Assembly (NCBI GenBank): GCA_035546535.1
Contig: DASZWQ010000012.1
Span: 1-64,000 of the forward strand
Length of the DNA stretch: 64,000 nt
Source: Pirellulales bacterium
GTDB taxonomy: Bacteria > Planctomycetota > Planctomycetia > Pirellulales > JACPPG01
Reading direction: 5' to 3'
Of the stretch, positions 1-64,000 are shown one piece after another; within the stretch, counting starts at the first letter, position 1, and the number at the start of each line of letters is the position of its first letter. The notes under the pieces were generated by a model. That model did not search any database, was not told where the DNA came from, and saw nothing but the letters and a program-made list of their open reading frames with translations. The position numbers and the translations under genes were made by a program.

Positions 1-140
1 TGGTCGACCGCGGCGCCGATATCCGCAGCGTGCAGGAGCTGCTCGGCCACAAAAGCCTGGTGACCACGCAGATCTACACGCACGTCAGTACCGCCGCCCT
101 GCGCGCCGCTTACGAAAAAGCACATCCCCGGGCGAAGTAG
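1..140 (+). CDS. tyrosine recombinase (XerC/XerD-like), 3' end only
   Basis: The first 45 codons in this frame are the C-terminal end of a tyrosine site-specific recombinase, cut by the window edge. The stretch [15 protein letters not shown] carries the family's conserved LGH motif and, nine residues on, the nucleophilic Tyr (in IYTHV) that forms the covalent 3'-phosphotyrosine link to DNA. The gene ends in TAG at 138-140. The family includes XerC/XerD, which resolve chromosome dimers at dif, and phage or integron integrases. The fragment is too short to choose among them. The short tail after the Tyr ([17 protein letters not shown]) is typical of Xer-type proteins. Confidence 0.85.
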
Positions 141-219
141 ACTGCGGGCGTTGCCACTCTGTGGAGTACGAAGGATTCTGTAGCCGGGTCTGTGACCCCG
201 GATGCCCGCCTGTGCGACC

Positions 220-240
220 CCGGCCTCATAGAGAGGCCGG
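220..240. repeat. short palindromic intergenic repeat, copy 1
   Basis: The sequence CCGGCCTC, a five-base loop and GAGGCCGG form a perfect 8-bp hairpin. Related hairpins followed by a similar short tail (CTACAG, CCACAG or CTGCAC) lie at 6102-6120 and 8217-8236, so this looks like a dispersed intergenic repeat and not a gene-specific terminator. No T-run follows. Confidence 0.6.
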
Positions 241-331
241 CCACAGGAATACACTCACCTGGCCTATGCTTCGCGATATATGCTGGAGTATTGGCAGGGG
301 CACGCATAATCTCGCGCGAGGAAGAGTCCGC

Positions 332-721
332 ATGATACGCGTGTGGATCATCGACGATCAGGAGTATATGCGCATGCGCACGGTACCCAAGATCGTGCGC
401 GACCGGTGGCCCGATTCCGACATCACGGCCTTCGACAGCCTGGCCGCGGCGATTTATTACACGGGCTCGGTCGATCTGATCATCATCGATATCACGGCCG
501 TCTGCCCCATCGAGCGGGCGCAGCTCGCCTACGGTCCGATATGCCAGTTGATCGACCGGCACCCGGGCACGACGCTTATCATCAATTCCGCGCTGCCGCG
601 GTACGTGACTGACGTCGTGCGCAGCGAGGTCAAGCAATTCTCCCCTGATGCGCATGTGCTGTCATGCGGCTTTCCGTTCCACGTGAATCTGCCCAAAGTC
701 CTGGCCGGGATCGAGGCGTGA
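332..721 (+). CDS. degenerate response-regulator receiver-like protein
   Basis: A single-domain protein of 129 residues. It begins RVWIIDDQ, matching the acidic pair after strand 1 of CheY-like receivers, and has DLIIIDIT, where the Asp fits the phosphoacceptor at the end of strand 3. The usual Thr/Ser of strand 4 appears as INS. The conserved Lys of strand 5 is absent: that region reads SCGFPFHV. It has no output domain. The ATG at 332 is preferred over the open frame from 161 because a purine-rich GAGGAAGAG lies just upstream and the receiver fold starts there. It may be a pseudo-receiver that binds partners without normal phosphorylation. No kinase gene is adjacent. The family is inferred from pattern and length only. 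Confidence 0.6.
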   Translation: MIRVWIIDDQEYMRMRTVPKIVRDRWPDSDITAFDSLAAAIYYTGSVDLIIIDITAVCPIERAQLAYGPICQLIDRHPGTTLIINSALPRYVTDVVRSEVKQFSPDAHVLSCGFPFHVNLPKVLAGIEA

Positions 722-869
722 GCCACGACGCACCGGCGGCGGACTTCGCGCTTCTCCTGTTGGCCATGCGGACGCAAGCCTTGTGTCGGCGCGGCGGGCA
801 GACATACTGAGCGTTGCATCGAGCTTGCCGCTCGAGCCCTTTTGTCGCCCGAGCCCCAGGGTGTTTATC

Positions 870-2177
870 ATGCTTGCTCGCGCTATCTTTTATGCCGCGT
901 TGGCCACGGCTTTGCATCCACGGCCGATGCTGGCGGTCGATCCTTCAACGTGGGCGCACGACCACCTCGACGAGTTGGTCCGCTTCTATCGCCAGTTGCA
1001 CCAGGCGCCGGAGCTGTCGTTTCACGAAGAGCAGACCGCCGAGACAATGGCCGCCGCACTTAAAGCCGTGGGTTGTAAGGTCACCACCGGCATTGGCGGA
1101 TACGGTGTCGTCGGAATTCTGGAAAACGGCGCCGGGCCGAAAATCATGATTCGCGCCGACATGGACGCGCTGCCGGTCGTCGAGAACACGCAACTGGCTT
1201 ACGCGTCGACCAAGAAGGTCAAGGACGATTCCGGCAACGACGTCGGCGTAATGCACGCCTGCGGCCATGATATTCACATGACGTGCCTGGTGGGCGTGGC
1301 CCGGTACCTGGCGGCCAACAAGGATCGCTGGAGCGGCACGATCATGTTTCTTTGCCAGCCGGCCGAAGAGCGCGGCTCGGGCGCGGCGAAGATGCTCAAG
1401 GATGGCTGCTTCGACCGCTTCTTCAAGCCTGAATATTCGCTGGCCCTGCACGTCGACGCCAATCAGCCCACCGGCACCGTCGGTTTTCACCCGGGCTACA
1501 CGCTGGCGAATGTCGACAGTGTCGACATCACGTTGTATGGCAAGGGGGGGCACGGAGCTTATCCGCACGCAACGATCGACCCCATCGTGCAGGCGGCGCG
1601 GCTGATTCTCGATCTGCAAACGATCGTCAGCCGCGAGGTAAAGCCGACTGAGCCCGCCGTGATCACGGTCGGCTCGATTCACGGTGGCGCGAAGCACAAT
1701 GTGATCGGCGACACTTGCCACTTGCAGATCACGGTGCGCAGCTTCAGCGACGAGGTGCGCAAGCAATTGCTGGCCGCCATTCGCCGCAAGGCGCTTGCCG
1801 CGGCCCAGAGTTCGGGCGCGGCCGAGCCCAAGATCACGGTCTCCGAGGGGACGCCGGCGATGTACAACGATCCGAAGCTGGTCGAGCGGATCGTGCCGGT
1901 GCTGAAGCGCGCATTGGGCGAGGATAAGATCGTCGACACCGAAGCGTCGATGGGAGGCGAGGATTACAGCGAATATGGTCGAGCGGGCGTGCCGATCTTC
2001 ATGTTTCAGCTCGGCTCGGTAGACGCGAAGCGACTGGCCGGCCTGAAACGCGTCGAGCAGAACCCGCCATCGCTGCATTCGCCCCTCTACTATCCCGATG
2101 CCGAGGAAACGATTCAGACCGGCATCACGGCCATGTCCGAGGCGGCCATCGACTTGCTTCCCCCGAAAAAGAAGTAG
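870..2177 (+). CDS. M20-family amidohydrolase/peptidase, exported
   Basis: A protein of 435 residues in the M20D amidohydrolase family (hippurate hydrolase, IAA-amino acid hydrolase, N-acetyl-L-amino acid amidohydrolase). These are dinuclear metal enzymes that cleave N-acyl amino acids. Visible signatures are ADMDALPV, MHACGHDIHMT with metal ligands Cys and His, QPAEERGSGA with the catalytic Glu pair, GGHGAYPHATIDPI of the dimerisation lid domain, and GGEDYSEYG near the C terminus. The ATG at 870 is chosen over the upstream in-frame ATG at 783 because the first 23 residues (LARAIFYAALATALHPRPMLAV) then form a plausible signal peptide. The exact substrate cannot be told. The next gene starts five bases after the stop, so the two are probably co-transcribed. 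Confidence 0.9.
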   Translation: MLARAIFYAALATALHPRPMLAVDPSTWAHDHLDELVRFYRQLHQAPELSFHEEQTAETMAAALKAVGCKVTTGIGGYGVVGILENGAGPKIMIRADMDALPVVENTQLAYASTKKVKDDSGNDVGVMHACGHDIHMTCLVGVARYLAANKDRWSGTIMFLCQPAEERGSGAAKMLKDGCFDRFFKPEYSLALHVDANQPTGTVGFHPGYTLANVDSVDITLYGKGGHGAYPHATIDPIVQAARLILDLQTIVSREVKPTEPAVITVGSIHGGAKHNVIGDTCHLQITVRSFSDEVRKQLLAAIRRKALAAAQSSGAAEPKITVSEGTPAMYNDPKLVERIVPVLKRALGEDKIVDTEASMGGEDYSEYGRAGVPIFMFQLGSVDAKRLAGLKRVEQNPPSLHSPLYYPDAEETIQTGITAMSEAAIDLLPPKKK

Positions 2178-2182
2178 CGCCG

Positions 2183-2572
2183 ATGTCAGCGGCCCCTCGA
2201 TCTCCGCTTCGCGCATTGATTCCCTGGCTGATCGCCTACGTGGTCGTGGTGGCCACGGTGCTGGCCGCTTTGCGCTATGGGCGCGAAATGGTCATCACGC
2301 GCATGGGTGATCCGGAGAGCGTGGCGGCCTGGCAGCGATGGGCCGAGGAAACACGGCGCCCCGTAGCACCGGGTGAGCCGGTCGAGCGCCGGCCGGTGAA
2401 AAGCGACGAACCCCCTGCGCTCGTTCTGATGCGCGACCATTTCGGCTCGGTGCAGGCCGTGAGCCTGGTGATCGGGACGTTCCTGTTCTGCTTTTTGGGA
2501 TTTCTGGGGCACGGCATCTGGAGCCAAGGGCGCTCGGGGGCAGATCCAGCGAAACCTACTGGTCGCGACTGA
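2183..2572 (+). CDS. small membrane protein of unknown function
   Basis: A 129-residue protein starting five bases after the amidohydrolase stop, so probably in the same transcript. It has a basic N terminus, one hydrophobic segment at about residues 13-30 (PWLIAYVVVVATVLAAL) and a second at about 93-113 (AVSLVIGTFLFCFLGFLGHG). A charged Pro-rich stretch of about 60 residues lies between them and faces one side of the membrane. No recognised domain or catalytic motif is seen. A function linked to the amidohydrolase is possible from position only. Confidence 0.65.
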   Translation: MSAAPRSPLRALIPWLIAYVVVVATVLAALRYGREMVITRMGDPESVAAWQRWAEETRRPVAPGEPVERRPVKSDEPPALVLMRDHFGSVQAVSLVIGTFLFCFLGFLGHGIWSQGRSGADPAKPTGRD

Positions 2573-3047
2573 GTCGGCGGCCTTTTGAGCCGCAGCACAT
2601 CCGGCGGCGGCCATCGGCCAGCTAGCGAGAGCTAAGCCAGAATCGTGCGAATTCCTCGGGAAATTCTCGGTTAAATGCTTTTCGACGCCGTGGCATCTCA
2701 GTAGAATGAGGGCCAGTCGTGCGGCAGTCTGCCGGAATCGGGAGCGAGCAGTATCAACGACCGCGTTCTGCGGTTCGCTCCGGCGGCTGACCAAACGGTG
2801 AACCCTTCGTTCGGATTCGTCGAACAAAGCGATCGATTGTCCCTATGTGTTTGCGCATGCCATGCCGCACGGTCGCGGCGCGCGAGGATCGCCTCGGCGC
2901 TGACGGTGCGCGCACTTTCGGGCCACTTTGGATCATGACGATCGATGGCTTCGTTGCGCAGCAATGCACAAGGGACCACTACGGAGAAGCTCGGCGGTGA
3001 ACGGTATCACCAGACGTCCCCAAAATGGTAGCAGTCGGAACAAAGCC
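2573..3047. other. intergenic region without a gene
   Basis: About 475 bases between the small membrane protein and the ArsR gene. Several open frames exist on both strands, but they have arginine-rich composition typical of non-coding high-GC DNA and no recognisable domain. A weak inverted repeat, GGTGA-N6-TCACC, lies at 2996-3011 just ahead of the ArsR start and could be an operator, but five base pairs is too little to rely on. Confidence 0.5.
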
Positions 3048-3449
3048 ATGATCAGCAACCTGGCCGAATCACCCGCCGTGGTCCGCCCATTTCCGCCGCG
3101 CGTACCCGACGGCATCGTCAAGGATCTCGTAAAGGTCTTCAAACTGCTCTCGGATGAAACTCGCTTGCGCGTGCTGTTGTACCTCACCCAGCAGCCCGAA
3201 CTGCACGTGCGGGCCTTGTGCGAGCTGTTGGCGCAAAGCCAGCCGGCCGTCAGCCATCACTTGGCGCTGTTGCGGGTCGCCGGCTTGATCGAGTCGCGCC
3301 GCGAAGGAAAGCACAACTTCTATCACATTCTGCCCGATCGGTTCGAGACGCTGCTCGACACATTGTTCGCCAATGTGCCGCAGACCGAACGGCGCATCCG
3401 CTTCGAGGATTACGTGCTCAGCTACGCGCCGTCGGGCAGCATGGCATAA
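3048..3449 (+). CDS. ArsR-family winged-helix transcriptional regulator
   Basis: A 133-residue regulator. The core, from about residue 25, follows the ArsR/SmtB pattern: KLLSDETRLRVLLYL, then LCELLAQSQPAVSHHLALLR as helix-turn-helix with recognition helix, then GLIESRREGKHNFYHI as the beta wing. ArsR proteins are usually dimeric repressors released by metals or other signals. No Cys pair of the classic ELCVC metal site is present; the equivalent region reads RALCEL with a single Cys, so sensing arsenite or cadmium is doubtful. The ATG at 3048 is chosen because the upstream in-frame extension to 2928 has no family match. It converges on the C45-type gene that ends at 3463, and its target is not evident. 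Confidence 0.88.
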   Translation: MISNLAESPAVVRPFPPRVPDGIVKDLVKVFKLLSDETRLRVLLYLTQQPELHVRALCELLAQSQPAVSHHLALLRVAGLIESRREGKHNFYHILPDRFETLLDTLFANVPQTERRIRFEDYVLSYAPSGSMA

Positions 3450-3462
3450 GAGGACGCAGGCT

Positions 3463-6039
3463 TCATTTTGCGGCCGCTTTGGCCGCTGCTTCGGCGCTCG
3501 GCAGGACCGGCGTAATGCACAATCGGCGCGAGTGTTTGCGCGCCGGGTAAAGCAAAACCTCGGCCGAGTACGAATCCTCGTCCGGCAGCGACGTAATGGC
3601 CCGCGTCGTGGCATCACCGCCGAGGCCCGCGTAGACGACGACCGAATAGCGGGCATTGTACGGATTCGATCCCGCGGCGATCACGGCCGAGCGCGCATCG
3701 CCGTACGTTTCGCCGCGGAGTTGGAATGATCCCACGTCGAATTTCACCGGCAGGGCCGCGGCAAACTTCGCCGTCACGGCGTTGGTCGCCGGCCGGCCGA
3801 TCAACAACAGGTGGTGATTCTTCAGGTCGGCGTCGCTTACTTCGACGTCGCTCTGGGCCGCAATCAGCACGTTGCTCCAGCGGCGGGCGACTTTGCGCGC
3901 GAGCAAGTCGGCCGCTTCGCGTTGCGCCGCCCGATCACCCAGCGTGCCGTACACGATTAGCGTCTGTTCCGGCTCTTCTTCGAATGAAACGATCGACCAG
4001 ACGCCGTGGCTCACGTCGCCCACGTTGGGCGCGCCTTTCAACCAGGGATGGAAAAACGCATCGAGCGAGCGACCGCACGCTTTCTCGGCCGCGACGCGAA
4101 ATTCGTCCGTGCTCACTTCCTGTCCGGCATGCGCGGTGCCGAAACCGTCCATGAGCCGGTCGAACGTCTCGGGCCCGATTTCCTGTCGCAGCGCCGCCAG
4201 CAGCAACACGCCCTTGCCGGCGGCCATGTGATACCAGTGGTCGGTTTCCCAATCGAACCGCGTATCGGCCAGCGGCACATCGTGGCCGGAGCGTGCGACG
4301 CCGGTCAGCCATTGCGAACGGCGCGTGAAGAGCGCGACGTCCAAGTGATCGCGGGCCGCGCGGTCGAGCACTTCGCCTTTGGCGGCTGCTTCGAGCGCGC
4401 GCTCAAGCGCCACGACGCGCTCGAATCCGGCGTGCCCCGCGGCCAGCCAGGTATCGGCGTCCGATTTGGGCAAGAGCGTTCCCCGCCAGGCGGCGGAGAG
4501 CGAAACCGGCTTGTCGAAGCGATCCTCTTTTTCCTCGGGAAAGAGCTCGGCGTCGGCGAGCTTCGGCGCTTCGGCCGGCGCCTCGCCCGCCGCATCGACC
4601 GAAATCAGCGTCCAATCGTTGCTTACCAGCGGCTGCAGGCCCGGGCAGTGTTCACGATCGTCCTCCGTTGGCATCCACGCGCGCCCCAGCGGCGGGCCAA
4701 ACAAGGCCCAGCTCTTCAACTCCTTGGCAAGCTTCGTGGTGGTGAACTTCGCATCGCACGAAGGAAACGCCGCGAGCGGCGCCGTCGTGAAGGCCTCGAA
4801 ACCGAAATCGGCGGTCAACTTGCCTTGCTTCTCGCGGAACAAGCGCAGCCACGTCCGGTCGCGGTCGGTAGGGTGCAGCACGACGTTCCCAGGCTTGCCC
4901 CCAAGCGTGGGGAGCGATTCTTTGCGCACCTCCATGTCCTTGGCATTGTTGCAGCCCCAATAAAACCCGCGCGTGTCGCCGGGCCACTCATGGCGGCTGC
5001 TGCGCCACAGTTTGCTCTTGTGAGTGCCCAGCTCGAACATGGCGATCTCGCCGGTGTTGATATCGGCCAGCATCCATTCGTTCGAATACAGGCCGTTATT
5101 GGCCGTGGACAGGATCTTGATCGCCTGGTCGATCGTGCCCGCATATTGAACCGCCTGCCGAATACGCGAGGCGAGAACCTGCCCCGTGATGTCGAAGTCG
5201 GTCTGGCGGATCGTCGTTTCCAGCACCAGGATGCCGGCGCTGTTGATGTAATAATCGAGCCCGCTCATGATACCGCCGGGATAACTCTGCATGACGATCC
5301 GGTGGCCGGCCTTGGGGGCAATATCGAGCCACACGTTGTACTGATGCGCGTCGGCCAGGCCGCACATCGTGATGTGCCCGAAGATAATCTCACCGTCGGC
5401 CGTGGCGGGCGCCGTGGCGGCAAAGGCGCTGCAATGTTCCTCGGCGGCGTGAGGCCGTTCGGTGCTGATCGGCTGGTGATAGGTTTCGTCGTCCAGGCCG
5501 GTCGCCGTAGCATGCACGCCCGGCGTGAGATAGCTCATCTCCATGTCGGAATTGAGCGTGACGATGTCGATGAGATCGACGGGCCGATCGTCGTATTTTG
5601 CTCCCACGGCGGCGGCGCCGTCGGCGATGCCCTTCATCTCTTCCAAGTACTCGGCGTCGTAGCGGCGCAGGAACAGCGCATTCACCAGCGTGCGCACGTC
5701 GCGCCAGGCTTCCGTCGAAGCCTTGGGGCTACGGCACTTCGCGCGGGTTTTGATGAACTCCACGATCTCGGCAGCCATCAGTCTCCCGTGCTGATAGCCA
5801 CGCTCGTACGGCGCGCCTTCGACGTGCAAGACGATCCAGCCCGCTTGCGGATAACGATAGCCCGCTCCGTAGCGGACGATCGTGGCAGGATCGGGCCGAA
5901 AGCTGCTGGCGCTGGCCAGCGGCTTGCGCTCGGTGATATCGGACGCCACGGGTAGTGACGCCTCGGCGGCAATCAGAGATCGCGCGCCCAGGGTCGAAAC
6001 AATCGCGGCCAACAGGATCGCAGAGCGAACGATCAACAT
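3463..6039 (-). CDS. C45-type acyltransferase/hydrolase fused to an M1-like C-terminal domain
   Basis: A secreted protein of 858 residues. After a signal peptide (LIVRSAILLAAIVSTLG), residues about 70-420 resemble the peptidase C45/acyl-CoA:6-APA acyltransferase and phospholipase B-like Ntn-hydrolases. GAPYERGYQHGRLM matches the start of the family, and HCSAFAAT (Cys about 203) fits the Cys that becomes the N-terminal nucleophile after self-cleavage. From about residue 590 the protein resembles the back half of M1 aminopeptidases: WYHMAAGKGVLLLAALRQ, then DEFRVAAEKACGRSLDAF and FHPWLKG. No HExxH zinc site is visible, so this part looks non-catalytic or truncated. The ATG at 6039 starts the signal peptide and is preferred to one five codons upstream. 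The natural substrate is unknown. See findings. Confidence 0.72.
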   Translation of the reverse strand: MLIVRSAILLAAIVSTLGARSLIAAEASLPVASDITERKPLASASSFRPDPATIVRYGAGYRYPQAGWIVLHVEGAPYERGYQHGRLMAAEIVEFIKTRAKCRSPKASTEAWRDVRTLVNALFLRRYDAEYLEEMKGIADGAAAVGAKYDDRPVDLIDIVTLNSDMEMSYLTPGVHATATGLDDETYHQPISTERPHAAEEHCSAFAATAPATADGEIIFGHITMCGLADAHQYNVWLDIAPKAGHRIVMQSYPGGIMSGLDYYINSAGILVLETTIRQTDFDITGQVLASRIRQAVQYAGTIDQAIKILSTANNGLYSNEWMLADINTGEIAMFELGTHKSKLWRSSRHEWPGDTRGFYWGCNNAKDMEVRKESLPTLGGKPGNVVLHPTDRDRTWLRLFREKQGKLTADFGFEAFTTAPLAAFPSCDAKFTTTKLAKELKSWALFGPPLGRAWMPTEDDREHCPGLQPLVSNDWTLISVDAAGEAPAEAPKLADAELFPEEKEDRFDKPVSLSAAWRGTLLPKSDADTWLAAGHAGFERVVALERALEAAAKGEVLDRAARDHLDVALFTRRSQWLTGVARSGHDVPLADTRFDWETDHWYHMAAGKGVLLLAALRQEIGPETFDRLMDGFGTAHAGQEVSTDEFRVAAEKACGRSLDAFFHPWLKGAPNVGDVSHGVWSIVSFEEEPEQTLIVYGTLGDRAAQREAADLLARKVARRWSNVLIAAQSDVEVSDADLKNHHLLLIGRPATNAVTAKFAAALPVKFDVGSFQLRGETYGDARSAVIAAGSNPYNARYSVVVYAGLGGDATTRAITSLPDEDSYSAEVLLYPARKHSRRLCITPVLPSAEAAAKAAAK

Positions 6040-6101
6040 GCCGTCTCCTAACAAGCGAGTACTTCGCTCGCCGCGGCCTGCACCGCGATCGTGTCATCCG
6101 T

Positions 6102-6120
6102 CCGGCCTCACAGAGGCCGG
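6102..6120. repeat. short palindromic intergenic repeat, copy 2
   Basis: CCGGCCTC, a three-base loop and GAGGCCGG, followed by CTACAG. It lies between the start of the C45-type gene and the end of sppA, both on the minus strand. It is nearly identical to the hairpin at 220-240 and close to the one at 8217-8236. Confidence 0.6.
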
Positions 6121-6139
6121 CTACAGCGATGCGTGCAAG

Positions 6140-7990
6140 CTACCGAATCACGATTTCAGGCATCATCAGCACGACCCCCTCGCGATGGATCAATTCCAAG
6201 CGTCCCAGGGCCGTCAGTACGGCGCCCAGTCGTTGACCATCCAACTCGCGCAGGTAGGGGAGCACCGCATCCAGCAGCGGAAAGGTCTTCACGCCGAAGG
6301 CCGCTGAAAGCGATACGCCGGCCGTATCCTCGTCTTCCTCACCCAGGGCGCTGCCGAGCAGGGTTTGCAGAAACGTCTTGGGCTCGGGCAGGAGCCGCAC
6401 TTCGTACTTCTCGATTTTAGCTTGCTCGGCGGCCTCCTTGATGGCGTCGTGCAGCGTCCCGATGCGGTCGACCAGGCCCAAATCCAACGCCTGCCGCCCG
6501 GTATAGACGCGCCCACCGGCCAATTCGTCGATCGGCTTTTTCAGTTTCGTCCCGCGGGCCGTTACGACGTGTCCCTTGAAGACGCCGTAGATGTCATCCA
6601 TCCAACTTTGCATGCGCGTCCGTTGCGAATCGGTGAACGGATGCGACGAGCTCATGATCGAGGCGTTTACGCCGCGGCCGTAGCCCTTCCAGTTGATGCC
6701 GACCTTGTTCCACAGCCCCGAGGTCGCCAGCTTGCCACCGACCACGCCGATCGAGCCGGTGATCGTAGCTTCGTCGGCATAAACCACGTCCGAGGCGCAC
6801 GAGACGTAGTACCCCCCGCTGGCCGCCACGTTGCCCATCGAGACCACGAGCGGCTTCTTGGCCTTCAAACGCTTTGTGGCCGCCAGGATCACGTCGCTGG
6901 CCGTCGCCGATCCGCCGGGCGAGTCGATGCGCAAAACGACGGCCTTCACCGCATCGTCCGCGGCCGCGTCGTCGAGCGCTTTGCGAATGGGCGTGCTGCC
7001 GGCCGACTTGCCACCGAAGCTGAGCGGACTGGCGTCGGCCGAGCCGAGCACGATCGCGCCTTCGACATTGATGATGGCCACGGTGTCTTTGGTCGACTTC
7101 TTCTTTTTGCCGCCGCCCAGCAGCTCGGCATAGAAGTTCATCATGCCCATCGGCGAAGAGAAATCGATCTGGCCTGACGCCTTGGCGGCGTACTTGGGAT
7201 CGAACTTGATTTGATCGCCGAACTTCTCTTTGAGCGCCGCTTCCAGATCGTTCCGCTGCTGCACGCGGTCAATAATGCGCAGCTCGCGGGCTTTTTCTGC
7301 CGTATAGGGTCCGCCGTCGATCCACCCGCGCACCGTGGCTTCGTCGACGCCGCGTCCCTGGGCGATGCGCTGGATCGTGGTCTGGTACTCGCTATCCAAG
7401 AGCCAGTTCTGCATCTCCTCGGCTTGCTGGCTGGGCCCGTCGCGCATGAACGTCTCGGACGCGCTCTTGTAATCGCCGCAGTGGAGGAAGTCGGGCGTGA
7501 CGCTGATCTTGTCCAACAGGCCGCGCAGATAGGGACTCTCGGCATAGTAGCCGGTCAGCCACAGATCGCCGGTCGGCACGACCGAGATTTCGCTGGCGCC
7601 GGCGGCCAGCACGAAATCCTGCATCGTGAGTCCGTCGGCACAGAGATAGACGTCCTTGCCCGCCGCGCGGATGTCGGCCATGCGCTGGCGAATCTCTTCG
7701 GCCTGCGGCAGGGTCACGGTCGCGCCGTCGAGCGTGATGACGACGGCTTTGACGTTTTCATCTTCGCGGGCCTTCGACATTCTTTCGATCAGGCTGTGCA
7801 GCGTGACCGATCGACTGGTCCCCATCAGGAAGTTTTCCTCGGCGGGCGTTTCGACGATCGGCCCGCGCAGGCGAAAGACCGCGACGATTGGCTTGTTCTT
7901 GGAACTTTTCTTGGTATCCGCGGCAATTCCCGGAGCAGCCGAAGCGATCGCGAGCGAAAACGCGGTTGCCAGAATCAGAAAGGGACGCAT
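6140..7990 (-). CDS. sppA: signal peptide peptidase SppA, 67K type
   Basis: A 616-residue S49 serine protease that degrades signal peptides and other fragments at the membrane. It has two tandem S49 domains, as in Escherichia coli SppA. The first contributes the general-base Lys (about residue 175, GDYKSASE, matching the Lys209 region of the E. coli enzyme). The second contributes the nucleophile Ser (about residue 391, GNVAASGGYYVS). LRIDSPGGSATASD is also conserved. The N terminus MRPFLILATAFSLAIASAA is a signal peptide or anchor. The ATG at 7990 is chosen over 8017 because GAGGAGAAG lies at a suitable distance upstream. The gene is monocistronic in appearance. Confidence 0.92.
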   Translation of the reverse strand: MRPFLILATAFSLAIASAAPGIAADTKKSSKNKPIVAVFRLRGPIVETPAEENFLMGTSRSVTLHSLIERMSKAREDENVKAVVITLDGATVTLPQAEEIRQRMADIRAAGKDVYLCADGLTMQDFVLAAGASEISVVPTGDLWLTGYYAESPYLRGLLDKISVTPDFLHCGDYKSASETFMRDGPSQQAEEMQNWLLDSEYQTTIQRIAQGRGVDEATVRGWIDGGPYTAEKARELRIIDRVQQRNDLEAALKEKFGDQIKFDPKYAAKASGQIDFSSPMGMMNFYAELLGGGKKKKSTKDTVAIINVEGAIVLGSADASPLSFGGKSAGSTPIRKALDDAAADDAVKAVVLRIDSPGGSATASDVILAATKRLKAKKPLVVSMGNVAASGGYYVSCASDVVYADEATITGSIGVVGGKLATSGLWNKVGINWKGYGRGVNASIMSSSHPFTDSQRTRMQSWMDDIYGVFKGHVVTARGTKLKKPIDELAGGRVYTGRQALDLGLVDRIGTLHDAIKEAAEQAKIEKYEVRLLPEPKTFLQTLLGSALGEEDEDTAGVSLSAAFGVKTFPLLDAVLPYLRELDGQRLGAVLTALGRLELIHREGVVLMMPEIVIR

Positions 7991-8216
7991 CGAGGCTTCT
8001 CCTCTGCAAGGTTTCAAGTCGCGCCAAAGGTGGTGGCCGTTTCAGGCACGAACGCGGCAATACGACGCCACAGTTCTTCGCCTCGTCGGTCGCATGATTG
8101 TTGCGCAGGTATTATAGGTCGGCCGCCCAACGGCCAGGAATAGGCTACTTCACAGTGGGTGATCGCAGCTCTGACGCCGGGGGGTTGTGATCCCTCGAAG
8201 GGACACTCGTCGATTC

Positions 8217-8236
8217 CCGGCCTCGTGCAGGCCGGC
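8217..8236. repeat. short palindromic intergenic repeat, copy 3
   Basis: A variant of the repeats at 220-240 and 6102-6120, reading CCCGGCCTC, a short GTG-like loop and AGGCCGGC. It lies between the sppA start and the end of the receiver-ATPase gene. The stem is imperfect compared with the other two copies. Confidence 0.45.
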
Positions 8237-8262
8237 TGCACAAGACAGGCGCCGATATGCCT

Positions 8263-9186
8263 TCAGAGCAGTTCGTTGCAGGCCAGCGCCTCGGATTCGA
8301 TCGCTCGGCGACGCTTGACCAGCGTGACCTCGTTGCCGCGCTCATTGAATCGCAAGTCGTCGACAAAGGTGCGCATCAGCAGCAAGCCACGGCCACTGAC
8401 CTTGTCGAGGTTCACCGGATCGGTCGGATCGGGAAGCGAGGCCGGATCGAAGCCGGGCCCTTGGTCGCGAATGCGGATCACGACGTCTTCGGCCGACACG
8501 CGAACGTCGACGCGGATTTTTCGCTCGCGATACGGAGCTTCCTGCGAGCGTTCTTCCACCTGCGCGTAATAGTCTTCGTGGCTTTTCTCCATCAAGCCCG
8601 ACTGAACTTCCAGATTGCCGTGGTACAAGGCGTTAACCAGCGCTTCTTCCAGCGCAATACCCAACCGCACGCGTTCGGTCTGATCGAACAGGCCGAAGCG
8701 CGCCGATTGTTCTTGCACGAAACTGATCAACGGCGGGAAGAGCGTGCAGTCGTTGGCCAGTTGGAACGTGCATTGATTCTGCAGCAAGTGGGTAAGCAGC
8801 CGGGCTTGCCCCTCGCGCGGGCGCGAGGCGTCGAGCACGGTGCCGATCGTGTCGAGCAAGGTTTCGGGCAACTGGCTCTTGGGAACGTAGCTGGCCGCGC
8901 CTCCCTGCAGCGCCTGCACCGCGATCTCTTCGTTGCCCTTGGAAGTCATCAGGATGACCGGCACGAAGGGATGACGCTCGCGAATCGCCTTCACCAGTTC
9001 CAGCCCATTCATCTCGGGCATGATCAGGTCGGTGATCACAAGTGCCGGCATGTGCTCGCGCATCATCGTCAAGGCATGCGTGCCGTTGGCCGCGAACGTG
9101 ACGGAAAGGTCGGGATCCTTCTCGATCAGCCCGCCCACCACGCGACGATCAACCGGCGAATCGTCAACGACAAGAATGTTTGGCAT
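8263..9186 (-). CDS. response regulator with C-terminal anti-sigma-type ATPase domain
   Basis: A 307-residue protein with a canonical receiver at the N terminus: ILVVDDSP, phosphoacceptor Asp in ALVITDLIMPEMNG, LMTSKG and the Lys in SYVPKSQLPE. The C-terminal half, from about residue 150, is a GHKL ATP-binding domain of the RsbW/SpoIIAB anti-sigma kinase type: GIALEEALVNALYHGN (N box), IRIRDQGPGFDP (G1) and GRGLLLMRTFVDD (G2). Such proteins usually switch sigma-factor or anti-sigma-antagonist activity in response to phosphorylation. The ATG at 9186 begins directly at the receiver; the longer open frame to 9441 overlaps the kinase gene. It starts 37 bases after the kinase stop, so the two are an operon and likely partners. 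Confidence 0.9.
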   Translation of the reverse strand: MPNILVVDDSPVDRRVVGGLIEKDPDLSVTFAANGTHALTMMREHMPALVITDLIMPEMNGLELVKAIRERHPFVPVILMTSKGNEEIAVQALQGGAASYVPKSQLPETLLDTIGTVLDASRPREGQARLLTHLLQNQCTFQLANDCTLFPPLISFVQEQSARFGLFDQTERVRLGIALEEALVNALYHGNLEVQSGLMEKSHEDYYAQVEERSQEAPYRERKIRVDVRVSAEDVVIRIRDQGPGFDPASLPDPTDPVNLDKVSGRGLLLMRTFVDDLRFNERGNEVTLVKRRRAIESEALACNELL

Positions 9187-9223
9187 AGCCCCGTCCTTCG
9201 CAGTTTGCCGCATCGAGCGGCAT

Positions 9224-12200
9224 CTACGCAGTGATTCCCACGACCCTTGGTAAATCGACGAATATCCTCTCGACGCGCGCGACAAACAGGGGCACGAAGC
9301 CGGCCTCGGGCGCGCGCCCTTCGCACCCGCACGTTTCCAACACGAAGGCCTGTTCGAACAGTTCCGCCGCTCCCAAATATCGCAAGGAAGACTTGAGCGT
9401 GTGCGCGGCGCGGCGCAAACCGTCGGCATCGCCGGAGGCATTGGCTGCCCGCAATTCGTCGAGCAGTCGCGGCGTTTCTTCCAGAAAGGCCTCGGCCATC
9501 ACTCGCAGCAACTGCCGGTCACCGCCCACGGTTTGCAACATGGCCGAGAAATCAAGGTCGCTCGCCGGAACGGGCGATCTCTTTTCGACTTGTGGCAACG
9601 CGTCCGCGGCGCCCTCAACGACACGATCGATGGTTTCGAACAGGTCGCGGCTGCGAATCGGCTTCGAAATATAGCTATCCATGCCCGCGGCCAGGCAACG
9701 TTCGCGATCCCCGGCCATGGCGTGGGCCGTCATGGCGATGATCGGCACGCGCGCACGGCCCGTGGCCCGTTCGCGCTCACGCAGCGCTTGCGTCGCCTGC
9801 AACCCGTCGATCTCGGGCATTTGCACGTCCATCAGCACCAGGTCGAACGATTGCACCTCGACCGCGGCGAGCGCTTCGCGGCCGTTGTTGGCCACGCACA
9901 CGCAATGCCCTCGCCGCTCGAGCAACCCCACGGCCAGCTTTTGATTCACCAGGCTGTCTTCGGCCAGCAGAATGCGCAAGGGACGCACATCGCCGGCCGT
10001 GCCCGCAAACGAAACAGGCTCTTGCGCGCAGGGGATTTCGCGAGGCGCAATGGCCGCCACGATGGCGTCGAACAGCTCGGACTGCTTGACGGGCTTCATC
10101 AAATACGCCGCAATACCCAGGCGCTGGCAGCGGGCCACGTCGTCGGGCCGGTCGCCGGAAGTGAGCATCATGATGATCGCGCTTGCGAGCGCGACGTCCT
10201 CCTTGATCTGCTCGGCCAACGTGAAGCCGTCTACGTCGGGCATATTGGCGTCGGTCAACACGAGCGTGAAAGGCCGTCCCCCCCGCTGTGCTTCGCGCAA
10301 GGCCGACAAGGCCGCGGCCGCGCCGGCCACGGCGATCGGTTGCATGTGCCAGTTGCCCAGCATCTCGCACTGGATACGACGGTTCGTCGCGTTATCGTCG
10401 ACGACCAGCACGCGCAGGCCTTCCAGCACGGTGACAGGGGCGGCGGGTTTGGCGATACCCTGACTATCAGCGTTCTGGAATCGGGCCGTGAAATGAAACG
10501 TGCTGCCGACCCCCTCCTCGCTTTCAACCCAGACACGACCTCCCATCAGGTCCACCAGCGCCGACGAAATGGCCAGGCCCAAGCCGGTGCCGCCAAAGCG
10601 CCGCGTGGTCGAAGTATCGGCCTGCTCGAAGGCCTTGAAGATGATCTCCTGTTTTTCCGGGGGCACGCCGACCCCGGTGTCGTGCACGGCGAAGTGCAAC
10701 AGCATTCCCTCGTGATCGGTCGATTTGCGCCGAACCGTCATGACGACTTCACCCTGGTCCGTGAACTTGATGGCATTCCCAACGAGGTTGATCACAACCT
10801 GTCGCAATCGATTGGGATCGCCGACGACGATTTCAGGGATATCGGCGGCGATATCGTGAACCAGCTCGAGCCCTTTTTTGTGGGCGCGCACCGCCAGCGA
10901 CTTCATCGTGTCGCCGATGCTTTCGTGAATCTCGAACGGCACCGGATCGAGGTCGAATTTGCCCGCCTCGATCTTGGAAAAGTCCAACAGGTCGTTGATG
11001 ATCGACAACAGCGAATCGGCCGATTCCAGCACTAGCTTCAGATACTCGCGCTGCTCGGGAGAAAGCGGTGTATCGAGAATCAATTCGGCCATGCCGATGA
11101 TGGCGTTCATCGGCGTGCGGATCTCGTGGCTCATATTGGCCAGGAAGGCCCCCTTGGCGCGATTGGCGGCCTCGGCGGCCTCTTTGGCGACGCGCAGTTC
11201 GGCTTCGTAGCGCTTGCGGCGGCTGATGTCGTGCAGAAAGGCGTGATACACGCGCGAGCCGCCAAGTTGGGCCGGCGTGATCGCGGCCTCGACCGGAAAC
11301 TCGCTGCCGTCGCGACGCATCGCCGTGATCTCCACGCGCCGGTTGAGCACGGCCCCCTGCCCGCGGGTCAGCGTCTGTTGCAGCCGATTGCGGTACACTT
11401 CACGAAAGCGCTCGGGAATAATCGTTTCCGCCACGCGGCGGCCGATGGCTTCGTCGCGCGGCCAGCCGAACACCGCCTCGGCCTGCGGATTCCAATCGAT
11501 GATGCGGCCTTCGCTATCCACGCCCACGAAGGCGTCGTAGGCGGTATCGATGATCAACCGCGTCCGCGCGGCATTCTCGCGCAATTTTTCTTCGGCGTGG
11601 CGGCGGGCCGAAACATCCCAGAACATTCCCTGCACGCCGCGCACCTGGCCATCGGCGCCGAGCACCGGCGCCTTGAGCACCTGCACGTGAATGACTTCGC
11701 CGGTCGGCTTCTGATGCTCTTCGACGATTTCCAGCACCCGGCCGGTGGTGAGCACTTGCTCGTCGTCGTGCCGGTACTTGTCGGCCATTTCGGCCGGAAA
11801 CAGGTCGGCATCGGTCTTGCCGCGCAACTCTTCGAGCGAACGGCCGAGTGTCTCGCAAAATCGCCGATTGGCAAAGATGATCCGTCCGTCGGCATCTTTG
11901 CGAAAGATGCTCAGCGGCAGACTTTCGACCAGTGAGTGGTACAGGGCTTCGCTGTCGCGCAGCGCCGCTTCGGTTTTCTTCTGCTCGTCGACGTCGCGAA
12001 AGAAACAAAGCGATGCGGGCCGCCCTTCCCATTCGATCATCACCGAGTTGATCTCGATCCACAGCGGCAGACCGGCGGCCGTCAAGAAGCGGAATTCATA
12101 CTGGTGAGGAATGTCTTCGCCGCGCAGTCGTCGCACGTACCGGTCCAGCACGAGCGGCCGGTCCTCAGGCGCGATCAGATCAGTAAACGGAATCGTGGCC

Positions 12201-12529
12201 AACTGCTCGCTGGGATAGCCCAGCATCTGCTGCAGCTTGGGATTGAAGAACTTGATGACCCCGTCTTGCGCGACGCAAATGGCATCGTTGGCGTTTTCAA
12301 CGAGCAGGCGATACTTCTCTTCCGTCACGCGCAGGGCATCCGTAACCCGCTGCCACTCCCCTGAGTCGATCGGCTGACGTGAGTTAAGCCGATGCTCCGC
12401 CGTAGCCGGGGCCGGTTTGGCAGCTTCATCGGTCGAAGCGCCGCGGCGACGCTTGCCAAAACCAAAAGCGCAGCCCAGGGCGGCGACCCACGAAAACGCT
12501 ATCAAGCTGGGGAGCACTTCGGAGATCAT
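9224..12529 (-). CDS. hybrid sensor histidine kinase with PAS domains, two receivers and HPt
   Basis: A 1101-residue phosphorelay kinase. In order it has one N-terminal membrane segment (residues about 4-24), three PAS domains (about 70-185, 195-310, 320-440), HisKA with the phospho-His in [10 protein letters not shown] (His about 468), a HATPase with [11 protein letters not shown] and [10 protein letters not shown], receiver 1 ([26 protein letters not shown]), receiver 2 ([28 protein letters not shown]) and a C-terminal HPt with [13 protein letters not shown]. Every phosphotransfer residue expected is present. The ATG at 12529 is preferred because GAGGGGG precedes it and the protein then begins with the membrane segment. 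The frame is open much further upstream but overlaps the EamA gene. The receiver-ATPase gene follows after 37 bases and is a likely output. Confidence 0.92.
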
Positions 12530-12815
12530 GGCCCCCTCGGCGCCGGCGACCGCCGGCACTTCTTTCGATCGCCGGACTGCCATCGCGAACTGTGTCGAAG
12601 CGGAAACGCAAGCCGCCCAGCGCAAACCCCTGCTGCCTATGCGGCAAGGTTTTGACACAGTCGGCCCCACGGTTCCCAATGTCGCAGACCGATTCCGCGA
12701 GTCAATGAATTTCGCAAGAATTTGCCCGCCGCCGCAGCACGTTTGACCGCGGGTGGGACGTTCCCGGATTGGCCCGCCGCTCCCCGTTTCCGTCGAAGCG
12801 TACGTCGCGCGGAAG

Positions 12816-13802
12816 TTAGAGATCTTGCGGTCCGGCGTCACGGACTCGCTGGACGACTGCCTCGCCAAAGGGAGCTTCGTGGAGGATTGCCTGCGATCGA
12901 TGGGCCGAGGCCCGCCGCCGGCTCGCTCGGCCGCCGCCGCTGCCTCGCGTGGCGGGCCGTCGCGCTTCCTGGATGATGAGCCAGGCGGTGGGGAGCACGA
13001 CCAGCGCCATGCCCGCCAACGACTCGGCCGAAAAGCTGCGTGCCCAAAACAACACGTCGAACAGCATGGCGAAGCCGACCTGGCTGAGCGCCACGACCGA
13101 CACCTTGGCCGCATTGCCGGCCGTGAAGGCCTTGGTCAACAGCAGTTGGCCGATCGTGGCCGAAACGCCCACGCCCAGGAGCATGGCGATCACCTTGGCG
13201 TCGGCATAATCACGGATCGTATGACGCAGCGGAAAAAGGAAAAACGTGGCGATGCAAAACAGCGTTGCCACGGCCGAGAAGTGAACCACCACGGCCCGGA
13301 CGTCGATATCGGTCAACCGGTGCAGGCCGATCATCGCCACGGCCGTCGCCATGCTGCCGAACAACACCGCCAGGGCGCCTGCGTTTGCCTCATCGCCCCC
13401 GGGCTGTTGCACCAGGACCACGCCGGCAATCGCGCAGACGATCGCCAGCCATACGCCTCCCGAGAGCTTCTCGCCCAAGAGCGGCCATGACAAAAGCGCC
13501 ACCCACACAGGGAAGATGTTGGCGATCGTCAACACGTCGGCAATCGGCAGTCGCGGCAGCGCGTAGAACGTACACAGCATGCTGATGCTGCCCGCGATGC
13601 TACGCACCCACAAGGTCTTGGGCCGGAAGACCACGAATCTTGCGCCGGCCGCCAGCACCAGCGCCGTGGCAAAGACCGTCGCCAGTGCGGCGCGCACGAA
13701 GACCACCACCTGCCAATCGCAAACCGCATCCAGTCCGTGCGCAAACGCCCCCATGCAGGCAAAAGCAAAAGCACCGCAGAGCATCCAGACGTAGGGGAGC
13801 AC
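12816..13802 (-). CDS. EamA/DMT-superfamily membrane transporter
   Basis: A 328-residue integral membrane protein of the drug/metabolite transporter superfamily (EamA), exporters with ten membrane helices built from two repeated five-helix halves. The first half holds YVWMLCGAFAFACMGAF and the typical SISMLCTFYALPRLPIAD-like stretch followed by PVWVALLSWPLLGEKL; the second half holds VVHFSAVATLFCIATFF and QLLLTKAFTAGNAAKVS. GEKL at the end of helix 4 is characteristic of the family. A polar Arg-rich tail of about 45 residues follows the last helix. Substrate cannot be predicted. Confidence 0.85.
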   Translation of the reverse strand: MLPYVWMLCGAFAFACMGAFAHGLDAVCDWQVVVFVRAALATVFATALVLAAGARFVVFRPKTLWVRSIAGSISMLCTFYALPRLPIADVLTIANIFPVWVALLSWPLLGEKLSGGVWLAIVCAIAGVVLVQQPGGDEANAGALAVLFGSMATAVAMIGLHRLTDIDVRAVVVHFSAVATLFCIATFFLFPLRHTIRDYADAKVIAMLLGVGVSATIGQLLLTKAFTAGNAAKVSVVALSQVGFAMLFDVLFWARSFSAESLAGMALVVLPTAWLIIQEARRPATRGSGGGRASRRRASAHRSQAILHEAPFGEAVVQRVRDAGPQDL

Positions 13803-14157
13803 GGAACCTCGGGCGGGTAGGCAGACGCTATGGCTGGAGCGCCCGCCGTGGTGAACCGACAGGCCTCACGACAGCCAAGACGCATTTCAAACAGAAATCG
13901 TTCGCGCTGCAAGGACAGTTTCCACGTGCTCGGGGCGGGCTTCCACGCTGCGCCGTCATGGCAGCATCGCAAAGATTGCCGGCAGCAAGCGGCCCTCGTT
14001 CGGAGCAACAGCGCGGCACCCCTTCTTGCGTCCGGGGGGGGATTTTGCCATGATGACGAGCCGGTCTCGTCGCGGGAGGCACGCTCACGGACAGGATGAA
14101 CCATCCCTTGTCCACGACTCGGCCCGGGCCGTAAACTCCCCACTGGAACGGAAATGC
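13803..14157. other. intergenic region between EamA gene and tRNA
   Basis: About 355 bases. No open frame has a recognisable domain. It would hold the promoter of the minus-strand EamA gene and of the plus-strand tRNA, but no convincing -35/-10 pair could be chosen. Confidence 0.4.
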
Positions 14158-14231
<74 letters not shown>

Positions 14232-14318
14232 TTTGCCCTGAAGCCATGCCCACCCAAGGCACGGGCTTGCTTGCCGGTAGCGATCAGTGGCGTCCCGCCT
14301 CATCGTTGGCCGATTTGC

Positions 14319-16331
14319 TTACTTCGGCGTCATGCGATCGGCCTCTAGTCGCCGCAGATTCTCGGCGGCCTTCGCGTCCCTGGGATCGATCGACAGCGCC
14401 GCCTCGAACTCGGCGGCGGCCGCGCGCGCATCGCCCCGCTTTACCAGCAATTCGCCCAGCAGGTTGTGCGAGCTGGCCGACCTGGGATTGAGCGCGACCG
14501 CTTTGCGCAAGTACTGCTCGCTCTCGTCCAATTGCCCGAATGCCAGAAACGTTGCGCCGGCGTCTTCTTGAACTTGAGCGTTGTCAGGCAAACGCAGCGC
14601 GGCAATTCTTAAGGCGGCCGCGGCGTGCATGCGCATCTCGTTCATCCGCCGGCTCGCCTTCAGGAGCTGCACGAGATGGGAATGGGCGATGTACTGTTGA
14701 TCGACATCCAGGTAGTCTTCGAGCGCTCGTTCGAATTCGGCCACGGCTTCGTCGGTTCGACCGAGCGCCTCGAACTCCTGCCCGATTTTGTTGTGCAACA
14801 GGTTGTGTTGGGGAAATAGCCGGGCTGCTTCTTGATACTGCGCTAGCGCCTCCTGGTGCTGGTTGTGGTCGCGCAGCCAATCACCCAGATTGTGATGGCC
14901 GGCCCAGGCGCCAGGGTTCTTGGCCACGTTGTTGCGAATGATGGTCTCATTGTCCTTGTAGGCATACGTGTCGTGGCGCGAGAGCGCGCCCAGGACGAGC
15001 AGCAGCCCGGCCGCCGCAGCCACGGCCGGGCGATCGCCGTTTGCTGAGAACGAACCGGCAACCCGCACGGCGCCCGCTACAGCCAGGGCGATCAGCGCCA
15101 TGCTGGCGTGATATTGGAAGTGATCCGCGACGAACGAATACAGAAACCAGTACACGTCGAAGAAGCCGAGCGCCGGCGTCAAAACGCCGCCAAAAATCAA
15201 CACCGCCGCCAGCGGCCCACGCCCGATGCGACGTCTCGCGCTCCACAGGCCGACCACCAGCGCCACGGCCGCGGCCGGAAACAGGTATTGCCAGGCGGCG
15301 CTCGCATCGATCTGCCAGCGCGGATACGTAATCGTCAGCGGGTAAGGCCACGCAAGCTTCGCGGCGTAGAACCAAACCGCCCGGCCCGCGATCAGGACCC
15401 GATCGACCAGCAAAAAGTCCCATTCCGGGCCCTCGGCGCCGATCGCCGTCTTCTCCAGCCGAATCGTGATCGTGGCAAGCGCCAAGCCGATCACAAAGAA
15501 CGGGACAAGCCGGGCAACGTCGCGCAATTCCACGCGCCCGCGCTTCCACCAGAAAATAACCAACACGACCGCCGGCATGGTAAGGGTCGCACTCTTCGCG
15601 AGCACGGCGGCCGCGTAGAGCACCAGCGAGGCGACATAGAACAGCCATCGGCTCCCTTCTGCCGGCGCATCCGGCGCAAGCGCGCGCGGATCGTCGGGCG
15701 GCGAGAAACGGAGGTACGCCAGGATCGACAGAAGCGCGAACAGAGCCGAAAGCAGATTCTTGATTTCACTGGCCCACGCCACCGTCTCGACTTGCACAGG
15801 GTGAACCGCAAAGATGGCCGCGGCCAGCCAGGCGCCGGGTACGCTCAGCCGCACGAGCAATCGCCACAGCAAAAGCGAAACGCCGGCGTGCAGGCCGATG
15901 TTCACCGCGTGGTAGAGACGCGGTTCGGTGCCGCAGATTCGGTTTTCGATCCACAGCACGCTCTGGGCCAATGGGTTGTATTGGGGCGCGGTTCCCGGCT
16001 TGAACCACAGGTCTCGCAAGCCGGCGAGCGTATTGAGCTTCGAGATGCCGAACACAAACCACGAATCGTCCGAGACAAAGCCGTTGTCCAGGGCGGGCCA
16101 GTAGACGAGCACGACGATCGCGACCAGGAGGACGCCCCACGCCCAGCCCGAAAATGAGCTCACCCGCTTTACCGCCGGCGACTGGGCCGATGGCGACTGG
16201 GCCGATGGCGACGGGGCCGATGGCGACGGGGCCGCCGGCGACGGGCCTGCCGTGGACGCCGGCGTCCGCTGCCGGGTGCCCTTCGGCGGGTTCCTCGTTT
16301 TTCGACGAGCCGGTCGTGGTTCTTTGCTCAT
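14319..16331 (-). CDS. multi-pass membrane protein with C-terminal TPR repeats (TMTC-like)
   Basis: A 670-residue protein. Residues about 1-45 are basic and Ser/Pro-rich, encoded by a 15-bp tandem repeat. Around ten hydrophobic segments follow between about 50 and 430, starting WAWGVLLVAIVVLVYWPAL. The acidic motif NGFVSDDSWF after the first helix is placed like the Asp-containing first loop of GT-C glycosyltransferases and animal TMTC proteins. Residues about 450-665 hold at least four tetratricopeptide units with typical A/G-Y-A spacing. A lipid-linked sugar or O-mannosyl transferase role is a reasonable guess, but the catalytic loop is not proven. It lies alone on the minus strand, 82 bases after hsdM. 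Confidence 0.75.
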   Translation of the reverse strand: MSKEPRPARRKTRNPPKGTRQRTPASTAGPSPAAPSPSAPSPSAQSPSAQSPAVKRVSSFSGWAWGVLLVAIVVLVYWPALDNGFVSDDSWFVFGISKLNTLAGLRDLWFKPGTAPQYNPLAQSVLWIENRICGTEPRLYHAVNIGLHAGVSLLLWRLLVRLSVPGAWLAAAIFAVHPVQVETVAWASEIKNLLSALFALLSILAYLRFSPPDDPRALAPDAPAEGSRWLFYVASLVLYAAAVLAKSATLTMPAVVLVIFWWKRGRVELRDVARLVPFFVIGLALATITIRLEKTAIGAEGPEWDFLLVDRVLIAGRAVWFYAAKLAWPYPLTITYPRWQIDASAAWQYLFPAAAVALVVGLWSARRRIGRGPLAAVLIFGGVLTPALGFFDVYWFLYSFVADHFQYHASMALIALAVAGAVRVAGSFSANGDRPAVAAAAGLLLVLGALSRHDTYAYKDNETIIRNNVAKNPGAWAGHHNLGDWLRDHNQHQEALAQYQEAARLFPQHNLLHNKIGQEFEALGRTDEAVAEFERALEDYLDVDQQYIAHSHLVQLLKASRRMNEMRMHAAAALRIAALRLPDNAQVQEDAGATFLAFGQLDESEQYLRKAVALNPRSASSHNLLGELLVKRGDARAAAAEFEAALSIDPRDAKAAENLRRLEADRMTPK
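16177..16251. repeat. five-copy 15-bp tandem repeat inside the TPR membrane protein
   Basis: Units of the form GGCGAC(T/G)GGGCCGAT are repeated about five times with small changes near the end. They encode the Ser-Pro-Ala-rich segment in the N-terminal cytoplasmic tail (units SPSAQ/SPSAP). An exact 15-bp unit keeps the frame, so copy number could vary without breaking the gene. Confidence 0.85.
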
Positions 16332-16413
16332 GCTGCGAGATCGCCGCGCCGATCGTTGCTTCGAATGCTGGTCGCCGGCCGCTTAGTCTTACTGCGCGAG
16401 CACGCTTCGCCAA

Positions 16414-17904
16414 TCAGCCCTTCACCTTTTCCGCAATCGCCTGGAACTGCTCCAGGGCCGTCTGCAAGTCGTCCGCGATTTCTTGAGCCAGGACATCGGG
16501 CTCGGGCAGGTCTTCGGAATCTTCCAGGCTCTTGTCCTTGAGCCAGAAGATGTCCAGGTTCACCTTGTCCCGCTTCAGCAGGTCGTCGTAATCGAACGAG
16601 CGCCAGCGTCCGTCGGGATTCTTGTCGGCGTCCCAGTTGGGCTTTCGCAGATGACGCTTTCCCGGCTTGTAGCACGCCACGAGCTCGTCCAGGTCGGAGC
16701 GCTGCAAAGGATTCGTCTTCTGCGTGAAGTGCATGTTCGTTCGCAGGTCGTAAACCCATAGGGTCTTCGTCCAGGGCTTTTCCTGGGCCGGCCTGGCATC
16801 AAAGAACAGGACATTCGCTTTCACGCCCTGGGCGTAGAAAAGGCCTGTCGGCAGGCGTAGCAGGGTATGCACATCGCACTGCTTGAGCAGATTGCGGCGG
16901 ACCGTTTCTCCCGCCCCTCCTTCAAACAGCACGTTGTCAGGCACCACGATGGCACAGCGACCATTGATCTTGAGAATGGTCTTGGCGTGCTGGAGGAAAT
17001 TCAACTGCTTGTTTTTGGTCGTCGTCCAGAAGTCCTGCCGTTCGTAGGCGGCGTCTTCCTTCTCTAGTTCGCCTGCTTCATTGACGATGGCGATGCTGCT
17101 CTTCTTCCCGAAGGGAGGATTCGTCAGCACCAGGCTGAACCGTTCGCCGGGGTCGCCGGCGAGACTATCCACGCCCGATTTGATGGGGCATGGGTCAGCG
17201 TCGATGCCGTGCAGATACAGATTCATGATGCACAGCCGGGCCGTGTTGGGGACGATTTCCGCGCCCTTGGCGAACTTCGTCCGCAGGTGCTTCTTTTGGT
17301 CCTTGTCGAGCGTGCTGCCCTCGTGCTTGACCACATAGTCGTACGCAGACAGCAAGAATCCGCCCGTCCCGACGGCAGGATCGCAAACCGTGTCCTCGGC
17401 CGTGGGCTGGACGCAATCGACTATTGCCTTGATCAGCTCTCGTGGCGTGAAATACTGCCCGGCCCCCTTGGGGCTTTCGGCAGCACTCTTCGCGAGTAGC
17501 CCCTCGTAGATGTCGCCTTTAACGTCGGCATCCATCGACGACCATTTTTCCACGTCGATCAGGTCAACGATCAGCCTTCGCAATGTGGCCGGATTCTGAA
17601 TCTCGGGTCGAGCCTTTTTGAAAATCTCGCCGAGCATCCCCGGCTGTTTGCCCAGTTCTTCGAGAATGTGCCGGTAGTGAGCCTCAAGCTCGTCCCCTTC
17701 TCGCTTGAGCAAGCTCTGCCAGTTGTACTTGGCGGGAACGACCGCAGGGCGGTTGTAGGGGGGCTTCGTCTGCTCGTCAGCCATTTTCAGGAACAGCAAG
17801 AACGTAATCTGCTCGGTATACGCCATGTACGACAGGCCGTCGTCCCGCAGTACATGGGCGAAGTTCCAAGCCTTGCTGACGATTTGTTGGGAGTCGGTGG
17901 ACAT
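16414..17904 (-). CDS. hsdM: type I restriction-modification DNA methyltransferase subunit HsdM
   Basis: A 496-residue N6-adenine methyltransferase subunit, M2S in the modification complex. The N-terminal helical domain (SKAWNFAHVLRDDGLSYM, residues about 10-130) is that of HsdM_N. GQYFTPRELIKAIVDCVQP leads into SAM motif I, DPAVGTGGFLLSAYDY, and motif IV is LVLTNPPFGKKS, the catalytic NPPF. It lies last in the R-S-M order on this strand, three bases after hsdS, so it is translated from the same message. With only three genes in the operon, hsdM expression depends on the hsdR promoter unless an internal one exists. Base composition is visibly lower in GC than the flanking genes. Confidence 0.95.
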   Translation of the reverse strand: MSTDSQQIVSKAWNFAHVLRDDGLSYMAYTEQITFLLFLKMADEQTKPPYNRPAVVPAKYNWQSLLKREGDELEAHYRHILEELGKQPGMLGEIFKKARPEIQNPATLRRLIVDLIDVEKWSSMDADVKGDIYEGLLAKSAAESPKGAGQYFTPRELIKAIVDCVQPTAEDTVCDPAVGTGGFLLSAYDYVVKHEGSTLDKDQKKHLRTKFAKGAEIVPNTARLCIMNLYLHGIDADPCPIKSGVDSLAGDPGERFSLVLTNPPFGKKSSIAIVNEAGELEKEDAAYERQDFWTTTKNKQLNFLQHAKTILKINGRCAIVVPDNVLFEGGAGETVRRNLLKQCDVHTLLRLPTGLFYAQGVKANVLFFDARPAQEKPWTKTLWVYDLRTNMHFTQKTNPLQRSDLDELVACYKPGKRHLRKPNWDADKNPDGRWRSFDYDDLLKRDKVNLDIFWLKDKSLEDSEDLPEPDVLAQEIADDLQTALEQFQAIAEKVKG

Positions 17905-17907
17905 AGG

Positions 17908-19455
17908 CTAGCTGCGTGCTTTCGATGCTCTTGCTTTCTTGGGACGCTTGTCCTCGCCGTTCATTTCGCCGTTGCTCGCGAATCGGTCATGCCTCGCAAC
18001 TTTTAGACGGGCCAATAAGTCGGAAGCAGGCTCGTCATTCGGATCTTGTGGAACAAGCTTTCCCTCGAATGCCTGCTTGAGAATGCTTTGACGAAGGCGG
18101 GCGGCACGCTTAAGGCCATGCTCGACCGCTTGTTCCGCAGCATCAATTTGTGACAGGGCAGCCGCGACCTGCTGAAGAATCTCCTGCTGCTCTTCCAATG
18201 GAGCAAGTGGGACCGCTACAGTTCGCACATCTTCGAGGTTGAGCGTCTTTCTTGCGACTTCGTGAGCCGCCAGGGTAAGTTTTGCCCGCATTGACGACTC
18301 GCGAAGCGTCATTTCGAGGAAGTGAGGATTAGTTGATGAGGCAGTTGCAATGACGGCAACGGCACGGGCAGTATTTGCACCTGCGAGTTCCGCAGGTGCG
18401 ACTGCTGTTCGCCCAATCGTGCCAACCACCGTCAAAAGCACCTCACCTCCTTGAATTATTGTCCTTTTAAATTGATTTGAGATGGCTTCGTCGATTCGCT
18501 TGAGCTTCTCAATGGCAACCTTCCCATCCGCGACATCGCACACACGGATAAGTGGCACACCTTTGTCGATATCTCGTCCCGGCTGCAATACGCCGTAGGA
18601 GATTGGCCTTTCGGCTGCGTTTTGTTGCTCGGTAGTTGCCCAGCACCATCCCTCCGGAAGCTCCGGAAGGCTAGATGTATCGGGTGGCAGCGGCTCGATG
18701 TACTTCGCCTTCCAATTCTTCGGCGGCTGCTTGCCTGCGGCGGCAAATTTGGCGAGTTGGTCGGCTTCCCATTTGCGACGGCGTTCGACCAGGATGCGTT
18801 CCAGCAGCTTCGTTGCCGGCTCGACATTCGGATGCTTGGCTCGCCACTCAGCAGTCAAGGAGCCATCGACGGCTGCCTTGAGAACGGCGGCTCGATAACG
18901 CTTGAGATTCGCCTTGGCTCGTTCCAAGGCTGCAACGCCAGCATCGAGGTTGGAGAAGAGTTCCTCGATTTTCGCGACAATCCGGCGTTGCTCGTTGGTG
19001 GGCGCAATCAGTAATTCAGATTCTTCAAAGCGTCCCTTCGTAATGTGAGCAAGGCCGGCTCCGCCATGGGCCTGCCGGATATAGGCAGTCAAGTTCTGAT
19101 TGATTGCAAGACGAAGGAATCTCACGTCAAATGCATCGCGATCAAATTCGACTCTAAAGATGTGCTGATTGAGCCACGCATCCTCACCTTTCCAAATATG
19201 GGCACCGAACGAGGTTCCCGGCGTGCCAGACCACGCAAAAAGTAGGTCGCCTGCACGAACGCGAAATTTTTCAGGTCGTGCGTCAGGACAGTAGTTGAAG
19301 GCTGCGTTCGGATTGTTCAGATTTTGAATCCGAATTATAGGCAGCCCCGCCGGTTTCCAATCTGACGGCTTGAAAGGGAAGCCGTTGATAAGAGTCATGA
19401 TTTTCTGAACTCGTGCCCTCGCCCAGCCTCTGGGCAATCCATTGTCCTCGCTCAT
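17908..19455 (-). CDS. hsdS: type I restriction-modification specificity subunit HsdS
   Basis: A 515-residue specificity subunit with two target-recognition domains (about 1-165 and 245-440), each followed by a helical conserved region: IVAKIEELFSNLDAGVAALE after the first, and LEEQQEILQQVAAALSQIDA after the second. Each TRD reads one half of the bipartite target site and the helices set the spacer. Typical pieces such as PIIRIQNLN, DLLFAWSGTPG and GEVLLTVVGTIGRT are visible. The start (ATG at 19455) overlaps the hsdR stop by four bases, giving translational coupling. The A+T-rich stretches near 18440-18480 stand out against the genome background. Specificity cannot be read from sequence. Confidence 0.95.
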   Translation of the reverse strand: MSEDNGLPRGWARARVQKIMTLINGFPFKPSDWKPAGLPIIRIQNLNNPNAAFNYCPDARPEKFRVRAGDLLFAWSGTPGTSFGAHIWKGEDAWLNQHIFRVEFDRDAFDVRFLRLAINQNLTAYIRQAHGGAGLAHITKGRFEESELLIAPTNEQRRIVAKIEELFSNLDAGVAALERAKANLKRYRAAVLKAAVDGSLTAEWRAKHPNVEPATKLLERILVERRRKWEADQLAKFAAAGKQPPKNWKAKYIEPLPPDTSSLPELPEGWCWATTEQQNAAERPISYGVLQPGRDIDKGVPLIRVCDVADGKVAIEKLKRIDEAISNQFKRTIIQGGEVLLTVVGTIGRTAVAPAELAGANTARAVAVIATASSTNPHFLEMTLRESSMRAKLTLAAHEVARKTLNLEDVRTVAVPLAPLEEQQEILQQVAAALSQIDAAEQAVEHGLKRAARLRQSILKQAFEGKLVPQDPNDEPASDLLARLKVARHDRFASNGEMNGEDKRPKKARASKARS

Positions 19456-22238
19456 GCCGCCAGCCTCGCATTCAAGTCATCGAGGAGAGCGGAAAGTCCA
19501 TCGCCAAAAAGTTCATACGCCTTGCCGAGCCCGCCAATCTGGTTGAAAGGCACTTCGTCCAAGTCCTCCTGCTCGATGCTCAAGCTGCTGGCGATGTGGT
19601 CCTTGATGGCATCCAGCCAGCGACGCTGGTTCGCGGTAAACGTCACGCCTGATGCCTCTTTATCGGCGAGCCACTTTCGATACCGCTCATCGACCGTCAC
19701 GAGCATGGGAGCAAGCGGAGACTTTGGATCAATCGCATGGCGGACCAAGGCAACGACATCCACCAAATGCTTTCCGCCCTTTCCCTTCACGTTCTTGGGC
19801 TCGACCAGTTCGTAGGCTTGCCAAAGTCGGCCTAACGTCTCGGGCTGTGCTGGATTGACGTAGAACGGCGGTTGATTCAGCTTCGCGGCCAGCTCCTTGA
19901 CGTGCCGGAACCGCAAGCCCGCACGATAGGGGCGGCTGTACAAAATCTTCAGGGCTTCGATCTCGTCCTTGTTGTCCTCGATGAACTTCTTGAAGCTGGT
20001 CAGGATCGAGCGGGCTTTTTCCAGGGCTTCGGCGTCGAAACCGGCCCGCAACAGTTGGTCGGGCGTTTGCTCGTCGATGACCTGGGTCAGCGAGCTCCTG
20101 GCGGCAAGAACCGCTTCGCGAAGCTTGGGATTGTGGAACGGCTTGAGAGCGGCCTGCATCTGCTGCCGCTCGACCTCGGCGAGCTGCTGTTCGGTTGGCT
20201 CCTGGTCCTGACCGAGGCCGAACTTGTCGATCGCCAATTTGGTATTCGCGTCGGGGTCGATGCTTCGAAAGAGCGCCGCGGCCAAGGCCGAAAGAGGCTT
20301 TCCCTCGGCCGCCTGGGCAATCGCCTGCTGCTGGCCTTCGCCGATCTCTTCATTCAAGCGAATCAGCTTGGCAACGAGCGACGAAACCACGTCGTCGTTG
20401 GCCATCCCTGCCGCAACGGCCTTCAAAACTTTGTCCAGTGGCACCGAGGGCTGGCGGTCGAGCGGCCTGGTGGCCGACTTTTCCTCTTCGCAAACCCCCA
20501 CCGCATCGACGATGACGAAATGGGTTTTGTGCTTCGCGTCGGGCGTGACGCTTTGCAGGTCGTCGGAGTCGATGACGCGACAGCCGCGCCCCTTCATCTG
20601 CTCGAAGTAGGAGAGCGACCGGATGTTCCGCATGAAGAGCAGGCATTCGAGCGGCTTAACGTCCGTGCCCGTCGCAATCATGTCCACGGTCACGGCGATG
20701 CGTGGGTTGTAGGAGTTGCGGAAATCGGAGAGCAATTCATCCGGTTTCTTGCCGGTGCTTTTCGACGTGATTTTCTGGCAGAAGTCGTTCCCCTTGCCGA
20801 ACTCCTGCCGAATGATCCGCACGATATCTTCGGCGTGCAAATCGGTCTTGGCGAACACGAGCGTCTTGGGAACTTCGGTGCGGCCTGGGAAGATTGCGGG
20901 GAGCTTTTCCTTGAACGTGCGGATCACGAGGCGGATCTGGTTCTCGGCCACGACGTCACGGTCGAGCTGATTGGCCGTGTACGTCAGGTCGTCGTCGAGG
21001 GCCTTGAATTTCTTCTCTTTGGTGCGGCGATCGCGGTGCGGCACGTAGACGTGCGGCTCAGCCGCCAGCGTCGCTCCCTCCTTGGTGATCTGCGTCTCGA
21101 TCCGGTAAACGTCGTAGCCGACATTGACGCCGTCGACCACGGCCTGCTCGTGGGTGTAGTCCTGCACGAGATTGCCGTTGAAAAAGCCGATGGTCTGCTT
21201 GCTGGGGGTCGCCGTCAGGCCGATGAGGAAGGCGTCGAAATACTCCAGCACTTGCCGCCACACGTTGTAGATGCTGCGATGGCATTCATCAACGACGATA
21301 AAGTCGAACGTTTCGATCGGAATCTTGTCGTTGTAGACGACCGGAAGCGGTTCCTTGAGAAGCGACGATTCGGCCTCGAAGAGCGACCCCTCTTCGTTCT
21401 CTTCGAGAAACTCCGGCTCGCCCTTGAGCATCGAGTAGAGCCGCTGGATGGTCGTGATGCAGACCTTGGCGGCTGGGTCGATGGCGTTCTTCTTGAGATG
21501 CTGCACGCCGTATTCTTCGGTGAACTTGTAGTTGCTCACCGGGCTGACGAATTGCTGGAATTCGTTCTGAGTTTGCTGGCCCAGATTGTTCCGGTCCACC
21601 AGGAAGAGGATTCGCCTGGCCTTGGCGAACTTGATGAGGCGGTAGCAGAAATTGACGGCGGTATAGGTCTTGCCGCTGCCGGTGGCCATCTGAATGAGCG
21701 ACCGCGGGCGATTGTGGGCCAAAGACTGTTCCAGATTCTGAATACTCTCGAATTGCACCCGCCACAGCCGCCCTGCATCGACCGGCGGCATCTGTCGCAG
21801 CAGCGTGCGGACCTGTTTGTCGAGATTCGCCAGTCGAATCAACTCGCTCGGCTGATGAAAGGTGAAGACTTCGCGACTGCGAGCGTCTGGCTCCAAAGAG
21901 TTCGTGAACTGCGTTACGGTGCCGGTGGACTCGTAGGCAAAGGGCAAGGGGAGATGGTAGTGCGGCAGGCCGTTCGGAAGGCCATCGGTATATTTCTTGG
22001 ACTGAAGCTCGACGCCTGTGAGCGGGTGCCCTTCTGGCTTGGCCTCGACGACGCCGATGGCTTTGCCGTCCGCGTACAGCATGTAGTCGGCGAAGCCGGT
22101 CTTGAGGCGGAACTCCCGCACGGCGACACCCAGGCCGGCCGAGATATTCATCTCGTCGTAGTCCTGGACCTGCCAGCCGCAGGCGTCAAGCTGCTGGTCA
22201 ATCAGCTTGCGTGCTTCTTGTTCGGGAGTCAGGCCCAC
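19452..22238 (-). CDS. hsdR: type I restriction-modification endonuclease subunit HsdR
   Basis: A 928-residue motor and nuclease. The N-terminal endonuclease domain has GFADYMLYADGKAIGVVEAK, matching the PD-(D/E)xK pattern (Asp, Glu-Ala-Lys). The superfamily 2 helicase core has Walker A MATGSGKTYTAVNF, motif II VVDECHRSIY, and motif VI-like QMKGRGCRVID. The C-terminal part (about 600-925) matches the EcoEI R C-terminal region, which suggests the type IB (EcoA/EcoE-like) lineage. It is the first gene of the operon, and its last four bases overlap hsdS. All three subunits appear intact, so the system should be active. Confidence 0.95.
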   Translation of the reverse strand: MGLTPEQEARKLIDQQLDACGWQVQDYDEMNISAGLGVAVREFRLKTGFADYMLYADGKAIGVVEAKPEGHPLTGVELQSKKYTDGLPNGLPHYHLPLPFAYESTGTVTQFTNSLEPDARSREVFTFHQPSELIRLANLDKQVRTLLRQMPPVDAGRLWRVQFESIQNLEQSLAHNRPRSLIQMATGSGKTYTAVNFCYRLIKFAKARRILFLVDRNNLGQQTQNEFQQFVSPVSNYKFTEEYGVQHLKKNAIDPAAKVCITTIQRLYSMLKGEPEFLEENEEGSLFEAESSLLKEPLPVVYNDKIPIETFDFIVVDECHRSIYNVWRQVLEYFDAFLIGLTATPSKQTIGFFNGNLVQDYTHEQAVVDGVNVGYDVYRIETQITKEGATLAAEPHVYVPHRDRRTKEKKFKALDDDLTYTANQLDRDVVAENQIRLVIRTFKEKLPAIFPGRTEVPKTLVFAKTDLHAEDIVRIIRQEFGKGNDFCQKITSKSTGKKPDELLSDFRNSYNPRIAVTVDMIATGTDVKPLECLLFMRNIRSLSYFEQMKGRGCRVIDSDDLQSVTPDAKHKTHFVIVDAVGVCEEEKSATRPLDRQPSVPLDKVLKAVAAGMANDDVVSSLVAKLIRLNEEIGEGQQQAIAQAAEGKPLSALAAALFRSIDPDANTKLAIDKFGLGQDQEPTEQQLAEVERQQMQAALKPFHNPKLREAVLAARSSLTQVIDEQTPDQLLRAGFDAEALEKARSILTSFKKFIEDNKDEIEALKILYSRPYRAGLRFRHVKELAAKLNQPPFYVNPAQPETLGRLWQAYELVEPKNVKGKGGKHLVDVVALVRHAIDPKSPLAPMLVTVDERYRKWLADKEASGVTFTANQRRWLDAIKDHIASSLSIEQEDLDEVPFNQIGGLGKAYELFGDGLSALLDDLNARLAA

Positions 22239-22296
22239 TGGCGAAATCCTGGCTAGCGTCGGACGCGGGAAATACGTCGTCGCTTAAGAATTGGCT

Positions 22297-22325
22297 AGTG
22301 TACCAACCCCAAAATCGAGCGGCAA
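22297..22325 (-). promoter_or_regulatory. possible promoter of the hsdR-hsdS-hsdM operon
   Basis: On the minus strand TTGCCG (-35) and TACACT (-10) are 17 bases apart, about 60 bases upstream of the hsdR start. Each box matches the sigma-70 consensus at about four of six positions. No experimental support. Confidence 0.4.
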
Positions 22326-22434
22326 ACCGCTACGCTGGGAAGGTTTACCGCTTGCCAAAGCGGCGTGATCAACCGCGCCGGACTGGCGGCGCGCGGTTCG
22401 ACATGCAATCGCGCCGATTACCCGCCGCGGGCCT

Positions 22435-23079
22435 TTACCAGCGTTCGGTCGGGCGGCGGAGGATTTCGCTGACGATAATGGCGTCGCGAATGCTGTGCGG
22501 ATCGCGCAGCATCTCCACGACTTCGTCGGTCGGCGCGGGGGGCGGCTCGCTTGCCGCGCTGGCCGTGGCCTGCTTGTCCGCAGCCAGCGTGCCTACCTGG
22601 TGGCTGAAGACTTGCGACAGGTGCGATTGCATCGCCGCCTCGGCCTGCACGACTTCCTTGGCTTCCACCTTCCGCTCGGCCAAGGCACGCTGCCCGAGCG
22701 GGTCGGAAAACGTGGGGCTGAGCGTACGCGGCCGGGCGGGCCGCGCAGCTTCCGCCGCGGCGGCTTCTTGCGGCGGAGCTACCGCCGGTCGTCGCTGCAC
22801 GGGCGGCGGCTGCGGGGGCGGGGGAGTGCGTGTGTGCCCGGCCGTGCCGCGCTGCTGCGCGGCGCGGCGGAGGAACTCGCTGACTTCGTCGTCGACGCGC
22901 TGCTTGTCGGCCGGCGGCGGTGGGGGATTCGCGCGGGCCTGCTGCCGCGCCTTGGCTTGTTTGGCCGCCGGCGATTCGCCTCCCAGCAGCCGGTTCATGG
23001 CCCAGATCAAGAACGCCACCAGCGGCACGATCAGCCTCAACCACTCGGCGTCGGCCAGCAGTATTGCAACGGCCATCAT
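22435..23079 (-). CDS. membrane-anchored protein of unknown function downstream of floA
   Basis: A 214-residue protein with one N-terminal membrane segment ([19 protein letters not shown]), then a long Pro/Ala/Gln-rich low-complexity region (about 40-150) and a short conserved-looking C-terminal end ([17 protein letters not shown]). The ATG at 23079 overlaps the floA stop as ATGA, so the gene is translationally coupled to floA. The open frame extends further upstream to 23694 but that part only reads floA in another frame. No known family is recognised. Its location suggests an accessory factor for the FloA/NfeD membrane-microdomain proteins. Confidence 0.75.
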
Positions 23080-24134
23080 GTCTGTGCCTTTTGCCCGTTG
23101 CGCGTCGGAGCGCCGCCGCCGGCGATGGCGGTGCGCATTTCGGTATCGGCCTGCACGTTGCGCAGCTTGTAGTAATCGAGAATGCCCAGCTTGTGGTCGC
23201 GAATGGCATCGGCAATGGCCTTGGGCACTTCGGCATCGGCCTCGACCAGTTTGGCCCGGCTTTCCTCGATCTGGGCGATCATCTCTTGTTCCTGGGCCAC
23301 GGCCATGGCGCGGCGCCCTTCGGCGTTGGCGCGGGCGACGCGCATGTCGGCTTCGGCCTGATCGGCCTGCAGCCGGGCGCCGATATTGTCGCCGACGTCG
23401 ATATCGGCGATATCGATCGACACGATTTCGAAGGCGGTTTGCGAATCCAGTCGGCGGGCCAGCACGGCCTTCGAAATGCGATCCGGATTGGCCAGCACTT
23501 CCAAGTGCGTCTCGGCCGAGCCGATCGCGCTGACGATACCTTCGCCGACGCGGGCGATGATCGTCTCTTCGGTCGCGCCGCCGATCACCTGCTGCAGATT
23601 GGCGCGCACCGTGACGCGCGCTTTCACCTTCAACTGAATGCCGTTCTTGGCCACCGCGTCGAGCGTTTGCCGGGCGGCGCCGCGCGGCGGGCAATCGATC
23701 ACCTTGGGATAGACGCTCGTCTGCACCGCTTCCAGCACATTGCGGCCGGCCAGGTCGATGGCCGTGGCCAGCCGGAAGTCGAGGTCGATGGTCTTGGCTT
23801 TATTGGCGGCGATGATCGCGCGAATCACCAGCGGCACATTGCCGCCGGCCAGGTAGTGCGCTTCGAGCGCCTTGCTCGTGATGCCCGTCGATTCCCCCAG
23901 GCCGGCTTGCACGGCCATGATTTTGCTGCGCACGATGACCGTCGGGTTCACTTTGCGGAAGGTCATGCCCAGCAGATCGAAAATGCCGATGCTGGCGCCG
24001 GTCGTGACGCTTTGAATGTAGAGGCGGAAGTAGCGGGCGAAGATCGCAAAGAACACCAGGCCGCCGATGAGCACGGCGAACAGGATGACGATGCCAATGA
24101 CGTTGCTGATCTCGGCCTGGCCGACAAGAGCCAT
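23076..24134 (-). CDS. floA: flotillin-like protein FloA
   Basis: A 352-residue member of the FloA (UPF0365) family, bacterial flotillins that form membrane microdomain assemblies and affect membrane fluidity and signalling. An N-terminal membrane segment ([20 protein letters not shown]) is followed by [20 protein letters not shown], the highly conserved family start, then [13 protein letters not shown] and [20 protein letters not shown]. The C-terminal region is coiled and rich in Ala and Glu. The ATG at 24134 gives a normal length (about 330-350); the longer frame to 24308 has no family match. The upstream NfeD genes make this a classic NfeD-FloA operon. Confidence 0.95.
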
Positions 24135-24345
24135 GACGAACCCCAGTTTTTGTGAACAGGAAGCGTGCCCCAAAGCCGGCGCGCCGGACGGCGCAACGGC
24201 ACGGTTAATTGTAGCGGCGCATTTGGGTGCGGGAGGGGGCCGGTGGCCTGCGCGGCACGGGCACCCGGAAAACAAGCCCCGCGCCGGACTTGGCTCATCG
24301 GCCCGCAATCACGAAAATCGACCGAAATAGCGATGCCGCCCGCTG

Positions 24346-24921
24346 TTACGCGAGCGGGTCTTCGAACGGGTCCAGCCCGATCGATTCGATCGATTGGTCC
24401 AACTCGGCCGGATGATCGTCGGCCTGCGGGCGCTCGTCGGTGGGGCGGACAACCACGCGGGTGCCGCGCACTTCGATCACTTTCACCCAACTGCCGGCTT
24501 CGATCGCCATGCCTTCGCTCAACGCATCGACGATCGCGCCCTCGATGTCGATCGCGCCGCTGGGAAGCATCAGCGTGCGGGCTTTGCCGATCTTGCCCAC
24601 CAGCGACTTGAGATTGCGCCGCTTGTCGCTGTCGGGCAGGACTTCGTCCCCCCTGGGGAGCGGCAGCAAGATACGACGACCCAGCGGCGTTCTCGGCCAC
24701 CATTGCAGGGCAAGGATCAAGCCGGCCGGCACCGCGAACACGGCCACGCCGAGCATGCCGACGCCGGACCACGGCCCATGTCGAAAGGCCAGGTACACCG
24801 CGGCCAGCATCGACAAGAACGACAGAAAGCCCAGCAGACCGCCCGAGGGCACGAACACCTCGAGCATGGCCAGCATCAAGCCGATGGCCAACAGAATGGC
24901 TGCCCAAGCCAGGTAATCCAT
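24346..24921 (-). CDS. NfeD-family membrane protein, short form
   Basis: A 191-residue short NfeD protein. Two to three membrane segments occupy residues about 3-85 (AWAAILLAIGLMLAMLEVFV, LLGFLSFLSMLAAVYLAF), and the C-terminal soluble part (from about 115) has the NfeD OB-fold pattern SLVGKIGKARTLMLPSGAID through VKVIEVRGTRVVVRP. NfeD proteins are partners of flotillins/stomatins. The ATG at 24921 begins the first membrane helix. It lies between the long NfeD protease gene and floA, all on one strand. Confidence 0.88.
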   Translation of the reverse strand: MDYLAWAAILLAIGLMLAMLEVFVPSGGLLGFLSFLSMLAAVYLAFRHGPWSGVGMLGVAVFAVPAGLILALQWWPRTPLGRRILLPLPRGDEVLPDSDKRRNLKSLVGKIGKARTLMLPSGAIDIEGAIVDALSEGMAIEAGSWVKVIEVRGTRVVVRPTDERPQADDHPAELDQSIESIGLDPFEDPLA

Positions 24922-25102
24922 GTTCTTACTCAAACCGGCGGCCCGTGGGCCCGTGGGCCCATTGGCATTGCGTCGTTCAAAGCGTGCTAACGGCTCAGTA
25001 CCAGCATAGGAAAAAATTACAGGCACCGGAACAATCCGCCTGGCAGCCGAAGTGGCACGTTGGCAGATTGCTCCGATTCCGGCACGGGAGCAACGGCCGG
25101 AT

Positions 25103-27391
25103 TTACCCCACCTGGCGAACCAGTACGCGATTGCCCCGCACCTCGACGACCCGCACCGAGCGATTCCGCTCGATGACCTCGCCGTCGGCGATCACGTCGA
25201 CCAACTCGTCGCCAATTTGGGCCTTGCCGCTGGGTAACAAGGGGGTCGTTGTCTTGCCCTCCCGACCCAGCAGATGCTCGAACCGCGCGACCGCCTCGCG
25301 CCGATTGATGACCGACAGCTCCTCAGGCGTGGGGGGCGCCAGCATCATGCGATTGAACATCGGAGCGTGCGGCAAGTAGCGGTTAATGAGCACGGCCAAG
25401 GCCACGACGCCCGCGCCGGCCGTCGTCAATAAAATCAAGCTGTTGCGCAATTGGCTCACCTGGTACGCGTTGCGCGGCAGCACGAACGTCTGACTGGCCA
25501 AGACCAGCGAGACGATCACCAGCAATCCTCCGGCGAGCCCAAAAATTCCCACGCCCGGCAACACGAAGATTTCCAGCATCAGGCACACGACGCCCGCCAG
25601 AAACAACAGCACCTCGAGCCAGTTGGCCGAACCGCCCAGATAAGCGATCCAGAAATACAACATGAAGCACAACGCGGAGATTAATCCTCCCAGGCCGATC
25701 CCGGGAGCCTGCAACTCGGCATACAAAGCCGCCGCGCCGATCACCAGCAAGAGCCAGCTCACGCCCGGCGAATTCAATGCGTCGATCAGAACATGAGCCC
25801 AACTGGCCTCGACCAGCGCCGGATCGCCTTCCAGCCCGTAATGGCCTTTGAAATCTTCAAAATCCCGCGCCAGAAAGCGCGCTGCGCCGTACTGCGCGGC
25901 ATCTTCACCAGTCAATTCGAGCGCCTGGCCATGCCGGCCGATCTGGACCCCCTGTTGCCATCCGTCGGCGTCCGCCAGCGCGGCCACGTCCTCGGGCGTG
26001 AAGTAATCCACCAGCCCGTCGCGCAATCGCGTATACCGGTACACGGTCACGGCCGGATCGACCATGGCAGCGGCCACGGCCGGCGAGCGCCCTTTGCGCT
26101 TGGCGATTTCTCTGAGCGAACCGGCGATGAGCTTCGCTTCGTCATCGCTGACGTACATGGCCATCTGCCCGCCGAGCACCGCCGTGGGATTCATCACGAT
26201 CTGATCGGCGGCCAGGGCAATGAAGGCGGAATCGCCGCGCGCCGCGCGCGGGATGTACGCCACGGTGCGCCGCTCGGCCGGGTTGAGGTTCGAGAGAAAA
26301 TTGGCCAAATTCACGCTGTCGGTCGCCGAGCCGCCATCGGAATCGATCCACAGGCAGAAGAAATTCGTGTCGCGATCCTTGATCTCGTTCTGGATCAGCG
26401 CCTGAACTTGCTCGGCGAGCTTCGAAGTGATCGGTCCTTTGACGTCGATGCGCACCGGCCGCCAGGCGCCGTCGAGCGATGGATCGGCCTCGACCGCTTC
26501 GCGAGGCAGGCCGAGTGCCTTGGCCACTTCGGCACGGTCGCTGGCCAGACTTTTCACAAACCCCAATTCCCAAGCTCGATTGCCCGTGAAGATTCCCGGC
26601 TGACCGGCGGGCTTGATGACCTTCGGTTTCTCGAACGACTTTTGCTTACGCAGTTCGTCCAGCCGCGAGGTCAGAGCGTATTCGCGGCTGACGTCCGTCT
26701 CGACCATCACCAACTCGACCGCCGGATCCAAAAGCGCAAGCGCCACGTCGCTCGGTATGTTCATGCGCCGATTGGCGATCCCGACATAGGCGTTGCGCAC
26801 CGACGGCTCGATTACCTTTTCATATTCGCCGGCCTTGCCGATCTCGGCGTCCGGGCTCATCACGATCTCGTCGCACGCCATGGCCAAGAGCACCGCGTGA
26901 CCGGTGATCGTCTTGGGAATCCAGGCCACGGTCGTGGCGCCGTTGAGAGAGGGACCGGACAAAAAGTTCGCCAGATCATACGCCTGGCCGAAGTTCGCCC
27001 GGCCGGGCTCGATCTCGAAAATGAAAACGGGCCACTGGCCGGCACGCTTCGTCTCGGTCAGCACCGACTCAACGACGCGGCGAATCTGATTGTCCACCTT
27101 GTCGGTGATGGGCATCTGGATGCGCACCATCCGGCCGACGCGTCGCTCGGGGGCTGCCGCAGCCGCGGCGGGAGGATTATCGAGCGGTTTCGCACCTTCT
27201 TCATCGGCGCGTGCAGGGCCACTGGCGAGCAAGCCGACCAAAATTGCCGCGTTTGCCCAAATCGCCAGAGCGGTCAGCGCGGCCGGACTCTGTGAGCCGT
27301 CTGCCAGAACAGCTAAGACCCCAAGCCCCGTTCCCTGATGCCCAGGGCAACGACGTCTCGGCGAACTCCGTTCGAAGGACCACGATCCCAT
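25103..27391 (-). CDS. NfeD-family membrane serine protease, long form with two ClpP-like domains
   Basis: About 762 residues: a signal or anchor region ending ...AILVGLLASGPARA, a first ClpP/S49-like domain (about 80-270), a second (about 290-480), four or more membrane segments (about 510-650) and a C-terminal NfeD OB-fold (about 690-760) ending IERNRSVRVVEVRGNRVLVR. The second domain has DSAFIALAADQIVMNP, aligning with the catalytic Ser region of archaeal PH1510 (SAGTYIAL), and a nearby Lys in REIAKRKGR. In the first domain the equivalent reads GHAVLLAMACDEIVMSP with His in place of Ser, so it is probably inactive. The protease likely cleaves stomatin/flotillin-type partners such as FloA. 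The start is uncertain; ATG at 27391 is used, and the frame is open to 27475. Confidence 0.85.
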   Translation of the reverse strand: MGSWSFERSSPRRRCPGHQGTGLGVLAVLADGSQSPAALTALAIWANAAILVGLLASGPARADEEGAKPLDNPPAAAAAAPERRVGRMVRIQMPITDKVDNQIRRVVESVLTETKRAGQWPVFIFEIEPGRANFGQAYDLANFLSGPSLNGATTVAWIPKTITGHAVLLAMACDEIVMSPDAEIGKAGEYEKVIEPSVRNAYVGIANRRMNIPSDVALALLDPAVELVMVETDVSREYALTSRLDELRKQKSFEKPKVIKPAGQPGIFTGNRAWELGFVKSLASDRAEVAKALGLPREAVEADPSLDGAWRPVRIDVKGPITSKLAEQVQALIQNEIKDRDTNFFCLWIDSDGGSATDSVNLANFLSNLNPAERRTVAYIPRAARGDSAFIALAADQIVMNPTAVLGGQMAMYVSDDEAKLIAGSLREIAKRKGRSPAVAAAMVDPAVTVYRYTRLRDGLVDYFTPEDVAALADADGWQQGVQIGRHGQALELTGEDAAQYGAARFLARDFEDFKGHYGLEGDPALVEASWAHVLIDALNSPGVSWLLLVIGAAALYAELQAPGIGLGGLISALCFMLYFWIAYLGGSANWLEVLLFLAGVVCLMLEIFVLPGVGIFGLAGGLLVIVSLVLASQTFVLPRNAYQVSQLRNSLILLTTAGAGVVALAVLINRYLPHAPMFNRMMLAPPTPEELSVINRREAVARFEHLLGREGKTTTPLLPSGKAQIGDELVDVIADGEVIERNRSVRVVEVRGNRVLVRQVG

Positions 27392-27667
27392 GGCTTGCCG
27401 CGCACAAAGTGTTACGCCAAAGCAGCGTAAGTAGTTACGCACTTTGGCCTTTGGCAACGGTAGATTATAGGGCACCGGTGGGTCGAGTCAATTCGCCGGA
27501 CCGGGCCCTGCACCGCGCCGCGGTGCCGCGCGCGAGTAAAGATTTATGGCGCAAGGCTCTTCGGGAGCGCCGTGTTACCGACGAAGCGCCGTCGAGCGAC
27601 CGCGGGTCACCTTTGTAAGCGACGAAAGCCAAAGTCACCACAACGCGCGATTCGTGATCGTCGCGAC

Positions 27668-28762
27668 TTACTTCTTGACCGCGGGCGCCCTTGGCGGAGC
27701 GGCCTTGGCCCGGGCATCAGCCGTGGGCGGCGGCGGCTGGCTGGGCGGGAGTGCCTCGGCCGGCGGTTCCTCGACGACGTGCTGCCAGCCGATCGGCGTC
27801 GTGGGACGATTGAAGAAGCTTTTGATCTGGTCCCAGGCGCCGTTCACCTTCGTTCCGTCGAAGGTATAAACCTTGTACATCTGCGGATTGGGATCGTACA
27901 GGCGCAGCGCCGCGGGAAGCATCGTCTTTTTGTCCAGGATGACCTGCACGTGGTGGAAGTTGGCCGCGTCTTGCTGCCAGCGCGGCCAGGCTTCGATGAG
28001 GATCTGCTTCGTTTCGTCAGGCGGCGGCAGGACGCGCATCACGTAACGCTGCTTCATGGTCTCGGCCTTGGCGCCGAACACGAACGGCAGTGGCCCATTG
28101 GTGATCGCCTTGCCCTGCAGTTGTTCGGGGAGCCGGTACTCCTTGAGCTTGCGCTGCTTGGTGTCGAACTCGTAGATCGCCTTGCCATCGCACATCCAGC
28201 GCTCTTCACCCCCTTTGGTCATCTGGTACGAGCCCTTGTCCGGCGCGGCGAAGTGGATCGTCCCTTCGCAGACGCGCTTCGGCTCAGGAGGCTGGCCGGG
28301 CGCGGCCTTGGGGCCGAACACCATGTCGTACTCGAACATCGTGAAGGGGGTCGATAGTGTCTTGATCTTGTCGCTCTGTTGTTCCCAGCTCACGAGGATT
28401 TGGTCCAACTCGGCCTGCTCGGCCGGCGACAATTTGGGACCTGGCAGCGGCTGTTGAGGTGGCTGCTTCTGCGGTTGCGCCTGCTGATGCTGAGCCTGCT
28501 GCACGGGCCCGGTGCGCGGCACGCCAGGCTTGCCGCCGGCCGCCGTCGCTGCTGGCCGGGAGGCTGCCGGTTGATGCAGCGCCGCCGAAGGAGGCTGCGC
28601 CGCGGGACGTCGCGGAGTGCCCGTCGCGGGCGTTTGTACTCGCGGTGGCGTAGCGGGCGGCGCACTCGACGGAGCGTCTTGCCCGGCCGCGAACGATTGT
28701 GAAATCACAAACGCCGCTCCCACCAGCAGTCCCACGATCGTCTTGCGCAAGGCGAGCATCAT
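27668..28762 (-). CDS. secreted TIGR03009-type planctomycete protein
   Basis: A 364-residue exported protein of the planctomycete TIGR03009 type. A signal peptide (LRKTIVGLLVGAAFVISQSFAAG) is followed by about 100 residues of Pro/Ala/Gln-rich linker (about 25-120) and one globular domain with FTMFEYDMVFG, KGSYQMTKGGEERWMCDGK, LPFVFGAKAETMKQRYVMR and IGWQHVVEE. This kind of domain resembles LolA/outer-membrane lipoprotein carrier folds in its repeated beta-strand pattern, but the function is unknown. The ATG at 28762 has AAGGGA upstream at good distance. Confidence 0.8.
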   Translation of the reverse strand: MMLALRKTIVGLLVGAAFVISQSFAAGQDAPSSAPPATPPRVQTPATGTPRRPAAQPPSAALHQPAASRPAATAAGGKPGVPRTGPVQQAQHQQAQPQKQPPQQPLPGPKLSPAEQAELDQILVSWEQQSDKIKTLSTPFTMFEYDMVFGPKAAPGQPPEPKRVCEGTIHFAAPDKGSYQMTKGGEERWMCDGKAIYEFDTKQRKLKEYRLPEQLQGKAITNGPLPFVFGAKAETMKQRYVMRVLPPPDETKQILIEAWPRWQQDAANFHHVQVILDKKTMLPAALRLYDPNPQMYKVYTFDGTKVNGAWDQIKSFFNRPTTPIGWQHVVEEPPAEALPPSQPPPPTADARAKAAPPRAPAVKK

Positions 28763-28903
28763 TCGACGTCCCTTATGAATCGGCAGCAGCGAATTTGTCG
28801 GCCGTGGCCCTAGACCGACTCGCGGCGCAGAACCGCGCATGCCGCGAGTGCCCCAGAGCATCCATTAATGGGCGGGGATTCTAACAGCCTTGGGCGAAGG
28901 GAC

Positions 28904-29524
28904 CTAGAGCGGTTCGGCCAGCCACGCTAGCAGGTTGCCAGCATCCTCGAAGCTGCGCAAACAATAGTCCGCGTCGAGCGCGCCGTGCGCCGGCAAGGGC
29001 TCGGCGCCGGCTGTGTAGAGCACGGTGCGCACGCCCGCGCGATTGCCCGCCTCGATGTCGAAGCGAAAGTCGCCGATAAGCGCCACGGCCGAGGGCGCCA
29101 ATTGCCAGGCCGCGCAGATTTGCCAGACCGCGGTAGGGTCGGGCTTGGCCGGCGCGTCCTCACGGGCCACGACCGTGTCGAAATCGAGCGCCAGCCGCGC
29201 AAGCGTCGCTAATACGACGTCGCGCGCGTTGCGGGTGAAGATGGCCCGATGCACGCCACGCTCAGCAAGCGTGCCGAGAAAGTCCGCCACGCCCGGCATC
29301 AACGTGGCCCGATTCGCGCCTTCCCATTCGTGCCGGGCGAGAATCGCCTGGCAGCGTTGCGCTTCCTGCTCCGGTAACGATTCGATCGCTTCCAAGAGCG
29401 GTTGGCCCGGCGGCAGCCCCATCTCGCGGCGCATGGCATCGAAATCGAGGCCCGAATCGACGAGCGTGCCATCGAGATCAAAGATCACGCCGCGGACGGA
29501 CAAACTGGGACTGGTGCGCACCAT
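28904..29524 (-). CDS. HAD-superfamily hydrolase, phosphoglycolate phosphatase-like
   Basis: A 206-residue haloacid dehalogenase phosphatase. Motif I is GVIFDLDGTLVDSG with nucleophile and acid Asp; motif II is HRAIFTRNARD with Thr; motif III and IV appear as AKPDPTAV (Lys) and IGDFRFDIEAG (Asp). The helical cap (about 30-85) fits the Gph/PgmB subgroup. It probably removes phosphate from a small sugar or glycolate phosphate. The gene is alone, between the TIGR03009 gene and the intergenic repeat next to speA. One difference from the family norm is that motif IV reads GDFRFDIE, where GDxxxD is usual, which still fits. Confidence 0.9.
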   Translation of the reverse strand: MVRTSPSLSVRGVIFDLDGTLVDSGLDFDAMRREMGLPPGQPLLEAIESLPEQEAQRCQAILARHEWEGANRATLMPGVADFLGTLAERGVHRAIFTRNARDVVLATLARLALDFDTVVAREDAPAKPDPTAVWQICAAWQLAPSAVALIGDFRFDIEAGNRAGVRTVLYTAGAEPLPAHGALDADYCLRSFEDAGNLLAWLAEPL

Positions 29525-29556
29525 GCCGATTGCTTAGTCGGACTGTCATTCTGACA

Positions 29557-29621
29557 CTAGCCCGAAGCGCCAGCGAGGGTTTTTCCGCTTTTCCCACCCT
29601 CGCTCGCGCTTCGGGCTAGTA
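29557..29621. repeat. long inverted repeat between speA and the HAD gene
   Basis: Two arms, 29557-29581 and 29597-29621, pair almost perfectly (one mismatch) around a short T/C-rich spacer. Each arm starts ACTAGCCCGAAGCG and continues into a GCGAGGG core. In planctomycete genomes copies of this type of TAGCCCGAAGC element are common between genes (from general knowledge). It lies between the end of speA and the start of the HAD gene, both on the minus strand, so it could also act as a terminator for speA, though no clean T-run follows. Confidence 0.75.
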
Positions 29622-29648
29622 ACCGGCTCTGAAAGTGTGGACGAAGCG

Positions 29649-31568
29649 CTAGGGATCGCGGGCGTCTTCCAGGTACGTGTAGCCCTGCAGCCCTTCTTCG
29701 TAGAAGCGGATCAAACGGCCGGCCTGCTGGAAATCGAGACGATTCTCGCGCACCGCCATCTCGACGTCGGTGCGGAACTGCCGCACCAGGTCATTCGGAT
29801 CCCACTCGACGTAATCGAGCACCTCGCGGACCGTATCTCCCTTGATCACGGTTTCCAGCACCACCTCGCCATTGTCGTTCAGGCTGACGTGTACGGCATT
29901 GGTATCGCCGAACAGGTTGTGCATATCGCCCAGGATTTCCTGGTAGGCGCCCAGCAGGAACGCGCCCAGGAAGTAGGGCTCGCCATTGAACGAGTGCAAC
30001 GGCAGCGTGCGCTTCACGTCGCGGCGATCGATGAAGGAATCGATCTTGCCGTCCGAATCGCAGGTGATGTCCCCCAGCACCGAATGATGCATGGGTTGTT
30101 CATTCAGCCTGTGAATCGGCATTACCGGGAACAATTGCTTGATCGCCCAACTGTCGGGCATCGACTGAAACAGCGAGAAGTTGCAGAAGTAAGTCTCGCT
30201 CAAGAGGGCATCAAGCCCGAGCAGATCCTCGGGCACGAAATCCAACTGCCGCACGAGCCGTTGCATCTTGCGGCAGATGGCCCAGAACAGGTTCTCGGCC
30301 AGGCTGCGCTGATCGATCGACAAGTAGCCGCCGCTGAACAGGTTCATGGCCATATCGAGCGCCTGCTGCGCGTCGTGATAGCTCTCCAGCAGGTTGCGGG
30401 CGTTGAGATTATTGAGCGCGCCATACAGGTCCACGATCGGCTGCTCGGCATCGGCCGGCGGCTCGCTGGGAACATCGCTTTCGCCCAGTCCCGACACGCC
30501 CAGCACGTTGAAGATCAGCGCACTGTGATAGGCAACGATCGCACGTCCGCTTTCCGAAACGATCGTCGGATGCGGCACGTTGGCGTCGTCGCAAATGCTT
30601 TGAATGTGGTAGACGACGTCGTTGGCGTATTCCTGCAGCGAGTAGTTGACGCTCGACTCGAAATTCGTCTGCGAACCGTCGTAATCGACGCCCAGCCCGC
30701 CACCGACGTCCATGTATTCCAGCCCCGCGCCGCGGCTATAAAGCTCGGTGTAGACGCGGGCCGCTTCGTTCAGCGCCTGCTTGATGTGGCGGATATTGGG
30801 GATCTGGCTGCCGAGATGAAAGTGCAGCAGTTTGAAGCAATCCTGCATGCCGCGCTCTTTGAGCTCGTCGAGCGCGCGGAGGATCTCGGTCACGGTCAGT
30901 CCGAACTTCGAGCGGAATCCGCCCGAGCCTTGCCAGCGCCCGCCGGCCTTGGCGGCCAGCTTCACGCGCATGCCGATGTTGGGGCGCACGCCGACCTTGG
31001 CGGCGTAATCGAGGATCAAGCCCAACTCGGTGTACTTCTCGACGACGGGGATCACGCGGCGACCGATCTTCTGCGCGAGCATCGCCATCTCGATGAACTC
31101 GGCATCCTTGAAGCCGTTGCAGATGATCGGCGTGTCGTTCGAAGCCAGCGCCACCACGGCCAACAGCTCGGGCTTGGAGCCCGCCTCGAGCCCGAAATTG
31201 AACGGCTTGCCGAAGTTCAGCACTTCTTCGACGACTTGCCGCTGCTGATTCACTTTGATCGGGTAGACGCAGAAGTAGTTGCCCTTGAACTGATGATCCT
31301 TCATCGCCTGGGCGAAAGCGGAATGAATCTCGCTCAGCCGGTGCTTGAGCACGTCGGCGAAGCGGACCAGGATCGGCAGGTCGATGCCGCGCAGCTGCAA
31401 CGAGTCGATCAGTTCCTTAAGATCGATGGACCGGTTCGGATCCTTCGTGGGATGCACGTGCAGGTGGCCCGACGGATGGACGGAGAAATAGCCCGCTCCC
31501 CAACGTCCGACCTCGTAAACATCCACGGCGTCGGACACGGCCCACGGCTTTACCTGCTGGTCCAGCAT
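29649..31568 (-). CDS. speA: biosynthetic arginine decarboxylase
   Basis: A 639-residue PLP-dependent, fold-III decarboxylase that turns arginine into agmatine, the first step of the agmatine route to putrescine and spermidine. It starts WAVSDAVDVYEVGRWGAGYF, a signature of SpeA proteins. The PLP Lys is in YFCVYPIKVNQQR, glycine-rich contacts include YMDVGGGLGVDYDGS, and the C-terminal half has the diagnostic SFIDRRDVKRTLPLHSF. Length fits the family (about 630-660). The start at 31568 is the first Met of the conserved N terminus. No agmatinase or deiminase gene is next to it. Confidence 0.95.
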   Translation of the reverse strand: MLDQQVKPWAVSDAVDVYEVGRWGAGYFSVHPSGHLHVHPTKDPNRSIDLKELIDSLQLRGIDLPILVRFADVLKHRLSEIHSAFAQAMKDHQFKGNYFCVYPIKVNQQRQVVEEVLNFGKPFNFGLEAGSKPELLAVVALASNDTPIICNGFKDAEFIEMAMLAQKIGRRVIPVVEKYTELGLILDYAAKVGVRPNIGMRVKLAAKAGGRWQGSGGFRSKFGLTVTEILRALDELKERGMQDCFKLLHFHLGSQIPNIRHIKQALNEAARVYTELYSRGAGLEYMDVGGGLGVDYDGSQTNFESSVNYSLQEYANDVVYHIQSICDDANVPHPTIVSESGRAIVAYHSALIFNVLGVSGLGESDVPSEPPADAEQPIVDLYGALNNLNARNLLESYHDAQQALDMAMNLFSGGYLSIDQRSLAENLFWAICRKMQRLVRQLDFVPEDLLGLDALLSETYFCNFSLFQSMPDSWAIKQLFPVMPIHRLNEQPMHHSVLGDITCDSDGKIDSFIDRRDVKRTLPLHSFNGEPYFLGAFLLGAYQEILGDMHNLFGDTNAVHVSLNDNGEVVLETVIKGDTVREVLDYVEWDPNDLVRQFRTDVEMAVRENRLDFQQAGRLIRFYEEGLQGYTYLEDARDP

Positions 31569-31605
31569 CGATAGTTGGCTCCCGACTGAGAAATCGACAC
31601 GAATA

Positions 31606-31620
31606 TCGTATCTTATACGA
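31606..31620. promoter_or_regulatory. small palindrome in the speA promoter region
   Basis: TCGTAT-CTT-ATACGA, a perfect 6+3+6 inverted repeat about 40 bases upstream of the speA start, in a locally A+T-rich stretch. A -10-like TAAGAT overlaps it on the minus strand. It could be an operator or part of the core promoter; nothing more can be said. Confidence 0.3.
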
Positions 31621-31830
31621 CTTTGCCCCAGCGTCGAGGCGAATCGCGCCGGCCGGCGGCGAGAATCGCCGCTTGGGCCGCGCGCCGAGAGCGTGTCGCG
31701 CGGCCGGTTGCCCAGGCGCGGAACGGGCCGTGCTCTCGAAAAACGCTATACATGGTGTGAATTCTGGATAGTCTGGCGGCTGTCATTCCGCCTGCGCCAG
31801 CGCGCCAAGCGATGCCGAGGATTTTCCGTC

Positions 31831-32718
31831 GTGACTGAAATCAACTGGCTTGCCAGCGGCGCGGTCAGTGCCTTGTACGCCGCTGCGGCGGTTGCGCGCG
31901 GCCAGGTGCTTACCGACTCACGTCTGGCCCAGGCGCTCGCGCCGCCGGTCGAAAAGCTCTTGGCAGGCATGAGCGCAGCAGGACTCGCCGAACCTGCGTT
32001 CTGGCGGCATGCGGTGCCACTGGCGGGCACAACGGAGAATGACCACGATCTGGCCGACCAGATCGTGGGGCACATGACGGGCACTCGTCCAACTGAGGAA
32101 ATGGTCGCCCGACTGGCCGGCGCCCTTCGCGACGTTCGCCAGGCCTTCGATCGCGCGCGACCGGACGCCGTTCGAGAGTTGACGTTGCGCACCGGGCCGC
32201 TCCGCGAGTTGTGGGAAGCCCGCGGGCCGGGCCATTTGGCCGCGATTCGCCGGTTCACCGAGCCCGCGGTCATTGTCCAGCGGGCGCTCGTTTATGCCGT
32301 TCCGCCGATCGCCGGTGGCGGAGGCGAGGCTTATGCGTCAGAACACGCGGTCGCCATTGAGGCGGTGCTGGCCAACCCGCACGCCGCGCTCCCCGAGGTC
32401 GTCCGGCTCGGCTGGCTGGTGGCACGCTTGGGAAGCGATGCGCTCGGCGCCGCCTCGGGCATCGCACCCTCTAAATTGTCCCGGCTCGTGGCCGTGGCCA
32501 CGCTCATGCCGGCGCTCGCGGCCGCGGAATGGGTCGAGCTGGCGGCGTTCGACATTCCTACGATCGCGCTGGCGCTGCGTGCCTGGCAAGGCGTGAAGCC
32601 CGAGGATGCCGACGACCAGGCCGCGACCCTCGATCGCTGGTGGCGCACGTACAGCGAAGAGCGGCCATCCTGGGCCGCGGCGCTCGAGTCGCTCGACCGC
32701 ATGCTTAAAACAACGTAA
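31831..32718 (+). CDS. hypothetical protein
   Basis: A protein of about 295 residues rich in Ala, Arg and Leu, with no known domain recognised. It has no signal peptide or clear membrane segment and appears mostly helical, with repeated Ala/Leu/Val blocks (SALYAAAAVARGQ, ARLAGALRDVRQAFDRARP, VAVATLMPALAAAEWVELAAF). The GTG at 31831 is the preferred start because EINWL begins the compact part and a weak GAGGA lies upstream; the frame is open to an ATG at 31693 with very Arg-rich sequence. Coding is supported by length and absence of a better frame. Confidence 0.6.
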   Translation: MTEINWLASGAVSALYAAAAVARGQVLTDSRLAQALAPPVEKLLAGMSAAGLAEPAFWRHAVPLAGTTENDHDLADQIVGHMTGTRPTEEMVARLAGALRDVRQAFDRARPDAVRELTLRTGPLRELWEARGPGHLAAIRRFTEPAVIVQRALVYAVPPIAGGGGEAYASEHAVAIEAVLANPHAALPEVVRLGWLVARLGSDALGAASGIAPSKLSRLVAVATLMPALAAAEWVELAAFDIPTIALALRAWQGVKPEDADDQAATLDRWWRTYSEERPSWAAALESLDRMLKTT

Positions 32719-32721
32719 TTG

Positions 32722-32757
32722 AGAAAGCCACAGAGGCCGCCGAGGACACCGAGGTAA
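32722..32757. repeat. partial copy of the GCCACAGAG/ACCGAG intergenic repeat
   Basis: Contains GCCACAGAGGCC followed by CCGAGGACACCGAGG, the same words seen in the inverted repeat at 35790-35882. This copy shows one arm only. Confidence 0.4.
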
Positions 32758-32905
32758 GAGCCGTTAAATCAAACGACATTCCCTCAGTGATCTTGGTGAC
32801 AAGTTCTTGCATTCTGAAATCGTCGCCACCGACCGCGCCGCACGATCGATTTTGTCTCGTCCGCTGGTTTCGTGCCCGGCCCTCGGCTGTTACGATTGGG
32901 CCGAC

Positions 32906-33622
32906 ATGAAGCTGTCTTTGTTCGTCACTTGTCTGGGAGACGTACTCCGGCCCGAGGTCGGTCAGGCCACTGTACGCCTGTTGCGGCGGCTGGGGCATGA
33001 AGTCGATTTTCCCGCCGACCAGACTTGCTGCGGCCAGCCGTTTTACAACTCCGGATTCGCGGATCTCGCGCGCGAACAAGCCAAGCGCACGATCGATGTC
33101 TTCGACAGCGAGCGGATCGTCGTCGTTCCCTCCGGCTCGTGCGCGGCGATGGTGAAAGTTGAATTTCCGCACCTGCTCGCCGAAGACGATCGCTGGCACG
33201 AGCGGGCCAAGGAACTGGCCAGCCGCACCTTCGAGCTGGCGGACCTGCTCGTGAACCTCTTGGGCGTCGAGGATGTGGGGGCGCGGTACCAGGGCAAGGT
33301 CGCCTATCACTATGCCTGCCATTTGCGTGGGCTGGGCCTGGCCGGTGAAGTCGAGCGACTGCTCAACCGCGTCGAAGGGCTGACCTACGTCGGCATCGAA
33401 CGGCAAGATCAGTGCTGCGGCTTCGGCGGTTCGTTCTCGGTCCGCTATCCGCAGATCTCGACCGCCATGGTCACCGACAAAGTGAACTGCATCACGGCCA
33501 CCGGCGCCGATGCCGTCGTGTCGACCGACGCCGGCTGCCTGATGAACATCGGCGGCCGCATGCGCCGCCTCGGGCATAAAACCGAGGTCCTGCACCTGGC
33601 CGAAATCCTCGGGCGGCGGTAG
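32906..33622 (+). CDS. CCG-domain (Fe-S)-binding oxidoreductase subunit, LutA/YkgE-like
   Basis: A 238-residue protein with two cysteine-rich CCG domains: DQTCCGQPFYNSGF at about residues 35-50 and DQCCGFGGSFSVRYPQIS at about 170-187. This two-CCG layout is that of LutA/YkgE/LldE-type proteins, one of three subunits of the LutABC L-lactate oxidation complex, and related to the C-terminal half of GlcF and heterodisulfide reductase subunit B. The conserved Cys residues would hold an iron-sulfur cofactor. The ATG at 32906 begins MKLSLFVTCLGD, the family start. LutB and LutC are not in the window, although the gene is followed only by the NTase gene, so its partners must be elsewhere or the role differs. 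Confidence 0.88.
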   Translation: MKLSLFVTCLGDVLRPEVGQATVRLLRRLGHEVDFPADQTCCGQPFYNSGFADLAREQAKRTIDVFDSERIVVVPSGSCAAMVKVEFPHLLAEDDRWHERAKELASRTFELADLLVNLLGVEDVGARYQGKVAYHYACHLRGLGLAGEVERLLNRVEGLTYVGIERQDQCCGFGGSFSVRYPQISTAMVTDKVNCITATGADAVVSTDAGCLMNIGGRMRRLGHKTEVLHLAEILGRR

Positions 33623-33714
33623 GGCGGCGTGTTCAGTAGACCCTACGATGGTCGCCGCCGCCCGACGCGTGTCGTAGAATTAAGGGCGACGTTCGAGAGG
33701 CCGCCGGACCACGC

Positions 33715-34059
33715 ATGTCCCAAGATTTTCGGAATCTGGCTCCTATGCTTACCGACCATCTTGTCATCCCAATCCAGGCGATCGATGACGTTTGCCGTCG
33801 ACATCATGTGCGACGACTGTTGATGTTCGGTTCGGCGCTTTCCCAGAGATTTTGCGCGGAAAGCGACGTCGATTTGGTCGTCGAATACGAGGCTGGGCGC
33901 ACGCCTGGCTTTGTGGGACTCGGCATGTTAGAGGTTGACTTGAGCCCTCTTTTTGAAGGGCATAAGGTCGACCTGCATACTACTGGCTCGCTGAATCGCG
34001 AGTTCCGCGATCGCGTTATTGCGCAGGCCCAGGTGCTCTTTGACAGCCAGCCGCGATGA
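33715..34059 (+). CDS. MNT-type nucleotidyltransferase (MntA-like antitoxin)
   Basis: A 114-residue minimal nucleotidyltransferase of the pol-beta superfamily. The active-site pattern is complete: LLMFGSALSQ (GS motif) and ESDVDLVVEYE with two Asp, then VDLHTTG with a third acidic residue. Stand-alone MNT proteins pair with HEPN toxins (HepT): the MNT enzyme AMPylates the toxin and silences it. The gene after it, overlapping by about 13 bases, is a broken HepT-like frame, so this appears to be half of a decayed toxin-antitoxin module. Start at 33715; an internal ATG at 33745 is also possible. Confidence 0.85.
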   Translation: MSQDFRNLAPMLTDHLVIPIQAIDDVCRRHHVRRLLMFGSALSQRFCAESDVDLVVEYEAGRTPGFVGLGMLEVDLSPLFEGHKVDLHTTGSLNREFRDRVIAQAQVLFDSQPR

Positions 34060-34210
34060 ATCGCGATTGCGGCACATGCTCGAACAGGCGAGAAAGGCAG
34101 TTACACGCGCTCAAACCACTAGCCGAGACGACCTCGGCGCCAACTGGGTGTCGCTCTCCCGCATAAGTTTCAGCATGCCGCAACTACCTACTTCGACGAA
34201 GCTTTTTTGA
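34046..34210 (+). pseudogene. remnant of HepT-like HEPN toxin (DUF86)
   Basis: The frame overlapping the end of the MNT gene reads SRDESRLRHMLEQARKAV, then TSRDDLGANWV, closely matching the N terminus of DUF86/HepT proteins (RD..RLRHML.AA..A..). After about 30 residues the similarity stops, and the tail ends at 34210 without the C-terminal region that carries the RX4-6HXY ribonuclease motif. No ATG or GTG starts the frame in the right place; only a TTG at 34019. It looks truncated and non-toxic. Confidence 0.55.
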
Positions 34211-34466
34211 CCGCATCTACAAGCATCCAGGCGCCGATCGCAGAGACAGCTAGTCCCGATGCTACAGCGAATAGCACGTCCGCATCGAGAAACAGTTTAC
34301 TGGCGATCAACCGAAATCGAGCGGCTCGCCCCAGCGATGGACCGACCATCGAAGCGAATGCGTAGAGGTAAATAATCCATAGTACGCCCGCGAACACGAA
34401 TGCAACCGAAATTGCGGCGTATATTACCGCCGCGAGGCGGGCGGTTCGTGATCTTGCCGACGCCAT
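34188..34466 (-). CDS. small hypothetical membrane protein
   Basis: A 92-residue protein with about three hydrophobic segments: AAVIYAAISVAFVFAGVLWI (about 12-31), a moderately hydrophobic middle, and LFAVASGLAVSAIGAWMLVD (about 66-85), ending in a Lys-rich tail KKASSK. No family is recognised. Its 3' end overlaps the tail of the HepT remnant on the other strand. It lies 12 bases downstream of the DUF1501 stop and could ride on that message. Confidence 0.6.
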   Translation of the reverse strand: MASARSRTARLAAVIYAAISVAFVFAGVLWIIYLYAFASMVGPSLGRAARFRLIASKLFLDADVLFAVASGLAVSAIGAWMLVDAVKKASSK

Positions 34467-34478
34467 TCTCGACGTACC

Positions 34479-35750
34479 TTACGCGAACAGCTCTTTGATC
34501 ACGCGGCCGCTGTTGGCGATCTTCATCGGGCGGTTGTTCTTGCTGGTGAAGGTGGTTTCCAGCGAGATGCCCAAGGCCTTCAGGACCGAGGCCATCAGAT
34601 CCTCGCTCTTGTAGGGATCGGTCGTGACTTCGGTGCCGTCTTCGTTCGTGGCGCCGACCGTCGTGCCCCCCTTGATGCCCGAGCCGCCGACGACCACGCT
34701 CCAGCTGCGCGCCCAATGATCGCGGCCGGCGGTGCCGTTGATGCGCGGCGTGCGACCGAATTCTCCCATCCACAGGACGACGGTGTCTTGCAGCAGCCCA
34801 CGCTCGTCGAGATCCTGGATGAGCGTGCTCATGGCCTTGTCGACGATGCCGAGCTGCCGCTCCAGGCCGGTAAAGACGTTGTTGTGCATGTCCCAGCCGC
34901 CGAAATCGACTTCGACGAACGGTACGCCTTCTTCGACCAGCCGGCGCGCCATCAGGCAGCCGTTACCAAAGCCGTTGCGGCCGTAAGCGTCGCGCACCTT
35001 GGCGGTTTCGTTGTTGATCTTGAAGGCCCCCATCTGCTTGCTAGTGAAGAGGGTGACGGTCTTTTCCAGGACCTTGGCATGGTCCACGGCCGCTTCGCCG
35101 CGATTCTGCCCGATGAAGCTCTTTTCGATCGAGGCCAGCATTTCCATCCGCTGGGCCAGGCGGTCTTCCTTGAGCGAAGTGGCCGCGTTCTTCACGTCGC
35201 CGTTGAAATCCACGACGAACGGCGCGTACGTCATGCCCAAGAAGCCGGGTCCCACGCTGCCGCCACCGACAGAGACAAACGGCGGAATCTGCAAGTCGCT
35301 GATGTGGTTGGCCAGCTCGTGGCTGACGACCGAGCCGTAGCCCGGGTGCTCGATCGTGGGGTTCGGCACGTAGCCGGTATGCATGTAATACCGGCCGCGC
35401 GTATGATCCGCTTCGCGCGTGCTCATCGAACGGACGATCGACAGGTGCTTCATCTGCTTGGCCATCATCGGCAGGTGCTCGCAGATTTGCATGTCGCCGG
35501 TGGTCGAGATGGGCTTGAAGCTGCCGCCGGTGGGCGCGCCGGGCTTCATGTCCCAGATGTCGATCGTGCTGGGACCGCCCCCCATGTACAACAGAATCGC
35601 CGCCTTGTGGCGCCGCTTCAGGTCCTTGGTACTCGCCGCCAGCGAGTTGGTGAAGTTGATCGCCGGTATGGCCAGAGCCGAGGCGCCCGCCAGATGCTCG
35701 AGGAAGTGACGTCGCGTCATACCTGCCGGCGTGCGGAAGAGGCGATTCAT
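34479..35750 (-). CDS. DUF1501 family protein, Tat-exported
   Basis: A 423-residue member of DUF1501, very abundant in planctomycetes and related to sulfatase/alkaline-phosphatase folds. A Tat-type signal is visible: MTRRHFLEHLAGASALA. Family signatures include LYMGGGPSTIDIWDMKP, ADHTRGRYYMHTGY, GFLGMTYAPFVVD, FVEVDFGGWDMHNN and LWMGEFGRTPRI. It follows the DUF1549/DUF1553 gene, the usual order; these pairs are thought to work together on sulfated or other complex polysaccharides, but no activity has been proven from sequence. Start at 35750 gives the full signal. Confidence 0.93.
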   Translation of the reverse strand: MNRLFRTPAGMTRRHFLEHLAGASALAIPAINFTNSLAASTKDLKRRHKAAILLYMGGGPSTIDIWDMKPGAPTGGSFKPISTTGDMQICEHLPMMAKQMKHLSIVRSMSTREADHTRGRYYMHTGYVPNPTIEHPGYGSVVSHELANHISDLQIPPFVSVGGGSVGPGFLGMTYAPFVVDFNGDVKNAATSLKEDRLAQRMEMLASIEKSFIGQNRGEAAVDHAKVLEKTVTLFTSKQMGAFKINNETAKVRDAYGRNGFGNGCLMARRLVEEGVPFVEVDFGGWDMHNNVFTGLERQLGIVDKAMSTLIQDLDERGLLQDTVVLWMGEFGRTPRINGTAGRDHWARSWSVVVGGSGIKGGTTVGATNEDGTEVTTDPYKSEDLMASVLKALGISLETTFTSKNNRPMKIANSGRVIKELFA

Positions 35751-35789
35751 GGCGGTCTCCGTTAGTCTTTGGCAAATACCCGGAAGGAT

Positions 35790-35882
35790 TTGCCACCGAG
35801 GGCTCAGAGATCACAGAGAGGGAAAGCGCGAAAAACGTGCAGGGCGAAAATCTCTCTGTGTGCTCGGTGAACTCTGTGGCAA
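35790..35882. repeat. imperfect inverted repeat between the DUF1501 and DUF1549 genes
   Basis: TTGCCACCGAG at the left pairs with CTCTGTGGCAA at the right, and CACAGAGAG pairs with CTCTCTGTG inside, around an A-rich middle. The words ACAGAG and ACCGAG recur, as in the partial copy at 32722-32757. It sits between two genes on the same strand, so it may form a hairpin in the message. Confidence 0.6.
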
Positions 35883-35916
35883 TCCTCCTCTTTTTTGAAT
35901 TCGCGGACGTGTTTGC

Positions 35917-37773
35917 TTAGTGGTTCAAAATGAATTCATTACTGTTGAGCAACACCCACCAGATGTCTTGCAGGGCGGCCATCCCGTCGCCGCCGCGAGC
36001 CGCCACCACAGCGTTGGCCATCTGCATTTCGCCCGCCGTGGGCTTGCGAGCCAGGGCCGACAGATACAGCACGTCGATCTTCTGGTTCGGCCGCATGTTG
36101 CTATTGGCCACTTTGTACAAGAAGCTGCCGGGCTCGTCCTTCGTGGCGTTCTGAATCAGATCGCCGTTCATCATCATCAGCGTCTGCGGAATCGTGCCGT
36201 TGAAGGTCGTTGTATCGTCTCCTTCATCGGTGCCGAAAGCGATGGTAAATTGTTCGAGCCAGGTTCCCTTGGTCTTTTCCTGCTGCTCGAAGGTGCCCTT
36301 GGTTTTGTCCGCCTCGGTGGCCACGAGGAGTGATTCGTACAACTCCTCGGCCCGCATCTGCCGCAGGTAGAAGTGGCTGAACAGCGGTTTCTCGCCCAGG
36401 GCTGGATCGTCGCGCTTGTTCTTGCTACCCATCTTGCTCGACAGCGAATACGCTTCGCTGAGCGTAATCCAGCGGATGAGCTGCTTCAGGTCATGGCCAT
36501 GCGCCGAGAATTCGCGCCCCAGGGTCTCGAGCAACTCGGGATGGGACGCGGCGTTGTGCGGCCCCAGGTCGTCGATCGGCTTGGTGAAGCCGTAGCCCAG
36601 GAAGTGGGCCCACATGCGATTGACGATTGCCTTGCCCAGGTATTCGCTGCGGACGATCAGCTTGGCCAGCTCTTCGCGGCGATTCACTTCGTCGGCGTAG
36701 CCGCTGCGATTGATTTGCGTTCCGTCGACGAACGTCGGGTACGCCACCTTGGTCGTACCATCGCGCAGCTCGAAATAGATTTCCGCTTCCTTGGGGTTCT
36801 TATTGCTCTCGCCGGCGAAGTCTTCGTTCTCCAGCCGCGCAAAGTCGACTTCCTGATTGCGCCCGCCGAACGTCCGCAGTGCCTTCGTCTGCCGGAAGAA
36901 GGCGTTCATGCCCCAGAACTGATCCTGCTTCCATTCGTTGAACGGGTGGTTGTGGCACTGCGTGCATTGCACTTGCAGGCCGAGGAAATAACGAGCGGTC
37001 TTGGCCGTGGCCGTGGCCGCGTTTTCCTGCAGATTGTCGAGCAGGAAGTTCACCGCGCCGTTGTAGTTCTCTTCGCCCGGCTTGCTGCAGCCGGTGGCAC
37101 TGACCAGTTCCGACACCATCGCGTCGTAGCTTTTGTTCTTCAAGAACGAGCGCCGCAGGTACTGCTGCATACCTTCGCGGTTCACCAGCCGACGCCGATC
37201 GCGCTGCGCCGGCGGACGACCAATCAGCAGATTGGTCCAGATGGCCGTCCAGTTGCGGGCGTATTCTTCGGTGTACTTGTCCGACTCGAGCAGCTTCTCG
37301 ACCAGAGCCCGTCGCTTGGCGGCCCCTTTTTCTTTGCTCGCGGCGTAGGCCGTTAATTCATCGACCGTGGGGATACGACCGAGCACGTCGAGGTACACGC
37401 GCCGGCACCACTCACCGTCGGTAGCGACGGGCGAAGCGCTGATGCCCGCGTCTTTCCAACCTTGGCGAATCGCGGCGTCGATCCCGGCGATGATCTCGGC
37501 GTCGGTCGTACGGCTGGAGGGTTCCGCGGGTGCTTCGAGCTTGCCGTCGGCCTTCTCGACTCGATCGGCAGCCGTCGCGGTTGCGGCGACAGGGATCGTT
37601 CGGCTCGTCGTCTTGTCGGCGGCCGAGGCCAGAGCACTTCCGAAAGCTAGAAGGAGCAGTCCCGCGACTGCAGCGCACTTGCAGTTGGTGGGTTGAGTGG
37701 CCAAGGCAGAACCGATCCCTGCTGCCCGCAGAATTGGTGGAATACAGCTAGAAAATCGCGGTCGAACAACCAC
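35917..37773 (-). CDS. DUF1549/DUF1553 family exported protein
   Basis: A 618-residue planctomycete protein. After a long N terminus with a hydrophobic signal-like part (CAAVAGLLLLAFGSALASA), residues about 90-290 form DUF1549 (WCRRVYLDVLGRIPT, TAIWTNLLIGRPPAQRD) and about 340-600 form DUF1553 (NRMWAHFLGYGFTKPIDDLG, HDLKQLIRWITLSEAYSLS, EFILNH end). QVQCTQCHNHPFNEW contains a CxxCH, typical of this family, which may bind haem. It is first in the two-gene unit with DUF1501. The start is uncertain: ATG at 37773 precedes the signal by about 28 residues, and a TTG just before the hydrophobic part is another option. Confidence 0.88.
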   Translation of the reverse strand: MVVRPRFSSCIPPILRAAGIGSALATQPTNCKCAAVAGLLLLAFGSALASAADKTTSRTIPVAATATAADRVEKADGKLEAPAEPSSRTTDAEIIAGIDAAIRQGWKDAGISASPVATDGEWCRRVYLDVLGRIPTVDELTAYAASKEKGAAKRRALVEKLLESDKYTEEYARNWTAIWTNLLIGRPPAQRDRRRLVNREGMQQYLRRSFLKNKSYDAMVSELVSATGCSKPGEENYNGAVNFLLDNLQENAATATAKTARYFLGLQVQCTQCHNHPFNEWKQDQFWGMNAFFRQTKALRTFGGRNQEVDFARLENEDFAGESNKNPKEAEIYFELRDGTTKVAYPTFVDGTQINRSGYADEVNRREELAKLIVRSEYLGKAIVNRMWAHFLGYGFTKPIDDLGPHNAASHPELLETLGREFSAHGHDLKQLIRWITLSEAYSLSSKMGSKNKRDDPALGEKPLFSHFYLRQMRAEELYESLLVATEADKTKGTFEQQEKTKGTWLEQFTIAFGTDEGDDTTTFNGTIPQTLMMMNGDLIQNATKDEPGSFLYKVANSNMRPNQKIDVLYLSALARKPTAGEMQMANAVVAARGGDGMAALQDIWWVLLNSNEFILNH

Positions 37774-37914
37774 CGCACACGCTCGATTCTAAGCCCGGTG
37801 ACGCCGTCGGTCACCATTCCGAAACCGGTCGAAAAATTTTTTGATTTTTTGATTCCGACGAGGCTAAGCGGGATAAGTTTGGCCTCAATCCTCCCAAAAC
37901 GAAACAGTCCAAAG

Positions 37915-37950
37915 TGTATCGTTTTGCAACACATGTACGAAAACGATACA
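37915..37950. promoter_or_regulatory. perfect 11-bp inverted repeat upstream of the DUF1549 gene
   Basis: TGTATCGTTTT pairs with AAAACGATACA across a 14-base spacer. It is about 145 bases upstream of the start. The A+T-rich arms look like a protein-binding operator more than a terminator, because no G+C-rich core is present. Confidence 0.5.
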
Positions 37951-37962
37951 AGATACAAACGG

Positions 37963-38006
37963 AACGAGTCGAGAACCGTCTGCCCTTAGGAGGTTCTCGA
38001 CTCGTT
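37963..38006. terminator. perfect 15-bp hairpin
   Basis: AACGAGTCGAGAACC and GGTTCTCGACTCGTT form a perfect stem with a 14-base loop, followed on the plus strand by AGTTTT. It could end a plus-strand transcript, though no plus-strand gene is seen before it, or serve as a minus-strand leader structure for the DUF1549 gene. Confidence 0.45.
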
Positions 38007-38310
38007 AGTTTTAGCGGTAGGTCGCCGGTGCCTCGCTTACCGGCCGAAGTTGGATTTTAGGGCTTGCGCGACCCTGCATCTGGTTGGTGCTCACCCAACA
38101 TTTACCGCATTACCGTTTGCGCCCCTGACCTCTTCTCGAACCGGCCCCGTTGCTATGCTCTGTTCCGAGCCTCTTCGATAGCTTGGAAAAGCATCGCTCT
38201 CGAACACACGATGCCGTCGTAAAGCAAACACCGTGCCAGATGACTGGGCGGGGGGCATTCGCGCCTCGGATGAGGCGACTCGCCGAGCGCCCTGGGCTCG
38301 CGGATTACCG

Positions 38311-40308
38311 TCAGGCGGCTTCGCTGAACTGCGCGCTGTAGAGCCGACCGTACAATTCCGATCTTCGTAGTAGTTCGTCGTGCGTGCCGACGTCGAGGAT
38401 CCGCCCCCCTTGCATGACCACGATCCGATCCGCCAGGGCCAAGGTGGCGGTCCGGTGCGTGATGATGACGGTCGTGCGATTGCGAATGAACTGCTCGAGC
38501 ACTTTGTGGATCAACTGCTCGCTTTCCACGTCGATCTGGCTCGTGGCTTCGTCCAGGATCAACAGGCTGGGGTCGCGCATGATCGCGCGGGCCAGGGCGA
38601 TCCGCTGTCGCTGCCCGCCGGAAAGCAGGCTCCCCCGCGGCCCGACCACGGTCTCGTAGCCGTGGGTAAGCTTCGTTTCGATGAACTGGGCGTGGGCCTG
38701 CTGGGCCGCGGCCCTCACCTGGGCGGGCGTGGCCTGCGGCGAGCCGTAGCAAATGTTGTTGTAGACGGTGTCGTCGAACAGCAGCGTCTCCTGCGTCACC
38801 AGCCCGATCTGCGAGCGAATGTCCGAGAGCCGCGCGTCGCGCAGATCGACGCCGTCGATCCGCACGTGCCCCTTGATCGGGTCGTAAAAGCGCGGAATCA
38901 AATTGGCCAGGGTCGTCTTGCCACAGCCATTGGGACCGACGATCGCGATCGTTTCGCCGAAGCCAATCCGCAGGTTGATGTCCTGCAGCACCGGATGGCC
39001 TTGCGCGTAATGGAACTGCACGCCCTCGAACACCAGCTCGCGACGATGCCGGGCCAGCGGAACAGGCTGGACCGGGTCGACGACGCTGGGGCGCCGGTCG
39101 ATGAGCTGATAAATCCGATCGGCCGCGGCGCTGGCGCGCTGGATGCGGCTATAGACTTCGGACAACTTGCGGGCCGGGTCGCTCGCCCCCGCCAGCAGGC
39201 CGAAGAACACGATCAAAGGCTCGATCATCAGCGGCCGCTCGCTCATCTTGATGCCGAACAAATGCGTCTTCTGGTTGATGCCCAGGTACGCTCCGGCCAA
39301 TAGCGCGACGCAAATCGTCGAGATGCCCAGGATTTCGGTGAGCGGCCGGGTGAGCGAGTCGTAGCGGGCGATCCGCATCGACTTGTGATAGAACTTTTTG
39401 CTGTTCAGGTGGAAGCGTCGCCGCTCATAGCGTTCCATGGTGAACGCCTTTACGACCTTGATTCCCTGCAGCGTTTCGTCGAGCGTGCTGTAGATCTGCG
39501 ACATTTCCTCCATCGCCCGGCGATTGGCCCGCTTGAGCGCCTTGGACAAGGCGTTAATGCTCACGGCCGCCAGCGGCGCCAATAGCATCGACAAGAGCAA
39601 TAGCTGCCAACTGATCCAGGCCGCTCCCGCCAGGCAGGCGATCATCTTCAGCGGCTCGCGCACGAACTTGCCGAACAGTTCGCGCAGCCCGTTGGCCAGA
39701 CATTCGGTGTCGTAGGTGAACCGGCTCATCAGGTCGCTGGCCCCCTCGGCATTGAAATGCGCGAGGTCCATGCGGAGGGTGTGCCGGTAGAACGTCTTGG
39801 TGAGATCGAAAATTGCCAACTGCACGACCCGCGACACGAGTATCGAGTTGATGATCAACAGGATGCATTTCAGCAGCGTGCTAATCACCAGCAGGCCCGC
39901 CACGATCACCACGGTTTGAAAGGCGTCGCGCGGCAGGTAGGGGCCGATGATGTTTGCTTTCAGCCATTCGTTGCGCGCGAGCGCTCGCTCTTCGGCTGCG
40001 AGTTGTTGCTCGGCACGGCTTTTGTCGCGATGCAGCCCGGCTTCTTTGTCTCCCGGCTCGGCCTTCAGCTCGGCATCGCAGCGCGCGATCTCGGCTTCCA
40101 GGCTGGCGATGCGTTTGTTGGAAAGATCGATCGACCGGTCAGCCCATTCGTGCAGCGATTTGCCTTCCAAGGCGACGGCGATGAACGGATAGATGGTGCT
40201 GATGCTGCCGCCCCACAACACGGCCACGCCCAAGGCGCACACGACCGAGGCTGCAAACGTCCAGCGGTGCCGCAGCGTAAGGCGCAGCGCCCTGGCAAAG
40301 TTGTTCAT
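38311..40308 (-). CDS. ABC transporter, fused membrane and ATPase domains (MsbA-like)
   Basis: A 665-residue ABC exporter half-transporter. Six membrane helices are followed by an ATPase domain with Walker A VGPNGCGKTTL, signature LLSGGQRQRIALARAI, Walker B SLLILDEATSQID and His switch VIITHRTATL. The first loop after helix 1 is unusually long: about 80 residues with heptad-like Glu/Arg/Lys/Ala sequence (RIASLEAEIARCDAEL, EQQLAAEERALAR), predicted as coiled coil on the outer side. The family normally has a short loop there. It likely works as a homodimer moving a lipid or peptide. The ATG at 40308 begins MNNFARALRL just before helix 1. Confidence 0.9.
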   Translation of the reverse strand: MNNFARALRLTLRHRWTFAASVVCALGVAVLWGGSISTIYPFIAVALEGKSLHEWADRSIDLSNKRIASLEAEIARCDAELKAEPGDKEAGLHRDKSRAEQQLAAEERALARNEWLKANIIGPYLPRDAFQTVVIVAGLLVISTLLKCILLIINSILVSRVVQLAIFDLTKTFYRHTLRMDLAHFNAEGASDLMSRFTYDTECLANGLRELFGKFVREPLKMIACLAGAAWISWQLLLLSMLLAPLAAVSINALSKALKRANRRAMEEMSQIYSTLDETLQGIKVVKAFTMERYERRRFHLNSKKFYHKSMRIARYDSLTRPLTEILGISTICVALLAGAYLGINQKTHLFGIKMSERPLMIEPLIVFFGLLAGASDPARKLSEVYSRIQRASAAADRIYQLIDRRPSVVDPVQPVPLARHRRELVFEGVQFHYAQGHPVLQDINLRIGFGETIAIVGPNGCGKTTLANLIPRFYDPIKGHVRIDGVDLRDARLSDIRSQIGLVTQETLLFDDTVYNNICYGSPQATPAQVRAAAQQAHAQFIETKLTHGYETVVGPRGSLLSGGQRQRIALARAIMRDPSLLILDEATSQIDVESEQLIHKVLEQFIRNRTTVIITHRTATLALADRIVVMQGGRILDVGTHDELLRRSELYGRLYSAQFSEAA

Positions 40309-40493
40309 CCCTGAACCCCCTGCACGTGAAGGAACCGATTGACCCGACAATCGCCACGGATCCGCACGAAGGGCCGATCCGAAAGCGGCAATTCAAGCCG
40401 CACCTTGTAGCAGAAGCGCAAAAACGGGCCAAGATCGCTTGCAGCAGCGTGCTAGCAGCAGCGCTTGCCGCCGTTGAAGGAGGGAAAAATGCG

Positions 40494-40547
40494 ATCCGCA
40501 GTGTTCATGCCGCCCGAGCGGCACCCGAAGGCATGAACACTGCGGAT
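40494..40547 (-). terminator. strong intrinsic terminator after the phosphoesterase gene
   Basis: ATCCGCAGTGTTCATGCC and its exact complement form an 18-bp stem with an 18-base loop. On the minus strand the stem is followed by CGCATTTTT. It lies 49 bases after the phosphoesterase stop and before the ABC gene, where a terminator is expected. Confidence 0.65.
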
Positions 40548-40595
40548 GAATTTTGCCACTGCTTCACGCCGCGTCCGGCGCTAGCGTCCAAGAAG

Positions 40596-41462
40596 CTACG
40601 CCAGCCGTTTGATCCGCCCCACCAGCTCGTCATGGCCGAACGTCCGATCCAGCGGCACCAACAGATACGTCGCCAGGTCGCTGCAGCAATCGAGAATGAT
40701 CTGCGTGTCGTTGGGCACGCCAAAGCCGTTCGCACACGGCTCATGCCCGTGGATCAAGATCGTGGCGTTGACCTTCTTGGCGAAGGCCTTGGCGTTCTCC
40801 GGGCGGTAATCGCGCCCCCACACCATGCGGAACACGTCGCCGTTCTCCTTCAGGTCGAGCGCTTCGAGCGGACGTTTCAAGATCGTCGCGTCGAAGCCGC
40901 GCAGCTCGACCTGCTCGGGCAGGCTATGACATACGAACACCCCGCCCGGCAGCCGTACCCCCAAAGGACAGCTGCGCAAGAATTCGACGTACGCCTCGCG
41001 CACTTTCTCGGTCGCCGCGCCGTACATCTCTTGCAAGCCCAGGCGGAACATCAGGTTCAACATCCGCTTGGCTTTGAGGATCGGGTAGTCGGTCAGCTCG
41101 GCCAGTTCATGGTTCGACATGATGAAATGCACGCGCTCGGGATAAGTGGCCTTCAGCTTGGCCACGTCTTCGAGCATGCCGTGCGACATGTCGCCGTTGT
41201 TGGTGGGGTAGGTCGGCCCACCGTGGCAGACTTCCTGCATAATCAGGTGCCGGCGCGGATTATGCTCGAGATCCGCGATGCGCTTGATGGCGTTGAAATT
41301 TCGCCGATTACCGTGCAAGTCGGCCGTGATCATCACGTCGTCGCCGACCTCGGCCGACAACACGACCACGTTGCCGTCGCGCGTGGGTGTTTCCAGGTTG
41401 GCTTTCGTCGCCCTCTTGTATGTGGCGATGATTCCTTCGATGTACTCGATGCTCGCGACCAT
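40596..41462 (-). CDS. calcineurin-like metallophosphoesterase
   Basis: A 288-residue metallophosphoesterase. ITADLHGNRRNF is motif I, NGDMSHGML follows, IMSNHELAE is the NHE motif, and VCHSLPEQ and ILIHGHEPCANG carry the later His ligands. The two-metal site is therefore complete apart from an altered motif II. The family includes Ser/Thr phosphatases, Ap4A hydrolases and cyclic nucleotide phosphodiesterases; the N-terminal 50 residues and the C-terminal part do not fit one subgroup that I recognise. It is alone on the minus strand with its own terminator. Confidence 0.85.
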   Translation of the reverse strand: MVASIEYIEGIIATYKRATKANLETPTRDGNVVVLSAEVGDDVMITADLHGNRRNFNAIKRIADLEHNPRRHLIMQEVCHGGPTYPTNNGDMSHGMLEDVAKLKATYPERVHFIMSNHELAELTDYPILKAKRMLNLMFRLGLQEMYGAATEKVREAYVEFLRSCPLGVRLPGGVFVCHSLPEQVELRGFDATILKRPLEALDLKENGDVFRMVWGRDYRPENAKAFAKKVNATILIHGHEPCANGFGVPNDTQIILDCCSDLATYLLVPLDRTFGHDELVGRIKRLA

Positions 41463-41562
41463 GTATCACAGCATAACAAGAGGAGTCGGGACCGCGATAA
41501 ACCTGCCCTGGAAATCGTGTCGCGGCGGAGGCTGCAAGCGCCGCAAAGAATCTGCCCCCCAA

Positions 41563-42687
41563 TCAATCGCTCCCCGCGCCCCCGCGAGGCTTGCCGTCTG
41601 CGGGCGACATAGCAGCGATCCACTCCCGCACCAGCGCCAAACCCTCTTCGTGTACGAGCCGTTTGCCGAGCTCGGGCATCATGATCCCAGCATCGGTCGA
41701 ACCGGTGCGAAATGCCAGAATCGACTCCTCGGGCTTGCCCGGCACGATGTCGTACGACAGTCCGCCCGAGCCGCGCCCGGCCGCCACCGGCGACTTCATG
41801 AAGCCCCAGGCCGTGGGATTCGTCTGCGAGGCCAGCAGGTCCAGGCCCGAATTCCTGGCCGGTCCGGCCGGATTGTGGCAGTGAGCGCAATTGATTTCCA
41901 GCCAGGCGCGGGCCCGCTCGTCGAGCGTGCCCGAGTGCGGATCATCCCACACGGCCAGCCGCGGGGCGGCGTCGGGAGCAGGTGCGCCGGTCAAGGCGCC
42001 CGTGCGCGTCCAATGGGCCAGTTGGTTCTCAGCGCCGTCGGCATACGCGAAGTCGCGGTTCAGGTGCCGCGCCTTGGGACCCAGCGGCGTCATCGTCTCG
42101 CCCTGCTTGTGGCACCCTTTGCACTGGTTGGCGTTGGGGATGATGTAGTTGTTCTTTCGCTCGCTGCCGTCGGTGTGAATCCAACTGACGTCGACCGTGC
42201 CGCCGGCCACGTCGAGTAGCGCCTCGGTCTGGTCGGCGTTCCAGATGTACGGCAAACCGACCCAACCTTCGGCGTCGTGCCGCAAGATGCGTGTCTCCAG
42301 CAGCCGCTCGCCCAGCTCGGGCTTGCGCATGTCGACCGGATAGGCGAACGTCTTGGCGATGATCGTGCCTACCGGGAAGTCGAACGACTCATTAGCGCTG
42401 TACTTGGCGCTGGTTCCCTTGGGCAGCTTGACGAAGCGATGCTTCGACGTGTAGTCGGAAAACAGCGGCGTGTTCAGATCGTAGGGAATGACTCCCTCGA
42501 CCGGTTCTTGCGTGGCGCCGTTGCCCGTGAACAGCCCATACGCCGAAAGTTTTTCCGGCGCGGCTGGCACTTCTGGTGCGGGCGAAGCACGACCGCAGCC
42601 GCTTGCCAGCAGCGCCAGCCAACCGAGCAAAAGGCACACGCCGCTTCGCGCAGAGAACGAACAGAATCGGCACACGTTTGCGCTCAC
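41563..42687 (-). CDS. dihaem c-type cytochrome lipoprotein (SO2930/TIGR03806 type)
   Basis: A 374-residue exported lipoprotein, lipobox LLASGCG. Two haem c motifs are visible: CKGCHK at about residue 190 and CAHCHN at about 270. The N-terminal half has GVIPYDLNTPLFSDYTSKHRF, characteristic of the TIGR03806 (HNE_0200/SO2930) group, whose genes occur next to TIGR03805 beta-helix proteins. The start overlaps the stop of the beta-helix gene by four bases, so both are made from one message. The electron donor or substrate is unknown. It probably acts on the periplasmic side. Confidence 0.87.
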   Translation of the reverse strand: MSANVCRFCSFSARSGVCLLLGWLALLASGCGRASPAPEVPAAPEKLSAYGLFTGNGATQEPVEGVIPYDLNTPLFSDYTSKHRFVKLPKGTSAKYSANESFDFPVGTIIAKTFAYPVDMRKPELGERLLETRILRHDAEGWVGLPYIWNADQTEALLDVAGGTVDVSWIHTDGSERKNNYIIPNANQCKGCHKQGETMTPLGPKARHLNRDFAYADGAENQLAHWTRTGALTGAPAPDAAPRLAVWDDPHSGTLDERARAWLEINCAHCHNPAGPARNSGLDLLASQTNPTAWGFMKSPVAAGRGSGGLSYDIVPGKPEESILAFRTGSTDAGIMMPELGKRLVHEEGLALVREWIAAMSPADGKPRGGAGSD

Positions 42688-43979
42688 TTCACGCCGGCGA
42701 TGGCGACGGGCTTCAGAGCCGTGAGCTCGCCTTCGTAATCCGTCAGCTCGCGGACAATGTTCGGCTTCTTGTTCGCCAGCACGTTCGCCGGGGTAAACGC
42801 ACCGCCATCGAAATTCACGAAGCTGGCATCCCCGTTATTGCGGATGCGAATGCGCTTGTCCTCGGGCAGGTTGCCGTCGACCAGCTTCTTCTCGTCGCGC
42901 ATACCGTCATACATGATATCCGGAAACGGCGTTCCCAGGATCTTGCCAAGGATGCCGCCCAGGTCGCCGCCCGGATTTTCGCCGTTCTTGGCGAACTTGT
43001 TGTCGTGGATGTAGACCGCCTCGCAGTAGGGATCGTACTTCTCGTCCTTGATCGGCTTCTGGTTGATCAGGTAGCTGACGACCAACAAGCCCGTGCTGTT
43101 GTTGTTCTCGACCGTGTTGCCGAAGAACTCCACCTGGTCGTTGGCCATCAGCATCATGCCGGTGCCGGGCGGAACGGTCGCCACGATATTTCCCTTGGGA
43201 GCGAAATTCTCGTGGTTGTTCCCCTCGACCTTGTTATCGAACACGCGGCAGCCGCGTCCGTCCTTCTTCGGCAGGTCGGGAAGCGAGAAGACCAGGATGC
43301 CGCCGGCATTGTCGGTGGCCACGTTTTCATAGACGTCGGCATTGATCGAGTTCTCGATCTCGATGCCGGCCACGTTCTTTTCGGCGCGATTGCGGCGGAC
43401 GATGATGTTCTCGGACTGGCCCACGTAGATGCCCGCATCCGAAGCGCCGATCGCTACGGAATCTTCAATCAGCACGTCCTTGCAGAGCACGGGATACAAG
43501 CCGTAAGCGCCGTTGGTCTCCTTGGCGCCGCCGGTCCACTCAGCACGCACGCGACGGAAAGCGACGCGGGTCGTGTCCTGCACCTTGATGGCGTCCCCTT
43601 TGCAATCCTCGACGGCCAGATCCTCGATCAGCACGTCCTCGGGGCACTTGATACGTAGTCCTTCGCCGCCCGTGCCCTGCTGCTGCTTGGCGAAGCTGAG
43701 AATGGTCTTATCCGGCCCCTGACCGCGAATCGTGACGTGACTCACGTCCTCCAGCGACAGGGTGGCGTTGAAATCGAATTTGCCTTCGCCGAACTCGATG
43801 ACCGACTGCGGCTTGGCGTTGATTAAAGCGGTTTGAGCGCGCTTCTGGGCGTCGGGTCCAACCTCGATGCGGGTGACGTTGTTGGCGGCCGGCTTCTTGG
43901 CGCTCGGCGCGTGGCTGCAGCCGGCGACGAGGGTAGTGGCAACCAGCAGGGTTGCGGCGGAAAACAGCGTTGCGCGCAC
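42684..43979 (-). CDS. parallel beta-helix lipoprotein (TIGR03805 type)
   Basis: A 431-residue lipoprotein (lipobox TLVAGCS) with a right-handed parallel beta-helix between about residues 50 and 330. The repeats show the usual Asn/Val/Ile-rich strands: VLIEDLAVEDCKGDAI, VLIEDSVAIGASDAGI, IIVRRNRAEKNVAGIE, NADVYENVATDNAGGI, VEFFGNTVENNNSTGL. This is the partner family of the dihaem cytochrome that overlaps its 3' end. Such helices often bind or cleave polysaccharide, yet no catalytic residues are evident. The signal starts at 43979. Confidence 0.88.
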   Translation of the reverse strand: MRATLFSAATLLVATTLVAGCSHAPSAKKPAANNVTRIEVGPDAQKRAQTALINAKPQSVIEFGEGKFDFNATLSLEDVSHVTIRGQGPDKTILSFAKQQQGTGGEGLRIKCPEDVLIEDLAVEDCKGDAIKVQDTTRVAFRRVRAEWTGGAKETNGAYGLYPVLCKDVLIEDSVAIGASDAGIYVGQSENIIVRRNRAEKNVAGIEIENSINADVYENVATDNAGGILVFSLPDLPKKDGRGCRVFDNKVEGNNHENFAPKGNIVATVPPGTGMMLMANDQVEFFGNTVENNNSTGLLVVSYLINQKPIKDEKYDPYCEAVYIHDNKFAKNGENPGGDLGGILGKILGTPFPDIMYDGMRDEKKLVDGNLPEDKRIRIRNNGDASFVNFDGGAFTPANVLANKKPNIVRELTDYEGELTALKPVAIAGVK

Positions 43980-44689
43980 GATAAGTCTCCTTAGCCGAAG
44001 CAGATTGCAAAAACCGAGGCGAGAATTCGACCCGGGCCCGCGACCGCCACTTGACGCGAGCTACCAGATCACGCGGCGCTGCCCCCCGGGACGCGTCGCC
44101 GCCTCATTATAGACATGGGGCCACGGTCCTAGAAAGGCGTTTGCTGGCAAGGCTCAACAGCGGAAATCCGCTCCGCCGCCCCCATTCAGCCGGCCGTGTT
44201 CGAGGCCGTGTCCCCGGTCTCCCAGCTTCGGACCTCGCCGGCACTCGCCGGATACGACGATCAGATGCTCCGGCCGGGCAAGAAGCCTCCGAAGCCGCGG
44301 CCTGCAGAGACTTTTCCGCCCGCAACAGGCCTGCGGATCGTGAGGATTTGCTCGATTTTGCCGCTCCTGCGGGCCGATAAGCCTGGGTAGACGGTCCTGC
44401 TGCCGACGCAGCAAGGGCCGAATCGCCAAACAATCTTGGCGGCGCCCCAGACAATCGAACGATTGCCGGTCCCGGCGGATGGCTCGCCCGCAGTGGCGAA
44501 GCAGAAGCCGTGGTCATCCGGGCCGTTCACTGCCGGGCGCCGCATTGAGAAATTTCCCGGGGGGGATTGCAGCTGCGGCCGATCAAAACCGATCGGTCGC
44601 ACGCTGCTAACGGATCGCTGGAGAGGATCGCCGACCGCCGTCGACCGGGGGCGTTGGTGGTGATCCGAGCGAAAAAGGAATTTTGGCAA
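43980..44689. other. intergenic region without a clear gene
   Basis: About 710 bases between two divergent genes (beta-helix on minus, Cys-rich lipoprotein on plus). Open frames on both strands (for example 44261-44689 minus) are long enough to notice but show no domain and Arg/Ser-rich composition. No clear promoter or RNA was identified. It is the longest stretch in the window with nothing assigned. Confidence 0.45.
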
Positions 44690-45076
44690 ATGAAGAGGTT
44701 ACTTTTGGCCGTCAGTCTGGCGGCGCTCGTCAGCTCGAGTTCCGGCTGCTGCTTGTTCGACCGGATCTTTGGCCACGGCGGCTGCGCAGCCTGCTGCGGT
44801 AAATGCGGACCGTATCCGGGCGGATGCTACCAGCAATACAACCCAGGCGGCACTTGCGGACCTGGCTGTGGGCCGGGGGCTTGCGGAGGAGGATGTGGTC
44901 CCGGCGGTTGCGGACCTGGCGATTGCTCGCCAGGGTGCGCTCGGGCCACGGGCAGTGGACCGTACGATGAGTCGGCTTTCGCCGGGCCGCCCTCGGGGGC
45001 CGTCACCTATCCGTACTACACGACGCGCGGCCCACGCGATTTCCTCGCGAGCAATCCGCGCGGTATCGGCCCGTAA
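44690..45076 (+). CDS. Gly/Cys-rich small lipoprotein
   Basis: A 128-residue secreted protein. The N terminus KRLLLAVSLAALVSSSSGC is a lipoprotein signal with lipobox ending in the double Cys. The middle (about 28-82) is a Cys/Gly/Pro-rich repeat of GxCGPGG units with more than fifteen Cys in total, and the end is GPRDFLASNPRGIGP. Proteins like this are typical of planctomycetes and of unknown function; the many Cys could cross-link in the cell envelope. The ATG at 44690 has AAAAGGA upstream, and a clean terminator follows at 45109-45159. Confidence 0.8.
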   Translation: MKRLLLAVSLAALVSSSSGCCLFDRIFGHGGCAACCGKCGPYPGGCYQQYNPGGTCGPGCGPGACGGGCGPGGCGPGDCSPGCARATGSGPYDESAFAGPPSGAVTYPYYTTRGPRDFLASNPRGIGP

Positions 45077-45108
45077 GCGACCAAAGAGAATTAGTCGGGG
45101 GGACTAAC

Positions 45109-45159
45109 GGGAGACACTCTGCCAGCGCTACGGCGCCGCGGAGTGTCTCCCTGTTTTTT
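45109..45159 (+). terminator. intrinsic terminator after the Gly/Cys-rich lipoprotein
   Basis: GGGAGACACTC pairs with GAGTGTCTCCC (11 bp) around a 21-base loop, followed by TGTTTTTT. It lies 32 bases after the stop on the plus strand. Confidence 0.85.
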
Positions 45160-45203
45160 GCGCGCCGCCGGTTCTGGCACACCTCAGGCAAGCCTCCACG
45201 GGA

Positions 45204-45341
45204 GTGCCACTGGTGGCTTGCCCACCAGTGTAATTACACCAGCCATGCCACGGGCAACGTGGCCATTGCATGCCGACGACTCGCACGGCATCGAGCGTAC
45301 TTCCATCGAGAAGGCACTGGTGGACAAGCCACCAGTGGCAC
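45204..45341. repeat. inverted-repeat-bounded intergenic element
   Basis: GTGCCACTGGTGGCTTG (45204-45220) is repeated exactly in inverse orientation at 45325-45341, and each arm carries its own small CCACTGGTGG/CCACCAGTGG hairpin. The words match a common planctomycete intergenic motif (from general knowledge). It fills most of the gap between the lipoprotein terminator and fabF. No coding sequence lies between the arms. Confidence 0.65.
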
Positions 45342-45444
45342 CCGTCGGACGGTCGCTATGTTTGCGGCACAATAGGCGAACCGCACGCTCACGCCCGCAG
45401 CCCGACGGAGCCGATCCCGAAAGGTTGACACAAGAGACGCGACT

Positions 45445-46728
45445 CTAATCCGAAAATCGCGACGCGATCAGCGTGATGTTCTGGCCCCCGAAGCCGAAGC
45501 TGTTCGACGCCGCCACGTCGCACCGCACCTCGCGCGCCTGGTTGGGCACGTAATCCAGATCGCATTCCGGATCAGGCGTTTCGTAGTTGATCGTGGGCGG
45601 CAACACGTTGTCGCGAATCGCCAATAGACACACGATCAGTTCCGTCGCGCCCGCGGCGGCGATCAAATGCCCCATCATGCTCTTGGTGCTGGACACCGGG
45701 ATCTTAAAGGCCTGGTCCCCGAAGACGCGCTTGATGGCCAGCGATTCGACCTTGTCGTTCACCTCGGTGCTGGTGCCGTGGGCGTTGATGTAATCGACGT
45801 CGTCGAGATTCAATTGTGCGTCGCCCAAGGCCATTTGCAGGCACTTGGCTGCCCCGCGTCCCTCGGGATGGGTGTCGGTGATGCGATACGCATCGGCCGT
45901 CGAGCCGTAGCCGACGATCTCGCCGAAAATCGGCGCGCCGCGGCGACGGGCATGTTCCAATTCTTCCAGCACGAGCATGCCGGCCCCTTCGCCGAGCACG
46001 AATCCGTCACGATTCATGTCGAACGGGCGCGAGGCCTTGGTCGGCGCGTCGTTGTGCGTGCTCAGCGCCGTCAGCAGGTTAAAGCCGGTGACGCCGAAGG
46101 GATGAATCATGCTGTGCGTGCCGCCCGAGAGCATGGCATCGGCTTCGCCGCGGCGAATGATCTCGACCGCCTCGCCCACGGCCTGGCTACTGGCGGCGCA
46201 GGCGGTAAGGCAGTTCAAGTTGGGGCCTTGCGCGTCGAACAAGCTGGCCAGATGGCCGGCCGGCATGTTCGGCTCTTGCTCGAGCTCGGTGAGAGGATTG
46301 AGAATTTCGAGTCCCTTCTGGGTGAACTTGGAAATGTCGAGCGACTCGCCTTCGATGGCGCTGAGCATCATGCGCGTGAAGCGGTCGAAGTCTTGCTGCC
46401 CCTCGCCGCTGCCCAGGTAGACACCAAAACGCCCTGGGTCGATGTTCGAGTCGAGCAGGCCGGAAGCGGTCATGGCTTGCTTGGCGGCGCCCACGGCAAA
46501 TTGCGTGTGCCGGCCCTGGTACTTCCAGCGCTCGGGGTCTTCGCCCACGGCGCCCACGTTCCAGTCGCGCACTTCGGCCGAGATCTTCGTCGGGAAGTTG
46601 CTGGCGTCGAACAGCGTGGTGCGGCCGATGCCCGATTCGCCGTGGCGCAGATTACGCCAGAGCGTGTCGACATCAGTCCCCAAGGGCGTGACGCATCCGA
46701 TACCCGTGACTACCACTCTACGTCTCAT
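45445..46728 (-). CDS. fabF: beta-ketoacyl-ACP synthase II-like protein
   Basis: A 427-residue condensing enzyme that extends acyl-ACP with malonyl-ACP. The thiolase-fold Cys-His-His triad is present: Cys 177 in LTACAASSQA, His in NAHGTSTEVND and His in MGHLIAAAGATE. The C-terminal SNSFGFGGQN loop is typical of KASI/II. It ends a five-gene run with fabZ-like, ACP, fabG and a second fabZ-like gene. Within a dedicated cluster, it may work with the cluster ACP and not with primary fatty-acid synthesis; the sequence does not decide. Confidence 0.93.
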   Translation of the reverse strand: MRRRVVVTGIGCVTPLGTDVDTLWRNLRHGESGIGRTTLFDASNFPTKISAEVRDWNVGAVGEDPERWKYQGRHTQFAVGAAKQAMTASGLLDSNIDPGRFGVYLGSGEGQQDFDRFTRMMLSAIEGESLDISKFTQKGLEILNPLTELEQEPNMPAGHLASLFDAQGPNLNCLTACAASSQAVGEAVEIIRRGEADAMLSGGTHSMIHPFGVTGFNLLTALSTHNDAPTKASRPFDMNRDGFVLGEGAGMLVLEELEHARRRGAPIFGEIVGYGSTADAYRITDTHPEGRGAAKCLQMALGDAQLNLDDVDYINAHGTSTEVNDKVESLAIKRVFGDQAFKIPVSSTKSMMGHLIAAAGATELIVCLLAIRDNVLPPTINYETPDPECDLDYVPNQAREVRCDVAASNSFGFGGQNITLIASRFSD

Positions 46729-46759
46729 GGCGTACGACTCCTGCGACGACGTTTCGCTA

Positions 46760-47308
46760 CTATCCGTGTACGTCCGTCAGATGGCCATTCTGATTTTGGC
46801 GCAGCCGGGCCAGTCCGGGCGGCTCGATCGGCTGGCCGTCGGGGCCGGTGCCCACGTCGAACACACCCAGCAATTTGAGGGTGAAGACGAAATTCTTGGG
46901 CTCGAAGAATGATCGCTTGGGCCCATCGTCGGACAAGTGGGCAAAGACCAGATCGATCTCGGCCTGCAGCCGGTTGCCGACGTGGCTGGTGCCGGAAACC
47001 ACGCCGCCATCCTCGCGGACATCTTGGAGCACCGCGGTATACGTGAGCGTGTCCCCCGGCACCGCCGGGAAATGAAACGTGGCCTTGGTGATCTTCGCCA
47101 GGATCACCTTCTTCTTGAATGCGAACTGCTCGCCGATCAACAGCCCGCCGGTCTGCGCCATTCCCTCGACGATCAAGGAATTGGGCATCATCGGCGCGCC
47201 GGGAAAATGATCGTGCAGATGGTCCTCGGCCAGGGAGATGTTCTTGATCGCGCGGGCCCGCTGGCCACTCTCGAACTCGATGAACTTGTCGATCCAAATC
47301 CAGCGCAT
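46760..47308 (-). CDS. FabZ-like 3-hydroxyacyl-ACP dehydratase 1
   Basis: A 182-residue hotdog-fold dehydratase. LHDHFPGAPMMPNSLIVEGMAQTGG holds the active-site His and Glu of FabZ, with Asn-Ser where FabZ usually has Gly-Val. The fold continues through VILAKITKATFHFPAVPGDTL, then a C-terminal extension of about 40 residues (from about 140) beyond the usual 145-150. The gene lies 31 bases upstream of fabF on the same strand. It would dehydrate 3-hydroxyacyl-ACP made by the ketosynthase and reductase. Confidence 0.88.
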   Translation of the reverse strand: MRWIWIDKFIEFESGQRARAIKNISLAEDHLHDHFPGAPMMPNSLIVEGMAQTGGLLIGEQFAFKKKVILAKITKATFHFPAVPGDTLTYTAVLQDVREDGGVVSGTSHVGNRLQAEIDLVFAHLSDDGPKRSFFEPKNFVFTLKLLGVFDVGTGPDGQPIEPPGLARLRQNQNGHLTDVHG

Positions 47309-47401
47309 GACGCATCACTCGCAATTGGCAGCCTAAGGCGCCCCTCGTCGGACGTGTCCGCGACCTCCCAGCGCGCGTCCGGCAACGGCCGCCCCAAAAC
47401 C

Positions 47402-47794
47402 TCAGGCCGTAGCGGCCAGCTTCGACTCCACGAAGCGCACCATATCCTGCACGGTCAGTTGATTCACGAAGTTCTTCACGACCGGATTCTTGGCGAACTC
47501 GTCGAGATTCGCAAACGGCATCCGCTTCTTCAATTCCGTCAGACCCTCGTCCGTCAGTTTCCCCTGCTGCACGTACTGCGTGCTGGTGAGAATGTCTTCG
47601 GGGAACAACTCACCGCGAGGGATCTTGATATCGAAAGCCTTTTCCAGGCGGAACACGATATCCAGGAAGTCGATCGACTCGGCTCCCAGATCGCCGACCA
47701 GCGTCGCTTCGGGCGTGACTTCGTCTTCGTCCACGCCCAGCGCGTCGACCAGTGCGGTACGAATCTTGTTGAACAACTCGGCATTGTCACTCAT
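47402..47794 (-). CDS. acyl carrier protein with an internal insertion
   Basis: A 130-residue ACP. The phosphopantetheine Ser is Ser 40 in GDLGAESIDFLDI, and helices I and II match FabF-type partners (VDALGVDEDEVTPEATLVGDL). The normal ACP is about 80 residues; here some 45 extra residues (about 70-115, including KLTDEGLTELKKRMPF and NPVVKNFVNQ) lie between helix II and the last helix LTVQDMVRFVESKL. The longer form suggests a specialised carrier. The ATG at 47794 is preferred; the frame opens six codons earlier. It sits between fabZ-like 1 and fabG in the cluster. Confidence 0.87.
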   Translation of the reverse strand: MSDNAELFNKIRTALVDALGVDEDEVTPEATLVGDLGAESIDFLDIVFRLEKAFDIKIPRGELFPEDILTSTQYVQQGKLTDEGLTELKKRMPFANLDEFAKNPVVKNFVNQLTVQDMVRFVESKLAATA

Positions 47795-48078
47795 GTTCAC
47801 CTTCTCCCACACATTGCTGCAGCCGGGCTGTTGGCAAACGTTTCGCCATCGCGCCGCTGCATAGTTTCTGATTCATTGAAAGCATCCGCCGGTCAGCGGG
47901 CCTTGTTCCGTCACGGCGACTAATCGCCTTTTTCTGCACCACAGCAGTCACGGCCAGCTGTCCGCCGGCCAGGTTGCTATTTCTTCATTTCCTATCCATC
48001 GGCAAGCCAGCGAGACAGCGCTTGCCGGAGCTTTGCTACGAGGCACAGTCTGCGAGGCTTCGTTCAACCGCCGTTCGT

Positions 48079-48831
48079 TCAATAACTTCCCAGGCTTAAC
48101 CCGCCGTCGACGCGCAGCACCTGCCCGGTGATATAGCTAGCGTCATCGCTAGCTAGGAATGCCACCACTTTGGCGATTTCGTCGGGCTGCCCGACGCGTC
48201 GCAACGGAATAAAGTTTTTCAGTTCGTCGCCGGCGAGGCCGCGAACGACTTCGCTCATGTCGGTTTCGATCATGCCGGGCGAAACCGCGTTGACGCGCAC
48301 CTTGCGGGCGGCCAGCTCTTTGGCCAGGGTGCGTGTCAGGCCGTCGATGCCCCCTTTGCTAGCAGCGTAGTTCACCTGCCCCCGCGAGCCGAATTCGGCG
48401 GCCACGCTGGAAATATTGATGATGCTGCCGCGGCGCTGCGACATCATGGGGCGCACGACGGCGTGGCAGTAGTTGTAGGTACCGTTAAGATTCGTATCGA
48501 TGACCTGGTGCCATTGCTGTGGATCCATGGTCGCGAACAAGCCGTCGCGAATGACGCCGGCCGAATTGACCAGGATGTCGATCCCTTTCCACGATTCGAG
48601 CAACTGGGCAACGACGGCATCGGCCCGCGCATTGTCGGCCACGTCCGCTTGCACCGCCCGCACCTCGTGCCCCTGGCCGGTCAACTCCGAGGCCAGCTCG
48701 TTGGCGGCTTGTTCTTGCGCGTGGTAAACAAAGGCCACCTTGGCACCTTCGGCAGCCAAGGCCCGAACGCAAGCGCGGCCAATACCGCGGCTGCCACCGG
48801 TCACCAGAGCTGTTCGAGATGCCAAACGCAT
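48079..48831 (-). CDS. fabG: 3-oxoacyl-ACP reductase
   Basis: A 250-residue short-chain dehydrogenase. The NAD(P) site is [18 protein letters not shown], then the catalytic tetrad: Asn in [10 protein letters not shown], Ser in [11 protein letters not shown] and the YxxxK of [20 protein letters not shown] and [20 protein letters not shown] are typical of FabG, so it likely reduces 3-oxoacyl-ACP. The cluster context (ACP and dehydratase next to it) supports this. An alternative start lies four codons upstream at 48843. Confidence 0.92.
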
Positions 48832-48913
48832 AACGGATGCCACGGAAAAAGTACGGGGAACTCGGCTTGCCTCGATTCATTGCCGCGGGAATCGTGGGAC
48901 GACTCCCAGCAGC

Positions 48914-49399
48914 CTAAGAAGCCGTCACGGGGGGTTGGTACAAAAGCGAGAAAAGCTCTCGCAGTTTCTGCTTCACCACGTCATCAGCGTCCGCTCGATC
49001 GGGACGTTCGTCGGCCAGGTTGTATCGCTCGAGTACCAGGCGTGCAGAAACCGTCAGACTGCCGTCCACCAGGCCGCTCGCCTTCAGACGCGTCAGGCGT
49101 TCGTCCTGATCCAGAATTTCAGCCGTGATCGTGAGGGTCTGCCCGGGCTGCAAGAAATTGGCGAACTTCACATTCCGCGCCTCGTGCAGCACGACCGTGC
49201 TGTGAGCGAAATCCTCGCTCGCCCGAATCAGCCACGCTCCGGTCTGCGTCATGGCTTCGAGCATCAAAACCCCGGGCATGACCGGAAACCCGGGGAAGTG
49301 ATCGGCCAGATATTCCTCGGCCAGGGATAGGTTCTTGACCGCCGTGATCTTCTCACCCGGCGAGAGATCAACGATTCGATCGATCAGCGTAAAGCGCAT
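48914..49399 (-). CDS. FabZ-like 3-hydroxyacyl-ACP dehydratase 2
   Basis: A 161-residue hotdog dehydratase. LADHFPGFPVMPGVLMLEAMTQTGA matches the FabZ active-site segment (His and Glu), and RNVKFANFLQPGQTLTITAE is the next strand pair. It is the first gene of the cluster, driven by the promoter at 49470-49499. The two dehydratases differ enough that they probably have different substrates, or form a heterodimer. The start at 49399 begins MRFTLIDRIVDLSPGEKI, the family N terminus. Confidence 0.88.
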   Translation of the reverse strand: MRFTLIDRIVDLSPGEKITAVKNLSLAEEYLADHFPGFPVMPGVLMLEAMTQTGAWLIRASEDFAHSTVVLHEARNVKFANFLQPGQTLTITAEILDQDERLTRLKASGLVDGSLTVSARLVLERYNLADERPDRADADDVVKQKLRELFSLLYQPPVTAS

Positions 49400-49923
49400 A
49401 GAGACCACCGGCCGCGCGCCTGGTCTCCTACCGCTGCGCGCTAAGTTAGGGTTAATTTTCGGACTCGGTAGTATATAGCGATCCCCGCGACTTTCACAAC
49501 CGCAAATAAAGCTGCCAAAGAGGAATAAAACCCTTTTCCTCGCAAGCATTTACAGCCACTCTCCGTGGTGCAGTCGCGCCCCTCGTCCGGCTCGGCGGCA
49601 GGGTCCGAAGGGGCGATTGTTGCTCGGCCTGCAATGACGTAACTCGCTGTACGGTCAGGGGAAATGGGAAGAATGCGCTGTATCGGATGAATGTCTGCCG
49701 AAGGCGAACTGCCGCCTTGGCAGCCCCCGACAAAACGCCCCGATGGGCCCCTCGTCCAAAGTATCGCTGCGGCAATGCCTAGCGTTCCGACTGCTCCTCG
49801 GTCGAACAACGCGGCACGGACTTTGCTTTTCGTTTCCGTCGGGCAGCACGCATGTCACAGAAGGCCGGTTCCGGCCAGTTGGCCGGTCGGCCACTCAACA
49901 CCGTTTTTTGGAGGGTTACTCAC
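49400..49923. other. divergent intergenic region between acyl-chain cluster and Hsp20 genes
   Basis: About 524 bases. It contains the minus-strand promoter listed below. For the plus-strand Hsp20 genes I see no CIRCE element (TTAGCACTC-N9-GAGTGCTAA) and no clear sigma-32-type site, though the gap is long enough for one. No gene is evident. Confidence 0.45.
49470..49499 (-). promoter_or_regulatory. probable promoter of the acyl-chain cluster
   Basis: Minus strand TTGTGA (-35) and TATACT (-10) with 18 bases between, about 70 bases before the first start codon (49399). The -10 is part of an A+T-rich TATATACT and matches the consensus at five of six positions. Confidence 0.55.
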
Positions 49924-50376
49924 ATGGTTCGTTGGCGCACCAACGGCGGATTTCCTTTCTGGCAACTGCGCGGCGAGTTCGAGCGCGCGATGAGCGATTT
50001 TCTTACGCGGTCAGCCACCGCCAGCACCAGGTCGCAGGATCGCTTGTTCCCGGCGGTCAATGTTTGGGAGGAAGGGGATCAGTTATTTGCCGAGGCGGAA
50101 TTGCCTGGCGTAAAGGGCGAGGATCTGGATGTCTCCGTAACCGGCGACGAGCTGACCTTGCGCGGTCGTCGATCCGTCACCAGCGGCGAAGGTCAGTCTT
50201 ACCACCGCCGCGAGCGATCGGCCGGCGAGTTTTCGCGCACCCTGCACTTGCCCTATGAAGTCGATGCCAACGGCGTCGAGGCCACTCTGCGCGACGGCGT
50301 TCTGTTTCTCAAACTTCCGAAAGCAGCCTCGGCACGCCCACGCAAGATCGAGATCCGTTCCGGCGGAAACCAGTAG
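49924..50376 (+). CDS. small heat-shock protein, Hsp20 family (1)
   Basis: A 150-residue alpha-crystallin-domain chaperone, which binds unfolding proteins without ATP. The conserved strands are VNVWEEGDQLFAEAELPGVK, LDVSVTGDELTLRGRR and the end RDGVLFLKLPKA. The N-terminal arm (WRTNGGFPFWQLRGEFERA) is typical of Hsp20. The ATG at 49924 has GGAGGG upstream at eight bases. It is the first of three tandem Hsp20 genes. Confidence 0.93.
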   Translation: MVRWRTNGGFPFWQLRGEFERAMSDFLTRSATASTRSQDRLFPAVNVWEEGDQLFAEAELPGVKGEDLDVSVTGDELTLRGRRSVTSGEGQSYHRRERSAGEFSRTLHLPYEVDANGVEATLRDGVLFLKLPKAASARPRKIEIRSGGNQ

Positions 50377-50451
50377 CACCGCGCGGCCAGCACAAACTGC
50401 AGAATCTTGGAACGCAAGCGCCGAACTGGCGCGTACAAGGAGAATAAAGCG

Positions 50452-50844
50452 ATGACAACTGAAGCGACTTTGGAAAAGGAAACCAGCGACAGCGGTGTCG
50501 AAACGACGCGCAGCGGGCGATTCTACCGCCCGGCCGTGGACATTCTGGAGCTGCCCGAGGAACTGCTCGTCGTTGCCGACGTGCCGGGCGCGGTCAGCAC
50601 GGAGATCGACATTCATTTCGAAGACGGCCAATTGACCGTGCGCGCGCCGGTGCATGGGCGGCAGCCGGAAACGCAGCGGTATTTGCTGCGGGAATACGGC
50701 GTGGGCGATTTCGTCCGTACCTTCCGCGTCAGCGAGCAGATCGACGCCGGCCGGATCGAGGCCGAGTACGCCGACGGCGTTCTCAAGCTTCATCTGCCGA
50801 AGGTCGAAGCCGTGAAGCCACGGAAGATCACCGTAAAGAGTTGA
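50452..50844 (+). CDS. small heat-shock protein, Hsp20 family (2)
   Basis: A 130-residue Hsp20 with a short N-terminal arm (EATLEKETSDSGVETTRSGR) and an alpha-crystallin domain: PAVDILELPEELLVVADVPG, IDIHFEDGQLTVRAPV and YADGVLKLHLPKVE, ending PRKITVKS. AAGGAGA precedes the ATG at 50452. It diverges from its neighbours in the N-terminal arm, so it may form mixed oligomers. Confidence 0.93.
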   Translation: MTTEATLEKETSDSGVETTRSGRFYRPAVDILELPEELLVVADVPGAVSTEIDIHFEDGQLTVRAPVHGRQPETQRYLLREYGVGDFVRTFRVSEQIDAGRIEAEYADGVLKLHLPKVEAVKPRKITVKS

Positions 50845-50943
50845 AAACTGTGGAATCGAAGAGCGACTTTTTCGAGTAGGCAACGGCGGGGCTCGAAACG
50901 AACCCGACGGTGCCAGGTTGATAAGCGGAAAGGAGCGTATGCC

Positions 50944-51432
50944 ATGTCCCTGATACCTTGGAAACATAAGCGTGAAGAGAACGGTGGTTCGCGACTCGCG
51001 CCCGCCGATTCGTTCCGGCAAGAGGTCGATCGCCTGTTTAACTCGTTTTTCCGCGATCCCTTCGACATGGTCGAGACGGCGTTTGCCGGATTCACGGGCG
51101 GCGAATGGTCGCCGTCACTGGACGTCAGCGAAACCGACAACGAAGTGAATATCCGCGCCGAACTCCCGGGCGTTAAGCCTGAGGACCTCGACGTCACCGT
51201 GACCGGCGACAAGCTGGTGTTGGCGGGAGAGAAAAAGGAAACCAGCGAAACGAAGGACAAGAACTACTGGCACAGCGAGACGCGATATGGGTCGTTCCGG
51301 CGCCAGGTTCGCTTACCGGCCGAAGTCGACGCCGAGCACGTCGACGCGCATTTTGCCAACGGCGTCTTGGAAGTTCACCTGAAAAAGGCCCAGGCCGCGC
51401 ACGCCCGACGAATCTCGGTCAAAACGAATTGA
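50944..51432 (+). CDS. small heat-shock protein, Hsp20 family (3)
   Basis: A 162-residue Hsp20. SFRQEVDRLFNSFFRDPFDM forms the N-terminal arm; the alpha-crystallin domain runs SLDVSETDNEVNIRAELPG, LDVTVTGDKLVLAGEKK, and FANGVLEVHLKKAQ. AAAGGAG lies upstream of the ATG at 50944. A possible terminator follows. Confidence 0.93.
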   Translation: MSLIPWKHKREENGGSRLAPADSFRQEVDRLFNSFFRDPFDMVETAFAGFTGGEWSPSLDVSETDNEVNIRAELPGVKPEDLDVTVTGDKLVLAGEKKETSETKDKNYWHSETRYGSFRRQVRLPAEVDAEHVDAHFANGVLEVHLKKAQAAHARRISVKTN

Positions 51433-51453
51433 TCTCGGGCTGACTCGCGCCGG

Positions 51454-51485
51454 CCGGGGGCTGTTCAACATCCCGGTTTTTTACG
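51454..51485 (+). terminator. weak intrinsic terminator after the Hsp20 genes
   Basis: CCGGG pairs with CCCGG around a 13-base loop and is followed by TTTTTT. The stem is short, so this is a possible site only. Confidence 0.4.
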
Positions 51486-51556
51486 AAACGCACGGTCGAG
51501 CGGCAGCTTGGCCGTGCGTCGTTGTTGGTACGTGGCCCGATTGATACGATTCTGGC

Positions 51557-53317
51557 ATGCGAAAGGGAATTGGCGTCTCTCCAGGCGTGGTGATCGGCAA
51601 GGCCTATTGCATCCACGAGATCTTCGTCAATCCGAAGACCCGCCGCCTGGCCGAAGACAAAATCTTTTCCGAACTGCGACGTTTCGAGCTGGCGCGCGAG
51701 CGGACGGCCGCAGATCTCCGCGCGCTGCATCAGAAAGTGGCCAGCCAGGTGGGCACCGAACAGGCCGCCGTATTCCGTGCCCACGAGACGATCCTGCACG
51801 ATCCGGCTTTCACCGCCAAGGTGCGCGAGCGCATCGTTGATCATCGCGAGGCGGCGCCCGCGGCGCTCCAGACGGTGCTGGCCACCTATACCGAGCTTTT
51901 TACCCGGATGGACGACGAGTATCTGCGCGAGCGGCTGGTCGACATTCGCGACGTGATCATCCGCCTCTCGAGTCACCTGTCGCCCGTGCTGTCCAAGGAT
52001 CCCGAAGCGATCAACGGGCCCTTGATCCTGGTCGCCAGTGAGCTGCTCCCCTCGCAGGTCGTGGCGCTGGGCAAGCGCGAAGTGGCAGGCATCGTCACCC
52101 AGTCGGGCGGCCAGACCAGCCACGCGGCGATTCTCGCACGCAGCCGTGGCGTCCCTGCCGTCAGCGGCGTGCAAGGGATTCTCCGCGCCGTGCAAAACGG
52201 CGATACCATCGTCGTCGACGGCAGTTCGGGGCACGTGATCGTCAATCCCGATGCCGAGGCCGAGAGCGCCTACCGTAAGCTGCAGCGCGAATACATCCAC
52301 CTGAAGGACGTGTTGGCCGAGAATCGCGATCTGCCGGCCGTCACCGTCGATGGCGCCAAAATCGACCTCTTGGCCAACGTGAACAACGTGGACGATGCCC
52401 GGGCCGCTTCCGCCATGGGGGCAGCCGGCATCGGTCTGTTTCGCACGGAGTACCTGTTCCTGACGCATCCCGACGTGCCCGACGAGCAAGAGCAGCTCAC
52501 GGCGTATCGGGCGATCATCGAAGCCAGCCCGAATAAGCGCGTGACGATTCGCACGCTCGACCTGGGAGGGGACAAGACGATTCCCTACCTCGGCCACGAT
52601 CGGGAGGCGAATCCGTTCCTCGGTTGGCGCTCGATCCGCTTATCGTTCGAACACCCGCAGTTTTTTACAACGCAAATTCGCGCGATCGTTCGCTCGGCGT
52701 TCGAGGCCCGGCGTTCGCCGGCCGACGTGCGCATCATGTTCCCGATGATCACCACGCTGGAAGAAATGCGCCGAGTCCGCGCCATGGTGCATCGTGTACG
52801 CCGCGGCATGCATGCCGAAGGCTCCAAGGTCAGTGACCTGCCGATCGGCCTGATGCTGGAGGTGCCGGCGGCCGCGGTGTCGATCGAACAATTGCTGGAA
52901 ATCGTCGACTTCGTATCGATCGGCTCGAACGACCTGGTCCAATACCTGATGGCTGCCGACCGCGACAATCCCAAGGTCAGCCACCTGTGCCAGCCACTCA
53001 GCCCACCGGTTTTGAAGGTGCTGCATAGCGTGATCGCGGCCTGCAATCGGGCCGGAAAGCCGGTCACGCTATGCGGCGAAATGGCCGGGCTGCCCAGGGC
53101 CTTCGTGCTCTTGGTTGGTATGGGCCTGCGCAGCTTCAGCATGAGCCCGGCCTTCATCCCTTTGATCAAGGACCTGGCGCGGCATCTGACCGTGAGCGAT
53201 GCCGAGGAAGTACTGGCCGGCGCCCTGCGCTTGAAAACCACCAGCCAGGTCGTTCAATTCATGGGCAAACAAATCGCGCGGATCGCCCCGAACCTGCGCC
53301 CACTCGATTCGCAGTAA
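51557..53317 (+). CDS. ptsI: PTS enzyme I, phosphoenolpyruvate-protein phosphotransferase
   Basis: A 586-residue enzyme that transfers phosphate from PEP to HPr. The N-terminal domain begins GIGVSPGVVIGKAYCI; the phospho-His is His 189 in GGQTSHAAILARSRGVPAV. The PEP-binding TIM barrel holds FRTEYLFLTHPDVPDEQEQ, MFPMITTLEEM and FVSIGSNDLVQYLMAADRDN, and LCGEMAG with the catalytic Cys is near the end. No GAF domain precedes it, so it is not the PtsP form. HPr and EIIA genes are not in the window. In planctomycetes such systems often regulate instead of transporting sugar (inference). Confidence 0.94.
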   Translation: MRKGIGVSPGVVIGKAYCIHEIFVNPKTRRLAEDKIFSELRRFELARERTAADLRALHQKVASQVGTEQAAVFRAHETILHDPAFTAKVRERIVDHREAAPAALQTVLATYTELFTRMDDEYLRERLVDIRDVIIRLSSHLSPVLSKDPEAINGPLILVASELLPSQVVALGKREVAGIVTQSGGQTSHAAILARSRGVPAVSGVQGILRAVQNGDTIVVDGSSGHVIVNPDAEAESAYRKLQREYIHLKDVLAENRDLPAVTVDGAKIDLLANVNNVDDARAASAMGAAGIGLFRTEYLFLTHPDVPDEQEQLTAYRAIIEASPNKRVTIRTLDLGGDKTIPYLGHDREANPFLGWRSIRLSFEHPQFFTTQIRAIVRSAFEARRSPADVRIMFPMITTLEEMRRVRAMVHRVRRGMHAEGSKVSDLPIGLMLEVPAAAVSIEQLLEIVDFVSIGSNDLVQYLMAADRDNPKVSHLCQPLSPPVLKVLHSVIAACNRAGKPVTLCGEMAGLPRAFVLLVGMGLRSFSMSPAFIPLIKDLARHLTVSDAEEVLAGALRLKTTSQVVQFMGKQIARIAPNLRPLDSQ

Positions 53318-53378
53318 ATCGCCGAGCCGACTTGCTCGTCTCGGCGGTCCTTCGACCATCGCCCGTGGAGGTATTCCG

Positions 53379-56006
53379 ATGCACGCAACCTGCACTTTCC
53401 GTCGGGCGTGGCTGACCGCTTGCCTGGGCCTGCTCTTCATTGCCGCAGCCGAGGCAACCGCCGACGAAGGCGGCGCGGCGAGCAAAGGTTCGAAACAGAT
53501 CGTCGCCGGCAAGACCATCAATATCACCGCTAATCGCTGGCATTACCCGCAGGCGCGCAGCGGCGACACGGTCGACGATTATCATGGCCGGCAGGTCGCC
53601 GATCCTTTTCGCTGGCTCGAAGACACCGACAGCAAGGAAACGCGCGCGTGGATCGAGGCCGAGAACGAACTGACGTTCGGCTTCCTCAAGTCGATTCCGG
53701 CTCGTGAGCCGCTGCGCCGCCGGCTCGAGCAACTGTGGAACTACGAAAAGTACGGCATCCCCACGGCCCGTGGCGGTCGTTACTTCTACAGCCGCAACGA
53801 TGGATTACAGAATCAAAGCGTAATTTACGTCGCCAGCGCGCTCGATGCCGAGCCGCGCGTTCTCTTGGACCCCAACGCGATGTCGACCGACGGCACCGTC
53901 GCACTATCCGGAAGTGCCATTAGTGACGACGGCCGCTTGTTCGCTTACGGCCTGGCGACGGCCGGATCGGATTGGCAGGAGTGGCGCGTCCGCGACGTCA
54001 ACAGCGGCCGCGATCTGGAGGACCGCCTGCAGTGGATCAAATTCTCGACGGCCTCCTGGTCGCCGGATGGTAAGGGCTTCTATTACAGCCGCTACGACGA
54101 ACCGGACGAGCAGGCGAAGCTCACCGGCGTCAATTATTTTCAGAAGCTGTTCTACCACCGGCTGGGCACGCCGCAGTCTGCGGACAAACTGGTCTACGAG
54201 CGGGCGGACGAAAAGGAATGGGGCTTCGACGGCCTGGTGACCGACGATGGCCACTGGCTGGTGATCCGCGTCTGGCGCGGCACCGAGCGTAAGAATCAGC
54301 TCTTTTACCTCGATTTGAAAAAGCCCGATGCGCAGGTCGTGCCTTGGATCACGGGTTTCGACGCGCAATATATCTTTCTCGGCAATGACGGTAACACGTT
54401 TTATCTGCGCACCGATCTGGACGCTCCGCGGCATCGCGTCGTTGCCGCCGACGTCACGAAGCCGGCGCGCGACGGTTGGAAAGAGTTGGTCCCGGAACAG
54501 GCTGACGTCCTGCAATCCGTGACGCTCGTCGGCGGGAAGTTCGTCGCTCTGTATTTGCAGGATGCGCGCAGCCAGGTTCGGCTGTTCGACACGGCCGGCA
54601 AACCACAGGGCGGAATCAAGCTCGCGGACATCGGCACCGTCGCTCTCGGCGAAGCGCGGCAGAGTGACAGCGAAATTTTCTATTCGTTCACCAGTTTCCT
54701 CGCGGCGCCCACGATCTACCGCTACGACGTGCCGACAGGGAAAAGTACCGTCTTTCGCAAGCCGGATGTCGATTTTGCCGCCGACCGGTACGTGACCGAA
54801 CAGGTCTTCTACAAAAGCAAAGACGGCACGCGCGTGCCGATGTTCATCACGCGCCGCAAGGACTTGCCGCTCGACGGCAACAATCCCACGTATTTGTACG
54901 CTTACGGCGGGTTCGATATCTCGCTGACGCCCGCGTTCTCGCCTGGCCGGCTCGTGTGGCTCGAACTGGGTGGCATCTACGCGCAGCCGAATCTGCGCGG
55001 CGGTGGCGAATACGGCGGCGCCTGGCACGAAGCCGGCATGAAATCGAAAAAGCAGAACGTCTTCGACGATTTTCTAGCCGCCGCCGAGTGGCTGATCGAC
55101 AATCGTTTCACCTCGACGCCGCGTCTGGCCATCTCCGGCCGATCGAACGGCGGACTACTCGTCGGCGCCGCACTCACGCAGCGCCCCGATCTTTTCGGCG
55201 CCGCGCTCCCGGGCGTGGGCGTGATGGACATGCTGCGCTTTCACCGCTTCACGATCGGCTGGGCCTGGGTCAGCGAATACGGCTCGGCCGATAATGCTGA
55301 GGACTTCTCGTCGCTCTTCGCTTATTCGCCGCTGCACAACATCAAATCGGGCACGAACTATCCGGCCACGCTGATTACGACGGCCGACCACGACGATCGC
55401 GTGGTGCCGGGGCACAGCTTCAAATTCGCGGCGACACTGCAAGCCGCGCAAGCCGGCGATAAACCGATCCTGATTCGCATCGAAACCAGCGCCGGGCACG
55501 GCGCCGGGACGCCAACCTCGAAGTTGATCGAAGAGGCCGCCGACGGCTACGCGTTTCTGGTCAAGGAACTGGAGGTGAAGATGCCCGGCGATTTTGGCAA
55601 CACGATCGACCCGCCACGGTCGCAGCAATATGTTCCGGCGACCGAGCAATTGGTCACCGAGATTTTCGTCCGCGACCTGGATAAGTCGCTGGCCTTCTAC
55701 GAGCAGCTCGGCTTCAAACGTTTGCGTAAGGACGGCGGATTCGCCGAGCTTGCCTGGGAGAATCACAAGCTGTTTCTCGACCAACGGGCGAAGTTGCCGC
55801 CTGCCCCCGAGTTTCCAGCTGCGAACATGCGCGTCATGGTGAAGGACGTCGACGCTTATTGGAAATTGTGCGGCGAGATGAAAGCCCGCGTGGTGGCGCC
55901 GATCGGCGATCGCTATTACGGCTTGCGCGATTTCACTGTGGCCGATCCGGACGGTTACGGCGTGCGCTTCGCCAGCTTGATCGGCAGCCGGAAGAAGGCC
56001 GACTGA
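53379..56006 (+). CDS. exported prolyl oligopeptidase fused to a C-terminal VOC domain
   Basis: An 875-residue protein with a signal peptide (AWLTACLGLLFIAAAEATA). Residues about 50-740 are a complete S9A prolyl oligopeptidase: propeller first (RQVADPFRWLED), then the hydrolase with Ser 589 in ISGRSNGGLLVGA, Asp in DHDDRVVPGHSFK and His in SAGHGAGTPTSK. Residues about 752-870 are a glyoxalase/bleomycin-resistance (VOC) domain: TEIFVRDLDKSLAFYEQLGF, FAELAWENHKLFLDQ, VMVKDVDAYWKL and FTVADPDGYGVRFA. The reading frame crosses the joint without a break. The start at 53379 has GGAGG upstream. See findings. Confidence 0.9.
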   Translation: MHATCTFRRAWLTACLGLLFIAAAEATADEGGAASKGSKQIVAGKTINITANRWHYPQARSGDTVDDYHGRQVADPFRWLEDTDSKETRAWIEAENELTFGFLKSIPAREPLRRRLEQLWNYEKYGIPTARGGRYFYSRNDGLQNQSVIYVASALDAEPRVLLDPNAMSTDGTVALSGSAISDDGRLFAYGLATAGSDWQEWRVRDVNSGRDLEDRLQWIKFSTASWSPDGKGFYYSRYDEPDEQAKLTGVNYFQKLFYHRLGTPQSADKLVYERADEKEWGFDGLVTDDGHWLVIRVWRGTERKNQLFYLDLKKPDAQVVPWITGFDAQYIFLGNDGNTFYLRTDLDAPRHRVVAADVTKPARDGWKELVPEQADVLQSVTLVGGKFVALYLQDARSQVRLFDTAGKPQGGIKLADIGTVALGEARQSDSEIFYSFTSFLAAPTIYRYDVPTGKSTVFRKPDVDFAADRYVTEQVFYKSKDGTRVPMFITRRKDLPLDGNNPTYLYAYGGFDISLTPAFSPGRLVWLELGGIYAQPNLRGGGEYGGAWHEAGMKSKKQNVFDDFLAAAEWLIDNRFTSTPRLAISGRSNGGLLVGAALTQRPDLFGAALPGVGVMDMLRFHRFTIGWAWVSEYGSADNAEDFSSLFAYSPLHNIKSGTNYPATLITTADHDDRVVPGHSFKFAATLQAAQAGDKPILIRIETSAGHGAGTPTSKLIEEAADGYAFLVKELEVKMPGDFGNTIDPPRSQQYVPATEQLVTEIFVRDLDKSLAFYEQLGFKRLRKDGGFAELAWENHKLFLDQRAKLPPAPEFPAANMRVMVKDVDAYWKLCGEMKARVVAPIGDRYYGLRDFTVADPDGYGVRFASLIGSRKKAD

Positions 56007-56037
56007 CCATAAAGCGGAATCCGACCGCTTCAGCGCT

Positions 56038-56781
56038 CTAGCGAATCGGCAACGTCGGCGCCGTATTGGGCGTTGTCACCGGCGGCGTGACCAGGTTCGG
56101 CAGCGGCGTGACGGTGCTCGGCGGCGGTGCGTAGGCGCCGGGAGGTGGGGCGTACGCGCCCGGTGGCGGAACGGTCGAAGCGCCAGGAGCTTGCCAACCG
56201 TCACCAATCGGTGGTTGTCCCGGCGGCACGCTTTGCGGCGATGGCAGCATCATCGGCGCGCCGGTCGTCGGCGCCGGCAACAATCCCGGTGGAGGTGCCT
56301 GCTGCGGAAGGATCGTGCCCGGCGGCGGAGGTGGTGGCACCGCGCCTGGAGGAGGCGCGAGGGGCGCCGGCGGAACATAGCGCTGCGCCTGGCTGCTGGC
56401 ACGCAGCTCTTCGGCCCGCGCCTGTAATTGCGGGCTGGAGGGAACCTGCTGCGGCACCATGTTGAAGTCGAGCGCTTGCTCGTCGCGGATGGTCCCCGGA
56501 ACCAGGTTCTCGCTGATGAAGTCGATGCCGAACCACTCGTACCACGGCGCCTTGATTTTTTGTTCGACGGTCAACGTCTCATAGCCGTCGCGCACCAGGC
56601 GAATCTGCCGCTTGCCGTAATAAACGAAATCGGTCGAGACGGGCGTGGTGCCGATCGGGTAATTGTCGATCCATACGAACGCTCCTGGCGGATTCGAACG
56701 GATCGTCAGACGCCGCTGCACGCAGCCGGTTGCCAACACCATGGCAACGAAAACGATCAATAGTTGACCGCCTCGGCGCAT
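56038..56781 (-). CDS. PEGA-domain lipoprotein
   Basis: A 247-residue lipoprotein (LLIVFVAMVLATGC lipobox). It has a PEGA domain at about residues 20-80, RRLTIRSNPPGAFVWIDN and TTPVSTDFVYYGKRQIRLV and RDGYETLTVEQ, a beta-sandwich unit found in surface layers and cell-wall proteins, then a Pro/Gly-rich tail to the end with repeated PPPGA units. The ATG at 56781 begins the signal; the frame opens further to 56967 without family match. It is probably anchored in the envelope and binds something in the periplasm. Confidence 0.85.
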   Translation of the reverse strand: MRRGGQLLIVFVAMVLATGCVQRRLTIRSNPPGAFVWIDNYPIGTTPVSTDFVYYGKRQIRLVRDGYETLTVEQKIKAPWYEWFGIDFISENLVPGTIRDEQALDFNMVPQQVPSSPQLQARAEELRASSQAQRYVPPAPLAPPPGAVPPPPPPGTILPQQAPPPGLLPAPTTGAPMMLPSPQSVPPGQPPIGDGWQAPGASTVPPPGAYAPPPGAYAPPPSTVTPLPNLVTPPVTTPNTAPTLPIR

Positions 56782-57379
56782 CGTTCGTGATTTCGTGTGG
56801 ATGTTGCTCACGCGGCGCGTGTGCCTGCTTTTTTCGGCACGGCCCAGCAGAGCCCGCGCGCGAACAAAGCGCGAAGCCCCGATACGGCTGGCCGGACTTG
56901 GGATGCGGTTAGTGTCGAAATGTACGGAACGAGCGCCGTGTAGCGCCAAACCTACATGCCGCGACACGCCGAACGGCGGGCCCTCGCGGCGACTTCAGCA
57001 AGGAAATGAGGCCGCGGAGTATAGCGAGGCCTGCTGGCGGCATCCAGTCCGATAGCCAACGCCGGTTTGCCACGCGGGTGAATCGACTTCGCTGCTGTCG
57101 CGGCTTGCGCACGTCGTAACACGGCCGGTACTTATGCCACTAGATTCGACGAGCTAAAATGAGCATAGTAGGCTGCCTGACGAGCTAGCAGCCTGTCGAA
57201 GAACTCAACGGGCTGCGACATCGCAGGGATGCGATGGCAAAATATCGACGTAAGTCTTTATTTTGCGAGCCGTGCGAAGCTTTGCTTCGCACTTGGCGAG
57301 GTTGAAAAAAGCCACGAGGGCTTTTTTCAACAGGCTGCTAGCCTCGGGGCTGACAGCACTGGTACCGACCGGACCTGCG
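56782..57379. other. intergenic region with a MITE-like element
   Basis: About 598 bases between divergent genes (PEGA lipoprotein on minus, PP2C on plus). The right half is taken up by the repeat at 57184-57342. No gene is recognised, and no promoter could be chosen with confidence. Confidence 0.5.
57184..57342. repeat. MITE-like element with terminal inverted repeats
   Basis: About 159 bases with ends GCTAGCAGCCTG and CAGGCTGCTAGC, exact inverse copies, extended by CGAAGAA / TTTTTTC-like bases to about 18. Inside are two further hairpins: GTGCGAAG-CTTTG-CTTCGCAC near 57270-57290 and GAAAAAAGCC-ACGAG-GGCTTTTTTC at 57304-57328. No open frame of a transposase is present. The whole has the shape of a folded, non-autonomous transposon. 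It ends 37 bases before the PP2C start, so it could change that gene's promoter. Confidence 0.75.
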
Positions 57380-58660
57380 ATGCCCGCCCCCGTACGAGAA
57401 TGGCGAGAGGCCCTCGATTACGCCGCGACGAGCGACGTGGGTCTGCGGCGCGCGAATAACCAGGATTCGTACGTCGTTGTCGTGTCGCCGGAAGAACTCG
57501 ACTGGCTGCGGCGCGGCGACCTGTTCATGGTCGCCGACGGCATGGGCGCCCACGCAGCAGGCGAATTGGCCAGCAAGATGGCCACCGACTTCGTGTCGCT
57601 CACCTATTACAAGACCCCCGACGAATCGCCCGTCGAGGCCATTCAGAAAGCCTTTCAGGACGCCAACGAACGCGTCTTTACCCGCGGACAGAGCAACGCG
57701 GATTTCCGCGGCATGGGCACGACCTCCAGTGCGCTCTTGCTCTTGCCCGAGGGGGCTGTCGTCGCGCATGTCGGAGATAGCCGCGTTTATCGCTTGCGCA
57801 ACAACCGGCTCGATCAACTCTCGTTCGACCACAGCCTGGTGTGGGAGATGCAGGCGACGGGCAAGATGCGCGACAGCGAAATTCAGCTGAACGTGCCTAA
57901 AAACATCATTACCCGCTCGCTGGGCCCCTATCCGCAAGTGCAAGTCGACTTGGAGGGCCCGTTCGCCGTCGAAGCCGGGGACGCGTTCCTCTTGTGCAGC
58001 GACGGATTGTCGGGACAGGTCGAGGACGACGAGATCGGTTGCATCCTCGGCACATTGCCGCCAACCGAGGCGATTCAGACGCTGGTCGACCTGGCGAACC
58101 TGCGGGGCGGGCCGGACAACATCACGGTCATCGCCGTGCGCGTACTACGACCGCTGACGGCTGCCAATGCGGAAGAGTTGGGACCCGCGCGGAGCCGCCC
58201 CACGAATGAGCGCGAAAAGGTACACCTCGCCGCCTGGATCACGCTGGCCGTCTTGGTGCTGGTCGCGCTGTCGATGGCTTTCTTGCAGAAGCTGGCCGTG
58301 GCCGCGGCCGCCGGCATCGCGGCCGCGCTTGCCGGCGGCTTTATCGCCATGCAACAAGCGTCACTACGATCGGCGGGCCGGCTCGAAGGGGCGCAGCTCG
58401 GCAAGGGACCCTACCGCTCGGTGAACTGCGCCCCGAGCGCCCCGATCGTCGAACGACTGGCCAAGGTCGTCAAGCAATTGCGCGACGCCGCGATGGAAGA
58501 AGGGTGGCAGATCGACTGGAACAAGTTCAATACGCAGGTGACGCGGGCCGCCACGGCCGCCCAGCGGCATGACTTCACCGAAAGCGTGCGCGAATACTGC
58601 CACGCCCTGACGTCGATCATGGAACAATTGCGGCATCAGGGGAAGAATAGTAGTCAGTAG
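57380..58660 (+). CDS. PP2C-type serine/threonine phosphatase with membrane anchor
   Basis: A 426-residue protein. Residues about 10-265 form a PPM/PP2C phosphatase domain: TSDVGLRRANNQDSYVVV, LFMVADGMGAHAAG, GMGTTSSALLLLPEGAVVAHVGDSRVY, LLCSDGLSG and GGPDNITVIAV give all metal-binding Asp residues. After the domain lie two membrane segments (AAWITLAVLVLVALSMAFL, AAAAGIAAALAGGFIAM, about 282-330) and a cytoplasmic tail of about 90 residues. It probably reverses Ser/Thr kinase phosphorylation. The ATG at 57380 is preferred to an in-frame ATG at 57263 because the latter lies inside the MITE-like repeat. Confidence 0.88.
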   Translation: MPAPVREWREALDYAATSDVGLRRANNQDSYVVVVSPEELDWLRRGDLFMVADGMGAHAAGELASKMATDFVSLTYYKTPDESPVEAIQKAFQDANERVFTRGQSNADFRGMGTTSSALLLLPEGAVVAHVGDSRVYRLRNNRLDQLSFDHSLVWEMQATGKMRDSEIQLNVPKNIITRSLGPYPQVQVDLEGPFAVEAGDAFLLCSDGLSGQVEDDEIGCILGTLPPTEAIQTLVDLANLRGGPDNITVIAVRVLRPLTAANAEELGPARSRPTNEREKVHLAAWITLAVLVLVALSMAFLQKLAVAAAAGIAAALAGGFIAMQQASLRSAGRLEGAQLGKGPYRSVNCAPSAPIVERLAKVVKQLRDAAMEEGWQIDWNKFNTQVTRAATAAQRHDFTESVREYCHALTSIMEQLRHQGKNSSQ

Positions 58661-58732
58661 TCGGTAATCAGTAGTCAGTTACTGATACGCTGCTCTCTTT
58701 CTGACTACTGTCTACCGACTACTGACTACTTC
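58649..58732. repeat. inverted repeat between convergent PP2C and PQQ-like genes
   Basis: GTAGTCAGTAGTCGGTAATC-type words on the left (58649-58680) pair with TGTCTACCGACTACTGACTAC-like words on the right (58704-58732). Bases CAGTAGT and ACTACTG recur several times. It lies between convergent genes, so it could act as a terminator in both directions. Confidence 0.65.
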
Positions 58733-60169
58733 CTACTTCGCGATCAGCTCCAAACACACCAGCCGGTTGTGGTCGCGCACGTAGAGCAGGCCGTGCGCTA
58801 GGATCGGCGCCGCCCAGGCCGGATACGTCAGCAGCTTCCGCGGTGCTTCTCCTTCGGTTTTCTCGCCATCGCCAGGAGCGGCGAGCTGGGCAATCGCCAC
58901 GGGCTCGAACTTCTCGGGATTTACTTTCACCAGCAGCAAATCCCCGCCTTCGGTCAGCAGGACGAAGTGGCCGTCGACGTACAACAGGCTCGAACGGGCC
59001 AGCCCCGGCTGACTCCACATCACCTTGCCGGTCTCGAGCTCGACGCACCGCAGCTCGGCGTTCTCCGGGTGCCGGCCACTGGAGCCATAGACGTATCCGT
59101 CCACGTGGATGGGCGTGTTCCAGTGGGTTTGCAGACGCTTGTCGCGACGATGATCCTTGTCGCTCCACACGACGTCATAGCCGCCGGGCCTCACCTTCAG
59201 CACCGCGCAGCCAGGGCCGTACGTTTCCGAAATGAGAACCAGGTCGTCGACGACGATCGGGTTGCTGGCGTTCACGCTCTCGAGAACTGTCGCCCGCCAC
59301 GGAAAATGAAAATCGATCTTTCCGTTCGCCGGATCAAACCCCAGCAGACCGCCGCGGGCAAACACGAAGCACCAGTCGCGGCCGGCGATTTTCGCCAGCG
59401 TCGGCCCGGCATAGCTGGCCAGCTCGTCACTGATTTGATATCGAACGGCGCCTGTGTGCTTGTCGAAGGCCACCACGCCGCTGTCCTTGCCGCGCACCCG
59501 ATCGAGCTGACCCGGCGGCGTGTTACGCGTGTCCTCGGTGGCCCCGCCGATCTGGCAGATCAACAGATCCCGATAGATCACCGGCGTGCTGCCGACGCCG
59601 AAGAAGTTCTGCACGACGCCGAATTTTTCGGCCGTATCGATTTTCCATACGAGCGCCCCGTCGACCGCGCGCAGACAGTGCAGCATGCCTTCAGCGCCGA
59701 AGGTGTAAACGCGATCCTCGTCGATCACCGGCGAACAACGCGGGCCATTGTCGTAGCCGTACAGATCCTCGTAGTCGGTCGGATATTCGAACTTCCATAG
59801 CGGCTCGCCCGATTCGCTGTTCAGGCATTCCAGCCGCGCCTGGCCGGCGAAGCGCGAGAACTGAAACAGCCGGCCGCGACTGATCGACGGCATGCCGTAG
59901 CCGGTGCCCAGCCGATGTTGCCAGACGATCGGCGGCGCGTTCTTACCCCAGGCGGTCAGAATGCCGCGCTCTGCGGATTTGCTGTCCGCGGTGGGACCAA
60001 GAAAGGTGGGCCAGTCCTCGCCTTCGCGGCGTGTTCCCAAATCCGGCGGCAGAGTTGCCGGCGCAGCGCCGCGCGCGGCTGCCGGGGTTTCGTCGGCACG
60101 AACCTCGAACGCCGCGCCGCAAACGGCCGCGAGCACCAAAATCGCCCTGACAAACATGAGCCGCCGCAT
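58733..60169 (-). CDS. secreted PQQ-like beta-propeller protein
   Basis: A 478-residue exported protein. Signal MFVRAILVLAAVCGAAFEVRA, then a beta-propeller of the PQQ-dependent dehydrogenase/BamB type with repeats such as GEPLWKFEYPTDYED, DGALVWKIDTAEKFG, KDSGVVAFDKHTGAVRYQI, CVFARGGLLGFDPANG and GKVMWSQPG. There is no obvious dehydrogenase catalytic Asp pair, so it is more likely a binding or scaffold propeller, very common in planctomycetes. The ATG at 60169 is eight bases after AAGGAGA. It faces arfB across a short region with a palindrome. Confidence 0.88.
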   Translation of the reverse strand: MRRLMFVRAILVLAAVCGAAFEVRADETPAAARGAAPATLPPDLGTRREGEDWPTFLGPTADSKSAERGILTAWGKNAPPIVWQHRLGTGYGMPSISRGRLFQFSRFAGQARLECLNSESGEPLWKFEYPTDYEDLYGYDNGPRCSPVIDEDRVYTFGAEGMLHCLRAVDGALVWKIDTAEKFGVVQNFFGVGSTPVIYRDLLICQIGGATEDTRNTPPGQLDRVRGKDSGVVAFDKHTGAVRYQISDELASYAGPTLAKIAGRDWCFVFARGGLLGFDPANGKIDFHFPWRATVLESVNASNPIVVDDLVLISETYGPGCAVLKVRPGGYDVVWSDKDHRRDKRLQTHWNTPIHVDGYVYGSSGRHPENAELRCVELETGKVMWSQPGLARSSLLYVDGHFVLLTEGGDLLLVKVNPEKFEPVAIAQLAAPGDGEKTEGEAPRKLLTYPAWAAPILAHGLLYVRDHNRLVCLELIAK

Positions 60170-60194
60170 AACGCAACTCTCCTTATTACCGCAG

Positions 60195-60209
60195 GACTAT
60201 ACTATAGTC
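60195..60209. promoter_or_regulatory. palindrome between the PQQ-like gene and arfB
   Basis: GACTATA-C-TATAGTC, a perfect 7+1+7 inverted repeat. It contains a -10-like TATACT on the plus strand and TATAGT on the minus strand, so it may serve both divergent promoters. Upstream -35 boxes are not clear on either side. Confidence 0.4.
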
Positions 60210-60265
60210 GCACGACGCAATCGACCGCCGCCTGGTCCCCTGCACGCTGAAATACAGCCTCCCGC

Positions 60266-60688
60266 ATGCTGATCGTGAACTCCCGCTTGCAGATTCCCGT
60301 CAGTGAATTCGAGTTCACCTATGCGCGCAGCTCGGGTCCGGGCGGTCAGAACGTGAACAAGGTGAATTCCAAGGCGCTACTGCGCTGGTCGGTGGCCCGC
60401 AGCCCGTCGTTACCGCCCGAGGTCCGCGAGCGTTTTCTGCGCCGCTTTGCCAGCCGGCTCACGACCGAGGGGGACCTGCTGATCAGCAGCCAGCGCTACC
60501 GCGACCAGGGGCGCAACGTCGACGATTGTCTGGAAAAGCTGCGCGTCATGGTGGCCGAGGTTGCCGTGCGCCCTGTAACTCGTAAGAAGACGCGCCCGAC
60601 GCGCGCCTCCAGCGAAAAGCGGCTGGAGAAGAAACGCGAGGCGGCATCGAAAAAGCAACTGCGCCGCCGGCCGGCTCGCGAAGACTAA
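60266..60688 (+). CDS. arfB: alternative ribosome-rescue factor ArfB (peptidyl-tRNA hydrolase)
   Basis: A 140-residue ArfB/YaeJ protein that releases ribosomes stalled at the end of mRNA, hydrolysing the peptidyl-tRNA. The GGQ loop is in SSGPGGQNVNKVNSKA (Gly-Gly-Gln at about 27-29). The C-terminal tail is Lys/Arg-rich (RKKTRPTRASSEKRLEKK, SKKQLRRRPARED), as required to enter the empty mRNA channel. Length is the family norm. It is a class I release factor relative without codon-recognition domains. Confidence 0.95.
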   Translation: MLIVNSRLQIPVSEFEFTYARSSGPGGQNVNKVNSKALLRWSVARSPSLPPEVRERFLRRFASRLTTEGDLLISSQRYRDQGRNVDDCLEKLRVMVAEVAVRPVTRKKTRPTRASSEKRLEKKREAASKKQLRRRPARED

Positions 60689-60732
60689 AAAAAAAGCGCG
60701 GTACAGGAAGAAACTCCTGCGCGATCGGGCCG

Positions 60733-61311
60733 CTATTGTGCGATGGGTCCGTCTCGGCGCATCTTTTCGCGAGCGCGGCTGAGCATGGGGCCGACGCTGT
60801 TTTCCGGCATGCCGGTGGCCGTGCTGATCTCGCGGTAGCTTTTGCCTTCGATGTGATAGAGCCGCACGACCTGGGCCTCGTGGTCTTCCAGGTCCTCGAG
60901 CAGTCGCTCGACCTCATCGCGATTGACCACGCGATCCTCGGCCGCGCCGTTTTCCCCGTTCGGAAAATCCGTGGGGTGCCCAGGCACGACCGCCAGGCGG
61001 GCGGCGGACTTGTTGGCGAGCAAATGCTTAACGACGATGCGCCGGGCGACGACCGTTAGATAGGTCGCCAGGCTGCTCTGTCCACGGAAGCGACGCAGGA
61101 TGGCAAAATCCTTGCGCACCAGCGCCATGCACACCTCGGCGCAAAGGTCTTCACGATCTTCATTCGTGAGGCGGATCGAGCGCGCTTGGGCCGAATGGTT
61201 GATGACGTGCATCACCAGGCCCGTGTATCGATCAACGAAGTCCTCCCACGCACGGGGCTTGCGGCCGAGGCATCGTTCGAGGAGCTTTCGATCGAAGTCG
61301 GAGAGTGCCAC
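60733..61311 (-). CDS. RNA polymerase ECF-type sigma factor
   Basis: A 192-residue sigma-70-family factor with regions 2 and 4 only. Region 2 runs VDRYTGLVMHVINHSAQ through FRGQSSLATYLTVVARRIVV (about 25-100). Region 4 is DHEAQVVRLYHIEGKSYREI and MPENSVGPMLSRAREKMRR (about 140-188), with the helix-turn-helix reading the -35 element. No anti-sigma gene is adjacent; planctomycetes often control these factors through Ser/Thr kinases and phosphatases, and a PP2C gene is 2 kb away, but no link is proven. Start at 61311. Confidence 0.9.
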   Translation of the reverse strand: MALSDFDRKLLERCLGRKPRAWEDFVDRYTGLVMHVINHSAQARSIRLTNEDREDLCAEVCMALVRKDFAILRRFRGQSSLATYLTVVARRIVVKHLLANKSAARLAVVPGHPTDFPNGENGAAEDRVVNRDEVERLLEDLEDHEAQVVRLYHIEGKSYREISTATGMPENSVGPMLSRAREKMRRDGPIAQ

Positions 61312-61430
61312 GAAGACGAACCCTCGTTACCCGCACGCGCGGACGGGGCGATTCCCTGCCTAGACAAAAATGCCCGGCGACTGACGGGCGTAACTGCAGC
61401 TGAACAAGCGTCCCAAGCCAGCCTATATGA

Positions 61431-61459
61431 ATTTTAAGATCGATCAAAAAACGGAGCAA
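61431..61459 (-). promoter_or_regulatory. possible promoter of the sigma-factor gene
   Basis: On the minus strand TTGCTC (-35) and TAAAAT (-10) are 17 bases apart, with a leader of about 120 bases before the ATG at 61311. The -10 matches five of six positions; the -35 is weaker. Confidence 0.45.
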
Positions 61460-61579
61460 GCCGAGCCGGGACTACAAAAATGTGATGTTCCGCGAGTTTG
61501 GTTGACCCACCGCGGGGGGCGTCCTATGATTCCGGCGGATAAGCGGCCGCGGGCCGTCAACCCGTTCGCCGGCAAGCAC

Positions 61580-61608
61580 TTGACGTTTACTGCCGGTGCG
61601 TGTTGAAT
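61580..61608 (+). promoter_or_regulatory. possible promoter of the ferredoxin gene
   Basis: TTGACG (-35) and TTGAAT (-10) are 17 bases apart, giving a leader of about 120 bases. The -35 matches five of six positions; the -10 is only fair. Confidence 0.4.
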
Positions 61609-61733
61609 GGTCGGCGACCGTCGGCCGAAGCGACTGGCAGCGGAAGATCTTTCGGTAGCGGCCCGTGTGCGGTGCGCCCCGTTGTCAGACGTGTTTGGTT
61701 GTGGTCGGTGAGCCGAAAGGAGAGTCGTTTCTC

Positions 61734-62015
61734 ATGACTCACGTTGTTGCCGAGCCCTGTTTTGGCTGTAAGTACACAGATTGCGTCGTCGTCTGCCCCG
61801 TCGAGTGTTTCTACGAAGGGGAGCAGATGCTTTATATCCACCCCGACGAATGCATCGACTGCGAGGCTTGCGTCCCCGAGTGCCCGGTGGAAGCGATCTT
61901 CCACGAGGACAACCTGCCGGAGGAGTGGAAGGACTTTACGGCGCTAAACGCCGAGATGGCGACGCAGTGCCCGGTCATCACGGAAAAGAAAGAACCGCTG
62001 GCCGGCGCCGAGTAA
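61734..62015 (+). CDS. fdxA: 7Fe-8S ferredoxin (FdxA-like)
   Basis: A 93-residue ferredoxin. The first cluster region reads [18 protein letters not shown] and the second [16 protein letters not shown]. The CxxCxxxxCxxxCP spacing in the first is typical of a [3Fe-4S] site plus partial [4Fe-4S], and the second is a classic CxxCxxCxxxCP. This layout with the C-terminal helical tail ([20 protein letters not shown]) is that of Azotobacter-type FdxA. The ATG at 61734 has AAAGGAGAG upstream. A hairpin terminator follows. Confidence 0.93.
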
Positions 62016-62107
62016 TCGGCATCGTTTCACTGCGGCGCTTTTCGCGACGCCTTTGTCGGTTGTGTCCGTTGCCTTTCGTTCGGACAGCCTTTTACGCTGC
62101 GCATACC

Positions 62108-62147
62108 CAACCCGCCGCCGATGCACTGCGCATCCTCGGTGGGTTTT
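62108..62147 (+). terminator. intrinsic terminator after the ferredoxin gene
   Basis: AACCCGCCGCCGATGC and GCATCCTCGGTGGGTT form a stem of about 13 pairs with a few mismatches around a five-base loop, followed by TTTTCC. It is 93 bases after the stop. Confidence 0.55.
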
Positions 62148-62275
62148 CCTTTGCGCCTTTGCGAACGTCCGATTATCAAAAGGGTGGAGGCGACGCGGCG
62201 AATTATTCTTAGCGAGGATGAGCTACTACTGGCACACAGGCTCTCGCACTTTACAGCGATCGCGACGGCGGCCAT

Positions 62276-62824
62276 ATGCACACGCTATTGATCGACTTGC
62301 CGCTGTCGCTCCTGTACCTGGTTGCGCTTGTCGTCTGCTGGTGCACGACCCTGTTCGGGCTGCCCGGCAATTGGATGATCGTCGCGCTGGCGGCTGCGGC
62401 AACGTGGCTTGTGCCCGAGGGATTGCGCGTGCAGATGGCGCCCGCCGTGCTGGGTGTGCTGGTGGCCCTGGCGCTTCTAGGCGAAATCGTTGAATTCGCA
62501 ACGGGCTCCGCGGCGGCCCATCGAGCGGGCGGAACGCGCCGTGGCGCCGTCGGAGCGATCGTGGGTGCCCTGTTCGGCGCGGTCGCTGGCGCCATGATCG
62601 GGCTGCCTGTGCCGCTCATCGGCTCGGCCGTCGCGGCAGTTCTAGGCGGAGCCTTCGGGGCTTTGACAGGCGCCATGGCGCTGGAATTCCACGGCGGACG
62701 CGACCTGGCCGCGAGTTGGCGCATCGGCCACGCGGCCTTCTGGGGCCGACTCCTGGGGACGCTGTCCAAGGCCGTGATCGGCGCCGTGATGGTCGTGGTG
62801 GCCGCGATTGCCGCCGTGGCCTGA
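62276..62824 (+). CDS. DUF456 membrane protein
   Basis: A 182-residue membrane protein of the DUF456 family. About four to five hydrophobic segments: LLYLVALVVCWCTTLFGLPG, WMIVALAAAATWLV, LGVLVALALLGEIVEFATG, a Gly/Ala-rich hairpin (GAIVGALFGAVAGAMIGLPV, AVAAVLGGAFGALTGAM) that looks like glycine-zipper helices, and AVIGAVMVVVAAIAAVA. Glycine-zipper regions are often found in membrane pores or stress proteins. The function is unknown. Confidence 0.85.
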   Translation: MHTLLIDLPLSLLYLVALVVCWCTTLFGLPGNWMIVALAAAATWLVPEGLRVQMAPAVLGVLVALALLGEIVEFATGSAAAHRAGGTRRGAVGAIVGALFGAVAGAMIGLPVPLIGSAVAAVLGGAFGALTGAMALEFHGGRDLAASWRIGHAAFWGRLLGTLSKAVIGAVMVVVAAIAAVA

Positions 62825-62863
62825 CCCATGCCACCTGGTGGACGCGGCCGCCACCCGTTCGAC

Positions 62864-63085
62864 CTATCGCAGCGACACCGTTCGCGAACGGCCTTCGTCA
62901 TCGATCGCGATCTTGTGCTCGCGGGCCAGCCAGCCAATGGCTTGCATCACCACGTCGCGCGGAGCGTCGATCTCTTTGATCAGCCGGGCAATCGTTTGCG
63001 GTCCCTTGTCGGACAACGCGCGCCAAATGGCGCCGGCCGTTTCGCCGATCTGCGTGATCGGGCACACTTCCGTAGCACTTGCCAT
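62864..63085 (-). CDS. small winged-helix protein (DUF2582 type)
   Basis: A 73-residue protein reading QIGETAGAIWRALSDKG, PQTIARLIKEIDAPRDVVMQ and AIGWLAREHKIAIDDEG. This matches the DUF2582 winged-helix family, with a helix-turn-helix and a wing, though whether it binds DNA is uncertain. The ATG at 63085 is preceded by GAGGAG. The frame is open upstream to 63373, but that part is unlike the family. Confidence 0.85.
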   Translation of the reverse strand: MASATEVCPITQIGETAGAIWRALSDKGPQTIARLIKEIDAPRDVVMQAIGWLAREHKIAIDDEGRSRTVSLR

Positions 63086-63333
63086 CGCTACAACTCCTCG
63101 TGATTCCCAAGAACGATAACGTTCTTCCGCAACGCTCCGCCCCCCACCAGGCCGCCGCGATGTGCGGGGAAGTGCGGGCCGAAACGGCGTTGGGAAATTA
63201 TAGCGGCAGGATCGCAAAAGGCTCAACGAGTGCGGCCTCTGACGATTGCGCCGAGAAAACCCCCATGCGGGAGATGGTACGTAGGGATAAAGCGATTTAA
63301 AGCGGACCCCAGGGGGAATGAAGACAAGAGCGC

Positions 63334-63377
63334 AAAAAAAGGGGCTTGGTTGGCCTGCGGGGTGGCCAACCAAGCCC
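63334..63377 (-). terminator. strong intrinsic terminator on the minus strand
   Basis: GGGCTTGGTTGGCC and GGCCAACCAAGCCC form a perfect 14-bp stem with an eight-base loop. On the minus strand it is followed by seven or eight T residues (63334-63340). It ends a transcript coming from the right, either the structured RNA or the gene at the window edge. Confidence 0.9.
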
Positions 63378-63600
63378 TTTAGCCGTGAAAAGGTGTTCCT
63401 GCCCGTCCCGGGCTTGCGTCGCGGTTCATCGCGACGGATGGCTTAGATTCACGGTCCTGCGAATGCGGGCGTCGGAATTCGGCCCTGAGGCTGCGGGAAG
63501 CCCCAGGGCTGAGTGGGTCTCCGACGGTTTACGGCTTGATGCAGTTGGTGTGCCAATCGTCTAAGACTTGGCGTCGCGCTCGCCGGTATCGAACGAAACC
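63378..63600 (-). ncRNA. candidate structured non-coding RNA
   Basis: The stretch just before a strong minus-strand terminator can fold in several nested hairpins. The outer pairing is AGCCGT (63533-63538) with ACGGCT (63381-63386). Inside are GTCGGA/TCCGAC around GCCCTG..CAGGGC and GGCT-TCCCGC-AGCC, and then CGTCGCG-ATGAAC-CGCGACG. It is not a recognised Rfam family to me. It lacks the signature sequences of RNase P RNA, tmRNA and SRP RNA. The 5' end and promoter are not determined; a size of about 200-260 bases is a guess. It may also be the 3' untranslated part of the upstream gene. Confidence 0.5.
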
Positions 63601-63667
63601 CGCCGGCTGGTCGTCATTTGCGCTTCACGAATGCTAGCAAGCCATCGTTGCCGCGCAGGCGGACGCT

Positions 63668-63684
63668 CTTGTAAGTCTTACAAG
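63668..63684. promoter_or_regulatory. perfect palindrome
   Basis: CTTGTAAG-T-CTTACAAG, 8+1+8 and exact. It lies between the unknown gene at the window edge and the structured RNA candidate. A T-G-T-A-A-N-T-T-A-C-A core is typical of dimeric repressor or activator operators. It may control the RNA transcript that ends at 63334. Confidence 0.5.
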
Positions 63685-63739
63685 AATTCCGGCTGCCAAC
63701 GGCGAAGGATCAACGCGGGATGGGCCAGGGCCGGCCGAT

Positions 63740-64000
63740 TTAGCGTAACAGGCTGGTCGTGATCGCGCGAAAAATCTCTTCAATTTCGGCAAACTCGCGA
63801 TCATCGGCCTGGCAGAAAATCACGTAAGCCGCGTCCCGGGTGCCGTAACTGCGAACTTGTGCGGTATTGGTCAGGTCGAGGCAGTAGAAATTCATGTCGT
63901 AGCCGACCAGTTCCTGGCCGGCGATCGTTTCGCGGACCTCTTCTGCGTCGAGCTCGTCGTACTGCTGGCGCATGGCTTTGAGAGCCGTCGCCGCCAGTTT
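63740..64000 (-). CDS. hypothetical protein, C-terminal part
   Basis: The last 86 codons of a gene running off the right edge. It reads LAATALKAMRQQYDELDAEE, TIAGQELVGYDMNFYCLDLT, NTAQVRSYGTRDAAYVIFCQ and FAEIEEIFRAITTSLLR. An internal ATG at 63973 exists, but the frame stays open to the edge, so the true start is outside. The strongly patterned alpha/beta end is unlike any family I can name. It has no signal peptide in view. Confidence 0.7.
   Translation of the reverse strand, partial: KLAATALKAMRQQYDELDAEEVRETIAGQELVGYDMNFYCLDLTNTAQVRSYGTRDAAYVIFCQADDREFAEIEEIFRAITTSLLR

Follow-up and report, generated by a model that had tools for sequence, protein, structure and literature searches.

Near the end of the 64,000-nucleotide stretch of Pirellulales DNA analysed here (the window) lies an interval that an initial annotation had read, at 63334-63684, as an unrecognised structured RNA with a strong terminator and an upstream palindrome. 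The question raised by this locus is whether it is a gene in its own right and, if so, how the gene is switched on and what its product does. We confirm that the region holds an RNA gene on the minus strand. Our preferred explanation, to which we give a probability of about three in four, is that the gene stands alone and encodes a regulatory RNA of ~195 nt that acts in trans, driven by sigma-54 and an enhancer-binding protein (bEBP), whose product base-pairs with mRNAs without Hfq.

A conserved fold on the minus strand

Read 5′ to 3′ on the minus strand, the locus consists of the palindrome, a 17-mer promoter, a strongly folding stretch and a terminator, all lying between an uncharacterised gene, here called X (ending at 63740), and a gene for a DUF2582 protein (starting at 63085). 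We placed the start of the RNA near 63530, 12 bp past the -12 element, and its 3′ end at the T-run, giving a predicted small RNA of ~195 nt (63334-63530, minus strand) that is backed by its folding score, by homologues across the order and by covariation in its 3′ domain. The folding energy of the predicted transcript (63530-63335, minus strand) is -97.6 kcal/mol, as against a mean of -67.2 (sd 4.6) for 200 dinucleotide shuffles, none of which folds as well (z = -6.6).

The predicted fold has three separate domains, all on the minus strand. A GACCCA motif near the 5′ end (63514-63519), a candidate seed, is followed by a 5′ hairpin (63479-63513) with the apical loop UUCCCG(CA) (UUCCCGCA loop), placed by the fold and by the position of a CCCGC loop. 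The P1 stem, which is helix 1 in our alignment of 46 sequences, pairs CCGUGAA (63448-63454), itself followed by conserved UCUWAG, with UUCACGG (63383-63389). It closes the 3′ domain only, and the junction so formed holds two hairpins, P2 (CGUCGCG/CGCGACG, 63417-63436; helices 2 and 3) and P3 (GCCCG-GGA-CGGGC, 63401-63413; helix 4). Last comes the intrinsic terminator (63334-63377; helix 5), a 14-bp stem with an 8-nt ACCCCGCA loop followed by seven T.

Much of the initial annotation is upheld by these results: its 14-bp terminator with a T-run is present at 63377-63334, and its nested multi-hairpin structure is borne out by the shuffling. Its claim of an RNA gene also stands, while the extent it gave to that gene does not, since the span 63334-63684 mixes an activator site, a promoter and an RNA that itself takes up ~63334-63530. 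The palindrome was correctly reported (CTTGTAAGTCTTACAAG, 63668-63684), and its role is probably that of an activator site outside the RNA.

At the DNA level, a search recovered the region from three of four congeners and from two other genera; conspicuous in a first alignment of these relatives are the promoter, the palindrome, the terminator and the CCGUGAA...UUCACGG stem. With a covariance model built on the 3′ domain, the RNA was detected in 69 of 296 genomes and in 50 of the 121 genera of the order, nearly always as one copy. The order is Pirellulales: nearly all matches in a pattern scan of named genomes belong to Pirellulales, Pirellulaceae or Thermoguttaceae MAGs. A second covariance model, run over the class and the phylum, gave, outside the order, nothing but weak matches (E 3e-5 to 1e-3). 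We rejected these as terminator hairpins, nearly all of which are without any sigma-54 site and none of which has an activator site; matches at similar E-values inside the order were accepted, the promoter, the activator site and synteny with X often being present there. As judged by these searches, the RNA is restricted to the order Pirellulales.

Pairing was examined on a MAFFT alignment of the 46 sequences, made without reference to structure. The fold tested, in which P1 closes a junction with P2 and P3 and the terminator hairpin follows, gives standard pairs in 88.4% of pair cells, and compensatory change is seen in 31 of the 33 pairs. Double-change cells number 152, against 40.8 ± 5.3 in shuffles (0 of 500 reach 152), and as a control, displacing the partners by 1-3 columns lowers pairing to 32-51%. 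P1 is 94% paired with double changes in seven of its eight pairs, P2 has them in all six, P3 is 81.7% paired, and the terminator stem is 92% paired with double changes in 14 of 15. In some homologues much of the P1 stem is exchanged, as by AACACGAA/UUCGUGUU in L035, CUAUGAA/UUCAUAG in L049 and GUCUCAAA/UUUGAGAC in L056. Comparison with relatives for compensatory changes had been called for at the outset, and a lack of conserved pairing named as a ground for refutation; the covariation contradicts that possibility.

Two homologues depart from the usual form. In one genome, two model matches lie ~200 bases apart (L067; G110:C30:55876-56211), a split or duplicated RNA. In another (L241; G248:C494), a long insertion between P2 and the 3′ strand of P1 lies several hundred nt past the promoter, so the length of the RNA varies within the family.

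A sigma-54-type control region

The 17-mer TTGGCACACCAACTGCA (TTGGCAC-N6-TGCA; 63540-63556, minus strand) reads directly as a candidate sigma-54 promoter. Its -24 GG and -12 GC stand exactly ten bases apart, and this GG-N10-GC spacing we take to be the sigma-54 -24/-12 signature. In 60 of 70 homologues the motif is found in the 230 bp that precede the model start, against 0.76 expected from shuffles; for the same 70 homologues, the opposite strand yields 0 and the downstream flank 5. About ten of the 70 have no recognisable sigma-54 promoter.

Farther upstream lies the putative bEBP site, an upstream activating site (UAS; CTTGTAAGACTTACAAG, 63668-63684, minus strand) with the consensus TTGTAA-N3-TTACAA. 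Some 110 bp separate the palindrome from the promoter. Of 59 homologues, 55 keep at least 10 of the 12 consensus positions, the site lying mostly 88-158 bp ahead of the -24 element, and shuffled controls almost never match the consensus. Sites of this type with at most one mismatch number only one to five per genome, and there are only two in the window's own genome. We infer that the palindrome is a conserved site for a sigma-54 enhancer-binding protein. Judged by its layout, the control region has the architecture of a bEBP-activated sigma-54 promoter, and the RNA is apparently switched on by the sigma-54 machinery.

The mechanism that we propose would run as follows. The bEBP would bind the palindrome, centred ~146 bp upstream of the predicted start, and contact sigma-54 RNA polymerase on the -24/-12 promoter through DNA looping; when its signal is present it would start transcription of the RNA, which would then end at the strong intrinsic terminator. 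The gene for RpoN (sigma-54) is found in all 16 genomes tested, and PF00158 has 7-24 matches in each of 11 genomes, some of which are not true bEBPs. A comparison of four genomes showed four bEBPs to be shared by all or nearly all of them. We attempted to choose the cognate one by its conservation; candidate A, a receiver-less AAA+/Fis protein, is also 60-66% identical in sister orders, so that conservation does not allow a choice.

Mode of action and rival explanations

Two sequence elements of the RNA draw attention. GACCC is present in 38 of 60 homologues, and in most of them its distance from the promoter hardly varies. For CCCGC there is an enrichment (1.45 per transcript against 0.60 in shuffled sequences), and 54 of its 87 occurrences fall in apical hairpin loops, where the background is 10%. 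A general habit of terminator loops was considered as the cause and rejected, given that only 1 of 23 other terminators of the same loci has the motif. RNAs that target G-rich ribosome-binding sites by pairing typically have C-rich loops. We regard GACCC near the 5′ end and the CCCGC apical loops as the likeliest contact surfaces, and the RNA would most likely base-pair with mRNAs through these exposed C-rich elements. It is important to note that GACCCA and CCCGC are missing from some families; the pairing surface may therefore differ there, or may not be the functional part.

Hfq was sought with one Pfam model (PF17209) and found in none of six genomes of the order; among 14 control genomes, this model had a match in 5. 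This is only suggestive of an absence of Hfq in Pirellulales. As Hfq was not found in these six genomes, pairing would presumably be unaided or proceed via another protein.

The main rival to base pairing is that the RNA, transcribed just as described, is a protein decoy like CrcZ, CsrB or 6S, its partner being sequestered at the repeated CCCGC hairpin loops and the P1 junction. The enrichment of CCCGC, its position in apical loops and its rarity in other terminators would fit this as well; the RNA is highly structured, and a protein might bind at its conserved UCUWAG junction. CrcZ itself has many CA motifs and sequesters Hfq/Crc, whereas no Hfq match was obtained in the six Pirellulales genomes. 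Against a decoy, the motif is found only 0-4 times per RNA, mostly once or twice and far below the count in classical sponges, it is missing in several families, and there is no candidate protein. We consider this explanation improbable, though it deserves to be kept in mind.

Both remaining possibilities that involve the neighbours turn on gene order. Gene X (63740-64000, minus strand, its 5′ part lying beyond the window) encodes a protein of ~140 aa with no Pfam, NCBIfam or PDB match, and stays beside the RNA down to ~27% identity. The downstream neighbour (62864-63085, minus strand) encodes a 73-aa winged-helix DUF2582 protein (Pfam PF10771, E = 7e-16). If the RNA were a cis-acting leader of this gene, an attenuator or a riboswitch, one would expect what is in fact seen, a conserved fold of junction-like form and a terminator that separates the promoter from the gene, and in 24 of 70 homologous loci DUF2582 does follow the RNA in the same orientation. 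In most homologues, nevertheless, the fetched flank contains no DUF2582 gene, and in three (L019, L039, L047) the gene is upstream and in the opposite orientation, so that no fixed sense position upstream of one gene family was found. The DUF2582 gene has in addition a -35/-10-like site of its own (TTGAGC-18-TATAAT at 63226-63197), no competing antiterminator is apparent, and few helices are as well conserved, or covary as well, as that of the terminator. A leader function is accordingly very unlikely.

Still less credible is an origin in gene X, with the structure as its 3′ untranslated region or as a product of RNA processing. In 34 of 70 homologous loci X precedes the RNA in the same orientation, and in 3 it has the opposite one, yet X is separated from the RNA by a conserved sigma-54 promoter and activator site. 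The cassette is moreover inverted relative to both neighbours in L039 and L047, and relative to X in L054, G050 and G107. Because of such inversions in relatives, the RNA would be neither the 3′ end of X nor the leader of DUF2582, and the arrangement (INDEPENDENCE from neighbours) indicates that the cassette is neither a leader nor a 3′UTR. The inverted cassettes also answer a refutation test set in the initial annotation, namely that the RNA might be transcribed solely within the message of the upstream gene. Its central proposal, an independently transcribed small RNA, is supported by the covarying pairing, the dedicated conserved promoter and the terminator, and a trans-acting RNA remains our preferred reading.

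We then consider known RNAs. Searching the whole window with 4227 Rfam families at gathering score left the RNA unmatched, as had been stated at the outset for RNase P RNA, tmRNA and SRP RNA, none of which has a match at that threshold. A permissive scan of the region gave chance-level matches only (best E = 0.24), and those to ar14, mir and Moco-II were rejected as such. The sole match in the window is a tRNA gene at 14158-14231. As for 6S RNA, which had been left open, it consists of a single long hairpin opened by a large bubble at its centre. Its model (RF00013) finds no match in the window or the whole genome, so that a diverged 6S could have been missed, and the length and single copy would fit; the three-domain fold with P1 closing the 3′ domain only, the sigma-54 promoter with its activator site, odd for a housekeeping RNA, and the lack of any 6S score even in the permissive scan make it scarcely believable that this is the missing 6S RNA of the lineage.

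Several sRNAs are known to be controlled in a comparable way. The Qrr sRNAs of Vibrio (sigma-54, LuxO) are trans-acting, sigma-54-dependent and driven by an enhancer-binding protein, as we propose here; they are ~100 nt, Hfq-dependent and often multicopy, in contrast to ~195 nt and normally one copy, and the Rfam search shows no similarity. GlmY of Enterobacteria has a sigma-54 promoter activated by QseF/GlrR (PMC7073468). Like the Pirellulales RNA, it is a single-copy intergenic sRNA of similar size, and its sigma-54 promoter needs a bEBP, as we propose here; it has an overlapping sigma-70 promoter as well, and there is no Rfam similarity between the two. The CrcZ and CrcY genes of Pseudomonas, under sigma-54 and CbrB (PMC6296734), share with what we propose for our locus the control of sRNAs by sigma-54 and inverted-repeat subsites for a bEBP that also controls protein genes; the CbrB subsites are TGTTAC/GTAACA, as against TTGTAA-N3-TTACAA. 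On our best reading, the locus encodes an sRNA that acts in trans and belongs to a small sigma-54 regulon, with control that would resemble that of GlmY or CrcZ and a sequence unrelated to either.

The sole planctomycete candidate for a structured RNA that we met in the literature is the Rhodopirellula-1 motif, a probable cis element of Planctomycetes and Proteobacteria that has no Rfam accession in the table of its source (Weinberg et al. 2010, PMC2864571). That range and cis assignment differ from an RNA that appears restricted to one order and independent of its neighbours, a distinction drawn by description only. With this proviso, and because no Rfam family matches and the activator site differs from that of CbrB, the RNA is on present comparisons a new family of the sigma-54-controlled sRNA kind. 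Our search of the open-licence literature found no prior description of it, nor a characterised sigma-54-controlled sRNA from Planctomycetes.

A second gene with the same promoter architecture

We scanned 296 genomes blindly for the activator site followed, after 98-128 bases, by TTGGCAC, and obtained 16 matches, against 3 in a reversed control. Twelve are known RNA loci, one is a weak model match (in G248) that is thereby confirmed, and three, from three different families, lie upstream of orthologous genes for a small protein of ~90 aa. This protein is hydrophobic and membrane-like, with a C-x-x-C-G-A-like motif; a family search gave no family above cut-off. It is present in 28 of 35 genomes tested, and 14 of 26 regions upstream of its gene carry the UAS and a sigma-54 promoter at the expected spacing, where 0.0 were expected. 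The window's own genome is among the 14 (G000:C184:5301-5546, L259; the homologues are L249-L274). There, as in G032 and G211, the gene lies between redoxin-like and BON-like genes, names that we assigned by eye.

From this shared promoter architecture it is most likely that the same activator also drives the gene for the ~90-aa membrane protein, and one bEBP would then express the RNA and this protein together. Tentatively, and at somewhat less than even odds, we suggest a planctomycete-specific sigma-54 circuit in which one bEBP controls chiefly one structured sRNA and this membrane protein, whose gene neighbours one for a redoxin domain; the sRNA would regulate mRNAs through CCCGC and GACCCA, apparently without Hfq. 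If true, this would be a post-transcriptional circuit linked to the envelope, for which no counterpart is known outside the order. Planctomycetes have an unusual cell biology and many sigma-54 activators without an assigned role. The locus offers, order-wide, a complete testable unit of activator site, promoter, RNA and terminator together with a second regulon member, and could help to trace the activator, together with the signal to which it responds, and to learn how sRNAs operate where Hfq is undetected.

The other near-perfect UAS in the window's genome (G000:C144:24709) was set aside, there being no sigma-54 promoter nearby. At this site (L136, ~1501; also L137, L138 and L134), TTGTAAAGTTTGCAA is followed by a conserved block near a secreted-peptidase-like gene. 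The block reads AATCTACCCAAGAT in two congeners and is near-identical in a third; the site itself is found in three congeners and partly in G036.
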